Source: Desulfovibrio sp.
GTDB taxonomy: Bacteria; Desulfobacterota; Desulfovibrionia; Desulfovibrionales; Desulfovibrionaceae
Direction: 5' to 3'
NCBI GenBank assembly: GCA_031269345.1
Contig: JAISZH010000158.1
Location: forward strand, 1 to 47,321
DNA: 47,321 bases
Shown here: in pieces, positions 1 to 47,321 of the stretch
Layout of the letters: the number at the start of each line of letters is the position of its first letter
Numbering within the stretch: the stretch's first letter is position 1
Made by a program: the position numbers and the translations under genes
The notes under the pieces: generated by a model
Told to the model about the DNA's origin: nothing
Databases searched by the model: none
The model's input: only the letters and a program-made list of their open reading frames with translations

Positions 1-176
1 GGATCGGTTTTCGCATCTGCCCTGACCCATTCGTCAATCTCGGCGCGGCTGAATTTCCAGAGCCTGCCGATCTTATGCGCGGGCATTCCCCTCTCGTTGA
101 TCCATGCGTAAACCGTATCGCGTTTGACCCCCAGGTGAGCCGCTATTTCGTCCACAGAAAGCCAGCGTTCTTCCAT
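1..176 (-). CDS. Excisionase-family helix-turn-helix DNA-binding protein (3' end cut by window edge)
   Basis: The reading frame starts at the ATG at 176 and runs off the left edge, giving 58 codons. It begins MEERWLSVDEIAAHLGVKRD, followed by a VYAWI segment, GRLWKF and a final EIDEWV. This is the usual layout of the small MerR-like/HTH_17 'excisionase family' domain: recognition helix, a wing with K-x-G-R-x-W-x-F, then a terminal helix. Family members bind DNA. They occur as phage or plasmid excisionases and as small regulators at the head of accessory gene blocks such as restriction modules. What it controls lies outside the window, to the left. The coding sequence is clear; the biological role is only inferred from the family. 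Confidence 0.8.
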   Translation of the reverse strand, partial: MEERWLSVDEIAAHLGVKRDTVYAWINERGMPAHKIGRLWKFSRAEIDEWVRADAKTD

Positions 177-379
177 AGTTGCCTTCGTCGATTGGAGACT
201 CTGCCTAAACCGGCATTTACAAGCTGAACCTGTAAAACTTATTTATCATATAGTAGAGACTTGCCAACAGCAAGCATTTATTCGGATCTATTCCTGTTTA
301 TCAGGATTTAATCAAGTTTATTAAACCTCAGTCTCCACCGCTTTGCCTTTGGCTGCCACTTGTGCCGGAAAAGCCGTGA

Positions 380-544
380 TCACCGCATCCACGGTGCTTC
401 CAGCGGCGCTCGCTTCGCCACCTCCAATCTCTCGACCTCCTGATGGAATGCCAAAATTTTCTCCGGCGTGGGCTTGAACGCCGCTATGTCAACGTCGCCC
501 GCCGCGCCGAAGGTATACCAGACCGTCCGGTGAGCATACTCTTT
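380..544 (-). pseudogene. Orphan open fragment, 54 codons, possible gene remnant
   Basis: Between an in-frame TGA at 545-547 and a TGA at 380-382 there is an open minus-strand stretch that reads like normal protein (it contains VWYTFGAAGDVDIAAFKP and then a charged helix). It has no usable start codon except a Met at the third-last position. I do not recognise the family. It lies between the HTH gene and the thiolase remnant, so it may be the 3' end of a gene broken by rearrangement. It could also be a chance open frame. Confidence 0.25.
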
Positions 545-599
545 TCAGTCCCGGCTTTCCTTGCGGAGCGGACGGGCTTTTCTGTACATTTCGTTGGCA

Positions 600-722
600 A
601 GCGGCGCGCGCATTCTGGTTACTCTGCTTTATGGCATGGAAGCGCGCAATGCGAAGCGCGGTCTGGCCACGCTGTGCATAGGCGGCGGACAGGGCGTCGC
701 TTTGCTGGTAGAAAGAGATTAA
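600..722 (+). pseudogene. 3' remnant of a thiolase (acetyl-CoA acetyltransferase) gene
   Basis: In the frame ending at TAA 720-722 the translation contains [13 protein letters not shown], then a basic stretch, then [18 protein letters not shown]. This is the conserved C-terminal end of thiolases: the CIGGG motif carries the second catalytic cysteine, and the GARI segment follows the catalytic His region. Upstream of about position 600 the same frame no longer resembles thiolase and there is no start codon, so about 90% of the gene is missing. A strong hairpin terminator follows directly (729-754), as expected for the original gene end. I read this as debris left by a deletion or recombination. 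Confidence 0.7.
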
Positions 723-728
723 GCGTCC

Positions 729-754
729 GAGGCCCCGGCCTGCGCCGGGGCCTC
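729..754 (+). terminator. Hairpin terminator after the thiolase remnant
   Basis: A perfect 11-bp inverted repeat (GAGGCCCCGGC / GCCGGGGCCTC) with a 4-nt loop starts 7 nt after the thiolase stop codon and is followed by TTATT. GC-rich stem and position fit intrinsic termination, although the T-run is short. Confidence 0.7.
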
Positions 755-785
755 TTATTCGAATTCGGCGGCAGGCGTCCGTTCT

Positions 786-820
786 TGCGGCCGCCAGAGC
801 GATTTCAAACTGAAATGCTA
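786..820 (-). repeat. Dispersed repeat family A, copy 1 (diverged)
   Basis: Read on the minus strand this is a variant of AGAGCAATTTCA-nnn-TGAAATTGCTCT followed by GGCGGCCGC, the unit also found at 31083, 42349 and 46849. The ATTTCA/TGAAAT arms still pair. Confidence 0.6.
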
Positions 821-920
821 TTTGAATTTCCACTCGCTGACAATGACCGCAGTGGTCTGCAATCGCACTGTTTCCGGTCTGTCCTTTCAGGGACGTAAGA
901 GCGGCGGAGGCGTCGCCCGT

Positions 921-1310
921 TTATAGTTTTCTCAAATTGTGCACGTCGATTTCCAGACTCGACCAGTCCCTGTCCACCTCGCCTGTGATTTCCACCGTGT
1001 CCGTTGGGGAAACGTCCTGACCACGCCAGATGTCGTCATCAATGTCCACGTTCACGGTGCCAGTGGCGTCCTTGAATACGTATAAATCCTTGCCCAAATG
1101 CCGCACTACGTTGCCGCGCAGGGTGACTATGGCGTCATCGCGCATTCCCAGCGCCTCTTTGACTGTGATCACAGAGGGCCCGGGTCCGGTGAATCCTCCG
1201 CTTTTGGCCGGTACCGGCATAACGCCCGAAACCAGGGAAGGCGCGGCAAAACAACAGAGCGCAAAGACCAGGGTTGTCGCCCTCAATACATTGACAAAGC
1301 GTTTTTTCAT
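921..1310 (-). CDS. Periplasmic BOF/OB-fold stress protein, YgiW/YdeI (NirD) family
   Basis: The protein has 129 residues from the ATG at 1310, which is preceded by a GAGG-type ribosome binding site; an upstream in-frame ATG at 1394 has none and would bury the signal peptide. Residues 1-29 (MKKRF, then a hydrophobic core ending near VSG) form a signal peptide. The mature part has the bacterial OB-fold pattern of this family: GFTGPGPSVITVKEA, then VTLRGNVV, then LYVFKDATGTVNVDIDDDIWRGQ, then VEITGEVDRD. E. coli homologues are small periplasmic proteins linked to stress tolerance; their ligand is poorly defined. It follows the lactate permease gene on the same strand, 213 nt apart with a repeat hairpin between, so it is probably a separate unit. 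Confidence 0.85.
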   Translation of the reverse strand: MKKRFVNVLRATTLVFALCCFAAPSLVSGVMPVPAKSGGFTGPGPSVITVKEALGMRDDAIVTLRGNVVRHLGKDLYVFKDATGTVNVDIDDDIWRGQDVSPTDTVEITGEVDRDWSSLEIDVHNLRKL

Positions 1311-1432
1311 GCTGCCTCCTCTGTTATGGGCACCTCTGGAAACTCCGCTTCCGACAGATTTCAGCCAAGATTTCTCTTCAGAATCAGGTGGCAAAATCTG
1401 TTGAGTTCGAGTTTTTGGAGTGTGTTAATTTT

Positions 1433-1500
1433 AGAGCGGTTCACGAATGAACCGAGTGAATTGCTCTGCAAGGATTTGCAGCGCAAATCCTTGCAGAGCG
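1433..1500. repeat. Dispersed repeat family C, copy 1 (16-bp perfect hairpin)
   Basis: The segment reads AGAGCGGTTCACGAATGAA, then GCTCTGCAAGGATTTG, a 5-nt loop and the exact reverse complement of that arm (1463-1499). A close copy lies at 46724-46784. It sits between lldP and the downstream OB-fold gene and could end lldP transcription. Confidence 0.75.
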
Positions 1501-1523
1501 TGTTGACACTTAAAGTTAACGTT

Positions 1524-3290
1524 TTAGAACTGTAAGCCGAAGTTCATGCCGATGAGCACCCAGGCGATAATGCCCACCACAACGCCGTAAAGCAGGAAAG
1601 GCCAGAAGGTCTTTTTGAGAATGTCGCCTTCTCGGTTGAGCAGGCCCACGACCGTGCAGACGGCCACAATATTGTGGATGCAGATCATGTTGCCCATGGC
1701 GCCGCCGGCCGCCTGGGCAGCGACGATAATGGGACGGGAAAGCTTGAGGCTGCCGGCCACATCCCACTGGAAGAGGCCGAAGAGCATGTCGGAAACAGTG
1801 TTGGAACCTGTAATGAAGGCGCCCAGACCGCCGACATAGGAGGCGAACATGGGCCAGATGGGGCCCAGCACGGAGGCTATGGTCGTGGCCATGGCCATGG
1901 GCATGGAGGGCAGGAACTTCGCCGTGCCGCCGGCCACCTGGGCAACCATGTCAGGGTTGAAGCCGGATCCCTGGAAGATCTTTACCAGAGCCACCGAGGC
2001 GCACAAAGAGATGGTGGCCGCTTTCATCTTGATGGCGGTATCCTTCCATGCCTTGATCGCTTTGTCTGCCGGCATCTTGTGCATCACGGCCGTCAACAGC
2101 GCCACAAGCATGAACGGTATGGTTCCGGGCAGATAAAGCAGTTTCAGGCTGTCATTGACCGCGCCCATTTTCTTGCCGGCCACATCCACCGCCCCATAGC
2201 CCAGAATCTCATTGAAGGACACCACGCCGTGAGCGTTCAGCCAGCCCTTGAGGCCGAGGGCGTCGATACGGGTCACAACCAGAATGAGGCCGATGATGAC
2301 GTAGGGCAGCCAGGCCATGAACTGGCTCATGTGCGCCTTCATCTCGGTCTTCTCCGAGAAGGAGATGTCGCCCGTCCAGTCCTTTTCCCACTTGCCGGGA
2401 TCGCCGAAGGTCCATACGTCCTCTGGTACGCAGAAGCCCTTCTTGGCGCCGGTGACTATGATCCCCAGACCGATGAGGGCGCCCACCAGGGAGGGAATTT
2501 CCGGACCGACTACCCAGGCCAGGAATATGTAGGGGACGACAAAGGAAAACGCGGCGAAAACACAGAATTTCCATGCGGCGAAGCCGTCCTTCCAGGAACG
2601 GTTGGGGCCGAAGAAGCGGGTGATAAAGCCCAAAGTGAAGATGGGCAGGATAAAGGCCATGGGACCGTGCATCAAGGTGACATTTTCACCGATTATTTTG
2701 TAGAATTGATCCAGACTGGTCAGTGCCGGCACGGTGCCGGAAGAAATCAGGGCTTCCACGGCTCCCTTGAGAGAGGCCCCGAAGCCCACGATAATGGGTG
2801 TGCCGACGGCTCCGAAGGTCACCGGGAAGGAGTTGAAGATCAGGCAGAGCACCGCCGAAGCCAACGGCGGAAAACCGAGGGACAAAAGCAGCGGAGCGGC
2901 AAGGGCCGCCGGCGTGCCGAAGCCGGCCGCGCCTTCGATGAAGGCTCCGAACATGTAGCCGATAATGATGGCCTGAATGCGCATGTCTCTGCTTATTGTC
3001 TGCATGCCGTACTGGATGGTTTCCATGCCGCCGGAATACTGCATCGTGTGGAGGATAAGCAGGGCGCCGAACACGATGATCAGCACGCCCACGGCGCTTA
3101 TAACCCCTTGAATGCTGAGGGCGGCGATATAGCTGACGGGCAGTTTCCAGAAGATTAACGCGCTCACGGCGCAGACCAGCCAGGAAATGGGCATGGCCTT
3201 CATGGCGCCCATGCGCATGCCGACCATGAGCACCAGCGCTACCAGGATCGGCAGAAATGCCACAACGGCCAATGTCGTGATGTTTTCCAT
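1524..3290 (-). CDS. lldP: L-lactate permease, LctP/LldP family
   Basis: The 588-residue protein is almost entirely hydrophobic, with about 12-14 predicted membrane segments, and has family landmarks: an N-terminal GMRMGAMKAMPISW region, then GYMFGAFIEGAAGFGTPAALAAPLL, and near the C-terminus a GSNTVSDMLFGLFQ region followed by AAQAAGGAMGNMICIHN. It imports lactate with protons across the inner membrane; for a sulfate reducer lactate is a main electron donor. The start ATG at 3290 follows AGGAGAGGTT. No lactate dehydrogenase genes are adjacent. The length matches the family. Substrate could also include glycolate, as in other LctP members. Confidence 0.95.
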   Translation of the reverse strand: MENITTLAVVAFLPILVALVLMVGMRMGAMKAMPISWLVCAVSALIFWKLPVSYIAALSIQGVISAVGVLIIVFGALLILHTMQYSGGMETIQYGMQTISRDMRIQAIIIGYMFGAFIEGAAGFGTPAALAAPLLLSLGFPPLASAVLCLIFNSFPVTFGAVGTPIIVGFGASLKGAVEALISSGTVPALTSLDQFYKIIGENVTLMHGPMAFILPIFTLGFITRFFGPNRSWKDGFAAWKFCVFAAFSFVVPYIFLAWVVGPEIPSLVGALIGLGIIVTGAKKGFCVPEDVWTFGDPGKWEKDWTGDISFSEKTEMKAHMSQFMAWLPYVIIGLILVVTRIDALGLKGWLNAHGVVSFNEILGYGAVDVAGKKMGAVNDSLKLLYLPGTIPFMLVALLTAVMHKMPADKAIKAWKDTAIKMKAATISLCASVALVKIFQGSGFNPDMVAQVAGGTAKFLPSMPMAMATTIASVLGPIWPMFASYVGGLGAFITGSNTVSDMLFGLFQWDVAGSLKLSRPIIVAAQAAGGAMGNMICIHNIVAVCTVVGLLNREGDILKKTFWPFLLYGVVVGIIAWVLIGMNFGLQF

Positions 3291-3321
3291 AACCTCTCCT
3301 CTTTACGGTAAAAAATTACTG

Positions 3322-3348
3322 CCATGCCATTCGGAGAATGCCATGACG
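3322..3348. repeat. Dispersed repeat family F, copy 1
   Basis: The stretch GCCATTCGGAGAATGCCATGAC is closely related to those at 17429-17450 and 31445-31466. It can form a small hairpin (CATTC/GAATG). Confidence 0.55.
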
Positions 3349-3607
3349 CCGCCCCGCCTCGTTGCGCGAGCAAAGCAAAAGTTCTTTGCGCCCCTCACGC
3401 CTGTTGCGACAATACAGGCGTAACGCCGCGCATGCTCATTGGGGATGCCGTTGTCGCAAAGTTAGTTGCCACATTGTCAATTCCAAGGAATTTTAGACGT
3501 AACCTCCTTTGATAACAGTGATAAAGACAAACAGACCATGCCAATGAAGCCATACACACAGTTATCCAAGGCGATGTCCTTGCCGGAAAACCGGCCGCGC
3601 AGACCTG

Positions 3608-3733
3608 CATGGAAATCTGAGCGGCGGCCCGGCGGCCGCTATCGCCGCGAAGCGGCGCAAGTCGTCTGAAAACCGCGTTTTCGGCTGACGATCCTCCGCA
3701 GGAAAAGTTTACTTTTCAATGCGGGTATCAATA
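3608..3733 (-). repeat. Dispersed repeat family D, copy 1
   Basis: This is about 125 bp and matches, in opposite orientation, the copy at 17671-17804. It contains three nested palindromes: a GGCGGCC/GGCCGCT arm pair, GCCGC-GAA-GCGGC, and GTCTGAAAACC-GCG-TTTTCGGCTGAC. It ends with AAGTTTACTTTTCAATGCGG and then a TATCAATA tail. Confidence 0.8.
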
Positions 3734-3936
3734 GAGAACAACCATACAAAAAACGAAATATGAGGCTGGTGAGGAGTCAAAAGTCTCTGTGAAACTATCC
3801 TAAATCCGGAAAAAGTCAATCAGATTTCTTTTTTATCGAGGTTTTCCCGGCTCATGAAAATTCGGGGGGTTGTCGGGTAAATCTTTGCGGCAGAACGCTT
3901 GGGGGAGTGTTTTGCCCGCAGATGTGCAAGTATATT

Positions 3937-4956
3937 TCAGGTGCAGACCTTCCAGAACAGGGCCGCCAGGCTCATGAATCCGCAAAGCATCCCGACCCCG
4001 CGCGCATGCCGGATCAGTCTGGAGCAGTTTTCCGAACGCCAGCGGCCGTTTTCCGGTCCCAGGTACGGCTTCTGCTTTATCCTGCCGAAATAGGGGGTAG
4101 GGCCGCCGCAACGGCCGGCAAAGAGCCAGGCCGCCGCCGCCATGGGCAGTCCGGCGTTCGGGCTTTCCCCAAGCGCGCCTTCACGCAGCAAGGCGAAAAA
4201 GCCCGGCGTTTCGGGAAGTTTCTCCGGCGTACACCCCGCTGTGTAACCTCTTTTGCCGATTTTGCCGATAAAGCCGGCAAGGCGCTCCAGGCGGGCCGTG
4301 AGCAGCATAAGCGCAACGCACAGGCGAGCCGGGATCCAGGCGAAAATGTCGTCCGCCAGGGCGGATGCCCGGCCGAAGAGGATATAGCGGTCGGTTTTGT
4401 AGCCCCACATGGAATCCAGTGTGCTCACGCTTTTGTAGCACCACAAACCGGCGGGCCCTGCCGCGCAGAGCCAGAAATAAGGGGCTACAAAGGCGTCGTT
4501 CAGGTTTTCGCTCACGCTTTCGGCGAGCGAGCGATACAAATCGTCAATTCCCATGTCCCCGGTATCGCGAGAGACGAGCATCTGCACGGCAAGCCGCGCC
4601 TCTGGCAGCCTTTCCGCCCGATTTTCCGCCTCCCGCACGGCTTGCAGGGCAAGACGGCTTTCGCGCTCAAGGCTTCCCAACGCCAGCCCGGACCAGCAAA
4701 GGCAGACGGCGGCGCAAAACCCGGCAACGCCGGGCAGGGCGCATAGCAAATAGGAGGCGGCCGCGCTTGCGGCGCAGATGAGGCACAAAGCGGCCGTTCC
4801 GGCTTGAGCGGGAGCGGCGGTTTTCCGGGCCAGGGCCTCGGCGCTTGCGGCCAGAAGGCCTATGCCCTGCACCGGATGCGGCGCCCTGCGCGGGTAAGTG
4901 GCGTAGATATCCGCGAACAGGGCCAAGGGCGCGATAAAGGAGAAGGTGACGCTCAT
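3937..4956 (-). CDS. cbiB: Adenosylcobinamide-phosphate synthase, CbiB/CobD family
   Basis: The 339-residue membrane protein matches CbiB: near the N-terminus ADIYATYPRRAPHPVQGIG (family D-P-x-x-x-P-H-P-V-x-x-I-G), and further on SVSENLNDAFVAP, the ENxxD motif of the family, then SMWGYKTDRY and FGRASALADDIFAWIPAR. It attaches aminopropanol or its phosphate to adenosylcobyric acid, a late step of cobamide synthesis, in the inner membrane. The start at 4956 overlaps the stop of the histidine phosphatase gene (ATGA), indicating translational coupling. An in-frame upstream extension to 5070 lies inside that gene and was rejected. No other cobamide genes are in the window. Confidence 0.9.
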   Translation of the reverse strand: MSVTFSFIAPLALFADIYATYPRRAPHPVQGIGLLAASAEALARKTAAPAQAGTAALCLICAASAAASYLLCALPGVAGFCAAVCLCWSGLALGSLERESRLALQAVREAENRAERLPEARLAVQMLVSRDTGDMGIDDLYRSLAESVSENLNDAFVAPYFWLCAAGPAGLWCYKSVSTLDSMWGYKTDRYILFGRASALADDIFAWIPARLCVALMLLTARLERLAGFIGKIGKRGYTAGCTPEKLPETPGFFALLREGALGESPNAGLPMAAAAWLFAGRCGGPTPYFGRIKQKPYLGPENGRWRSENCSRLIRHARGVGMLCGFMSLAALFWKVCT

Positions 4957-5636
4957 GCGAACTCCACCTTGCGCAGCAGGTTTTCGGAGGCGATATAGAT
5001 GGTGCCGTTTTTCTGTCTCAGATCGAGAATCTCCGCCGCGGTGAGGGACAGGAGAGCGCCGACCAGACACATGTTGACCTGGGCGTGGGCAATAACCAGA
5101 CAGCCTTCCGGGCGATGTCCCGTTCCGGTCCGGCTCGCTGCGCGAGAATTTTCGCCTTCACAATCCCTTCTTTCATGATCCGGGATTTCGGCCTGAACAT
5201 CTCCGCCTCCGGGTAGCCGGTTCAGGTCAGCGGCAAAGCTTTGCGCCCGCAAGAAGACGTCCCTGTAGGATTCTCCACCCGGCCAGGCTGTGTTCCACCG
5301 ATCTTTTTCCCACTGGGCGTAGTAGTCCGGGCAGCTGGCGCGGGTGTCGGACAAAAGCATGCCGTCGCACAGGCCGTGGGCGCACTCCATGAGTCGCGCG
5401 TCGCGCGCGAAGGGCAGACCGAGAACGTCGCTCACGATGTCCGCGGTCGCTGAGCAGCGCCGCAAGGGGCTGGAGTAAATTTTTCCGATTTCCTTGTCCC
5501 TGAAAAACTCGGCCATGGCGTGAACGAGGTCTATGCTTTCGGGGAGCAGCGGGCTGTCCTTGTGTCCCTGCAAGCGGCCTTCCTCATTCCATACTGTTCT
5601 CCCGTGACGCATTATGTATATCGTGCGCGTACTCAT
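4953..5636 (-). CDS. Histidine phosphatase family protein, probable alpha-ribazole phosphatase (CobC-like)
   Basis: The 227-residue protein opens with MSTRTIYIMRHGRTVWNEEG; RHG carries the phosphate-accepting histidine (His11). SSPLRRC supplies the conserved arginine, MECAHGLCDG the acidic residue and VIAHAQVN the second histidine. That last motif is normally SHGG-like, so AHAQ is unusual. Just before it, a hydrophilic Arg/Glu-rich stretch of about 35 residues (roughly residues 144-178) has no counterpart in the compact fold I expect, so this copy seems to carry an insertion. The coupled cbiB gene suggests removal of phosphate from alpha-ribazole phosphate in the lower-ligand branch; a general phosphoglycerate-mutase-like role cannot be excluded. 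Start chosen at 5636 because it overlaps the upstream stop (ATGA) and fits the family N-terminus. Confidence 0.8.
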   Translation of the reverse strand: MSTRTIYIMRHGRTVWNEEGRLQGHKDSPLLPESIDLVHAMAEFFRDKEIGKIYSSPLRRCSATADIVSDVLGLPFARDARLMECAHGLCDGMLLSDTRASCPDYYAQWEKDRWNTAWPGGESYRDVFLRAQSFAADLNRLPGGGDVQAEIPDHERRDCEGENSRAASRTGTGHRPEGCLVIAHAQVNMCLVGALLSLTAAEILDLRQKNGTIYIASENLLRKVEFA

Positions 5637-7351
5637 TTGATTCTGTAGATATAGATGGTTTCCCAAAAGCTCTCTTCAGGGGAGAGGCGCGGTGTTTGCG
5701 AAACCAGGTCGATAGCTCCGGATTTTTCCGTATCAATGGCTACGGATGAGACAATGTGGGAAACTCCCATGCGCCGCAACTGCTTATAATCGAGATCCAC
5801 ATGCTGGGGCACGGCTTCATTGCGCATCCAGTCCAGGGCGCCAGCTTGGAAGATATAGCAGCGCGAGCCCCAATCGTCAAAATATTCTTTTATGACGGGG
5901 TCTTTTTCCAGTTCAGCCGCGATGATCACGCGAAACTCCCGTTTATGGCGCAGCGAATAGGTGGGCTCGTACAAATCGATGCCGCGAAAGCCGTTGAACG
6001 AGGTAACGGTCGGGGACATGCCGAATGTTACGGTTCGGATGTCCTTTTTGTTTTCAGGAATCGCGGCCGAGGCCCGGGCGAACAATTCGGGGGCGAAGAA
6101 GCGCCGGAAGGAGGATTCCGGTACGGGCATGGTGTCTTTGGTTCGCAATTCTATGATCGCGAACTGGACGCCCGCGCCCAGAAAAAGCAGAATGGCGAGC
6201 AGGCGTTTCAGAGACGCGTCCAGTGCCGTCTTTTCGATCATATTCAGAATTTGGAAGCAGGAGACGGCGAAGCAGGCGTACCAGAGTATCTGGTTCAGAT
6301 ACCAGAACCGCATCTTGACCATTGAGATGAGCGGCAGGCTTTCTTTTATCCGGACGATTGGCAGCCAGGAAAAAAAACCTTGGGTGAAGGCGCAGAAAAC
6401 TATGCATAGAAACAGGGCCTGCTGGGTTTTCCCCGGACGGGCCAAATGCGCGCTTTTTTCTCCGGAAAAACAGTTGACCGCGAACACCAGGGCGCAAACC
6501 GGCAAAAGCAGCAGGCGCTGGTAGGTGTTGACGTGGTACTGGCCGTCGATCAGCATGGTCAGCGCCTTTTTCGCCGCCACGTCCAGAGAATAGTCCTGCG
6601 GCCTGTGCAGGGCGCTCAACAGATAATCCTCCCGGTTCAGGGCGAAATCGCCATAGCCTGAGGACATCAGGACGTAGTCATAGTGGGTGATCAGGTAAAG
6701 CACGGCGCAGAGAAACGCGGCCTGAAGGCCGTTTTTGACGCTGTGCCCCGTACGGCGGCGATAAAGCAGAAAGACAAGGTATAAGGCCAGGAGAAAGGCG
6801 GGAGCGTGCAGCAGAAAAGATAAAAAAGGGCATAGGATGAGGACGAGGGCGCGTTTCCAATTCCAGCCGTCCAAAGCGACGCAGAGCAGGGACCAGGCCA
6901 GGAAGGGTGCAACGGCTGTCCCAGTGAAGGCAATTTGATCATAATAAAGGGGGAGCAGGGAGAATTGCAGGGCAAAAAAGGCGCAAAAAAGCGAGCGGCG
7001 TTTCATGTCTGGAATTATCCGCAGCAAAAGCAGATACATGCCGGCAAAACCCAGCAGGTGGCAGGTTATTTTGTGCAGTAGAAGGGCGAAAGCCGGGGGA
7101 AACAGGATAAAGAAGAACCCGCCCAGGTGCAGATTGAGGTAATTGCCCGTACCGGTCAATCTGGCCGGGATAAAAGCGCGGAATTCCTCGCTGTTGAAAA
7201 AAAGCCCTGCTCCCAGGTGTTTCCATGGGAAAAGCATGTCCAAAAAATCGTGGATATGGATTGGAATGTCCGGCCACTGCAGAAAATAACTGCGGCTATG
7301 CAGGATGATTGCCGCCAGAGCGCAGAAGGTGTATGTCAGAAAGCGGGGCAT
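5633..7351 (-). CDS. Polytopic membrane protein of unknown function (GT-C-like architecture)
   Basis: From the ATG at 7351 the protein has 572 residues. It starts with a membrane segment (MPRFLTYTFCALAAIILHS), then a loop with HIHDFLDMLFPWKHL, then about 9-10 hydrophobic segments to about residue 400, and a soluble C-terminal domain of about 170 residues (FRGIDLYEPTYSLRHKREF to the end). Many membrane segments plus an acidic first loop and a C-terminal extracytoplasmic domain recall GT-C glycosyltransferases and the uncharacterised DUF6044 proteins; I cannot confirm either. It is the first gene of the operon with the phosphatase and cbiB (ATGA overlap at 5633-5636). The alternative ATG at 7393 would add 14 residues before the membrane segment. 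Neither start has a convincing ribosome binding site. Confidence 0.7.
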   Translation of the reverse strand: MPRFLTYTFCALAAIILHSRSYFLQWPDIPIHIHDFLDMLFPWKHLGAGLFFNSEEFRAFIPARLTGTGNYLNLHLGGFFFILFPPAFALLLHKITCHLLGFAGMYLLLLRIIPDMKRRSLFCAFFALQFSLLPLYYDQIAFTGTAVAPFLAWSLLCVALDGWNWKRALVLILCPFLSFLLHAPAFLLALYLVFLLYRRRTGHSVKNGLQAAFLCAVLYLITHYDYVLMSSGYGDFALNREDYLLSALHRPQDYSLDVAAKKALTMLIDGQYHVNTYQRLLLLPVCALVFAVNCFSGEKSAHLARPGKTQQALFLCIVFCAFTQGFFSWLPIVRIKESLPLISMVKMRFWYLNQILWYACFAVSCFQILNMIEKTALDASLKRLLAILLFLGAGVQFAIIELRTKDTMPVPESSFRRFFAPELFARASAAIPENKKDIRTVTFGMSPTVTSFNGFRGIDLYEPTYSLRHKREFRVIIAAELEKDPVIKEYFDDWGSRCYIFQAGALDWMRNEAVPQHVDLDYKQLRRMGVSHIVSSVAIDTEKSGAIDLVSQTPRLSPEESFWETIYIYRIK

Positions 7352-7673
7352 AATGTTTTGAGGGTAATCCGCGAATGACCAAGAAGGTAGCATGGGCCTT
7401 CAGGCCGGGGTCTCAAACCGTAAAGGAAGCTCAGATGACCATCAGTAAACATTGTCGCGCAATGGCGTTGGGCAAAAATATCATTCGTAAGTCAACACCT
7501 TCAATGTTTTTTCTGGCGTTTGCCGCTTGCCGGAGCGCCCGGAAAAGCAGGCGGGAAACGCCGCCGCCGGTTTTTTAGCGGGATTCCGCGGAGGTTTTGC
7601 GCGTGTTTACTATTCCACGGTATGCTGATATCATGAAAATATTACCTGTATAAATTATTGGAGTTTTCGTATT
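7352..7673. other. 322-bp divergent intergenic region
   Basis: Both flanking genes read outward, so two promoters are expected. Before the plus-strand cyclase gene, GGAG at 7660-7663 is a ribosome binding site 10 nt from the ATG. CTGATA (7625) and TATAAA (7649), 18 bp apart, resemble a promoter, but the predicted start point would cut into the ribosome binding site, so it is uncertain. I see no convincing gene; a 67-codon open frame at 7375-7578 has no family features. Confidence 0.4.
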
Positions 7674-8741
7674 ATGCGCCTGTGCAGGGCTGCCGACGAA
7701 TGCCTTTGGTCTGACCACGGCAATTTTTGTGAGGCCTTGGAAAACGCCACTGTCCCTCTGGACGGCAAGTGGCCGCTTCTGGTCCTGTATCTGCGCGGCA
7801 TAAAGGATCTGCCGTTTCTGAGCGAGGTGCAGAAGACATCCATGCAGCAACTGCTGTTTGACGTTCTCCGCGGCAAAGATTTCAGCGACAGCAATTTCCG
7901 GAAGGTTCAGAATAGCTTTTATAGCGTCATCACGCAACCGCTGACGAGCAAAATTGAGGAAATAACGCGTGAGACCTCGGGGCTCGCCAGGGATATGACC
8001 GAACTTTTCGGCAGACACAAGGCCGAAGTGGCCGGAGCGGCGGAAACGGTGGATACCGGCATGTCCGCTGGCGCGGACCCGGTCACGCTGCTTTCCGAAC
8101 TGCGCGACACACTGAAGGGTGTCGTGTCCAAAATAGAGCGTGACGTGGCCTATCTGGAGGGTCTTTCCCAAAAGGACAGTCTGACCGGACTGTCCAACCG
8201 GCGCATGTTCGACGATTTTTTGAACAGGGCGGTCGAGAAGTGGATATCCGACAAGGAGCCGGTAAGCCTGATCATGTTTGATATAGATCATTTCAAAAAG
8301 TTTAACGACGCTTACGGGCATCTCGTCGGCGACGAGGTGCTGCGCGCAATGTCCGACCGGATCAAAAAAATTGTCGCGCCGTTGGATGACGGGGAAGGGA
8401 ATATTCTGCCCGCCCGTTATGGAGGAGAGGAATTCGCCGTGATTATGCGTCGCGAGGTCGCGGAGCGTGCCGTCGTCATAGCCGAAGTCATACGCAAAAC
8501 CATACAGAGGACGACAGTGACCGTGCGCGATTCGTCAGACAACATCGTGCGTAGCGGTCTGCGCATTACCGTCAGCGTCGGAGTGGCCTCCATCTGGCCG
8601 CAATGGCAGGGGCTTTATCAGAGCAACCTGATAGACAGCGCGGACAGGGCGCTCTATCACGCCAAAAAAAGCGGCCGGAACAGAACGGTGCGTTTCGCCC
8701 CGGAAGACAGCTCCGGCTATCTCCCGGTTTCTTTTGAGTGA
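7674..8741 (+). CDS. Diguanylate cyclase with N-terminal helical domain (GGDEF)
   Basis: The 355-residue cytosolic protein makes c-di-GMP from two GTP. Residues 1-130 form a soluble, mostly helical domain that I do not recognise; 135-165 look like a coiled-coil linker; residues 166-340 are a GGDEF domain. Visible motifs are DSLTGLSNRRMFD, the metal-binding FDIDHFKKFND (Asp203/Asp205), the RYGGEEF signature at 248-254, the SVGVAS strand and DRALYHAKKSGRN. All catalytic residues are present. The position of the inhibitory RxxD I-site, just before the signature, reads GNIL instead, so product inhibition through that site is unlikely. There is no EAL or receiver domain. The gene stands alone and is convergent with rfbA. 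Confidence 0.93.
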   Translation: MRLCRAADECLWSDHGNFCEALENATVPLDGKWPLLVLYLRGIKDLPFLSEVQKTSMQQLLFDVLRGKDFSDSNFRKVQNSFYSVITQPLTSKIEEITRETSGLARDMTELFGRHKAEVAGAAETVDTGMSAGADPVTLLSELRDTLKGVVSKIERDVAYLEGLSQKDSLTGLSNRRMFDDFLNRAVEKWISDKEPVSLIMFDIDHFKKFNDAYGHLVGDEVLRAMSDRIKKIVAPLDDGEGNILPARYGGEEFAVIMRREVAERAVVIAEVIRKTIQRTTVTVRDSSDNIVRSGLRITVSVGVASIWPQWQGLYQSNLIDSADRALYHAKKSGRNRTVRFAPEDSSGYLPVSFE

Positions 8742-8795
8742 GGCTTCCCCTTGTTCCGGTTCCCGGGCCGGGGTCGACGTGTTTCATTACCGGCT

Positions 8796-8816
8796 AGTGC
8801 CGCGTCAAGCGGCACT
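8796..8816. terminator. Hairpin between convergent diguanylate cyclase and rfbA genes
   Basis: A perfect 8-bp stem (AGTGCCGC / GCGGCACT) with a 5-nt loop touches the rfbA stop codon. No T-run follows on either strand, so termination is likely but not certain. Confidence 0.5.
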
Positions 8817-9706
8817 CATGCCGTTTTCCTTTTCAGCAGGGATCGCAGGTATAATCCGTAATCCGTCTGTCCCAGGGGCTTGGCCAGTTCCTCAAGCCTG
8901 GTGTCGCTTATGAAGCCCTTGCGCCAAGCTATTTCCTCAACGCAGGAAATTTTCAGGGCCTGCCTGCTTTCCACGGTCTGGACAAAGTTTCCGGCCGCCA
9001 GCAGCGCGTCGGGCGTGCCGGTGTCCAGCCAGGCGATGCCCCGGCCGAGCACCTGCACGCGTAAGGCTCCAAGTTCCAGGTAAGCTTTGTTCACGTCGGT
9101 TATTTCAAGCTCTCCTCTGGCCGAAGGCCGCAAGGCTTTCGCTATCTCTCCGACCCGTTGGTCGTAAAAATACAATCCGGTTACCGCATATTCGGATTTC
9201 GGCTTTTGCGGTTTCTCCTCAATGTCCAGCACAGCGCCTGTGGAATCAAACTCCACTACACCGTAGCGTTGAGGATCCCGTACGTGGTAGCCGAAGATCG
9301 TCGCCCCTGAGGTCCGCGCGGCCGCTTCGGCCAAGGCCTTTCCCAGGCCCTGGCCGAAAAAGATGTTGTCTCCGAGAATCAGGCAGACGTTATTTCCTTC
9401 GATAAAATCTCCAGCCAGACCGAATGCCTGGGCTATGCCGAGCGGATGTTGCTGTTCCCGGTAGATGAAGCGGCACCCCAGAGCGCTCCCGTCTCCGAGG
9501 AGGTCGCGAAACAGGGGCAGGTCGCGCGGTGTCGATATGAGGCATATTTCCCTGATGCCCGCGAGCAGAAGCACGGAGAGCGGATAATAGACCATGGGCT
9601 TGTCGTAAATCGGCAGAAGTTGTTTGCTGACGCTCATCGTGACCGGGTAGAGCCTGGTGCCGCTGCCGCCGGCGAGGAGTATGCCTTTCCAGGACAATGC
9701 CGCCAT
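8816..9706 (-). CDS. rfbA: Glucose-1-phosphate thymidylyltransferase
   Basis: The 296-residue enzyme joins dTTP and glucose-1-phosphate to dTDP-glucose, the first step to dTDP-rhamnose and related sugars for surface polysaccharides. It has the nucleotide-binding [16 protein letters not shown] near residue 8, then [29 protein letters not shown] and [16 protein letters not shown], all typical of the RmlA family, and the length is normal. The other dTDP-rhamnose genes (rfbB, rfbC, rfbD) are not adjacent, so the pathway must be completed elsewhere. The start could be a few codons downstream, because residues 1-6 precede the conserved part. Confidence 0.95.
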
Positions 9707-9911
9707 ACGCGATCTCCGGATTTATTTTAGGTTTTTATTGACGTTGACTGCACAAAAATGCAAGATTACAGAAGGTCATAACATGGACACCGGCGGGCGG
9801 GAAGGGGAATCTTGTTTTCCGCAACGCGGGAACTGACGGCGTAAGCTACCGAACGCCGCATGCAAATGGCCGGCCTGAGGCGATATGCGTTCGCCTTGGC
9901 AAATACTGAAA

Positions 9912-9923
9912 CCTAAATTTAGG
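9912..9923. promoter_or_regulatory. 12-bp palindrome overlapping the cydA leader
   Basis: CCTAAATTTAGG is a perfect palindrome ending 9 bp before the cydA ATG, and its last bases merge with the AGGGG ribosome binding site. It could be an operator or could mask the binding site in RNA. It does not match the FNR or Rex consensus. A weak promoter-like pair (TTGACT at 9744 and TACAGA at 9767, 17 bp apart) lies upstream. Confidence 0.3.
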
Positions 9924-9932
9924 GGTTTATGT

Positions 9933-11354
9933 ATGGATGTTGTTCTGCTGTCTCGCTTACAGTTCGCTGTGGCGGTTTTTTTCCATTTCATCTTTGTGCC
10001 GCTTACTCTCGGTTTGACGGTTCTGCTGGCGATCATGGAAACCATCTACGTCCGCACCGGCAACGAGCAGTACAAGAGGATGGCGAAGTTCTGGGGAAAA
10101 CTGTTTCTTATCAACTTCGCCCTCGGTATTGTGACCGGCATAACTCTGGAGTTCCAGTTCGGCACGAACTGGGCCAACTATTCACATGGCGTCGGAGACA
10201 TATTCGGCTCCATCCTGGCTATTGAGGCCACACTGGCCTTTTTCCTGGAGTCCACCTTTGTCGCCGTCTGGCATTTCGGCTGGGAAAAAGTCTCCAAAAA
10301 AGTTCACTGTTTCGCAATCTGGGCCGTGGCTTTCGCCAGCAACCTTTCCGCCGTGTGGATCATAGTGGCGAACGGCTGGATGCAGAATCCGGTCGGCTCC
10401 ACCTTTGTCAACGGCAGGGCTCTGCTGGCCGACTTCTGGGAGGTGATCACCAATCCCTTTGCCTGGAGTATGTACGTCCACACGATCCTCGCTTCCTGGA
10501 TGCTCGCCGGATTCTTTGTCCTCGGCATATCCGCGCTGCATCTGGTTAAAAACAACGAAACGGATTTTTTTGGGCGCTCGTTTAAGCTGGCGGCAGGCTG
10601 GACCCTGGTTTTGTCCGTTCTCCTGCCCTTGCAGGGACACACCCACGGCGTTACCGTCGCCAAGTACCAGCCGGCCAAGCTTGCGGCCATGGAATCTCAT
10701 TGGGAGACGAAAAAATCGGCGCCTTTGTATCTGCTTGTCCTGCCGGACGAGAAGAACCGGCGCAACAGCATTGAGGCCCTGCCCATCCCCGGTTTCCTGA
10801 GTTTTCTGGCTACCGGCGACAGCTCCTCCGAGGTTGTCGGTCTCAACCAGATCGGCGAGAAAGATTTTGCGGAATTTGCGGCGAAAACCGGTTACAAGCC
10901 GGATCGCCCGGTGGTCGTCATGGCCGACGGAGAGAAGGTCATGCGTCCGATCAAGGCACAGGACGCGATTCCTCCGGTCATGATTACCTTTCTGTCGTTC
11001 CGTCTCATGATCGCGCTGGCCATTCTCTTCCCCCTGCTGGCGATTCTGGCTTTCGCCTGGCGTGACAGCATAGCGAAACGCCCCGGCTTTGCCCGCCTCC
11101 TTGCCCTGGTTATCCCTCTGCCCTACATCTGCATCATGGCCGGCTGGACCGTTGCTGAAGTCGGGCGTCAGCCATGGATTGTGAACAAACTCATGTTGAC
11201 GGTTCAGGGCATATCGGCGGTGCCGGCCTCCTCCGTGGCCCTGTCTCTGGTCGCGTTCATCGTTGTTTACGGTCTGCTGGGCGTTCTGGACATTTACCTG
11301 CTGCGCAAATATGCCCTCAAAGGCCCGGACGGCACAGCCCCGGCCGTTGCGTGA
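9933..11354 (+). CDS. cydA: Cytochrome bd ubiquinol oxidase subunit I
   Basis: The 473-residue membrane protein carries the quinol site and hemes of the bd oxidase, which reduces oxygen to water. The start is the ATG at 9933 (MDVVLLSRLQFA), as in other CydA proteins, with AGGGG upstream; an earlier ATG at 9885 adds a non-conserved tail. Probable heme ligands are His18 (FFHF), His183 (YVHTILASWM) and Met359 (SFRLM), and Glu98 and Glu106 fit the conserved acidic pair. The Q-loop is of the short type (GHTHGVTVAKYQPAKLAAME, then a small insert). In an anaerobe this enzyme mainly removes oxygen and protects anaerobic enzymes. It is followed 30 nt later by cydB, and no cydX-like small frame was seen after cydB. 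Confidence 0.96.
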   Translation: MDVVLLSRLQFAVAVFFHFIFVPLTLGLTVLLAIMETIYVRTGNEQYKRMAKFWGKLFLINFALGIVTGITLEFQFGTNWANYSHGVGDIFGSILAIEATLAFFLESTFVAVWHFGWEKVSKKVHCFAIWAVAFASNLSAVWIIVANGWMQNPVGSTFVNGRALLADFWEVITNPFAWSMYVHTILASWMLAGFFVLGISALHLVKNNETDFFGRSFKLAAGWTLVLSVLLPLQGHTHGVTVAKYQPAKLAAMESHWETKKSAPLYLLVLPDEKNRRNSIEALPIPGFLSFLATGDSSSEVVGLNQIGEKDFAEFAAKTGYKPDRPVVVMADGEKVMRPIKAQDAIPPVMITFLSFRLMIALAILFPLLAILAFAWRDSIAKRPGFARLLALVIPLPYICIMAGWTVAEVGRQPWIVNKLMLTVQGISAVPASSVALSLVAFIVVYGLLGVLDIYLLRKYALKGPDGTAPAVA

Positions 11355-11384
11355 CATCAAACCTTATGCATCGAGGATGCGATT

Positions 11385-12434
11385 ATGTCTGAAATATTTA
11401 CACATGAAGTGTTGCAAGTTATCTGGTTTCTGCTTTGGGGACTGCTTTGGGGTATATATTTCGTTTTGGACGGATTCGATTTGGGGATGGGAACCCTCCT
11501 GCCTTTCCTGGCTTCCAATGAGGATGAACGGCGGGTTATCTTCAACGCCGCCGGCCCTTTTTGGGATGGGAACGAGGTTTGGCTGATCACGGCGGGTGGC
11601 GTCACCTTCGCAGCCTTCCCCTTGGCCTATGCGGTTCTGTTCAGCGCCCTCTACGCCCCTCTGCTGATTTTGCTCTTCGCCCTGATCTTCCGCGCGGTTT
11701 CCTTTGAATTCCGCAACAAGATCGACAGTCCGCAGTGGAGAAAGATCTGGGATACCGTCCAGTTTCTGGGCAGCTTTCTCCCCGCTCTGCTTCTCGGCGT
11801 CGCCTTTGCCGGGCTGTTCCAGGGCATCCCGATTAACGAAAACGGCGTCTATACCGGCACTATCCTGAGTCTGCTGAACGTCTATGGCCTGCTTGGCGGG
11901 CTGTTCTTCGTGGTTATGTTCGCCGTACACGGCTGCGTCTGGCTCTCGCTGAAATCGGAAGGGTATCTGCAGGAAAAGGCGGACAGGTGCGCACTTAAGC
12001 TATGGCCGCTGCTTGTGCTTCTGGCTGTGGCCTTTCTTGTCGCCACCTATTTCTATACCCCGCTCTTTAACATTTTCCTGCGGATTTTGCCTTTGAGCAT
12101 TATACCGCTTCTGGCGGTAGTCCTGCTCCTGATCTTTCCGGCGTTCATGCGCAGCGGCAAGCGCGTCACGGCTTTTGCGGTCAGCGCGTTGTTCATTCTT
12201 CTGGTCACCCTGTTCGGGGTTATAGGCATGTTCCCGAATGTGGTGCCTTCCAATATCAACCCCGAGTACAGCATAACCATAGCCGAGTCGGCCTCCTCGC
12301 AACTGACGCTGACCATAATGCTTTGCGTGGCCCTGGTTTGCGTGCCGATAGTCATAATCTATCAGGCTTGGGTATACAGCGTGTTTTCGCACAAAATCAC
12401 CAAGGAGGAGCTGGATTCCGACCACGCCTATTAA
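11385..12434 (+). CDS. cydB: Cytochrome bd ubiquinol oxidase subunit II
   Basis: The 349-residue protein is the partner of CydA. The N-terminus contains WGIYFVLDGFDLGMGTLLPF, the family signature, followed by GPFWDGNEVWLITAGG and then LIFRAVSFEFRNK. About eight to nine hydrophobic segments are visible. It stabilises the heme-bearing subunit in the inner membrane. The two genes form a clear operon (30-nt gap). A 15-bp hairpin lies after the stop codon. Confidence 0.96.
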   Translation: MSEIFTHEVLQVIWFLLWGLLWGIYFVLDGFDLGMGTLLPFLASNEDERRVIFNAAGPFWDGNEVWLITAGGVTFAAFPLAYAVLFSALYAPLLILLFALIFRAVSFEFRNKIDSPQWRKIWDTVQFLGSFLPALLLGVAFAGLFQGIPINENGVYTGTILSLLNVYGLLGGLFFVVMFAVHGCVWLSLKSEGYLQEKADRCALKLWPLLVLLAVAFLVATYFYTPLFNIFLRILPLSIIPLLAVVLLLIFPAFMRSGKRVTAFAVSALFILLVTLFGVIGMFPNVVPSNINPEYSITIAESASSQLTLTIMLCVALVCVPIVIIYQAWVYSVFSHKITKEELDSDHAY

Positions 12435-12510
12435 GAACGACTTGAACAGTTTGCTTTCGGTGGCTTTGCCCGCCGTTAAGCAAGCATTTCAGGCGTAAAT
12501 GCTATAGAAG

Positions 12511-12545
12511 CTCTGCGGGGATTTGCGCGGCAAATCCCCGCAGAG
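12511..12545. terminator. Family C-like 15-bp hairpin between cydB and the aminotransferase gene
   Basis: CTCTGCGGGGATTTG, a 5-nt loop and the exact reverse complement form a very stable hairpin between two convergent genes. It resembles the family C hairpins at 1463 and 46759, and half-degraded family B sequence (GGCTTTGCCCGCCG) lies just before it at about 12462. It can serve both strands as a terminator, though without a T-run. Confidence 0.55.
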
Positions 12546-12571
12546 CGCGTTCCGCTTGAAGTGAAGACGTT

Positions 12572-13945
12572 CTAAAATCTCGCCAGGGCTTTTTTATAAG
12601 CTTCCAGGGTAAAGTCGATTACCGTCTCGTCGTGGGCCGTGGAAAGACTGTAGCGGTTGGTGGGCTTATTGTAGATGCCTTCCCGGAACAGCGCGAAGTC
12701 GATTTTTTTGCGCAGGGTCAGGTCTGCGCCCTGCATGTCCCGGTAACTGCCGATCGTTTGCTTGTCGGTTATGGCGATGTTGAATACCGTGCCCAGGCCG
12801 GGAAGGTTAACGGGGATACCCTTTGCCGCGAAGATGGCTTTAAGGCCCTGTTTCAGGCTTTCTGTGCGCGTGGTCATGGGTTCGAATTCTTTTTCCAGGA
12901 TTTCCATGCTTGCCAGTCCGGCTCGCAGGATCAGGGGGTCGCCGTTGTAAGTCCCGCTGTGGAACAGGACGTCTTTCGCGGCCGAGCGTTTGCCCGCGCT
13001 CATGTCAAAAACGTCCGAACCCCGGATCGGAGCGCTCTTAAGCAACAGTTCTTTTTTGCCGCCGACTATGCCCATGGGCATTCCCGCTCCGATAACCTTT
13101 CCTAGAGCCGTCAGATCCGGCCTGATGCCGAAATAACCCTGCGCTCCGCCCAACCCGGCCCGGAAACCGGTCTTCACCTCGTCAAATACGAGCAATATGC
13201 CGAGTTCCTCGGTCACCTTGCGCAAGCCGCGCATGAATTCCGCGGTGGGTACGATGTATCCGGCGAGAAGCGGCTCCATGATGACAGCCGCCATGTCGTC
13301 CTTGTGTTCCCTGAGTATGTCCGAGCAAGCTTCAAGATCGTCAAAGGGAAGCACCACGGTATTGTCGAACTGGTGCGGTTCAAGCCCCGCGCTTTCCGGA
13401 ACGGGGGAAGGCCGTCCGGCCTCTCCGGCCTGCGCGAGAGGCGGGTTGACGCTGATCAGCACTTGGTTATATCCGCCGTGGTAATGTCCCTCGAATTTGC
13501 CGATTTTGTATTTCCCGGTGCAGGCGTAAGCCATGCGCAGGCTGAGAAGCGTGGCTTCAGTGCCGGAGTTGGTGTAGCGCAGAAGCTCAATGCTCGGGAA
13601 GTGCTGTTTGATCTTTTCCGCGTACTCGGTTTCCAGGGCGTGCGGAGTGCCGTAGAGAAGGGAGCCGTGCCGGTTGAACTGCTCCCGGATTGCTTCTTTG
13701 ACGGCCGGATGCCCGTGTCCCAAAGCCAGGGGACCGTAAGAAAGCAGGTAGTCCACATAGCGGTTTCCGTCGACGTCCGTAAGCCAGGCCCCTTCGCCCC
13801 TGTCCATAAAAATGGGATAGGGCTCAAAGAATTTGATGTTTGCCGAGACCCCGCCCGGAAGCGCGCGGCAGGCTTTGCCGTATAGTTCCGCGGATTTCGG
13901 CGTCCTCTCCGTGTACTCCAGTATCAGGGATTCGAGGGCAATCAT
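12572..13945 (-). CDS. Class III aminotransferase, glutamate-1-semialdehyde aminomutase-like
   Basis: The 457-residue PLP enzyme follows the HemL/class III pattern: residue 27 onward RALPGGVSAN, then VDYLLSYGPLALGHGHPAV, NSGTEATLLSLRMAY (126-140), VFDEVKTGFR with Asp255, and ALGKVIGAGMP with the PLP lysine Lys283. Insertions at about 170-195 and 320-335 set it apart from the plain HemL of about 430 residues, and it is coupled to a TRAP transporter rather than to heme genes. It probably acts on the amino compound that the transporter brings in, or on a related keto acid. True HemL activity is possible but less likely. The start overlaps the TRAP permease stop (ATGA). Confidence 0.85.
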   Translation of the reverse strand: MIALESLILEYTERTPKSAELYGKACRALPGGVSANIKFFEPYPIFMDRGEGAWLTDVDGNRYVDYLLSYGPLALGHGHPAVKEAIREQFNRHGSLLYGTPHALETEYAEKIKQHFPSIELLRYTNSGTEATLLSLRMAYACTGKYKIGKFEGHYHGGYNQVLISVNPPLAQAGEAGRPSPVPESAGLEPHQFDNTVVLPFDDLEACSDILREHKDDMAAVIMEPLLAGYIVPTAEFMRGLRKVTEELGILLVFDEVKTGFRAGLGGAQGYFGIRPDLTALGKVIGAGMPMGIVGGKKELLLKSAPIRGSDVFDMSAGKRSAAKDVLFHSGTYNGDPLILRAGLASMEILEKEFEPMTTRTESLKQGLKAIFAAKGIPVNLPGLGTVFNIAITDKQTIGSYRDMQGADLTLRKKIDFALFREGIYNKPTNRYSLSTAHDETVIDFTLEAYKKALARF

Positions 13946-15930
13946 GGCGCGTTCTCCTTGGTGTTCCGAACCAGTTCGGGATTTCGGCGTTTTTGTAAAA
14001 TATAGATCCCGGCCAGAACGGTTATGCCGATAATATCGGTAAGCGTAGCGGGGTCAATAAGCAACAGCCCGGTCGCCAGGAGCAGTACGCGCTCCCATGG
14101 CCGGCACGGCGCCTGGAAATAGCCCGTAAACCCGGTCGCAATGCACATCATGCCCATAACGGCGGTTCCGACTGCCTTGAGCGTCAGCAGTACAAACAGC
14201 GCCATACCCGTTCCCTCGGGCCTGACCAGAACCAGTTCGGGATTGAAGACGAAGATATAGGGCGCCAGATAGGCTGCAAAACCCAGGCGGAAGGCTTCGA
14301 CCCCGGTCTTTACCGGGTTCCCTCCGGCTATGCCGGCCCCGGCGAAGGCGGCCAGGGCGACCGGAGGGGTGATGTCGGCGACGATGCCGAAATAAAATAC
14401 GAAGAGGTGCGCAGCTATGGGCTCGACACCGAGCTGGATCATGGCCGGGGCGGAGATGGTGGCCTGAATGATGTAATTTGCCGTGGTGGGCACCCCCATG
14501 CCGAGCAGCATGGAGCAGAGCATGGTCAGGAGCATGGTCATAAGGAGGCTGCCCCCGGCAAGGCTGACGATGCCTCCGGCCATTTTCAATCCCAGTCCGG
14601 ACAAGGTGATCACGCCCACGATGATCCCGGCGCAGGCGCAGGCGCAGGCCACGCCCACGGCCGAGCGCGCTCCTTCTTCCAGGGCGAAGATGATACGTTC
14701 CGGAAAAGACAGGATATCTACCGTGCCTGTGGCGCGCAGGATCGTGACGAGCCATACCGCTACGCTGGAAAAGATGCCGAAAAGCGCGGAGCGCATGGGT
14801 GTGTAGCCGGCGCACAGCATGACCACGATTACCACAATGGGGGTGACCATGTACCAGTGCGCACGCAACAGTTCCCTGCAGTCTGGAAGTTCGGATTTTG
14901 GCAGTCCGAGCAGGCCGTGCTTCAGGGCTTCAAAGTGTACGTTGGTAAATATTCCCACGAAATAGAGCAGGGCGGGAATACAGGCGGCCGTGGCCACCGT
15001 GGCGTAACTGCAGCCGATGTACTCGGTCATGATGAAAGCGGCTGCCCCCATGACGGGTGGCACGATCTGTCCGCCTGTGGATGCGGCCGCTTCGACGGCG
15101 CCGGCGAATTCCTTGCGGTAACCTGCGGATTTCATGAGCGGTATGGTGACAGAACCGGTTCCGACCGTGTTGGCCACGGAGCTGCCGCTGATCGTGCCCT
15201 GCAAAGCGCTGGCCACCACGGCCGCTTTGGCCGGCCCGCCCGCCGTCCCTCCACAGGAACCCATGGCCAGTCCGGTCATCCAGTCCCCTATTCCGCTTTT
15301 TTTGAGGAAAACCGCAAAGAGCAGAAAAAGAAAAATAAAGGTTGAGGAAACATAGACAGGCGTACCCAGAATACCTTCAGTGCCGATCCACTCAAAGGTG
15401 GCGATGCGTTTCAGGCTTAATCCCCTGTGCGCCAGAAAACCGGGGAAATATGAGCCGAAGTAGGCATAGGCGAGAAAAAAGGTCGCCAGGATCACAATGG
15501 CCGGGCCGATTACGCGTCTGGCGCCTTCCAGCACCAGGAGAACGGCCACGACGCTGACCGCCGCGTCCAGATCGGAATACATGCCGCTGCGCAGATAGAG
15601 TTCTTCATAGAACACCACATGGTACATGCTGACCAGGACACTGCACAGGGCCAGAAAATAATCGTGGAGGGGAATGGACGATTCTCTTTGTCCCCTGCGG
15701 AAGGGGTGGAGAAGGAAGACTAAAGTCAGGGCCGCGCCCACATGCGGAGCGCGTTGCAGGGTGGACGGGAAAGTGCCGAAGAGGGCGGTGTACAGCTGGA
15801 AAAGAGACCAGGCCAGGGCAATGCAGAAAATCACTTTGGCCACAGGACCATGAAGACGCCGATGGGCGGATTCCCGGTCGAATTTTTCCAGAATATCCGC
15901 GCCGTCGAATGTTTTTTCCTGCGCCTGCAT
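13942..15930 (-). CDS. TRAP transporter permease, fused small and large membrane subunits (TAXI type)
   Basis: The 662-residue protein combines the 4-helix DctQ-like part (about residues 20-200) with the 12-helix DctM-like part, the '4TM/12TM fusion' form that pairs with TAXI receptors. Landmarks are GDWMTGLAMGSCGGTAGGPAKAA, GTISGSSVANTVGTGSVTIP, AASTGGQIVPPVMGAAAFIM and, late in the protein, GMGVPTTANYI and DITPPVALAAFAGAGIAGGNP. It moves a small organic acid or amino acid with sodium ions across the inner membrane. Its receptor gene lies upstream but is separated by 235 nt holding two repeats; the aminotransferase gene follows with an ATGA overlap. Start at 15930 follows GGGAAG. Confidence 0.93.
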   Translation of the reverse strand: MQAQEKTFDGADILEKFDRESAHRRLHGPVAKVIFCIALAWSLFQLYTALFGTFPSTLQRAPHVGAALTLVFLLHPFRRGQRESSIPLHDYFLALCSVLVSMYHVVFYEELYLRSGMYSDLDAAVSVVAVLLVLEGARRVIGPAIVILATFFLAYAYFGSYFPGFLAHRGLSLKRIATFEWIGTEGILGTPVYVSSTFIFLFLLFAVFLKKSGIGDWMTGLAMGSCGGTAGGPAKAAVVASALQGTISGSSVANTVGTGSVTIPLMKSAGYRKEFAGAVEAAASTGGQIVPPVMGAAAFIMTEYIGCSYATVATAACIPALLYFVGIFTNVHFEALKHGLLGLPKSELPDCRELLRAHWYMVTPIVVIVVMLCAGYTPMRSALFGIFSSVAVWLVTILRATGTVDILSFPERIIFALEEGARSAVGVACACACAGIIVGVITLSGLGLKMAGGIVSLAGGSLLMTMLLTMLCSMLLGMGVPTTANYIIQATISAPAMIQLGVEPIAAHLFVFYFGIVADITPPVALAAFAGAGIAGGNPVKTGVEAFRLGFAAYLAPYIFVFNPELVLVRPEGTGMALFVLLTLKAVGTAVMGMMCIATGFTGYFQAPCRPWERVLLLATGLLLIDPATLTDIIGITVLAGIYILQKRRNPELVRNTKENAP

Positions 15931-15945
15931 GGGACTTCCCTGGAG

Positions 15946-16001
15946 CGTTTACGCCTGAGACGCCCGCTTGACGGCGGGCGAAGCCCGTCTGCAAGCGTCT
16001 C
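15946..16001 (-). repeat. Dispersed repeat family B, copy next to the MITE-like element
   Basis: The segment GTTTACGCCTGAGACG, then GCTTGACGGCGGGC-GAA-GCCCGTCTGCAAGC and CGTCTC, forms a long stem (15957-16001). It matches the family B layout at 22443 and 34341. It lies between the TRAP receptor and permease genes. Confidence 0.7.
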
Positions 16002-16144
16002 ATACCAAGTTGCATTCAAACGAGTTTGAACGCAAGGCGCCAAAGTTTTTGAAAAACAGGCGAAGCCCGGTTTTTCAGAAACTTGCGGGCGACGGCTTCG
16101 CCTCCGCCGCACCAATCCGCTTTCTGGCGAAAGCAGATTGGTAT
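16002..16144 (+). mobile_element. MITE-like repeat family E, copy 1 (143 bp)
   Basis: The element starts ATACCAAGTTGC and ends GCAGATTGGTAT, imperfect terminal inverted repeats bounded by TA. It encodes no protein. Internal hairpins include GGCGACGGCTTCGCCTCCGCC and GCTTTC-TGGC-GAAAGC. Copy 2 lies at 17188-17328 in the same orientation. Size, terminal repeats and TA ends fit a non-autonomous element, possibly of the IS630/Tc1 type; no related transposase is in the window. Confidence 0.65.
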
Positions 16145-16164
16145 CAAGCATATCCGCTCTGCTG

Positions 16165-17157
16165 CTACTTCATAATCAATGCCGGAATGGAGAGATTTTT
16201 TTCCTTGTAGTACCGGATCGCGCCCGGATGCAGGGGGGTCGTGATCCCGTCCAGAGCCGTCTTGAGTTGAATGTACTTGCCCGCGGCATGGGCGGCGGCC
16301 ACTTCCCGGCCGTATTCATAGAAAACCTTGGTAAGCTGATAGGCTGTTTCCTCGTCGAGGTCGGCCCGGCAGTATAAGGCGGCCTGACAGGTGATGGTTT
16401 CAATGCTTGCGGTGTTGCTGTATGTTCCGGGCGGAATGGAAAAGCGGGTAAAGAAGGGATAGTCCTCGCGCAGCTTGGCCAGTTCGGCATCGCTGACGTT
16501 GATGTAGCTCAGTTCCATGCTGGTTTTGAGCTCCACTATAGACGAAGCCGGAACGGAAAGCACGGCGCAGCTTGCGTCTATATGCCGGTCTTTCATCTTT
16601 GAGGCGGCGTTGCCGAAGCCGTCCCGCTGCACCTGAATTTCCTTCGCCATGTCGATGCCTGCCGCCTTGAGAAGCAACTCGGTGATGACCGCTGTGCCGC
16701 TGCCCACCGGCCCGACGGCCACGCGTTTGCCCCTGAGGTCGGAGAGTTTTTCCGCCTTGAGGTAAGCGGCGGCCACTATTTGATAAACTTCCGGATAGAC
16801 AACGCCCAAGGTCAGGAATTTGTTCATTTTTTCTTTGAAAGGGGAGCCGCCTTTCCAGGCCGCGTCGGCTACGTTGTTCATGGCCATGCCGAGATCGGCC
16901 TCGCCGTTGTGCAGCAAGTTCATGTTTTCCACGGAGGCTCCGCTGGAAACACTGCTGACCATGATGCCCTTGCTTTCAAGATGCTTGTTCCATACGGACG
17001 CCATAGCCCCGCCCAGGGCATAATAGGTGCCGCCGGAAGAGCCGGTGACCAGGGTCAGTTGTTTGACCTTGCCGGCCGCAAAGGCGGCAGGGGTGAATCC
17101 GGCTTGGCAAAGCAGCAGCGCGGCCAGCGTCAGAAGCGCAAATTTTACCGTACGCAT
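16165..17157 (-). CDS. TAXI-family TRAP transporter solute-binding protein
   Basis: The 330-residue protein begins with a signal peptide (MRTVKFALLTLAALLLCQAG to about residue 28, ending AAFA). The mature part shows the TAXI hallmarks: QLTLVTGSSGGTYYALGGAM, SSGASVENMNLLHNGEADLGMA, then GKRVAVGPVGSGT and SASIETI-like downstream strands (NTASIETITCQAALYC). It binds the substrate in the periplasm and hands it to the fused permease encoded downstream. Known or proposed ligands of the family include glutamate and related acids; the ligand here cannot be read from sequence. Family E elements flank the gene on both sides, and its own ribosome binding site is GGGAGGT just before the ATG at 17157. Confidence 0.92.
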   Translation of the reverse strand: MRTVKFALLTLAALLLCQAGFTPAAFAAGKVKQLTLVTGSSGGTYYALGGAMASVWNKHLESKGIMVSSVSSGASVENMNLLHNGEADLGMAMNNVADAAWKGGSPFKEKMNKFLTLGVVYPEVYQIVAAAYLKAEKLSDLRGKRVAVGPVGSGTAVITELLLKAAGIDMAKEIQVQRDGFGNAASKMKDRHIDASCAVLSVPASSIVELKTSMELSYINVSDAELAKLREDYPFFTRFSIPPGTYSNTASIETITCQAALYCRADLDEETAYQLTKVFYEYGREVAAAHAAGKYIQLKTALDGITTPLHPGAIRYYKEKNLSIPALIMK

Positions 17158-17187
17158 GAAATACCTCCCTTTATGTGGTCAGTTCTT

Positions 17188-17328
17188 ATACCAATTTGCA
17201 TTTAAACGAGTTTGTGGCAAGACTTCACAGTTTTTAAAAAATCAAGTTTCGCCTGTTTTCAAAAACTTACGGGCGGCGGCTTCGCCTCCGCCATCCCAAT
17301 TCGCTTTCCATCGAAAGCAAATTGGTGT
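17188..17328 (+). mobile_element. MITE-like repeat family E, copy 2 (141 bp)
   Basis: It starts ATACCAATTTGC and ends GCAAATTGGTGT, so the terminal repeats are better preserved than in copy 1, while the outermost TA on the right has changed to TG. The internal GGCGGCGGC-TTCG-CCTCCGCC hairpin is shared. It lies only 30 bp upstream of the TRAP receptor start codon and may separate it from, or supply, its promoter. Confidence 0.65.
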
Positions 17329-17339
17329 GAAACGGCCGA

Positions 17340-17434
17340 ACGACGGGCAAGCGCCCAAGCGCATGTCATTACGACGGGCAAGCGCCCAAGCGTCAAGTCA
17401 TTACGGCGGGCAAGCGCCCAAGCGTCAAGTCATT
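17340..17434. repeat. Tandem repeat, three units of 31-32 bp
   Basis: Three head-to-tail units read ACGRCGGGCAAGCGCCCAAG followed by CGTCAAGTCATT, the first unit one base shorter with two or three changes. They run into a family F palindrome (17429-17450). Units are contiguous without spacers, so this is not a CRISPR array. The unit includes a GGGC-AAGC-GCCC hairpin core. Confidence 0.8.
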
Positions 17435-17517
17435 CGCGGAATGCCGTGACGCCGGACTTCCGGTGAAGGCGCCGCGTAGCGCAGAGATACTTCCGGATCG
17501 TTAGCAATATTTACGCC

Positions 17518-17649
17518 ATGTTGACAGATCCTGATTTTACAGGCTGTTATATGTGTGAAGAGCTTGCCGGGTGGCTGAATCAACATTTAGGAAGAATTTT
17601 AGGAATATTTTACTTTTGTGTATGTTGCGGGATGGAAAGGACGTCATGA
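17518..17649 (+). CDS. Possible 43-residue cysteine-rich ORF (weak)
   Basis: The ATG at 17518 opens a frame with a CYMC motif near residue 10 and a CVCC motif near residue 34, ending at TGA 17647-17649. Five cysteines in 43 residues is notable, but there is no ribosome binding site and a promoter-like sequence overlaps its start. I do not recognise it and regard it as more likely chance than real. Confidence 0.15.
   Translation: MLTDPDFTGCYMCEELAGWLNQHLGRILGIFYFCVCCGMERTS
17521..17550 (+). promoter_or_regulatory. Candidate sigma-70 promoter upstream of the helicase gene
   Basis: TTGACA (17521-17526) and TGTTAT (17545-17550) are 18 bp apart. The predicted start near 17557 would give the helicase mRNA a leader of about 340 nt that includes the family D repeat. 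Confidence 0.35.
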
Positions 17650-17670
17650 CCGTTGAAAGATCCGAATTAC

Positions 17671-17804
17671 TGATATCCGTATTGAAAAGTAAACTTGTCC
17701 CTGCGGAAGATCGTCAGCCGAAAACGCGGTTTCCGGCTGACTTGCGCCGCTTCGCGGCGACAGCGGCCGCCGGGCCGCTGTTCTGATTTCCATGTGGAAA
17801 TCTG
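17671..17804 (+). repeat. Dispersed repeat family D, copy 2
   Basis: This is the inverse orientation of the copy at 3608-3733: TATTGAAAAGTAAACTTG, CTGCGGA, GTCAGCCGAAAACGCGGT with its partner arm, GCCGCTTCGCGGC, GCGGCCGCCGGGCCGC and a TTTCCA-TG-TGGAAA end hairpin. It lies in the leader region of the helicase gene. Confidence 0.8.
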
Positions 17805-17897
17805 TGGCCTGTATTCACTTTTGCGGTCGGGCGGTTTATTATGGGTCGAGCAAAAAAAATCGTCTGAAGGGCGCCAGCCGCATTTTCCAAGGCAAAC

Positions 17898-20327
17898 ATG
17901 ATTGATTACCAAAGGGATTTGAACGCCGCCCAGTTCGAGGCCGTCACCACTCTGGAAGGTCCGGTTCTGGTCATCGCCGGGGCGGGCAGCGGCAAAACCC
18001 GGACAATAGTCTACCGTCTGGCCCGTCTCGTGGAAACGGGCGTCTGCGCATCCTCCATCCTGCTTCTGACCTTTACCCGCAAAGCCGCGCGAGAAATGCT
18101 GGATCGCGCCAGGGAACTTCTCTGGCAAAGCCTTCCGCCGGACCGGGCCGGGCGGGAGGAGGGCGACCGGCACGACCTGGGCGCCATGCAGGGCGGCACC
18201 TTCCATTCCTATGCTTTTTCCGTGTTGCGCATATTCAGACCTGGTACGCGGGGAAGAAGGCTGACGGTAATGGACAATCACGACATCCTCGCCGCCTTTC
18301 AGCACTGCCGCGAAGAAAGCAAGATCGGCAGAGGAGATCGATCCTTCCCGAAAAATCAAACTATTAACGCCATTTTGAGCAAGAGCCGCAACAAGGAACT
18401 GCCGATTGAGGAGGTCATCAGGCGTGATGCCAGGCATCTGCTTGCGCACAGCGGGGCAATTTGCGATCTGGGTCTGGCCTATGCCCGGTATAAAGAGGAG
18501 AAGGACCTGCTTGACTATGACGATCTGCTTTTCTCCCTGGAAGAAACCCTGCTGACCTGTCCGCAGGCCCTGGATTACTGCCGTACGCGCCATCAATACG
18601 TCATGGTTGACGAATACCAGGATACCAACGCCGTGCAGGCCCGCATCGTGGCCCTGATTTCCGGTCTTTCCGATCCTCCGGGCATGCGCGGGGATGAAGG
18701 CTGCGTCCGTTCAAAGACGCCCCAAAGTGCGGAGCCGGATGGAACCCGTCTGTCCCCTTTCAGCGGAAACCTTATGGTCGTGGGGGACGATGCGCAATCC
18801 ATCTATGCCTTTCGCGGGGCGGACGTCCGCAATATCCTTGATTTCCCAAAACTTTGCGAGGGGGTGAAGATCATTCGCCTGGAAGAGAATTATCGCTCCA
18901 CCCAGCCTGTTCTGGACTTGTGCAACACCGTGCTGAAATATGCCGGCGAAGGCTATGCCAAGCGTCTCTACACCCGCAGAAGCGACGGGGAACTGCCCGG
19001 ACTGGTGCGGCCCCTGTCGGACAGGAGTCAGGCGGGTTTTGTGGCCGCGCGGATACTGGAGCTTATGCGCGTTTACAAACCGGAAGACATCGCCGTACTT
19101 TTCCGGGCTGCTTTCCATTCTTTCGCCCTCGAACTCGCGCTGAACAAACAGGGGCTGCCTTTTAAAAAATATGGGGGCATCCGCTATACGGACGCCGCGC
19201 ACATCAAAGATGCCTTGAGCTATATGCGCCTTGTGCATAATCCCCTTGATTTTCCGGCTTTCTCGCGCATGGCGGAACTGTCCAGGGGCGTCGGTCCAAA
19301 AACCTGTCTGAAGATGTATCAGGCGATTCTGGTCGGGGAGGCCGCCGTACTGAACAGGGAGTCCAGGCGCCACCCGGAGTTTTCCGCCGACCTGGCCTTT
19401 CTGGAGGGCCTGCGCAACGGCACTTTCACCCCGGCGGAGCTTTTGTCGGAAGTGGCGGAGCACTACGCGCCACGGCTGGAAGAACTGTACCCGGATGATT
19501 ACCCCAGACGCATGCAGGAGATCGAGCATCTGATCCAGATTGCTTCGGCTTACCGGGACCTGGATGTGCTGCTTGCGGACCTTTCCATCGAGGATCCGGA
19601 AAACCGGCATGAGGCGCGCGAGGCCCTGACCCTTTCCACCATCCACTCGGCCAAGGGTCTGGAATGGGAGGCGGTCATCATACTGGATCTGGTCGAGGAC
19701 CGCTTTCCTTCCCGCCACGCCCTGACGCGGCCGGAGGATTTCGAGGAGGAGCGCAGGCTGATGTACGTGGCCTGCACGCGCGCCCGCACTGTCCTTGAAC
19801 TCTACGTGCCGGAGAGTATCTACGACAGGGCCGGCGGCGGCAGTATACCCGCCGTTCCCAGCCCTTTCGTGCGCGAGCTTGCGCCGGGTCTCTACCGGGA
19901 ATTTCGGGAAAGTTACGGGGGCAGGCTGGTGGAAAAAAAGCGCCTGGACAGTGCGGCTGGCCCCGTATCCGGCCGCGGCGCGCTCCAAAACAAAGGCCCG
20001 GCCGCGGGTTGCAAAGACACAGGGGATATTTCCGGAGGCGATCCCGATTATATCCCTTTGAACTGCGTCTCGCCGGGAGACGTCTCTCCGGGAGATATCG
20101 CCTTGGACGGTGAAACTTTGGGCGAGGCGGTTTTGGGAGGCCCGGCTCCGGATTGTATGTCCGGGCGAAGCGCGGGCGAGGCGGCCGGAACCTTCGGTTT
20201 CTGCCGGCACCGCATTTTCGGCAGAGGAAAAATAGTGCAGTATCTGCCGCCGGATCGGGTCAGGGTTAATTTCCCCGGCATCGGCCTTAAAGTCATCATG
20301 TCGGCTTACCTTTGCATGGAGAACTGA
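17898..20327 (+). CDS. ATP-dependent DNA helicase, UvrD/PcrA type (superfamily 1A)
   Basis: The 809-residue helicase unwinds DNA 3'-5' in repair or replication restart. Motifs in order: Q-motif LNAAQFEAV, Walker A AGAGSGKT (27-34), TFTRKAAREM, Walker B VDEYQDTN, GDDAQSIYAFRGAD, LEENYRS, then GLEWEAVIILDL and MYVACTRAR. A short insertion of about 25 residues sits between VDEYQDTN and the GDDAQSIY motif. After about residue 660 comes a low-complexity Gly/Pro/Asp-rich tail (VSPGDVSPGDIALDG region), then FGRGKIVQYLPPDRVRV, which resembles the terminal Tudor-like fold of PcrA/UvrD. It may be the cell's main UvrD/PcrA or a paralogue. The next gene starts one base after the stop. Confidence 0.92.
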   Translation: MIDYQRDLNAAQFEAVTTLEGPVLVIAGAGSGKTRTIVYRLARLVETGVCASSILLLTFTRKAAREMLDRARELLWQSLPPDRAGREEGDRHDLGAMQGGTFHSYAFSVLRIFRPGTRGRRLTVMDNHDILAAFQHCREESKIGRGDRSFPKNQTINAILSKSRNKELPIEEVIRRDARHLLAHSGAICDLGLAYARYKEEKDLLDYDDLLFSLEETLLTCPQALDYCRTRHQYVMVDEYQDTNAVQARIVALISGLSDPPGMRGDEGCVRSKTPQSAEPDGTRLSPFSGNLMVVGDDAQSIYAFRGADVRNILDFPKLCEGVKIIRLEENYRSTQPVLDLCNTVLKYAGEGYAKRLYTRRSDGELPGLVRPLSDRSQAGFVAARILELMRVYKPEDIAVLFRAAFHSFALELALNKQGLPFKKYGGIRYTDAAHIKDALSYMRLVHNPLDFPAFSRMAELSRGVGPKTCLKMYQAILVGEAAVLNRESRRHPEFSADLAFLEGLRNGTFTPAELLSEVAEHYAPRLEELYPDDYPRRMQEIEHLIQIASAYRDLDVLLADLSIEDPENRHEAREALTLSTIHSAKGLEWEAVIILDLVEDRFPSRHALTRPEDFEEERRLMYVACTRARTVLELYVPESIYDRAGGGSIPAVPSPFVRELAPGLYREFRESYGGRLVEKKRLDSAAGPVSGRGALQNKGPAAGCKDTGDISGGDPDYIPLNCVSPGDVSPGDIALDGETLGEAVLGGPAPDCMSGRSAGEAAGTFGFCRHRIFGRGKIVQYLPPDRVRVNFPGIGLKVIMSAYLCMEN

Positions 20328-20328
20328 T

Positions 20329-22107
20329 TTGAACGGGTTTTGGGACGAAGAAGGGGCGGCTTCCGGGCCGCCGGGGTCCGAGGATGAACTGCTCGGGCTG
20401 ATTGACGCGGAATTTCCTTCACTCTGCCCGCATCTGCCTTTCGGACGCGGGCACGATTGCGCCGAGCTTGCCGGGATTGCCGCCAGCCCGGAAAATGTCT
20501 GCCTTGCCTTGTCCACCGACCTTTTTTTGCAGGATGTGCATTTCAGCACCAGATATTTTTTACCAGAAGAAGCCGGGGCCAAGGCCCTGTCTTCGGCTGT
20601 GAGCGATTTGGCGGCGGCCGGGGCCGCGCCGCTCGGCTTTTCCCTTGGGCTTATGCTGCCGCCGCGCATAAGCGTGAAAACCGTGGCCCGCATGCTTTCC
20701 GGCATGGCGCGCAAGGCGCGCGAATACGGCCTTTGGCTGAGCGGAGGCGATTTGTCGCGCAGCAACCGGGTCGGTTTTTCCGTCACCCTGTGGGGGACGC
20801 CCTGCGGAAGCGTCCAGGGTTTTCTGCGCCGCAGCGCGGCGCGGCGGGAAACAGGAGATGTCATTTTTCTTGTCGGACAGGCCGGGCTTGCCCGTGTGGG
20901 CTTATGGGCTTTAGAGAAATACGGACGGGCGGCCCTTGGCCGTTTTCCCTCGGCATGCCTGGCCCACCTTGATCCGCGCCCTCTGCTGCGCGAAGGGCGG
21001 ATACTCGCCGCCTTGTCCGGGCAATCCGGGGAAAGCCTCGCTCTGATGGACCTTTCCGACGGTCTGCTGCGCGATCTCCCCCGTCTTCTGCAAGGCCTGG
21101 GCGCGAGCCTGGATTTTTCCCCGGCCCTGTTCCATGAGGAGGTTTTATCAGCTTCGGTTCCCATGCGTGAGCCGGCGGCGGAGATTGTTCTCCGGGGAGG
21201 AGAAGACTACGCGCTGCTTGGGGTTTGCAAGCCTGACCTGTGGTCGCGTGTGGAAGAGTGTCTGCCTGAGGCCGTTCTCCTGGGCGAGGTCAGCCCGGAA
21301 AAGGGCATCTGTCTGAGCGGAGTTACCTTTGCAAAAGATGGTTTTGATCATTTTTCCCCGGCTGCCGCTGTCGAGAAGCCCGGCCATTGGCCGCCCCGGC
21401 GCGTCAGAGCCGGGAAAAAGCCGTTGCTTTGGACAGGTATGGCGCGGCCTGGGGAAAAGCGTCTCACGCGCGTCCGGGTCGGATTGCCGCGAAGGTTGCT
21501 GCCCCCGGAAACAGGCGCGGCCGCAAGGGCGATCATTACTACCGGCCTCAGGGCCGGGTTCTCCGGCTTCACAAGCGGTTTCAACAGCAACATCAGTGTG
21601 CGCGTGACGCTTGCCGACGGCAGCGCGGCCTGTCTGATAACCCGCGCCGGCGTTGACAAGTCCGCGCTCAGCTATGAGGATCTTGTGCTGCTCTCCCTGT
21701 CCGGGGAGAAAATATGCGGGGCGGCCGAAGCCTCCACTGAAAGCTCAATGCATCTTGAGATTTATCGCGCCGCACCCGGCAGTCGGGCCGTCCTGCACAG
21801 CCATCCGCCCTGCCTTCTGGCCCTGAGCCTTTCCCCGCTCTGGGACAGGGGGTTCGCCCTGCCTTTGCCGGAAGTGGAACGGTACCGCGCGCTTTTAGCC
21901 GTTACCCCTTTTTTTCCCCCTGGCACGGCCGAGCTGGCCGCGGCCGTGGGTAAGGCAGCCGGGGAACACGCAGCCCTCTGGCTTACGCGCCACGGCCTGG
22001 TGACGCACGGTCCGGATCTGGCCTTTGCCTTGTCCTTGACGGCCGAACTTGAGCAGACGGCGAAAATAGCGCTGATGACCTTCCGCCTTGTCCCTCAAAC
22101 TCATTGA
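20329..22107 (+). CDS. Fusion of thiamine-monophosphate kinase-like (ThiL) and class II aldolase/adducin domains
   Basis: The 592-residue protein uses a TTG start one base after the helicase stop. Residues 15-335 resemble ThiL: GHDCAEL (41-47, normally GDDAAVL, so the first Asp is His42), STDLFLQDVHF, VSDLAAAG, LSGGDLSRS, MDLSDGLLRDL (240-250) and LRGGEDYALL (288-297). ThiL phosphorylates thiamine phosphate to the diphosphate. Residues 400-592 resemble class II aldolases: GFTSGFNSNISVR, the catalytic-type Glu472 in ESSMHLEIYR, and His490, His492 and His555 (VLHSHP, TRHGLVTHG), which fit the zinc ligands of fuculose-phosphate aldolase. A basic linker (350-395) joins them. Both active sites look usable, except the His42 change. 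I do not know a pathway that links them; the aldolase substrate is open. Confidence 0.85.
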   Translation: MNGFWDEEGAASGPPGSEDELLGLIDAEFPSLCPHLPFGRGHDCAELAGIAASPENVCLALSTDLFLQDVHFSTRYFLPEEAGAKALSSAVSDLAAAGAAPLGFSLGLMLPPRISVKTVARMLSGMARKAREYGLWLSGGDLSRSNRVGFSVTLWGTPCGSVQGFLRRSAARRETGDVIFLVGQAGLARVGLWALEKYGRAALGRFPSACLAHLDPRPLLREGRILAALSGQSGESLALMDLSDGLLRDLPRLLQGLGASLDFSPALFHEEVLSASVPMREPAAEIVLRGGEDYALLGVCKPDLWSRVEECLPEAVLLGEVSPEKGICLSGVTFAKDGFDHFSPAAAVEKPGHWPPRRVRAGKKPLLWTGMARPGEKRLTRVRVGLPRRLLPPETGAAARAIITTGLRAGFSGFTSGFNSNISVRVTLADGSAACLITRAGVDKSALSYEDLVLLSLSGEKICGAAEASTESSMHLEIYRAAPGSRAVLHSHPPCLLALSLSPLWDRGFALPLPEVERYRALLAVTPFFPPGTAELAAAVGKAAGEHAALWLTRHGLVTHGPDLAFALSLTAELEQTAKIALMTFRLVPQTH

Positions 22108-22168
22108 TATTGACAGTCAGCTCATGGATGATGCCCGGCGGGGCGTTCTGTATTTGAAGGAGGAAACC

Positions 22169-22444
22169 ATGCGCGGATGTATGGATGTGGAGGCGGTGGT
22201 CGCCAGATTGAAAAGGATTGAGGGGCAGGTGCGCGGGATCATGAATATGGTGCAGGAGGACGTGCCCTGCGAGGATATTCTTGTGCAGATCGGCGCGGCC
22301 AAGTCCGCGCTGCATAAAACCGGCCAGGTCATTCTTGAGGGGCATCTGCACCACTGCGTTCTTGCCGGAATTGCGGATGGCGATGCCGGCAACACGCTCA
22401 GAAAATTGGCCAAGGCCATAGAGCAGTTCTCGCGCATGACTTAG
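22169..22444 (+). CDS. Metal-sensing transcriptional repressor, CsoR/RcnR family
   Basis: The 91-residue protein is all-helical with the family core VVARLKRIEGQVRGIMNMV near the N-terminus. Cys and His occur as Cys-x24-His-x3-Cys (VPCEDIL, then EGHLHHC), the spacing of the Cys-His-Cys copper(I) site in CsoR. A copper or related thiophilic-metal sensor is therefore likely. Start chosen at 22169 because GAAGGAGGAAACC lies directly upstream; an earlier frame start at 22088 overlaps the fusion gene and adds non-conserved residues. No copper ATPase or chaperone gene is next to it, so its target is elsewhere or it controls its own unit. Confidence 0.88.
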   Translation: MRGCMDVEAVVARLKRIEGQVRGIMNMVQEDVPCEDILVQIGAAKSALHKTGQVILEGHLHHCVLAGIADGDAGNTLRKLAKAIEQFSRMT

Positions 22445-22506
22445 AGCAATTAACGCTTGAAACAGTTCGCTCACGGCGGGCAAAGCCCGCCTGTAAGCAT
22501 CGCTCT
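22443..22506 (+). repeat. Dispersed repeat family B, copy after the CsoR-like gene
   Basis: AGAGCAATTAACGCTTGAAA, CAGTTCGCTCAC, then the hairpin GGCGGGC-AAA-GCCCGCC and TGTAAGC. The reverse complement of nearly the same sequence occurs at 46797-46847. Confidence 0.75.
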
Positions 22507-22511
22507 AAACA

Positions 22512-22555
22512 TTTCAGGCCCCGGCAGGAACAGCGATCCATACCGGTGCCTGAAA
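22512..22555. other. Long hairpin upstream of tRNA-Ser
   Basis: TTTCAGGC (22512) pairs with GCCTGAAA (22548), with a possible inner CCGG pairing. It may end transcription from the CsoR-like gene. The remainder of 22445-22751 shows only the family B repeat and a promoter candidate. Confidence 0.3.
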
Positions 22556-22685
22556 CTTGTATTCCACAATACAGGGGGATGACCCAAGGCCGGGGGTGTT
22601 TGCGCACTTCCGGCCCGCCTGCCAAATACCTTACACATTTCCCGCCGCGCGTCCATTCCCCCATCGCAAGGCGGCAACTGCGGCA

Positions 22686-22714
22686 TTGAACATCTTGGGA
22701 GAACAGGGTATATG
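22686..22714 (+). promoter_or_regulatory. Candidate promoter of tRNA-Ser
   Basis: TTGAAC (22686-22691) and TATATG (22709-22714) are 17 bp apart and would start transcription about 30 nt before the tRNA. Confidence 0.45.
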
Positions 22715-22751
22715 GAGTAACTGGCGGGAGTTTCCTGTGGGGTTTGGACGC

Positions 22752-22840
22752 GGAGGGATGGCAGAGCGGTTGATTGCGGTGGTCTTGAAAACCACTTAGG
22801 ATAAAGTCCTACGGGGGTTCAAATCCCTCTCCCTCCGCCA
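22752..22840 (+). tRNA. tRNA-Ser (anticodon UGA)
   Basis: The acceptor arm pairs GGAGGGA with TCCCTCC, the discriminator is G and CCA is encoded. The anticodon loop is CTTGAAA with anticodon TGA at 22786-22788. The long variable arm (about TAGGATAAAGTCCTA) marks it as a class II tRNA, and GGTTCAAATCC forms the T arm. It reads UCA and probably other UCN codons. Confidence 0.97.
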
Positions 22841-22915
22841 TTGAGATTATAAGTGAAATTGCTCTAAATCCACGTTGGCGCGTATGCGCGCCAAAGAAGA
22901 AAATCGGAGCCGGCT

Positions 22916-24403
22916 ATGTTTGACAAAAAAAAGCGCGCTCTCATAGCAATGAATAAAAATACCGGGCTTTGCCTGATCCCTAAAATGGCCAACCGGCATG
23001 GCCTGATCACCGGGGCCACCGGAACCGGCAAGACCATCACCCTGCAAACCATGGCCGAAACCTTCAGCCAGATGGGAGTGCCGGTGTTCGCGGCCGACGT
23101 CAAAGGCGACCTGTCGGGCCTTGCCGCAAGCGGGGGCGACAGGGGAAGCGTCGCGGCAAGGGTGCGAGAGTATAGCCTTGAAGCCGCCGGTTTCACTTAC
23201 CAGGCTTTCCCCGTGCGTTTCTGGGACGTGTTCGGCGAACAGGGGATGCCGGCCCGCGCCGCGGTCCGCGAACTCGGCCCCTTGCTCCTCGCCCGTCTTC
23301 TTGACCTCAATGACACACAAAGCGGAGTACTTGCCCTGGTTTTCAAATTCGCCGCGGATCGCAACCTGGAGATCGTCGACCTCAAGGATTTACGCAAGCT
23401 TCTGGAATATGCGGCGCAAAACACTTCCCTGTTGTCCGCCGCTTACGGCAACATCACCACGGCCTCGACAGGCGCCATCCAGCGCGGACTTATCGCCCTG
23501 GAACAGGAGGGAGCGGAGAGGTTCTTCGGCGAACCCGGCCTGGACATCCAGGATCTTCTGCAAACGGAGAACGGCAGGGGGGTGATCAACATTCTGGCGG
23601 CGGACCGGCTGATGAACTCGCCCAGGACATATTCCACCTTTTTGCTCTGGCTTCTGTCCAAGCTCTTTGAAACGCTTCCGGAAGCGGGGGACTTGGAGCG
23701 CCCCAAACTTGTCTTTTTCTTCGACGAGGCCCACCTGCTTTTTCGCGACGCTCCCAAGGCCATGCTGGACAAAGTGGAGCAGGTGGCGCGCCTGATCCGC
23801 TCCAAGGGCGTGGGAGTTTATTTCATTTCCCAGAGCCCGTCGGATGTGCCGGATGCGATACTCGGACAACTGGGCAACAGGGTGCAGCACGCCCTGCGCG
23901 CCTATACGCCGAAAGACCGCAAACTGCTGAAGACGGCGGCGGAAAGCTTCCGCCCCAATCCGGCCTTCAGTTCGGAGAAGGCGATTGCGGAATTGGTCGT
24001 TGGTGAAGCGCTGGTCTCCTTTCTGGATGAGGCAGGCGCCCCCAAACCCGTGGAACGGGCCTTCATCCTGCCTCCCCAGAGCCTGATCGGGCCGTTGGAC
24101 GCCGGCGCGCGCCGGACCATGATCCTTGGTTGTCCATTGTACAAGCGTTACGCCCATGCCCTGGATCGCGAGACGGCTTACGAGATTCTCGCCAAACGCA
24201 TGAGCGGGTCCGTGGCGGCGGAAGACGCTCGCATCCAGACCAAAGCGCAGGAGAAAACACGTCAGGCCGAAGAAAAGGAACGCTTGGCCAGACAGAGGGA
24301 AGAAAAGCGTGAAGCCGGACGCAGGGAACGCTTCTGGTCGGGAGTGGCCTCCCGGGTTATAGCGCCGGTGGTCCGGCAGGCTTTGAAGTCTTTGTTCAAA
24401 TGA
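22916..24403 (+). CDS. DUF853/HerA-like ATPase (YjgR family)
   Basis: The 495-residue cytosolic P-loop ATPase has Walker A GATGTGKT near residue 33, followed by AADVKGDLSGLA, Walker B LVFFFDEAHLLF (about 260), then SKGVGVYFISQSPSDVPDAILGQLGNRVQHALRAY with the sensor and arginine-finger region. These match the YjgR/DUF853 group, which is related to HerA-FtsK hexameric motors; the cellular role is not established. Residues 435-470 are a highly charged Lys/Glu/Arg helix, likely a coiled coil. Start at 22916 is preceded by CGGAGCC. The next gene overlaps its stop by 4 nt. Confidence 0.9.
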   Translation: MFDKKKRALIAMNKNTGLCLIPKMANRHGLITGATGTGKTITLQTMAETFSQMGVPVFAADVKGDLSGLAASGGDRGSVAARVREYSLEAAGFTYQAFPVRFWDVFGEQGMPARAAVRELGPLLLARLLDLNDTQSGVLALVFKFAADRNLEIVDLKDLRKLLEYAAQNTSLLSAAYGNITTASTGAIQRGLIALEQEGAERFFGEPGLDIQDLLQTENGRGVINILAADRLMNSPRTYSTFLLWLLSKLFETLPEAGDLERPKLVFFFDEAHLLFRDAPKAMLDKVEQVARLIRSKGVGVYFISQSPSDVPDAILGQLGNRVQHALRAYTPKDRKLLKTAAESFRPNPAFSSEKAIAELVVGEALVSFLDEAGAPKPVERAFILPPQSLIGPLDAGARRTMILGCPLYKRYAHALDRETAYEILAKRMSGSVAAEDARIQTKAQEKTRQAEEKERLARQREEKREAGRRERFWSGVASRVIAPVVRQALKSLFK

Positions 24404-24960
24404 GGGCTGGTGGGCAAATGACCCATGAGCCGGAAACCGCGTATCCTGCCGATGATTGTCTCTGCCGGCTTTGCGCCTTGGAAAGCGGCACTTGCTGCCG
24501 CACGGATCCGAAGCTGGCCGACCTCATTTTTCCGCTTTCGCTCCCGGAGATCGCAAAGCTTGAGAAATACGGACAAAACCCCGAAGTCTTTCGCGCCGTT
24601 AGACGTAATACCCCTGCGTTTATGCGGTCAGCGCGGGCGCTGTTCCCGGGAGAAACAGCGCGTATCACGGAACTTTTTCCAGTCGGCGGAAAACATTTTT
24701 CCCTGGCTCTGCGCAACGACGGGGCCTGCGTTTTTTTGGGGGATTTTGGCTGCGTTCTGCCGCGCGCCCACAGGCCCTGGTACTGCCTGCTTTTTCCTGT
24801 CTGGATGACATCTCGTTCCCTGGCCTTGTTTTCGGCTGACAATTGCCTTATCGTGCGGCGCAGTGGCACTCCGGCGCGAGCTGCGGGCCTGATGGGCGAA
24901 AGCGTCGCGGGAATACGCGTGCTATACGCCCGCCTGTGCCGGGACTGGGGATTTGAATAA
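24400..24960 (+). CDS. Cysteine-cluster protein, YkgJ-like (zinc/iron-chelating domain family)
   Basis: The 186-residue soluble protein has an N-terminal cluster CLCRLCALESGTCC (about 22-35) and a second set CVFLGDFGCVLPRAHRPWYC (about 110-130). The CxxC...CC and C-x7-C pattern resembles the YkgJ/UPF0153 group, thought to bind a metal or an Fe-S cluster; no enzymatic activity can be assigned. The start at 24400 overlaps the upstream stop (ATGA). A second ATG at 24418 has GGTGGG before it and is equally plausible, giving 180 residues. Confidence 0.65.
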   Translation: MRAGGQMTHEPETAYPADDCLCRLCALESGTCCRTDPKLADLIFPLSLPEIAKLEKYGQNPEVFRAVRRNTPAFMRSARALFPGETARITELFPVGGKHFSLALRNDGACVFLGDFGCVLPRAHRPWYCLLFPVWMTSRSLALFSADNCLIVRRSGTPARAAGLMGESVAGIRVLYARLCRDWGFE

Positions 24961-24983
24961 CCGACAACAAACACAACGCGGAC

Positions 24984-27434
24984 ATGTTGAGACGAAATAT
25001 TTTTGTTTACGGTCTTATCACCCTGACCTCGCTTGGAATTGCAGGGGCGATGTGCCTGTTCGGATTGTACATGTGGGCGGCTTCCGATCTGGTGAGCATC
25101 ACCAAGATCAGCGACTACCGGGCGCCGCAGGTGACCACGGTCTATGCCCGCGACAAGAGCATCATCGGCTATCTTTTTCATGAAAAACGCTTTCTGGTCA
25201 ACCTGGACGCCATGCCCGCCTACCTGCCCAAAGCCTTTCTTGCCGCCGAGGACGCCAGGTTTTTCGAGCATGAAGGCGTTGACTTCCAGGCCATATTGCG
25301 CGCCTTTCTGTCCAATATGCGCTCGGGCAGAGAAGACCAGGGCGGAAGCACCATCACCCAGCAGCTTGTCAAACGCCTGCTTCTGACCCCGGAGCGAACG
25401 TACGAACGCAAGTTAAAAGAGGCCATCCTGTCCTACCGGCTGGAAAATTACCTTACCAAGGAACAAATTCTCTATCTTTATCTGAATCATATCTATCTTG
25501 GAAACAGTTCCTACGGGGTGGAGGCGGCCGCCCGCACCTATTTCGGCAAGCACGTGCATGAGCTCAGCCTTGCGGAATCCGCCGTACTGGCCGGGCTGCC
25601 CCAGGCGCCTTCGCGCAACAACCCATATACACGGCCGGGTAACACCAGAGACAGGCAGGTTTGGGTGCTGGGGCGCATGCTCGTCGACGGGTTCATCAGC
25701 AAAGAGGAACATGATCTCGCCCTGGCCGAAAAGCTGGAGTACCGGCAGATGCCCGATCCTTCATGGACCGTGGGTTCCTGGTATCTGGAAGAAGTGCGCC
25801 GCCAGCTCCTGGTTTTTTTTGAGGAAAGCAACATCAGGCGATTGGGTGTGGGCATAGACATCTACGGAGAGGAAGCCGTTTATGAGGGAGGCCTGCATGT
25901 CTATACCGCCATGGACCCCCTGCATCAGCGTTCCGCCGAACTGGCCTTGCGCTCCGGCCTGCATGAGGCGGATCACCGGCGCGGCTGGCGCGGGCCTCTG
26001 GAGCGCATAGGACCGGTGGATTACGCCAATTTTGTGAAAAATTCCGGCTTTACCCCGGAAGCGCTGGATAATGGCGGATGGGCAAAGGCCCTGGTGCTGA
26101 AAGTGGAAAAAAACGGGGCAGTGGTGGCCCTGAGCGAGCAATACCAAGGCTACATCTCTGTCAAAACCATGGGCTGGTGCCGTGTGCCCAATCCCCGCGT
26201 GGCTTCCGCCAGCGCGGCCAAGATTCAGGATGCGACCAAGGTTTTGACCATCGGCGACATTGTGTTCGTTTCCGCTTACGGCGCTGTAGGCACTGCCAAT
26301 CCGGTCACTGTTCCAGCCGATCCGGACAACAAGAAAAACCCGGTCCCTCCCTACGTTTCGTCCCAGGTGGACCCCGGCAAACCCCTGGAACTTTGTCTGG
26401 AACAGACTCCGGATCTGCAGGGGGCGCTGGCCTCCATTGAAATCAAAAGCGGAGATCTGGTGGCCGTGGCAGGAGGCTACCATTTTTCCCCGGAAAGCCA
26501 GTTCAACCGCGCAACCCAGGCGCACCGCCAGCCGGGTTCATCATTCAAACCCATAGTGTATTCGGCGGCCGTGGATCAGGGGTTCACACCAGGCACAATC
26601 GTCTATGATACGCCCTTTGTCCTGCCGGATCGCTATACCAGGCGCATCTGGGCGCCTGGCAACGCCGACGGGAAATTTTTGGGACCCATTCCGGTGAGCC
26701 GGGCTATTGCCGCCTCGCGCAATGTGAGCACGGTGCGCGTGGCCCAACAGATAGGTATGGAAGCAGTGGTGCGCCGGGCGCACGATCTGGGCATATCCGG
26801 AGACATACCGGAAGTGCTGGCCGTCAGTCTCGGCAGCTATGAGGCCACGCCCCAGACTATGGCCGAGGCCTATTCCGCCTTCGCCAATTCCGGAAAACGC
26901 GTCAAGCCGCGCATAATCACCTCTATCAGCAACAGTTGGCACGAGCCGCTGGTGACCTTCGAAGCCGACGTGCAGGAGGCAATCACTCCGCAAAACGCCT
27001 TTGTCATGGATTACCTGCTGAAAGGCGTTATCAGCGGAGGTACCGGCAGCGCTGCGCGCGTACTCGGCAAGCCCATGGGAGGAAAAACCGGCACTTCCAA
27101 CGACGAGCGCGACGCCTGGTTCATAGGCTTTACCCCGCATCTGGTCACAAGCGTCTGGGTCGGCTACGACAACAACATCCCCATGGGCCGCTCCGAATAC
27201 GGCGGCAAAGCGGCTTTGCCCATATTCATCAACTATCGCAAAGCCGTGGAACCCATGTATCCGCCAGACGACTTTCCCGCGCCTCCCGGCATCATCTGGT
27301 CTTCCGGGGGCAGCAGCGAGGACGGCGCCAAACTCGCGGGTTTTCCTATGATTGAAGGCATCCCGCCGCGCTATGACGCCGGCGGCGGCGACGATGTGGG
27401 CGAACAACTCATGAAGGAAGAGATGTTTTTTTAA
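24984..27434 (+). CDS. mrcA: Penicillin-binding protein 1A, bifunctional peptidoglycan synthase
   Basis: The 816-residue protein builds and cross-links peptidoglycan. Residues 8-32 are the membrane anchor. The GT51 transglycosylase domain follows, with catalytic Glu89 in AAEDARFFEHEG and GGSTITQQLVK (120-130). An OB-like insert comes next (about 315-430, ALVLKVEKNGAVVALSEQ). The transpeptidase domain has the nucleophile Ser519 in QPGSSFKP, SRN near 575 and KTGT at 701. All catalytic motifs are intact. The C-terminus is short with a Gly/Asp-rich end. A D,D-carboxypeptidase gene follows in the same direction but with its own promoter. Confidence 0.95.
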   Translation: MLRRNIFVYGLITLTSLGIAGAMCLFGLYMWAASDLVSITKISDYRAPQVTTVYARDKSIIGYLFHEKRFLVNLDAMPAYLPKAFLAAEDARFFEHEGVDFQAILRAFLSNMRSGREDQGGSTITQQLVKRLLLTPERTYERKLKEAILSYRLENYLTKEQILYLYLNHIYLGNSSYGVEAAARTYFGKHVHELSLAESAVLAGLPQAPSRNNPYTRPGNTRDRQVWVLGRMLVDGFISKEEHDLALAEKLEYRQMPDPSWTVGSWYLEEVRRQLLVFFEESNIRRLGVGIDIYGEEAVYEGGLHVYTAMDPLHQRSAELALRSGLHEADHRRGWRGPLERIGPVDYANFVKNSGFTPEALDNGGWAKALVLKVEKNGAVVALSEQYQGYISVKTMGWCRVPNPRVASASAAKIQDATKVLTIGDIVFVSAYGAVGTANPVTVPADPDNKKNPVPPYVSSQVDPGKPLELCLEQTPDLQGALASIEIKSGDLVAVAGGYHFSPESQFNRATQAHRQPGSSFKPIVYSAAVDQGFTPGTIVYDTPFVLPDRYTRRIWAPGNADGKFLGPIPVSRAIAASRNVSTVRVAQQIGMEAVVRRAHDLGISGDIPEVLAVSLGSYEATPQTMAEAYSAFANSGKRVKPRIITSISNSWHEPLVTFEADVQEAITPQNAFVMDYLLKGVISGGTGSAARVLGKPMGGKTGTSNDERDAWFIGFTPHLVTSVWVGYDNNIPMGRSEYGGKAALPIFINYRKAVEPMYPPDDFPAPPGIIWSSGGSSEDGAKLAGFPMIEGIPPRYDAGGGDDVGEQLMKEEMFF

Positions 27435-27497
27435 TTTCGGTTCGCCAAAACTTCCTTTATTGGCTGAAGCCCCCCTTCGGGCTACGGGGCGGTTCAC

Positions 27498-27542
27498 CCG
27501 GCTTCCATCCGTGGGCTGGCGTCAGTCGACAGATGGAGCCGG
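27498..27542 (+). terminator. Imperfect hairpin downstream of mrcA
   Basis: CCGGCTTCCATC (27498) pairs with GATGGAGCCGG (27532) with one bulged T and a 22-nt loop. A T-rich run follows only at 27560, so termination is uncertain. Confidence 0.35.
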
Positions 27543-27567
27543 TTGTGAATTGAAACACGTTTTTTTC

Positions 27568-27598
27568 TTGCGTAAAGTCTAGAAATAGTCTATACTTT
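27568..27598 (+). promoter_or_regulatory. Promoter of the D,D-carboxypeptidase gene with overlapping inverted repeat
   Basis: TTGCGT (27568-27573) and TATACT (27591-27596) are exactly 17 bp apart. The start codon is only 9 nt after the -10 box, so the mRNA should have a leader of about 0-3 nt. An inverted repeat AAAGTCTAGA / TCTATACTTT (27574-27583 and 27589-27598, one mismatch) covers the spacer and the -10 box and could be an operator. Confidence 0.6.
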
Positions 27599-27605
27599 AC
27601 ACATT

Positions 27606-28652
27606 ATGGTTTCACTGCGTATTTTTTTTCTTGCGCTTTTGTGTTGCGCGCAGATCTTGGCCTCCACCGAGGCCTGGGCGGCGCGCCGTCCCGCGGAGTC
27701 CGGCGTCACGGCCGCGCCGAACAGGGCTTCAGCCAAACTGTCTTCCGTAAAAAGCAAAGCTGCGGCTTCCGTAAGCGCGCAACGCCCATCCTCCAAATCC
27801 GGCAATGTCTCCGGATCTGCAAAAGGCAAGGCCGTATCCGGTAAAAAAAGAGCCGCCGCGCCAAGTCCCAGGGCTGAGACGGTCAGAGCCTATATAACCA
27901 TGAACGTGACCGGAAAAAAAATAATTAACTCCAAAAACGCGGATCAGGAGATTGCTCCGGCTTCGCTGACCAAGGTGCTGGCCATGTTCGTGATCTTGGA
28001 TCAGGTCAAGGCCCGCAAAATATCTTTGAACGACGTGGTGGCAATAAGCGTCAGGGCGGCTGGCGCCGGCGGTTCTAGCCTGGACCTGCGCGCCGGACAG
28101 AAGGTGCTTCTGAAGGATTTGCTCAAAGGCATGGCGGTGGTTTCCGGCAACGACGCCGCTGTGGCTGCGGCCCAGCATGTGGCCGGAACCGAGGCGGCCT
28201 TTGTACGGATGATGAACAAAAAAGCCAAATCTCTGGGCATGAAGCGCAGCGTTTTCAAAAATGTGCATGGGTTGCCGGCCAAAGGACAGCAGAGCACGGC
28301 CAGGGATATGCTGGCCCTCACCCGCGCCTATCTTGCCGCCCATCCCCAGGCATTAACCCTGTTCCATTCCCAGCTTTACATGAATTTTCCCACCAGTTAT
28401 CTGAACACCAATCCCCTGCTTGGAACAGTGAAAGGGGTGGACGGTCTGAAAACCGGGTTTGTGGCCTCATCCGGCTATAATCTGATCACCACGGCGCGGT
28501 GCGACGGAAAACGCCTGGTGAGCGTGGTTCTGGGGGCGCCCAACAAGGAAGTGCGCCTGCGTGAGGCGCGCAGGCTTTTGCTTGAGGCCTATGCGCAGGT
28601 CCATGCGGGCAACGCGGGCAAGGGCAAAAAATCTTCCGCGAAAAGAAGCTGA
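27606..28652 (+). CDS. D-alanyl-D-alanine carboxypeptidase (peptidase S11, PBP5/6-like)
   Basis: The 348-residue protein trims the terminal D-Ala of peptidoglycan side chains in the periplasm. Residues 1-25 are a signal peptide ending WAA. Residues 27-90 form an unusual Ser/Lys/Ala-rich, probably disordered linker. The catalytic domain has Ser120-x-x-Lys123 (PASLTK), Ser180-Gly-Asn182 and Lys282-Thr-Gly, the full set of PBP active-site motifs. The usual C-terminal beta domain and amphipathic membrane anchor of PBP5 are missing; it ends in a Lys-rich tail instead. The linker may bind the cell wall or anionic polymers (inference). No ribosome binding site is visible, in line with a near-leaderless transcript. 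Confidence 0.9.
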   Translation: MVSLRIFFLALLCCAQILASTEAWAARRPAESGVTAAPNRASAKLSSVKSKAAASVSAQRPSSKSGNVSGSAKGKAVSGKKRAAAPSPRAETVRAYITMNVTGKKIINSKNADQEIAPASLTKVLAMFVILDQVKARKISLNDVVAISVRAAGAGGSSLDLRAGQKVLLKDLLKGMAVVSGNDAAVAAAQHVAGTEAAFVRMMNKKAKSLGMKRSVFKNVHGLPAKGQQSTARDMLALTRAYLAAHPQALTLFHSQLYMNFPTSYLNTNPLLGTVKGVDGLKTGFVASSGYNLITTARCDGKRLVSVVLGAPNKEVRLREARRLLLEAYAQVHAGNAGKGKKSSAKRS

Positions 28653-28715
28653 CGCAGTAGCGCTAAATGCCTTGATACCAATGAATACAACTTGATATGA
28701 ACAGGACCGCCGAAG

Positions 28716-31055
28716 TTATTTCGTCTGCCCCTCTCTTTTGCCGGCGTGGGCTGCCAGCACGCCTTTCAGCTCGTCGACGTCAATGGGTTTCGCGATGTGG
28801 TCATCCATCCCGGCTTGTTTGCTGGCCTCCCGATCTTCGCGCATCGCGTTGGCCGTCATAGCGATAATCGGGATGCTCACGGCATCCGCCTTGTCCGAGG
28901 CGCGGATGCGCCGCGTGGCTTCAAGTCCGTCCATCACCGGCATGCGCACATCCATGAGGATCAGGTAGTAATCGTTCGCCAGAAAGGCGTTCACGCCGTC
29001 TTCGCCGTTGTCGGCCACGTCCACCTCCGCGCCTAGTTCCTCAAGAATCGCAAGGGCAATTTCCTGGTTTATGGCGTTATCTTCGACCAGAAGAAATTTT
29101 TTCCCGTCAAAACGGACATCTTCCCAGGATTTCTCTTTTTCCGCAGCCTGTTCCGGCATGTCCCCGGCCGCCTCAATTTCCACAAAGAACGAAAAAATGC
29201 TGCCTTCGCCCGGTTGGCTGCTGACGCTTATGGCTCCGCCCATCAGTTCGACCAGCGCCTTGCTTATGGACAGGCCGAGCCCGGTGCCGCCAAATCTGCG
29301 GGAAGTGGAAGCGTCCGCTTGTGAAAAAGGCGTGAAAAGCGTTTCCTGTTGTTCAGAGCTCATCCCTATGCCGGTATCCTGCACCATGCAGTTCAGGCGT
29401 ATCCGCCCGTCCTTATGATGTTTGGCGTTCATAGTCAGGGAAATCGCCCCATGCATGGTGAATTTGGTGGCGTTGCCTATAAGGTTCAAAAGCACTTGCG
29501 ACAGGCGCAGGCCGTCCCCTACGGCGTAGACGGGAACGGAATCGGCGATTTCAATTATAAGGCGCAAATTCTTTTCGGCGATGCGCGGCAGCACAAGCTC
29601 GCGGATGTTTTCCACTACCTCCCGGATATTGAAGGGATGATTTTCTATCTCCAGTTTACCGGCCTCAATTTTGGAAAAATCAAGGATGTCATTGATGATT
29701 CCGAGCAGCAAAGACGCTGATGATTGTATCTTTTTCAGATATTCCATCTGCGCCTCGGGAGGGTTGGCCTGCATGGCCAGGCGGGTCATGCCTAGCACAC
29801 CGTTCATCGGCGTGCGCAGTTCATGGCTCATGCGCGCCAGGAAATCCCTCTGCGCCTGATTGGCGGCCTCAGCCAGAGCGAGGGCTCTGCGCTGCGTCAC
29901 ATCCGTTCCGACCTCCATGTGCAGGATGCTGTCGTCGTGCCAGGTAATCAGGCGGCCGAACATAAGGAAATCACGGCCGATCGCGGAATTATGTTTTTCC
30001 CAGCGTACGGCGTCCATTTTCCCCCTGCTTCTGCCGGCCAGGAGGTCATCTATCGGGCAGTCGGCGCAGGGTTCGTCCAAGCCGTAGATTAGCTCGTAGC
30101 AGAATTTGTTCTCATAGCCCCGGCAGTTCAGGATGTCGAGCAAGTAGTCGTTTGCGTAGAGCAGTCTGTATGTGTGAGGATCGCAGACATGAATTATCGC
30201 CTCCATGTTGCTCATGACATTACGCAGAACAGATATCGCCCGGCGCGTTTCCTGATTTGCCTTGTCAAGACCCGCAGCCATGTTGTTGATGCTTTGAACG
30301 ACCTGCTTCAGTTCTCCTTTTGGTTCTTTTATGCGTTTGCTGAGATCAAAATGTAATATTTTAACTCCGCTTATTATGTTGTCAATGTCGGTAAGCAGGC
30401 GGCGGGAAAGTAGAACAAGCAGGGCAACGGACAACAGCGCGCAGAAGACCATAAGAAAGATGATGCCCGTGGCGGTGTCGTTAAACTGTTTTTCGACATC
30501 CGTGGTCAGTTCGTTGGACCAGATGTACCCGATAGTCTTGTCTTCGCGTATGATAGGATACATGGCGTTCAGAATATTCCCGCGCACCATGGTGCCGAAG
30601 GTGCACATGGGTTTTCCCGTCCGCATCACCTCACGGCCGGGGTGGGTTGGGGCGATGCTCTTTCCCACGGTGTTTCCGAAAAATTCGGATGGCCCGTAAG
30701 TGAGGATGGCATCAAGTTCGCGGGAATAGTAGCCGATGCCGTTTCCCGGCGAGGTGGAGCTGATCGAGTCGGTGATTTCCCGGAGTTCCCGGTTGAGAAT
30801 AAGGATTTTCTCCTCACGGGAGGCGTTTTCCGCCCCGTTTTTGCGTAGCAGGGCAGTAAAGCCGCCTGGGTCAAGGTCGTTGTCCAGAACGCGCGCAAGC
30901 GACATCAGTTTGGCTTCCTTCTCCTGCAGAAGCATCCGGCGTACCGCCGTGTTCGCCAGATGCGCCGTCAGCCAAAAGGGGATATTCATAACCAGGAGGA
31001 TCACAAGCAAAGCTTTCCCGCGCAATGAAGAAAAGAAAGCTTTTATAGCAGTCAT
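28716..31055 (-). CDS. Hybrid sensor histidine kinase/response regulator with Cache-like sensor and PAS domain
   Basis: The 779-residue inner-membrane sensor starts after GGAGGTTCGA. Membrane helices lie at about 15-35 and 195-217. The periplasmic part between them has [19 protein letters not shown] and ends IGYIWSNE, a Cache-like pattern. HAMP-like residues follow (220-270), then a PAS domain (about 275-390) with a cysteine group [16 protein letters not shown]. The kinase core has His411 in SHELRTPMN, and N, G1 and G2 boxes ([26 protein letters not shown]). The C-terminal receiver carries Asp702 in [11 protein letters not shown]. No separate response regulator or Hpt protein is adjacent, so the output partner and the signal are unknown. 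The cysteines could hold a cofactor or sense redox state. Confidence 0.92.
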
Positions 31056-31082
31056 TCGAACCTCCTAAGTTCTCGTGACATT

Positions 31083-31126
31083 AGAGCAATTTCATTTTGA
31101 CATTGCTCTGGCGGCCGCGAGAGCGG
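31083..31126 (+). repeat. Dispersed repeat family A, copy 2
   Basis: AGAGCAATTTCA-TTT-TGACATTGCTCT forms a 12-bp stem with one mismatch, followed by GGCGGCCGCGAGAGCGG. It lies just upstream of the histidine kinase and joins a family D repeat. Confidence 0.75.
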
Positions 31127-31156
31127 ACGCCCGCCGCGAAGGCGTAAGCGGAGGCT

Positions 31157-31248
31157 CGTCAGCCGAAAACGCGGTTTTCGGCTGACTTGCGCCGCTTCGC
31201 GGCGACAGCGGCCGCCGGGCCGCTGTTCAGATTGCCATGCGGAAATCA
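31157..31248 (+). repeat. Dispersed repeat family D, copy 3 (partial)
   Basis: The repeat holds a perfect 13-bp stem GTCAGCCGAAAAC-GCG-GTTTTCGGCTGAC, then GCCGCTTCGCGGC and GCGGCCGCCGGGCCGC, as in the copy at 17671-17804, but lacks the AAGTTTACTTTTCAATGCGG end. The remaining part of the 31056-31585 gap is AT-rich and holds only a family F palindrome and no gene that I can support. Confidence 0.75.
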
Positions 31249-31444
31249 GTAAATGGCGTAAAACCTGTTTTTCCACGGATTTTACCAGGTTGGGAGGCAG
31301 CATCCGCTTTCCGCAAGTTATTTTGTATCATTGACGTGTTTTCCGCAACTGTCACCACAAAGAAACTTTTTTATTCCATTTTCAAATAAAACTATGCCTG
31401 TATTGTCTTTCACCTGCGCTTGCGGTAAAATCATCTTGTCTCAT

Positions 31445-31466
31445 GTCATTCGCAGAATGCCATGAC
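31445..31466. repeat. Dispersed repeat family F, copy 3
   Basis: GTCATTCGCAGAATGCCATGAC, nearly identical to the sequence at 17429-17450 and close to that at 3322-3348. A GC-rich stretch follows, then asd 120 bp downstream. Confidence 0.6.
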
Positions 31467-31585
31467 ATTGGACGCCTGGAGAAGCCGGGGCGCCGCCGCG
31501 GGCGCGTGAACAAGGAATACCGCGCTTTTTGCTTTGCGGACTTCACGCCTGTTGTATACACTCTTCATACATATCCGGAGGAGAC

Positions 31586-32632
31586 ATGTCCGCGTCTTAT
31601 ACCGTGGCGGTAGCCGGAGCTACAGGGGCCGTCGGCCGCGAAATGCTGGCGACGCTTGAAGTGCGCGATTTTCCGGCCTCAAAGGTTGTTGCGCTGGCCT
31701 CGGCGCGTTCCATCGGGACCTCTCTGCCTTTCAGGGGCGGTGAGTTGACCGTTCGGGAACTTACAGAAGATTCCTTTCATGGTGTGGATATAGCCCTTTT
31801 TTCGGCGGGCGGCGGAACCTCCGAGCGTTTTGCCCCTCACGCGGTGCGTAGCGGCTGCGTGGTCGTAGACAACTCAAGCGCCTGGCGCATGGACGACCGC
31901 TGTCCCCTGGTCGTGCCTGAAGTCAATGCCCATGCTTTGGGCAAGCACAAGGGCATCATAGCCAATCCCAACTGTTCCACCATCCAGATGGTGGTAGTTT
32001 TAAGTCCTCTGCATAAGGCGGCCTCCATCCGGCGGGTCGTGGTCTCCACTTACCAGGCCGTTTCCGGCACCGGACAAAAAGCCGTAGCCGAACTGGACAA
32101 CCAGGTGCGCCAGATCTTCAATATGGCAGAGCCGGAGGTCAAGGTCTACCCGCACCGCATCGCCTTCAACTGTCTGCCGCAGATCGATGTCTTCCTTGAG
32201 AACGACTATACGAAGGAAGAAATGAAAATGGTGCTGGAGACAGTGAAGATTATGGAGGATGAAAAAATAAAGATTACGGCCACAACGGTGCGTGTGCCTG
32301 TTTTCTACGGCCATTCCGAGTCTGTGAATGTGGAATTTGAACGCCGCCTGAGCGCGAATGATGCGCGTTCTCTGCTGCGGGAGGCAAAAGGCGTTGTCGT
32401 TCTGGATAACCCGGCTGAGAAAATTTACCCCATGCCGATAACCGCCGCCGGTGAGGACGCGGTTTTTGTCGGACGCATCCGCGTTGACGAATCTCAGCCC
32501 AATACACTGAACATGTGGGTGGTGGCCGATAATGTCCGCAAAGGAGCGGCCCTTAATACCGTGCAGATTGCTGAGGCGCTCGTTCGGGAAAATCTTGTGC
32601 GCGTTCCGGACCCCACGGCTTTTCTGAACTGA
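31586..32632 (+). CDS. asd: Aspartate-semialdehyde dehydrogenase
   Basis: The 348-residue NADP enzyme reduces aspartyl phosphate to aspartate semialdehyde, the branch point to lysine, diaminopimelate, threonine and methionine. It has the N-terminal nucleotide fold (AVAGATGAVGREML), ALFSAGGGTSERFAP, VVDNSSAWRM and the catalytic Cys130 in NPNCSTIQM, and VSTYQAVSGTG follows. The start is the ATG at 31586, placed 6 nt after GGAGGAG; an in-frame ATG at 31529 lies in repeat-rich sequence and was rejected. The next gene starts about 30 nt downstream and is probably co-transcribed. Confidence 0.95.
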   Translation: MSASYTVAVAGATGAVGREMLATLEVRDFPASKVVALASARSIGTSLPFRGGELTVRELTEDSFHGVDIALFSAGGGTSERFAPHAVRSGCVVVDNSSAWRMDDRCPLVVPEVNAHALGKHKGIIANPNCSTIQMVVVLSPLHKAASIRRVVVSTYQAVSGTGQKAVAELDNQVRQIFNMAEPEVKVYPHRIAFNCLPQIDVFLENDYTKEEMKMVLETVKIMEDEKIKITATTVRVPVFYGHSESVNVEFERRLSANDARSLLREAKGVVVLDNPAEKIYPMPITAAGEDAVFVGRIRVDESQPNTLNMWVVADNVRKGAALNTVQIAEALVRENLVRVPDPTAFLN

Positions 32633-32662
32633 GAACCTCCCCCGGTGGAAAAAGGTCCAGCT

Positions 32663-33628
32663 ATGTCCCAAAATCCTCCTGTGCTTTCCCGTGCGGAGCA
32701 GATTGCGAAAATTCTGGATACACCGCGCCCGGGAGAGGAAAATATCCTGGCCTACTACGAGCATCGCCTGGGGACTATATGCAGGGAGCCGCGCCTTATG
32801 CTCCTTCCCCTTGACGATCATCTGGCGCACCGTGGGGATGGTGTTTTTGAAACGATAAAATATGAGTTCGGCCGGATTTATGTTCTGGATAAGCATCTTG
32901 AGCGCATGCGGCGTTCAGCGTCCGGTATTTTTCTTGAGCCTCCCTGTTCCTGGGAACGGCTGCGGGGATTGATTATCGACACGGCGGCCGCCGGAGGCAA
33001 CGCGACAGGGCGCATACTCGTGCTGCTCGGCAGAGGTCCGGGCGGATTCGGCGTGGACCCGAACGAAAGCCCGAGTGCCAGCCTTTATATAATAGCTTAT
33101 AGGTTCGAACGAAGGCCCGAGTCCTGGTATGCGGCCGGGCTCAAGGCCTTCCGCAGCTCAATACCGGCCAAACAGGGCTATCTCGCCCGGATCAAGAACG
33201 CAAACTACCTGCCCAATGCGCTTATGATGCGCGAAGCCCGCGAGCGCGGATTTGATGTGCCGATTTGTTTTGACGAGCAGGGGAATATCGCGGAAAGCGC
33301 CGTGGCCAATATCGTCCTGGTGAACCAGGCCGGGGTGCTGGAAGTCCCGGAATCCGAAAATTCCCTGTCCGGCACCACCATGCAGCGTGCTTTGGAACTT
33401 GCGGAAGGAGAAATTCCGTGCCGGGTGCGGCCCCTTGCGGAAGACGACATCGTCGCCGCTTCGGAAGTTCTGCTGTTTGGCACGGGTCCGGATTGCGTCG
33501 CTGTGGTCGGATATGAGAGGAAAATCATTGGCGCCGGCCGGGAGGGACCGGTCTGCGCCAGACTGCGCGCCATGATCCGCGCGGATATTCCGGTGTCCGG
33601 AGTGCCCGTGCCTGGACTTGTCACCTGA
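32663..33628 (+). CDS. Class IV aminotransferase (branched-chain aminotransferase / aminodeoxychorismate lyase-like)
   Basis: The 321-residue PLP enzyme has the fold-type IV pattern: DDHLAHRGDGVFETIKYEFGRIY, LDKHLERMRRSA, the PLP lysine in YLARIKNANYLPNALM, and the phosphate-binding EQGNIAESAVANIVLV and LSGTTMQRALELA segments. Family members make branched-chain amino acids, D-amino acids or 4-aminobenzoate. The R-x-x-x-S-type segment is not clear enough to decide between them. The ATG at 32663 with AAAGG upstream is preferred; a GTG at 32645 would add six residues. It sits in a run with asd, aat and shikimate genes, which does not settle the substrate. Confidence 0.82.
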   Translation: MSQNPPVLSRAEQIAKILDTPRPGEENILAYYEHRLGTICREPRLMLLPLDDHLAHRGDGVFETIKYEFGRIYVLDKHLERMRRSASGIFLEPPCSWERLRGLIIDTAAAGGNATGRILVLLGRGPGGFGVDPNESPSASLYIIAYRFERRPESWYAAGLKAFRSSIPAKQGYLARIKNANYLPNALMMREARERGFDVPICFDEQGNIAESAVANIVLVNQAGVLEVPESENSLSGTTMQRALELAEGEIPCRVRPLAEDDIVAASEVLLFGTGPDCVAVVGYERKIIGAGREGPVCARLRAMIRADIPVSGVPVPGLVT

Positions 33629-33643
33629 ACCTCCCCCTGTTTC

Positions 33644-34330
33644 ATGCCTGTCTACCGCCTGTCCGACACCGGAGTCCGGTTTCCCGACCCTTCCGCGGCC
33701 GAGGAGGACGGTCTTCTGGCCGTTGGCGGAGACCTCTCCGTAAAACGCCTTGTCGCTGCTTACAGCCTCGGTATCTTCCCCTGGTACAGCGCGGGCTGTC
33801 CGCTTCTCTGGTGGAGTCCGGATCCACGTTGCATTCTTCTGCCGGAAGAATTTCATCTGCCCAAGTCCCTGAGACGGGTATTGAAGTCCGGGTTGTTCAG
33901 CTTCAGTCTGGACCGGGCCTTCCCTGAGGTCATAAGAGCCTGCGCCGGACCAAGGGCAAAAGCGACAGATACCTGGCTGACGCCGGAAATGATCGCGGCC
34001 TATATCGATCTGCACCGGCTGGGCTTCGCCCATTCCGTAGAAGCCTGGCGTGGGAGCGTCCTGGTCGGAGGTCTGTACGGGGTAGCCCTGGGGCGGGTGT
34101 TTTTCGGGGAATCCATGTTCCGCGTCGAACCGGACGCTTCCAAAGCCGCCCTGGTCCGCCTCATCGCGGAACTTGAAGCAAGAAGCTTCGTGCTTCTGGA
34201 CTGCCAGCAGGTGACGGGGCACATGCTGCGTTTCGGAGCCAAGCCGGTTCCGCGCAAGGAATTTATGCGTTTTTTGTCTCAGGGTTTGGCCGGGTCCTGG
34301 GAAAGAGGCCGATGGACCCTCGCTTCCTGA
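33644..34330 (+). CDS. aat: Leucyl/phenylalanyl-tRNA--protein transferase
   Basis: The 228-residue enzyme transfers Leu or Phe from tRNA to N-terminal Arg or Lys of proteins, marking them for ClpS/ClpAP degradation. It shows FPDPSAAEEDGLLAVGGDLS, AAYSLGIFPWYS, WWSPDPRCIL, then a central GLYGVALGRVFFGESMF and DCQQVTGHMLRFGA, all family signatures. The length is normal. It starts 15 nt after the aminotransferase stop. In related organisms aat often follows clpS-clpA; here those genes are absent from the window. Confidence 0.96.
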   Translation: MPVYRLSDTGVRFPDPSAAEEDGLLAVGGDLSVKRLVAAYSLGIFPWYSAGCPLLWWSPDPRCILLPEEFHLPKSLRRVLKSGLFSFSLDRAFPEVIRACAGPRAKATDTWLTPEMIAAYIDLHRLGFAHSVEAWRGSVLVGGLYGVALGRVFFGESMFRVEPDASKAALVRLIAELEARSFVLLDCQQVTGHMLRFGAKPVPRKEFMRFLSQGLAGSWERGRWTLAS

Positions 34331-34340
34331 GGCAATCATC

Positions 34341-34397
34341 TATAGCATTTACGCTTGAGATGTTTACAGGCGGGCAAAGTCCGCCTGTAAACATCTC
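34341..34397 (+). repeat. Dispersed repeat family B, copy between aat and aroK (17-bp perfect stem)
   Basis: TATAGCATTTACGCTT is followed by GAGATGTTTACAGGCGG, a 7-nt loop and the exact reverse complement (34357-34397). The structure ends 17 nt before the aroK start, so it may affect read-through or initiation. Confidence 0.8.
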
Positions 34398-34414
34398 CCG
34401 GCAAGGAATTGCTG

Positions 34415-35032
34415 ATGAAACTATTCATTCCCGGTTCAGTGCCCCCCGCTCTTGAACCGCGCGCCATCACGCAAGACGCAAAGGCTTCCGGGAATCCGAC
34501 GATATTTCTGATCGGTCCCCGCTGTTCAGGCAAAAGCACAGTGGGCGGGCTTCTTGCCGTCAACCTGGGACTTGCGGCGCACGATACGGATTTAATGGTA
34601 GTGCGCAAGGCCAAGCGCAGTATAGCTGAAATCGTTGCCGGGGAAGGTTGGGAAGAGTTTCGGGCGCTCGAAGCGGAGGCACTGATCGAAGCCGTGGCGG
34701 CGGGCGGGGTCATCGCGGGCGGGGGCGGGATCGTTCTGGTCCCTGAAAATCGCCGTCTGATGCGCGCTTCCGGTCTGGTTTTCTATCTTGCCGCATCGTT
34801 GCAAACCTTGTATGAACGTATGTCGCAGGCGCATAACGCGGGTTTTCGTCCGGCGCTTCGCGGGACGGATGCGCTTTCGGAAATATCCGCGGTGCTGGCT
34901 GAACGCAAAGCCTTGTACCTGGAGTGCGCGCACCACTGCCTGGATGCGGACAGGCCGGCTGAAGAGGTGGCGCGGGAGGCGTGTCGTCTGATATCCGGCG
35001 GGAGTTTTACAGATTTCCGCAGGGAAATTTGA
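34415..35032 (+). CDS. aroK: Shikimate kinase
   Basis: The 205-residue kinase phosphorylates shikimate at O3 in aromatic amino acid synthesis. It has the P-loop GPRCSGKST (near residue 35), the substrate-binding HDTD, GWEEFRALEAEAL and the GGGG motif AGGGGIV, followed by the lid region (RPALRG). An N-terminal extension of about 25 residues precedes the usual start of the fold. The ATG at 34415 with AAGGA upstream is used; a TTG at 34409 is possible. The aroC gene follows 64 nt later, in keeping with a shared pathway. Confidence 0.9.
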   Translation: MKLFIPGSVPPALEPRAITQDAKASGNPTIFLIGPRCSGKSTVGGLLAVNLGLAAHDTDLMVVRKAKRSIAEIVAGEGWEEFRALEAEALIEAVAAGGVIAGGGGIVLVPENRRLMRASGLVFYLAASLQTLYERMSQAHNAGFRPALRGTDALSEISAVLAERKALYLECAHHCLDADRPAEEVAREACRLISGGSFTDFRREI

Positions 35033-35040
35033 ACAGCGGC

Positions 35041-35094
35041 CCAGTAGTCGCTGTCGCGGCAGGGAAAAATTTACTTTTCAATGCGAGTGTCAAT
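35041..35094 (-). repeat. Dispersed repeat family D, terminal fragment before aroC
   Basis: GCCCAGTAGTCGCTGTCGCG, then GCAGGGAAAAATTTACTTTTCAATGCG and a GTCAATA end. The last 30 bp match the end of the copy at 3608-3733. The repeat ends 2 bp before the aroC GTG. Confidence 0.65.
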
Positions 35095-35096
35095 AA

Positions 35097-36209
35097 GTGA
35101 ACGGCAACACCTTCGGACGTATTTTTCGTTTGACCACCTACGGGGAATCGCATGGCCCCGGTCTGGGAGGCGTTGTGGACGGTTGTCCGGCCGGGTTGGA
35201 CATCTCTGAAGCGGATTTGCAGAAGGCTTTGGATGAGCGCCGGCCGGGGCGCGAAGGCAGGGGAGGGGAGGCATCCACCGCCCGTTCGGAAGAGGATCGG
35301 GTTCGCCTGCTTTCAGGTGTCTTCGAGGGCAAAACAACTGGGGCTCCGATTGCCTTTCACGTGGAAAACCGGGATGCGCGGTCTGCCGATTATAACGCTC
35401 TGGCCGCTGTTCCCCGTCCCGGGCATGCCGATCTGGGCTTTCTTATGAAGCACGGACGGCGAGATTACCGTGGCGGGGGCAGGTCTTCCGGTCGGGAGAC
35501 TCTCTGTCGGGTGGCCGGTGGGGCTATTGCCGAAAAATTTCTGGAGCGGCAAGGTGTGCGGATTTTTGCCTGTGTAGCGGAATTTGCCGGGATTGTCGCG
35601 AGATTGGCGGATTTGCCGGGTGCATTCGCGCGGCCCTGGTTCTGCCCGGACAAGGAAACGGCTGCCTTGTGGACCGAAGCCGCCGCCAAGGCGCGGGATG
35701 AAGGCGACAGCCTGGGCGGAAAGGTGCGCGTGGAGATACACGGACTGCCGGCGGGGCTTGGGGAACCTGTGTTCGACAAGCTTGACGCGCGTCTTGCCTA
35801 TGCCTTTATGGGGGTCGGAGCGGTGAAAGCCGTGGAGATCGGATCCGGGTGCGCCGCCGCCGGAATGAAAGGAAGCGAGCATAATGACCTTATCCTTCCC
35901 GCTTGTCCGGATGAGTGTTGCGGAACGCTTCCCGGAAACATCGCCTATCGTTTCGCTTCAAACAATGCGGGCGGAATTCTGGGTGGGATGAGCAGCGGGG
36001 CTCCGGTATGCGTGACCGCGACGCTCAAACCCTTGGCCTCCATAGGCAAAACGCAGCGCAGCATGGATGCGCTGGGTGAAATTCAGGATTTGCGGATAGG
36101 CGGGCGGCATGATATTTCTGTAATCCCGCGGGTCACTCCGGTTCTGAAAGCCATGGCCGCGCTTTGTGCGGCCGATTTTACGCTTTTGCAGCGGACGGCC
36201 CCGATCTGA
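35097..36209 (+). CDS. aroC: Chorismate synthase
   Basis: The 370-residue FMN enzyme makes chorismate from EPSP, the last step of the shikimate pathway. Signatures are the N-terminal GNTFGRIFRLTTYGESHGPG, RPGHADLGFLMKHGRRDYRGGGRSSGRET split around residues 100-130, and a late SNNAGGILGGMSSG and GRHDISVIPR. The GTG start fits the family N-terminus exactly. No ribosome binding site is visible, because a repeat reaches almost to the start codon. It forms a pair with aroK. Confidence 0.96.
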   Translation: MNGNTFGRIFRLTTYGESHGPGLGGVVDGCPAGLDISEADLQKALDERRPGREGRGGEASTARSEEDRVRLLSGVFEGKTTGAPIAFHVENRDARSADYNALAAVPRPGHADLGFLMKHGRRDYRGGGRSSGRETLCRVAGGAIAEKFLERQGVRIFACVAEFAGIVARLADLPGAFARPWFCPDKETAALWTEAAAKARDEGDSLGGKVRVEIHGLPAGLGEPVFDKLDARLAYAFMGVGAVKAVEIGSGCAAAGMKGSEHNDLILPACPDECCGTLPGNIAYRFASNNAGGILGGMSSGAPVCVTATLKPLASIGKTQRSMDALGEIQDLRIGGRHDISVIPRVTPVLKAMAALCAADFTLLQRTAPI

Positions 36210-36231
36210 TAGCAATTAACGCTTCAAATAG
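36209..36231 (+). repeat. Family B fragment after aroC
   Basis: TAGCAATTAACGCTTCAAAT matches only the left end of the family B unit at 22443 and is a short remnant. Confidence 0.45.
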
Positions 36232-36280
36232 TCCTTGGGATCCGGATTACGCAATTTTTATTGATGTCGGGAACTTCTTT

Positions 36281-37162
36281 ATGTTGCGCAGCATGACCGG
36301 TTTTGGACGACGTTTTCTGGAAGACGAGGGACTGACGCAGATATGGGAGGTGCGTAGCGTGAACGGCCGCCATCTGGACGTACGTTTCCGGCTTCCCTCC
36401 AGAGTGCGCGCCTTTGAGCCGGTTCTGGAAAAAATCGTAAAAGCTCACGCCCTGCGCGGCCGCCTGGACATAAGCCTGGTTTTGCAAACCAAGCATGAAG
36501 GACCACACGGTCTGTATTTTAACGAAGACCTGGCCGACGCCATGCTCTCCAGTCTGTCCGAGTACGCCCAAGGGCGCGGGGATTCTTTCGATATCGAATA
36601 CAGCCGCATGCTCAACGTCCAGTCCCTCTGGGAAGAAAGCGCGACCGACGCGGATGACGAGCTCATGCAGGGACTTTTGCAGGGTCTTGAAGATGCCCTG
36701 GAAGACTGGAATGAATCCAGAACCGCGGAAGGCAAAGCCTTGGAGAAAGACCTGCGCGGCCGCATCCTGCACATGGAGGAATGGGCGCGCAGCATCAGGG
36801 AACGCGCTCCCCAGATCAAAGAAGAACGCTTCGCGCAGTTGCGCGAACGCCTTTGCGACGTTCTGGATCGTTATGCTCAGGATTTGGACGAAGGACGATT
36901 TTTGCAGGAAACGGTCCTGCTGGCTGACAAATTGGACATCAGCGAGGAACTTACACGCCTTTGCGCGCATCTGGAACGCTTGCGCGAACTTATGGACGCG
37001 GGCCGAGACGCCGGACGAAAGCTGGATTTTACCCTGCAGGAATGTTTCAGGGAAATCACCACCTGCGGGAACAAAATACAGGATTTGCAGGTGTCGCGCC
37101 TGGTCGTGGATTTGAAAAACGAACTGGAAAAATGTCGGGAACAGGTGCAGAATGTGGAGTAG
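36281..37162 (+). CDS. yicC: YicC family protein (putative endoribonuclease/RNA-binding)
   Basis: The 293-residue protein starts with MLRSMTGFGR, the invariant YicC N-terminus, and ends with the family's conserved domain (ELTRLCAHLERLRELM, GRKLDFTLQECFREITTCGNK, then VVDLKNELEKCREQVQNVE). E. coli YicC acts in RNA turnover and has been described as an endoribonuclease. The start at 36281 is fixed by homology; a longer in-frame start at 36164 lies inside aroC. It precedes a RemA-like gene and gmk with minimal spacing, a common grouping. Confidence 0.95.
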   Translation: MLRSMTGFGRRFLEDEGLTQIWEVRSVNGRHLDVRFRLPSRVRAFEPVLEKIVKAHALRGRLDISLVLQTKHEGPHGLYFNEDLADAMLSSLSEYAQGRGDSFDIEYSRMLNVQSLWEESATDADDELMQGLLQGLEDALEDWNESRTAEGKALEKDLRGRILHMEEWARSIRERAPQIKEERFAQLRERLCDVLDRYAQDLDEGRFLQETVLLADKLDISEELTRLCAHLERLRELMDAGRDAGRKLDFTLQECFREITTCGNKIQDLQVSRLVVDLKNELEKCREQVQNVE

Positions 37163-37165
37163 AAC

Positions 37166-37423
37166 ATGAGCGTTGCCGGCAAACAACTGCTTAATGTGGG
37201 ACTGGGCAATTTTGTGGTCGCCTCGCGCGTGGTGGCCCTGGTGAATCCGAATTCCGCGCCCATGCGGCGCATGCGTGAAGACGCAAAAAAAGAAGGGCGG
37301 ATCATTGACGCCACTCAGGGACGCAAGACAAGATCCCTGATTGTTACAGATTCCAACCATGTCGTACTGTCCGCTGTCCTGACTGATACCATACGACAGC
37401 GGTTTCAGGAGGAAAACGAGTGA
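37166..37423 (+). CDS. RemA-like DNA-binding regulator (DUF370)
   Basis: The 85-residue protein has the DUF370 layout: [29 protein letters not shown], then [20 protein letters not shown] and [18 protein letters not shown]. Bacillus RemA of this family is a DNA-binding activator of matrix genes; in proteobacteria the role is not known. It is placed between yicC and gmk with 3-nt and overlapping junctions, so it is made together with both. Confidence 0.93.
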
Positions 37424-38055
37424 GCCAGTTCCGCCGCTCCGGCACTCCCATGGTCGTCTGCGCCCCTTCCGGCACTGGCAAGACTACCTTGTGCAAGCGT
37501 TTGCTTGAAGAATTCCCTCGCATAGTCCTGTCCGTTTCCTGCACCACTCGCGTCCCCAGACCCGGTGAGGCCGGCGGCCGGGACTACGAATTCATAGACA
37601 AAGAGGAATTTGTGCAGCGGCGCAATGCCGGGTTTTTCGCCGAGTGGGCGGAAGTGCACGGCAAATTTTACGGGACGCCGCTTGAGCCGGCCTGGAAGCT
37701 GCTTTCCAGCGGGCAGGATGTGCTTTTTGACATAGATGTGCAGGGGGCTTCGCAAATACGCAGTTCGCTCCCCGGTGCGAGACTTATATTTATTCTCCCG
37801 CCCTCGCTGCATGAGTTGGAGCGCCGTCTGCGGGCGCGCGGCACGGAAAAGGAGGAGGACCTGCACATTCGCCTGTCGGCTGCCGTCAGGGAACTGTCAC
37901 AGGCGCATTGGTTCGACGCCTGGATCATCAATCAAGACCTTGAACGCGCTTTCCGGGAACTGTGCGCCGCTTATATTGCCGCAACCCTGGCCCCCGCGCG
38001 CCGGCCCGGGTTTCTGGCCGAACTGTTCTCCGGCTGGAATGCTGATGCGCACTGA
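37420..38055 (+). CDS. gmk: Guanylate kinase
   Basis: The 211-residue kinase converts GMP to GDP with ATP. The P-loop is [10 protein letters not shown] (near residue 15), followed by [21 protein letters not shown], which binds GMP, and [26 protein letters not shown] is the metal-binding strand. The GTG start overlaps the RemA-like stop (GTGA). Length is normal. Confidence 0.96.
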
Positions 38056-38806
38056 TGCGAAATGTACAACCTCCCCACGGCTTTACATAGCACTGGACGT
38101 CGCTTCCGAAAATGAGGCTCTGTCCGTGGTTTCCAAGTTCAGGCAGATGCAGGACCTATCCGGATTGCCGCGTTGCGGATTTAAAGTTGGACTTGAACTT
38201 TTTACCGCGGCCGGCCCGGGTCTTGTTCGTCGCTTGGCGGATGAAGACTCTGTCTTTCTTGATTTGAAATTCCATGATATTCCGAACACAGTATACGGTG
38301 CGGTCAGAGCCGCCTGCCGGCTGGGGACCGACATGTTAACCCTGCATCTCGCGGGCGGAAAGGAAATGTGCCGCCAAGCCCTGATAGCGCGCGACGAAGC
38401 CTGGGCTGGCCTGGAGAAGACGGGACCGGCGGCAAAAATGCCGCGTCTTCTGGGCGTAAGCGTGCTTACCAGCACCAGGGGCGATGTCCGCGCCATAAAA
38501 GATTTGGTGATTGATTACGCCAGCGCGGCAAAGGCTTACGGACTGGACGGGGTGGTCTGTTCCGGGCATGAGGTCGGGGAGGTGAAAGAAAAATGCGGGG
38601 CGGAGTTCCTTTGTCTTTGCCCCGGCATTCGTTTTGCCGGCGGAGAAGAAAATGATCAGGCCAGGGTTTGCAGTCCCATGGAAGCGATGATGCATGGAGC
38701 TGATTTTCTGGTAATGGGCCGTCCGGTGACGCTAGCGCGCGATCCGGCGCAAGCCGCCGCAGCCGCGCTTCAAGATATGGAAAAAGGATTGAGGATGCGA
38801 AAATGA
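38045..38806 (+). CDS. pyrF: Orotidine 5'-phosphate decarboxylase
   Basis: The 253-residue enzyme makes UMP from OMP. The active-site set is visible in FLDLKFHDIPNTV with Asp73, Lys75 and Asp78; LYIALDV begins the barrel, GVSVLTS and LCPGIRF line it, and VMGRPVT near the end binds phosphate. The ATG at 38045 (or 38039, two codons earlier) lies within the gmk 3' end, an overlap of 11 nt. It overlaps the next gene by ATGA. It joins nucleotide synthesis genes gmk and pyrF in one transcript. Confidence 0.94.
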   Translation: MRTDAKCTTSPRLYIALDVASENEALSVVSKFRQMQDLSGLPRCGFKVGLELFTAAGPGLVRRLADEDSVFLDLKFHDIPNTVYGAVRAACRLGTDMLTLHLAGGKEMCRQALIARDEAWAGLEKTGPAAKMPRLLGVSVLTSTRGDVRAIKDLVIDYASAAKAYGLDGVVCSGHEVGEVKEKCGAEFLCLCPGIRFAGGEENDQARVCSPMEAMMHGADFLVMGRPVTLARDPAQAAAAALQDMEKGLRMRK

Positions 38807-39624
38807 GCGAAGACCAAGCAGGCTCGGATCTAAACGAGTCGAAACAGCAGAAAATCCGCGGGGTTTTTTCCTCACAGGAAGTTAAAAAAGTCGGCACGGG
38901 CACCACAACGCGCAAGACTATACAGAAGGCTTTCTGGTACTGTGAGGAAAAAAGCGACGGTTCTCTTGAAATGCAACCGCTAAACCCCAATTATGTCCCT
39001 TCCGGCCCCAAAAAAAGTGTAAGCCGGGAAGAATTCCTCACGCATTTTTCACCAGAGCCTGAACTGTATGTTTCCACAGTCTATCCGAAAATGCGCGAGA
39101 TCACCAAAACCGTGGCCATGGCGGACCGCCACAGGGCGCACAACGAACTGTACTCCGCCGAGATGGAATACAACAAAGTTCTCCATGTGGACGAGGAGAA
39201 CGTGCGCGCCAATTTCGGCCTCGGACTTACCTATCTTGAGCATGGAGACACCTCCAAGGCCCAGAACATATTCTCGCGTCTGGTCAAATTGGATGGGGCT
39301 TTTGAGGAGGAACACAAGCACCTCTTTAATGAATTCGGCATAAAATTGCGAAAAAACGGCATGGTGGACCATGCGGTAGATTATTACGAGCGGGCTTTGA
39401 GTTTGGCCCACAAGGACGAAAACCTCTTTTACAACTTGGCCAGGGCTTGGCTTGAAAAGAAAAATATCGACAAGGTTCTTGAATACCTGCTTAAATCCTT
39501 AGAACTTAATCCAAAACTTGAGCCAGCCATCAAGTTTCTCGCCTGGCTTGAGGAGAAGAATCTGGTTCCGGAAAGCAAAAAACAGGATGTGACCGTTGCT
39601 GTCGCCAGAGGCAGGGCGGATTAA
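38803..39624 (+). CDS. Tetratricopeptide repeat protein
   Basis: The 273-residue soluble protein has a basic N-terminal part with RGVFSSQEVKKVGTGTTTR and AFWYCEE (residues 19-48) and then four to five TPR-like helix pairs (NELYSAEMEYNKVLHVDEEN, ANFGLGLTYLEHGDTSKAQ, then DHAVDYYERALSLAHKDENL, NLARAWLEKKNIDKVLEYLL). TPRs mediate protein contacts; the partner is unknown. It sits between pyrF and an HDOD gene with overlapping or nearly overlapping junctions. No signal peptide or membrane segment is visible. Confidence 0.85.
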   Translation: MSEDQAGSDLNESKQQKIRGVFSSQEVKKVGTGTTTRKTIQKAFWYCEEKSDGSLEMQPLNPNYVPSGPKKSVSREEFLTHFSPEPELYVSTVYPKMREITKTVAMADRHRAHNELYSAEMEYNKVLHVDEENVRANFGLGLTYLEHGDTSKAQNIFSRLVKLDGAFEEEHKHLFNEFGIKLRKNGMVDHAVDYYERALSLAHKDENLFYNLARAWLEKKNIDKVLEYLLKSLELNPKLEPAIKFLAWLEEKNLVPESKKQDVTVAVARGRAD

Positions 39625-39677
39625 TGACGGATTCCCCAAAGGTTTTTTCCCGGAGAAGAATTGATAGCAGAGTTTAA
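39624..39677 (+). CDS. Possible 17-codon junction ORF (TPR to HDOD)
   Basis: An ATG at 39624 overlaps the TPR gene stop (TAATG) and opens MTDSPKVFSRRRIDSRV, ending at TAA 39675, so it spans the TTG start of the HDOD gene at 39661. It may keep ribosomes on the mRNA; coding for a functional peptide is doubtful. Confidence 0.25.
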   Translation: MTDSPKVFSRRRIDSRV

Positions 39678-40587
39678 TTTGGATACGAATAACGAGCAAA
39701 TTGAGGAAGCGCGGACCTTTCTTGCCGATTTGTCCGGGAATCCCCCTGAACTGCCCTATGAGCCGCAAATCCTGCCCGGTCTTTTCGCGGCGGTCGGGGA
39801 AGGCTCAACGGCTTCCACAGGCGATTTGACTGCGCTGATCGAAGGCAGTCCGAACCTCGCCGCAAAGATTTTATCGGTGGCGAATTCCTCTCTCTACGCC
39901 CTGGAACGCACTGTCACATCCTTGCAGCGCGCGGTAAGCGTTCTCGGATTCAGGGAGGTCCGCAACATAGCGCTTATGCTGGGAGCGGCTTCTTTCCTCA
40001 AGACGGCAAAGCTTCCGGATGGATTTGATTTCCTGACGTTTTGGCGGCATGAACTGCAAACTGCCGCTGTCGCCCGCGTCCTCGTTTCCACCCTGAACGG
40101 AGCAGGGCAATCCGCGGGGAAAAAAAGTCCTCTTTGCATCTCTCCGGACGAGGCTTATGCAATCGGCCTTCTTCATGACATGGGCAAGGTGTTTCTCGCC
40201 TTGCGTCGTCCCCGTATCTGGCGCGCCATTGAGGAACTGGGGCGGAAGGAAAATCTGAGTTTCGCCGAGGCTGAGAACCTGTACTGGGGTATGGACCACG
40301 CCCTGATCGGAGCGCAGGTGATGCACTACTGGAGGATTCCGCTGACGCTGACTGATCCGATTAACTGGCACCACGCCCCGGACATGGCTCCATCCTTTGT
40401 TCCGGAGGCGAAACTTCTTGCCGCCGCAAATATATTGGCCCATGACGGTCTGGATGAGAAGGGCGACCTGCCTGATGCGGTTTTTGTCCTGATGCCGGAG
40501 GGCGTTGACCGGGAAAAAACGGCGCAGGCTTTGCACCCTGTTCTGACCGGTGCGCCTGCCGTGGGTTTTGAGGAGTTTGCGGGATGA
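39661..40587 (+). CDS. HDOD domain protein
   Basis: The 308-residue cytosolic protein has an HDOD domain: LPGLFAAVGE, LIEGSPNLAAKILSVANSSLY, SLQRAVSVLGFREVRNIAL, FWRHELQTA, and YAIGLLHDMGKVFLAL with an HD pair as in true HD phosphohydrolases. HDOD proteins usually lack the metal-binding pair and act in signalling; whether this one binds metal is open. It uses TTG at 39661, supported by CGGAGAAGAA directly upstream. No other output domain is fused. Confidence 0.85.
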   Translation: MIAEFNLDTNNEQIEEARTFLADLSGNPPELPYEPQILPGLFAAVGEGSTASTGDLTALIEGSPNLAAKILSVANSSLYALERTVTSLQRAVSVLGFREVRNIALMLGAASFLKTAKLPDGFDFLTFWRHELQTAAVARVLVSTLNGAGQSAGKKSPLCISPDEAYAIGLLHDMGKVFLALRRPRIWRAIEELGRKENLSFAEAENLYWGMDHALIGAQVMHYWRIPLTLTDPINWHHAPDMAPSFVPEAKLLAAANILAHDGLDEKGDLPDAVFVLMPEGVDREKTAQALHPVLTGAPAVGFEEFAG

Positions 40588-40631
40588 GTACGTCCGAATC
40601 TCCGTTCAGATTTGAGCGAACCCCTCGATGA
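40584..40631 (+). CDS. Possible 15-codon junction ORF coupling the HDOD gene to recJ
   Basis: ATGA overlaps join it to both neighbours: its ATG (40584) overlaps the HDOD stop, and its TGA (40629-40631) overlaps the recJ ATG (40628). It encodes MSTSESPFRFERTPR. The exact double overlap suggests ribosome hand-over to recJ rather than a functional peptide. Confidence 0.35.
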   Translation: MSTSESPFRFERTPR

Positions 40632-42331
40632 TCTGGAAATTCAGAAAGGAGACGCTGTGCGCACCACCTGAAGACCTGGACAAGCTGGCCGCAAACCTGG
40701 ACATTTCCGGGCGTCTGGCGCGCATTCTATGGCAGAGAGGCGTGCAAACCGCCGAGGAGATGCGCGCTTTCCTGAACCCCTCTCTTAAAAAACTCGCCCC
40801 CCTGGGAGACTGGCCCGGAGTTAACGAGGCCGCGGCCTTGCTGGCGCGGGAACTTGCCGGGGGCAGGCGGCTGTGCGTGTGGGGAGATTATGATGTCGAC
40901 GGCATAAGCGCTGCCGCTTTGGTGCTGGATTTTTTGCGCAGGCACCGCATAGGAGCGGACTGGCATATTCCGGATCGCCTGTCCGAGGGCTATGGACTGA
41001 ACAAGGCCGGGATAAGCAAGGCGGCCGGAGCGGGGGTGGAAATAGTTCTGACCGTTGACTGCGGCATCTCAGATGTTGAGGCCGTAGCCTACGCGAAATC
41101 GCTGGGACTCACCGTCATAATTTCCGATCACCACCTGCCCGGTGAAACATTGCCCGAAGCGGACGCCATCGTCAATCCCCGCCTTTGTCCCTGTCCCTGC
41201 CAGGCGCTTTCCGGGGTTGGGGTGGCGTTTTTTCTTGTGGCGGCACTGAATGTGGAATTCGCGGCAAGAGGCGCAAGCAGGGTGGACCTGCGCGAATTTC
41301 TGGATTTGGTCGCCCTCGGCACTTTGGCTGATGTGGTCGATTTGAACGGACAAAACCGTATTCTCGTCAAAAACGGTCTTTTGAAAATCAATGAAGGGGC
41401 AAGGGTCGGCGTGGCGGCCTTGAAAGCGTCCTGCAAATTTTCACCCAACGCCGGGTTGAGTTCGCGCCAGGTGGTTTTTACCCTCGCGCCGCGCATTAAC
41501 GCCGCCGGCCGTCTCGGCTCCGGAGGTCTGGCTCTTGAGCTTCTGCTGACCGGGGACCGCAGACAGGCCGCTGAACTGGCCGCTGAACTGGAACGTCTGA
41601 ACGCCAAGCGCCGGGCGGAAGAAGAAGTCATTCTGGGGCAGGCGCTGGTTCAGGCCAGGGAGCAGGCGGAGGGCGGCCGCCGCGGTCTGGTCCTGCATTC
41701 GCCTGCCTGGCATCCGGGCGTCATCGGCATCGTGGCCTCGCGCATAGTGGAAGCTTTGCGTTGCCCGACGGTGGTTCTGTCCGGCACGGGTGAATCTCTG
41801 AAGGGTTCCGGCCGTAGCGTGGCGAATTTTGATCTGCATGCGGCCTTCAATGCCTGCTCCGAACTGCTTTTGGGTTTTGGCGGGCACAAAATGGCAGCCG
41901 GATTGAGTCTTGAACCGCACCGTCTGAACGAATTCAGCCGCCGTTTTGACGAACTTGCGGTGAATCAGCTTGGCCTGCTTCCTGCTGAAGACGAATGCCG
42001 TATTGACTGCGAGTTGAATTTTAGCGAAGCTGACTTCTATTTTCTCAAGGAGTTGGAAATACTTCAACCTTTCGGCATGGGCAATCCCGAACCAGTTTTT
42101 GCCTCGCCCCCGGTCAGGGTGAAAAAAATACAGAACCGCAACGGTTTTATGCAATTTGAGCTGACAGATGAAGAACGCGCTTTGACGCGCACGGCGAAGA
42201 TCTGGCGGGCCGGGGATGTTCCTCCTAATCTGGCGGGACGGCGCATCCGCATAGCTTTCAGCCCGCGCATAGACCACTATAACGGCGCGGCCGGGGTAGA
42301 GTTTCGCCTGAAGGATTGGAAGGAAGCCTGA
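40628..42331 (+). CDS. recJ: Single-stranded-DNA-specific exonuclease RecJ
   Basis: The 567-residue 5'-3' exonuclease acts in recombination and mismatch repair. It has the DHH-family motifs VWGDYDVDGISAAALV (motif I, about residue 85), LTVDCGISD, ISDHHLPG (motif III), NPR, and late LGFGGHKMAAGLSL (DHHA1, GGH motif). The C-terminal OB-like region (FELTDEE, IAFSPRIDHYNG) completes it. Metal ligands are present. Length is within family range. It is the last gene of the run from aat onward. Confidence 0.95.
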   Translation: MIWKFRKETLCAPPEDLDKLAANLDISGRLARILWQRGVQTAEEMRAFLNPSLKKLAPLGDWPGVNEAAALLARELAGGRRLCVWGDYDVDGISAAALVLDFLRRHRIGADWHIPDRLSEGYGLNKAGISKAAGAGVEIVLTVDCGISDVEAVAYAKSLGLTVIISDHHLPGETLPEADAIVNPRLCPCPCQALSGVGVAFFLVAALNVEFAARGASRVDLREFLDLVALGTLADVVDLNGQNRILVKNGLLKINEGARVGVAALKASCKFSPNAGLSSRQVVFTLAPRINAAGRLGSGGLALELLLTGDRRQAAELAAELERLNAKRRAEEEVILGQALVQAREQAEGGRRGLVLHSPAWHPGVIGIVASRIVEALRCPTVVLSGTGESLKGSGRSVANFDLHAAFNACSELLLGFGGHKMAAGLSLEPHRLNEFSRRFDELAVNQLGLLPAEDECRIDCELNFSEADFYFLKELEILQPFGMGNPEPVFASPPVRVKKIQNRNGFMQFELTDEERALTRTAKIWRAGDVPPNLAGRRIRIAFSPRIDHYNGAAGVEFRLKDWKEA

Positions 42332-42348
42332 TTCTTGTCTCTTATTAT

Positions 42349-42392
42349 AGAGCAATTTCACTTTGAAATTGCTCTGGCGGCCGCGAGAGCGG
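42349..42392 (+). repeat. Dispersed repeat family A, copy 3
   Basis: AGAGCAATTTCA-CTT-TGAAATTGCTCT is a perfect 12-bp stem, followed by GGCGGCCGCGAGAGCGG. It lies 18 bp after recJ and could end that transcription unit; a converging radical SAM gene ends 126 bp further on. Confidence 0.8.
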
Positions 42393-42517
42393 TCGCCGCA
42401 AATAAATTGCGGCTCGCCTTGCGCCGCGCCCGATTGCGGAACGCGACCGGGTTAGCCAGCCCAGTGTTTTCTGGTCGAAAAAACATGTGTTTTTACAAAA
42501 ATTATACAGTATTTCAT

Positions 42518-43798
42518 TCAGCAAACGCGTTCGCTCAGGGCGGGATTGAAATAACCCAGGCGCAGCCGGGGAAAATCTTTGCCGAGACGTTTGCGCAACG
42601 CGGCAAACCCGATGCAGGGGCCGCGCTCAAGCCCGCTCATAATTTCAAGATAATAATCGGGGTCGATGTTCAGATTGCGCAGTTGCAACATGTCTGTTCC
42701 CGTCTCCCGGATCAGCGAGCCCAGAAATTCGTATTCTCCCTCCGTATCGCTGAAGCCGGGGAAAAAAAGGAGATTCAGAGAAACAAAAACTCCGGCCTCT
42801 TTGGCGATCTCGATGCTTTCCCGCACCTCGGCGAAGCCGTACCCGCAGGGACGGTGATACCTGGCGTAGGCAAGCGGGTCGGCGCTGTTCAGACTGACGC
42901 GCAACGAAGATATCCCTGCCCGGCACAGTGCTTCCACCGCTTTGGGTAGCGAGGCGTTGCTATTGACATTGATTGTACCCTGGCCTCCCTTAGCCCGGAA
43001 GTCTCCCACCGCCTCGGCGATAAGCTCGAAGCGGGTCAGGGGTTCGCCTTCGCAACCCTGCCCGAAGGAATACACGGGAAATTTTTTTTCGTTTCCTGCA
43101 TGGTGGAGCATGGTCTCGACAATTTCCCCGGCCTCCGGTGTAAAATCCAGGCGGTTTTGCGGTGTGCGTTTAACGGGGGAATCCTTTTCCTGCATGGATA
43201 TGCAGGCGATGCAACGGGCGTTGCAAGCGTCCGATACCGGCAACGGGGCTTCGTAGCGCCCCAGGCAGAGGTTGCGGGCGGCTGGGCAGTTATAACGCAG
43301 GGCACAGACGCTGGCCAGATGGCGGATCAGACGGTTGTCCGGATAGCGTAGCGCCAGCGCCCGGGCTTTGTCGAGCAGCATTTTACGGGGAATACCCTTG
43401 AATATCTGACGCGGGTCCGCGTCTACCTTCCTGGCGCAGACATAAAAACGTCCGGCGGCGAACCCGACCGCTCCGTAGGCAAAAAGCGGGAGCATCGGCG
43501 CGCCCGCGTCCTTTGCGAAAACCGGATGCGCGGTGAGGGTGTAGGCGGGCGCTGTAAAGGCGGCTACGGCAAATTCATCCGTTACTTTAAGTTCCCCGCT
43601 TTTCCGGTCCAGGCCTATAGCCCTGCGGCCCGGCAGCAGGAAGAGCCGGCTTTCGTCCGGCAGGGGAATGAGTTCTTCCGGTTTGGGCAGGAGCGTCTCG
43701 TCTCCCCGCCTGCAAACCATGAGCAGTTCGGGGCGGTCATATATGTTGCCGTCAGGCTCTGCCGTTACAAGACAAGGGCGTATGGAACTGCTGGACAT
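42518..43798 (-). CDS. Radical SAM protein of unknown function
   Basis: The 426-residue protein has an N-terminal domain of about 160 residues (no recognised fold), then a cysteine-rich stretch with Cys165, Cys171 and Cys178 and the radical SAM cluster Cys192-x3-Cys196-x2-Cys199 (CNARCIAC). GQGCEGEPLTRFELI, NVNSNASLPKAVEAL, SLRVSLNSADP and LNLLFFPGFSDTEGE follow the normal barrel strands. It uses S-adenosylmethionine and an Fe-S cluster for a radical reaction. The barrel resembles activating or maturation enzymes, but the substrate is not apparent and no partner peptide gene is nearby. The start at 43798 was chosen as the first ATG of the frame. Confidence 0.85.
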   Translation of the reverse strand: MSSSSIRPCLVTAEPDGNIYDRPELLMVCRRGDETLLPKPEELIPLPDESRLFLLPGRRAIGLDRKSGELKVTDEFAVAAFTAPAYTLTAHPVFAKDAGAPMLPLFAYGAVGFAAGRFYVCARKVDADPRQIFKGIPRKMLLDKARALALRYPDNRLIRHLASVCALRYNCPAARNLCLGRYEAPLPVSDACNARCIACISMQEKDSPVKRTPQNRLDFTPEAGEIVETMLHHAGNEKKFPVYSFGQGCEGEPLTRFELIAEAVGDFRAKGGQGTINVNSNASLPKAVEALCRAGISSLRVSLNSADPLAYARYHRPCGYGFAEVRESIEIAKEAGVFVSLNLLFFPGFSDTEGEYEFLGSLIRETGTDMLQLRNLNIDPDYYLEIMSGLERGPCIGFAALRKRLGKDFPRLRLGYFNPALSERVC

Positions 43799-43904
43799 GG
43801 CTGCCTCAAAGACATTGTTTCATGCCTGGTTTTATGTTATCCGTCAGTCGGGACATAAACGAGCAGCGTCCGCTGCGCAAGGCTGTTTTTCAGGGAGTCC
43901 CCCG

Positions 43905-44414
43905 ATGTTCGCCGATTCTTTCGTGGCAACAATGGCTGTACAGGTGCTTTTTTTTGTAGGCCTTCTGGTTATGTTTTTTTCCCTGTCGCGCTCCATATCC
44001 GCGCAAAGGGAGGAGATGCGCGAGGCATTGCGCAAACAGCAGTTGTATCTTGCGGATATTGAACGGCAGATGATGGAAATAAATTTTGTCCTGCGCCGGC
44101 TTCAGGGCGTCGAAACCGAGTCGGCCAAGGCGGCGGGGCAGGGCGATGGTATACCGGGGCTGAAATCCAGGGACGAGCTTTTGTCCATCCTGGAAAAAGC
44201 GTCGGGCATGGGGGATGCGGAAACTCCGGGAGGCATTCGTCTTCCCCCTCCGGTCATATCCCGCCCTCTTGCTGAAGAATACGACCCGGGCAACGATCCG
44301 CATCTTTTTGACGATCCTCTTCTGCCCCAGCCGTCAGGCAGGCGCGGGGCAGGCAGGGAGGATACGGACGCCGACAAGCTGCGCCTGCCGCCCTTACGCA
44401 GGAGCGGGCGCTGA
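43905..44414 (+). CDS. Small single-pass membrane protein with cytosolic coiled coil (unknown)
   Basis: The 169-residue protein has one N-terminal membrane helix (AVQVLFFVGLLVMFFSLSRS, about 10-30), a charged helix that looks like a coiled coil (ISAQREEMREALRKQQLYLA to about residue 65) and a Pro/Asp-rich, probably disordered tail. I do not recognise a family. The start is the ATG at 43905 with CAGGGAG upstream; a longer frame from 43668 lies opposite the radical SAM gene and was rejected. Its stop overlaps the nadK start by one base. Confidence 0.65.
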   Translation: MFADSFVATMAVQVLFFVGLLVMFFSLSRSISAQREEMREALRKQQLYLADIERQMMEINFVLRRLQGVETESAKAAGQGDGIPGLKSRDELLSILEKASGMGDAETPGGIRLPPPVISRPLAEEYDPGNDPHLFDDPLLPQPSGRRGAGREDTDADKLRLPPLRRSGR

Positions 44415-45310
44415 TGGACGTTTTGAGACGGATTTCAGCTTTGACTCTGGTGGTGAAAAAAGGCAACGCCGGAGCCGAAGTTTTTTGCTCTGAAATAGCT
44501 GATATGCTCGGCAGGCGCGGGATGGATTTTACCATCTACCGCTTTCCGGAAGACGATATTTCCTGCTCCTTACCGCCACAGGCCAGCTTGATCCTGGTTT
44601 TCGGCGGCGACGGCACACTGATTTCCGTCGCCAGGAAATGCCTGGGACTGAATATCCCTATCGGAGGGATCAATTTCGGGCGGGTCGGGTTTCTGAATGA
44701 GCTTTCCGCGCATAATTGCCGGGCTGTCCTGCAAAAAACGTTTGAGGCCGGATTTGCGGTACGGGAATTTGTCTCCCTGCCTTTCAGGGTTTTTCGCGAA
44801 AGCGGTCTGGAGAAATTTCGCGGCGAGGCGGTGAACGACATTGTGATAACCAGAGGGAATGTCGCCCGCCTGATCTCTCTGGATGTGGCTCTGAACAATA
44901 TTCCTTTTATTTCTTTTCGCTCGGACGGGCTGATATTTTCCACCCCGGCCGGTTCCACAGGATACTCAGGCTCAGCCGGAGGTCCTTTGCTGCCTCCGGA
45001 TTTGCATACCTACCTCATGACGGCAATCTGTCCCTACCTGAGCGATTTTCCGCCTTTGGCGCTCGGTTTGGAAAACGTGGTTTCTGTGTGCGCGGCTGAA
45101 GGAAATTCTGAAAATGTGCATCTGACCGTGGACGGACAGGACGCGTATCAGCTTGTCCCAGGCGATTTTCTGGAGGTCAGGGCTGTGAAAGGCAGGTTTA
45201 TAATGGCCGATTTCGGAGTAAGCAGTTACTTCGAGCGACTGTTGCGTTGCGGTTTTGTGCGCCCGGTGGGCGGTTCTCAAACTTATCCAAGCGGAGGCAT
45301 TCATGCCTGA
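44414..45310 (+). CDS. nadK: NAD kinase
   Basis: The 298-residue kinase phosphorylates NAD to NADP. Motifs are [14 protein letters not shown] (GGDGT), [14 protein letters not shown] (NE/D motif), VNDIVITRG, and [19 protein letters not shown] (the Gly-rich loop), ending with VDGQDAYQL. Nothing unusual in length or motifs. It starts in overlap with the small membrane protein gene and ends with an 8-nt overlap with the SPFH gene. Confidence 0.96.
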
Positions 45311-46239
45311 CATCGATTTTGCTCCTTATGTGGCGGTTGTCGTTCTTGTGGTTCTCGCCCTGGTGGCCTTGTTTTCCACTGTAAAGACCGTTCCCCAGGG
45401 CTACCAGTGGACGGTTGAGCGATTCGGGCGCTATGTGCGCTCTCTTACGCCCGGATTGAATCTCATAGTGCCGCTTATTGACTCCGTAGGGCAGAAAGTG
45501 AACATGATGGAACAGGTGCTTGATATCCCCAAACAGGAAGTAATTTCCAGGGACAACGCCAATGTGACCATAGACGCCGTATGCTTTTTTCAGATTGTCA
45601 ATCCGGCGAAAGCGGCGTACGAGGTCAGCAGCCTGATCCAGGCCATGCTCAACCTCACCATGACCAATGTGCGCACCGTACTTGGCGAGATGGAACTGGA
45701 CGAGATGCTCTCCAAACGTGAACAGATAAACGAGAAATTGCTCCAGGTAATTGATCTGGCGACAAATCCCTGGGGCGTGAAGGTCACGCGCATCGAAATC
45801 AAGGATGTGCGTCCCCCCAAGGAACTGGTGGCCGCTATGGATGCCCAGATGAAGGCCGAACGGACCAAGAGGGCGACAATCCTGGAGGCGGAAGGGGTTA
45901 AGGCCTCGGCCATCCTGGTGGCGGAAGGCAGGAGAGAGGCCGATATTCGCGAGGCCGAAGGCAGGAAGCAGGCGGAAATATTGCGCGCCGAGGCGCGCGA
46001 ACGCTCGGCTGAGGCCGAGGCCAGGGCCACCAATGTAGTTTCAGAGGCCATAGCCAAAGGAGATATAGCGGCCATTCAGTACTTTACCGCCCTTAAATAC
46101 ACCGAAGCCTTACAAACCATCGGCAACTCCGGTAGCAGCAAGGTGCTTATGATGCCGGTGGATGCGGCCGGACTGATGGGTTCCGTGGCCGGTGTGGCGG
46201 AAATGCTGAAAAGCGTCAAAGACAGAACTGGAAAAAACA

Positions 46240-46247
<8 letters not shown>
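45303..46247 (+). CDS. SPFH/Band 7 membrane protein (stomatin-like, QmcA type)
   Basis: The 314-residue protein has an N-terminal anchor ([18 protein letters not shown]), then the SPFH domain ([62 protein letters not shown]), an Ala/Glu-rich coiled coil ([18 protein letters not shown]) and a C-terminal tail. It forms oligomers in the membrane and may organise proteins or proteases there. GCGGAGGCATTC gives the binding site for the ATG at 45303. The NfeD partner gene overlaps the stop by 8 nt, a typical pairing. Confidence 0.94.
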
Positions 46248-46928
<681 letters not shown>

Positions 46929-46936
46929 TCATCCGT

Positions 46937-47182
46937 TCAGTAAATCATCATGGTTGTGAAGAGACAAATTTTTTGGCCGTCATCAATCCGCGCAATGAGA
47001 ATGGCATTTGATGCGACCCTGTATCCCCATCCGAAAGGCGTCTGCCCGCCTTGGCTAAGGGGCGATTCCATGCGGGACAAAGATTTGACCTTATTGAGAA
47101 CGAGTACCCTGGTTTCTCTGTTGAGGCGAAGCTGATCCATTTTGTCAATCAGGCTCTGACTCACCTCATAACGCCAGTTCAT
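46937..47182 (-). CDS. Putative RelE/ParE-like toxin of a toxin-antitoxin pair
   Basis: The 81-residue protein (start MNWRYEVSQSLIDKMDQLRL) has a helix-rich first half, and a later GYRVASNAILIARI strand pair and a terminal strand ending LFTTMMIY, in line with the small RelE/ParE fold: positive charges, strands and a C-terminal aromatic residue. Sequence identity to known toxins cannot be tested here. It overlaps the end of the upstream gene by 17 nt, the usual antitoxin-first order. If active it would cleave mRNA or block translation or gyrase. The frame could be read from an earlier start at 47230, which lies inside the antitoxin gene. Confidence 0.5.
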   Translation of the reverse strand: MNWRYEVSQSLIDKMDQLRLNRETRVLVLNKVKSLSRMESPLSQGGQTPFGWGYRVASNAILIARIDDGQKICLFTTMMIY

Positions 47183-47321
47183 GGGCAAATTCCTCAATCG
47201 ACATAACAGCGCCATCGCTTGGATGTTCAAATTCGGCGTATGCTTTTTTCAGCCTGGCAACAAGGTCATTTGACAGGAAAGTTTTTTTGATTTTGCTTTG
47301 CGCTATGGGCTTACCCGTCCC
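47166..47321 (-). CDS. Putative antitoxin, C-terminal part (cut by window edge)
   Basis: About 51 codons of this frame lie in the window and end at TGA 47166-47168. They read KKTFLSNDLVARLKKAYAEF, then MSIEEFAHELAL, an acidic, helical C-terminal part typical of small antitoxins. Its N-terminal DNA-binding part lies outside the window. It overlaps the toxin start by 17 nt. Assignment depends on the context. Confidence 0.45.
   Translation of the reverse strand, partial: GTGKPIAQSKIKKTFLSNDLVARLKKAYAEFEHPSDGAVMSIEEFAHELAL

Follow-up and report, generated by a model that had tools for sequence, protein, structure and literature searches.

Two well-described enzyme families meet in the gene examined here. 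ThiL, the thiamine-monophosphate kinase, has been characterized in E. coli, A. aeolicus (3C9T), A. baumannii (5CM7) and P. aeruginosa (8YKU), and in the A. baumannii enzyme a GDD-type loop touches the ribose-phosphate of ATP/ADP (PMC6416309). FucA and DrdA/Ald2 are class II aldolases; in B. thuringiensis, DrdA acts as the 5-deoxyribulose-1-phosphate aldolase (PDB 6BTD; PMC6079011), and the chemistry of the DHAP shunt has been established in other organisms (PMC6079011, PMC10986504). With the known ThiL proteins, the N-terminal half of the fusion shares the common fold, the catalytic Asp residues, the SDG and GGEDY motifs and its status as the sole copy in the genome, whereas a GDD motif with its first Asp changed to His and the C-terminal aldolase set it apart. 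The aldolase half resembles FucA and DrdA/Ald2 in its fold, three His ligands, catalytic Glu and phosphate-binding Ser/Thr and Asn, but at an identity of only ~26–28%, with ThiL as a fusion partner and, in contrast to DrdA/Ald2, without clustering of the gene with mtnA. Set against L-fuculose-1-phosphate aldolase, it misses the curated FucA cut-off (TIGR01086, 42.5 vs 400.25), and no FGGY fuculokinase (FGGY_N sugar kinase) was found in its own genome.

Two other protein architectures come close to this one. In other Desulfovibrionales, proteins that join TrmO_N to a class II aldolase, often encoded beside thiL, carry an aldolase half ~35–43% identical to that of the fusion, but their N-terminal partner is TrmO_N rather than ThiL. 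A protein from a related genus (locus L142) likewise joins an aldolase to a metabolic partner, although its aldolase is more distant and the partner is MtnA. No description of a ThiL-aldolase or TrmO-aldolase fusion was found in an open-access library. The architecture is new and the component enzymes are known, in agreement with the first-pass annotation, which had remarked that ThiL normally stands alone.

Extent and integrity of the fused reading frame

The frame at 20329–22107 (+) of the window—the whole 47,321-nucleotide stretch analysed—comprises 592 open codons and encodes a 592-residue protein. It starts at a TTG codon placed 1 nt after the stop of uvrD (Table 1), and several relatives in the genus likewise have a UvrD-like frame ahead of thiL. 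Pfam profiles matched the protein in the order AIRS (7e-18), AIRS_C (8e-5) and Aldolase_II (8e-32). The genome that carries the gene measures 2.63 Mb and is 92% complete. An identical single-frame layout occurs in six genomes of one Desulfovibrio genus, this one included; the five further fused loci (L040/L080, L041/L081, L044/L082, L048/L121 and L049/L083, the two locus series being matched up by equal contig sizes) were identified by searching related genomes for the same domain pair, as had been proposed. The named carriers are Desulfovibrio metagenome-assembled genomes and the cultured type strain D. cuneatus DSM 11391.

A frameshift or missed stop splitting the gene, raised beforehand as the observation that could overturn the fusion, and an assembly chimera are both excluded for practical purposes, since six independent genomes share the frame and dN/dS stays close to 0.2 across the junction. 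Relative to the nearest relative (84% identity), the ratios were 0.19 (ThiL), about 0.225 (linker) and 0.22 (aldolase)—values indicating that both halves are under purifying selection. The earlier description of a single frame holding two intact enzyme domains was right.

Table 1. Features of the fusion gene and its upstream neighbour (positions refer to the window).
Feature	Position	Strand	Basis
UvrD/PcrA-type helicase gene, directly upstream	17898..20327	+	profile matches
Ribosome-binding site GGAG	20318..20321	+	sequence; 7 nt ahead of TTG
ThiL (thiamine-monophosphate kinase) domain, residues 1–345	20329..21363	+	Pfam AIRS/AIRS_C; TIGR01379 162.7 bits (cut-off 184.15); model vs ThiL structures Z 28–34
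GHDC, residues 41–44; His42 for first Asp of GDD, Asp43 retained	20449..20460	+	sequence, alignment
Linker, residues 346–392	21364..21504	+	predicted disorder; dN/dS 0.225
Class II aldolase domain, residues 393–592	21505..22104	+	Pfam Aldolase_II 8.2e-32; model vs FucA/YgbL/DrdA Z 24–25
Catalytic acid/base Glu471	21739..21741	+	conserved in 24/24 aldolase rows
Metal ligands His490 and His492 (HSHPP)	21796..21804	+	alignment
Metal ligand His555	21991..21993	+	alignment

Several other features of the region were recorded. A TRAP-TAXI transporter with fused permease and solute-binding protein lies upstream (13942–17157, −), and the fusion gene is followed by a CsoR/RcnR-type metal-responsive repressor (22088–22444) and then HerA; in the nearest relative (L011), a similar repressor frame precedes an open frame that, by eye, resembles a P-type ATPase. 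An antisense frame of 817 codons (18711–21164, −), spanning uvrD and the ThiL half, had no Pfam match and is presumed to be a shadow of GC-rich coding DNA. Elsewhere in the genome, a urease alpha subunit-like gene (by eye) and a futalosine hydrolase were noted (L165, L162).

Catalytic features of the two halves

In the ThiL half, AIRS is followed by AIRS_C, both above the Pfam cut-off. Its TIGR01379 score falls under the threshold for thiL, yet this was the best curated match by far. The structural model aligned with 6mfm at a Z-score of 33.6 and 2.2 Å across 295 residues, which places it in the ThiL fold, and its closest folds were ThiL proteins with TMP/TPP. The departure of the ATP loop from consensus, with His for one Asp, was confirmed; the replaced Asp, called metal-binding in the earlier reading, belongs to the loop that in the A. 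baumannii enzyme contacts the nucleotide. All other ThiL motifs in the alignment—the second Asp of GDD, TD, SD, GGD, DLSDG and GGEDY—are retained. We considered His42 as a hallmark of the fusion and rejected the idea: unfused ThiL proteins (L042, L043 and L045) also have His, whereas Asp is retained in the fused L044, which makes the substitution a lineage trait independent of the fusion.

Profile searches of the contigs revealed no second, standard ThiL in this genome, answering a check suggested by the first-pass annotation. The remaining AIRS-domain matches were three open frames of 382, 340 and 1057 aa, lengths that fit PurM, HypE and PurL, respectively. A search for thiamine pyrophosphokinase that was positive in seven controls found none among 15 genomes of the genus, and ThiE is present in the genome of the fusion. 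With a single ThiL, no thiamine pyrophosphokinase found and ThiE present, ThiL is the only visible route to TPP, and its most likely activity is still the phosphorylation of thiamine monophosphate to TPP.

The aldolase half scored 111 bits against the PF00596 profile (cut-off 22.2) and is the only PF00596 protein of the genome. The zinc triad had been assigned correctly in the earlier reading; its catalytic Glu, given as residue 472, was off by one. Across 24 aligned aldolases, the three His ligands and Glu471 are invariant, and the phosphate-site residues Ser469 and Ser/Thr470 are likewise conserved; a catalytic role has been described for the counterpart of Glu471, Glu76 of DrdA (PMC6079011). 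The model matched FucA, YgbL and DrdA at comparable scores (Table 1), with YgbL being the nearest solved structure by sequence. None of the NCBIfam aldolase equivalogs attained its cut-off, with all scores far below; 3-oxo-tetronate 4-phosphate decarboxylase ranked best and ribulose-1-P aldolase third. Most likely, the domain splits a ketose-1-phosphate into DHAP and an aldehyde.

AlphaFold2 predicted two confident domains (mean pLDDT 87) connected by a stretch, residues 349–387, with pLDDT <50; overall pTM was 0.61, and the linker varies in length among the fused relatives. Both domains were modeled together, another of the proposed checks; the disordered linker and low pTM suit two independent enzymes on one chain.

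Probable route from neighbouring genes to a fusion

In genomes outside the genus, the aldolase homologue mostly forms the C-terminal half of a protein that begins with TrmO_N. The corresponding gene adjoins thiL in L051–L055 and L104, and lies directly after it in L052, L054, L055 and L104. In many Desulfovibrio species, thiL is followed by an aldolase-only gene, and an ATGA overlap between the two was seen in three inspected loci (L050, L112 and L120). This thiL/(TrmO-)aldolase neighbourhood spans two families of the order, and TrmO_N was not found in the genus of the fusion carriers. The order-wide adjacency explains the fusion as a merger of neighbouring genes, and the chemical link between the two reactions proposed earlier is left unsupported.

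All fused members group in a single clade of the ThiL tree (aLRT 97), alongside ThiL-only members, and the nearest relative of that clade is L050, which carries the ATGA pair. The simplest reading of this quick tree, whose weak inner forks leave the number of events uncertain, would be one fusion followed by at least two losses of the aldolase half, a count that leaves out L092, where the gene ends at a contig edge.

Further class II aldolase architectures emerged from the same comparison. The TrmO_N (tRNA methyltransferase)-class II aldolase fusions occur across Desulfovibrionales (L052:6004–7038, L054:6167–7162 and L104:6401–7996). Moreover, class II aldolase-like proteins of 409–513 residues were seen in L144–L150 and L153 (e.g., L148:8948–10177); their N-terminal part of ~210 residues bears an ETRTFLHD(L/I)PV or similar motif and had no Pfam match in the one member scanned.

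Probable function of the fused enzymes

We consider it probable that the gene is an operon-derived fusion of two working enzymes that act independently—a TMP kinase and a DHAP-releasing aldolase, with salvage of the MtnA product as the best candidate role for the latter. Ancestral genomes would have carried thiL followed by a gene for a TrmO_N-class II aldolase or for the aldolase on its own, in many cases with an overlap of a few bases. An in-frame loss of the ThiL stop in the genus ancestor would then have connected the two proteins via a disordered linker, and several descendants appear to have shed the aldolase half later. The ThiL half would convert thiamine monophosphate to TPP. The aldolase half would release DHAP and an aldehyde from a ketose-1-phosphate, with the salvage of S-adenosylmethionine by-products as its best candidate role. 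Co-expression is most likely the only property that the two activities share, although the persistence of thiL/aldolase adjacency across families could hint at a functional link.

As to the aldolase substrate, 5-deoxyribulose-1-P or 5-methylthioribulose-1-P, formed by MtnA, is plausibly the best candidate. The fusion supplies the sole class II aldolase of a genome that also encodes MtnA (present here and in 56 of 59 genomes searched), a purine nucleoside phosphorylase and a 5'-deoxyadenosine-deaminase-like hydrolase, and that lacks a detectable FGGY kinase; two related genera have a more distant class II aldolase associated with MtnA, as a fusion in one (L142:2744–4531) and as a neighbour in the other (L143:4511–6321). 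Together, these observations favour the two MtnA products. The mtnA gene itself sits on a separate contig, unlinked to the fusion gene, and the phosphorylase is named as purine-nucleoside type, no clear MTA phosphorylase having been found in the genome. Co-occurrence of the aldolase with MtnA (Fisher p 0.046, uncorrected for ancestry) and association of the fusion with the phosphorylase (p 0.09) are both too weak to lean on. A different role, unrelated to MtnA, either as an aldolase for another ketose-1-phosphate or as a decarboxylase (with L-fuculose-1-P, ribulose-1-P or 3-oxo-tetronate-4-P as substrate), is a serious possibility that nonetheless falls short of probable: the equivalog ranking and the proximity to YgbL point in that direction, but every one of those scores is far under its cut-off, no FGGY kinase for making fuculose-1-P was found in the genome, and the single class II aldolase coexists with MtnA.

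Far less credible is the proposal, made on first reading, that the ThiL half takes a new phosphate substrate such as a sugar phosphate, with the aldolase then cleaving the product. His42 in the ATP loop and the sub-threshold TIGR01379 score would agree with it, and we rate it as very improbable given that the remaining catalytic motifs are all kept, that the nearest folds are substrate- or product-bound ThiL, that the genome offers no second ThiL and no detected thiamine pyrophosphokinase, and that His42 does not track with the fusion. Neither a new ThiL substrate nor substrate channelling gained any support in this analysis. A functional coupling, with the aldolase clearing 5-deoxyribose phosphates derived from by-products of radical SAM enzymes (ThiC, ThiH) and thereby tied to thiamine synthesis via ThiL, draws on the long-lived gene neighbourhood in two families and on the inhibition of radical SAM enzymes by their by-product 5'-deoxyadenosine (PMC6079011). 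However, ThiC was found neither in this genome nor in another fused one (G005, 95% complete), sister genomes regularly have ThiL without the aldolase, and the linker is disordered; we regard such coupling as unlikely. Slightly less likely still would be the fuller version, in which TPP formation is joined to disposal of these phosphates and each activity regulates or supports the other.

On the present evidence, there is no sign of a new pathway. Were the activities coupled, vitamin B1 synthesis would be linked to the removal of by-products from radical SAM enzymes; none of the observations requires this. Under the favoured reading of two independent enzymes, the locus offers a well-resolved case of an operon becoming a fusion gene, with intermediate stages alive in related species. 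If the DHAP shunt operates in these bacteria, the MtnA product requires such an aldolase; the aldolase half is thus a candidate for the missing enzyme in many Desulfovibrionales and a lead to the DHAP shunt aldolase there.
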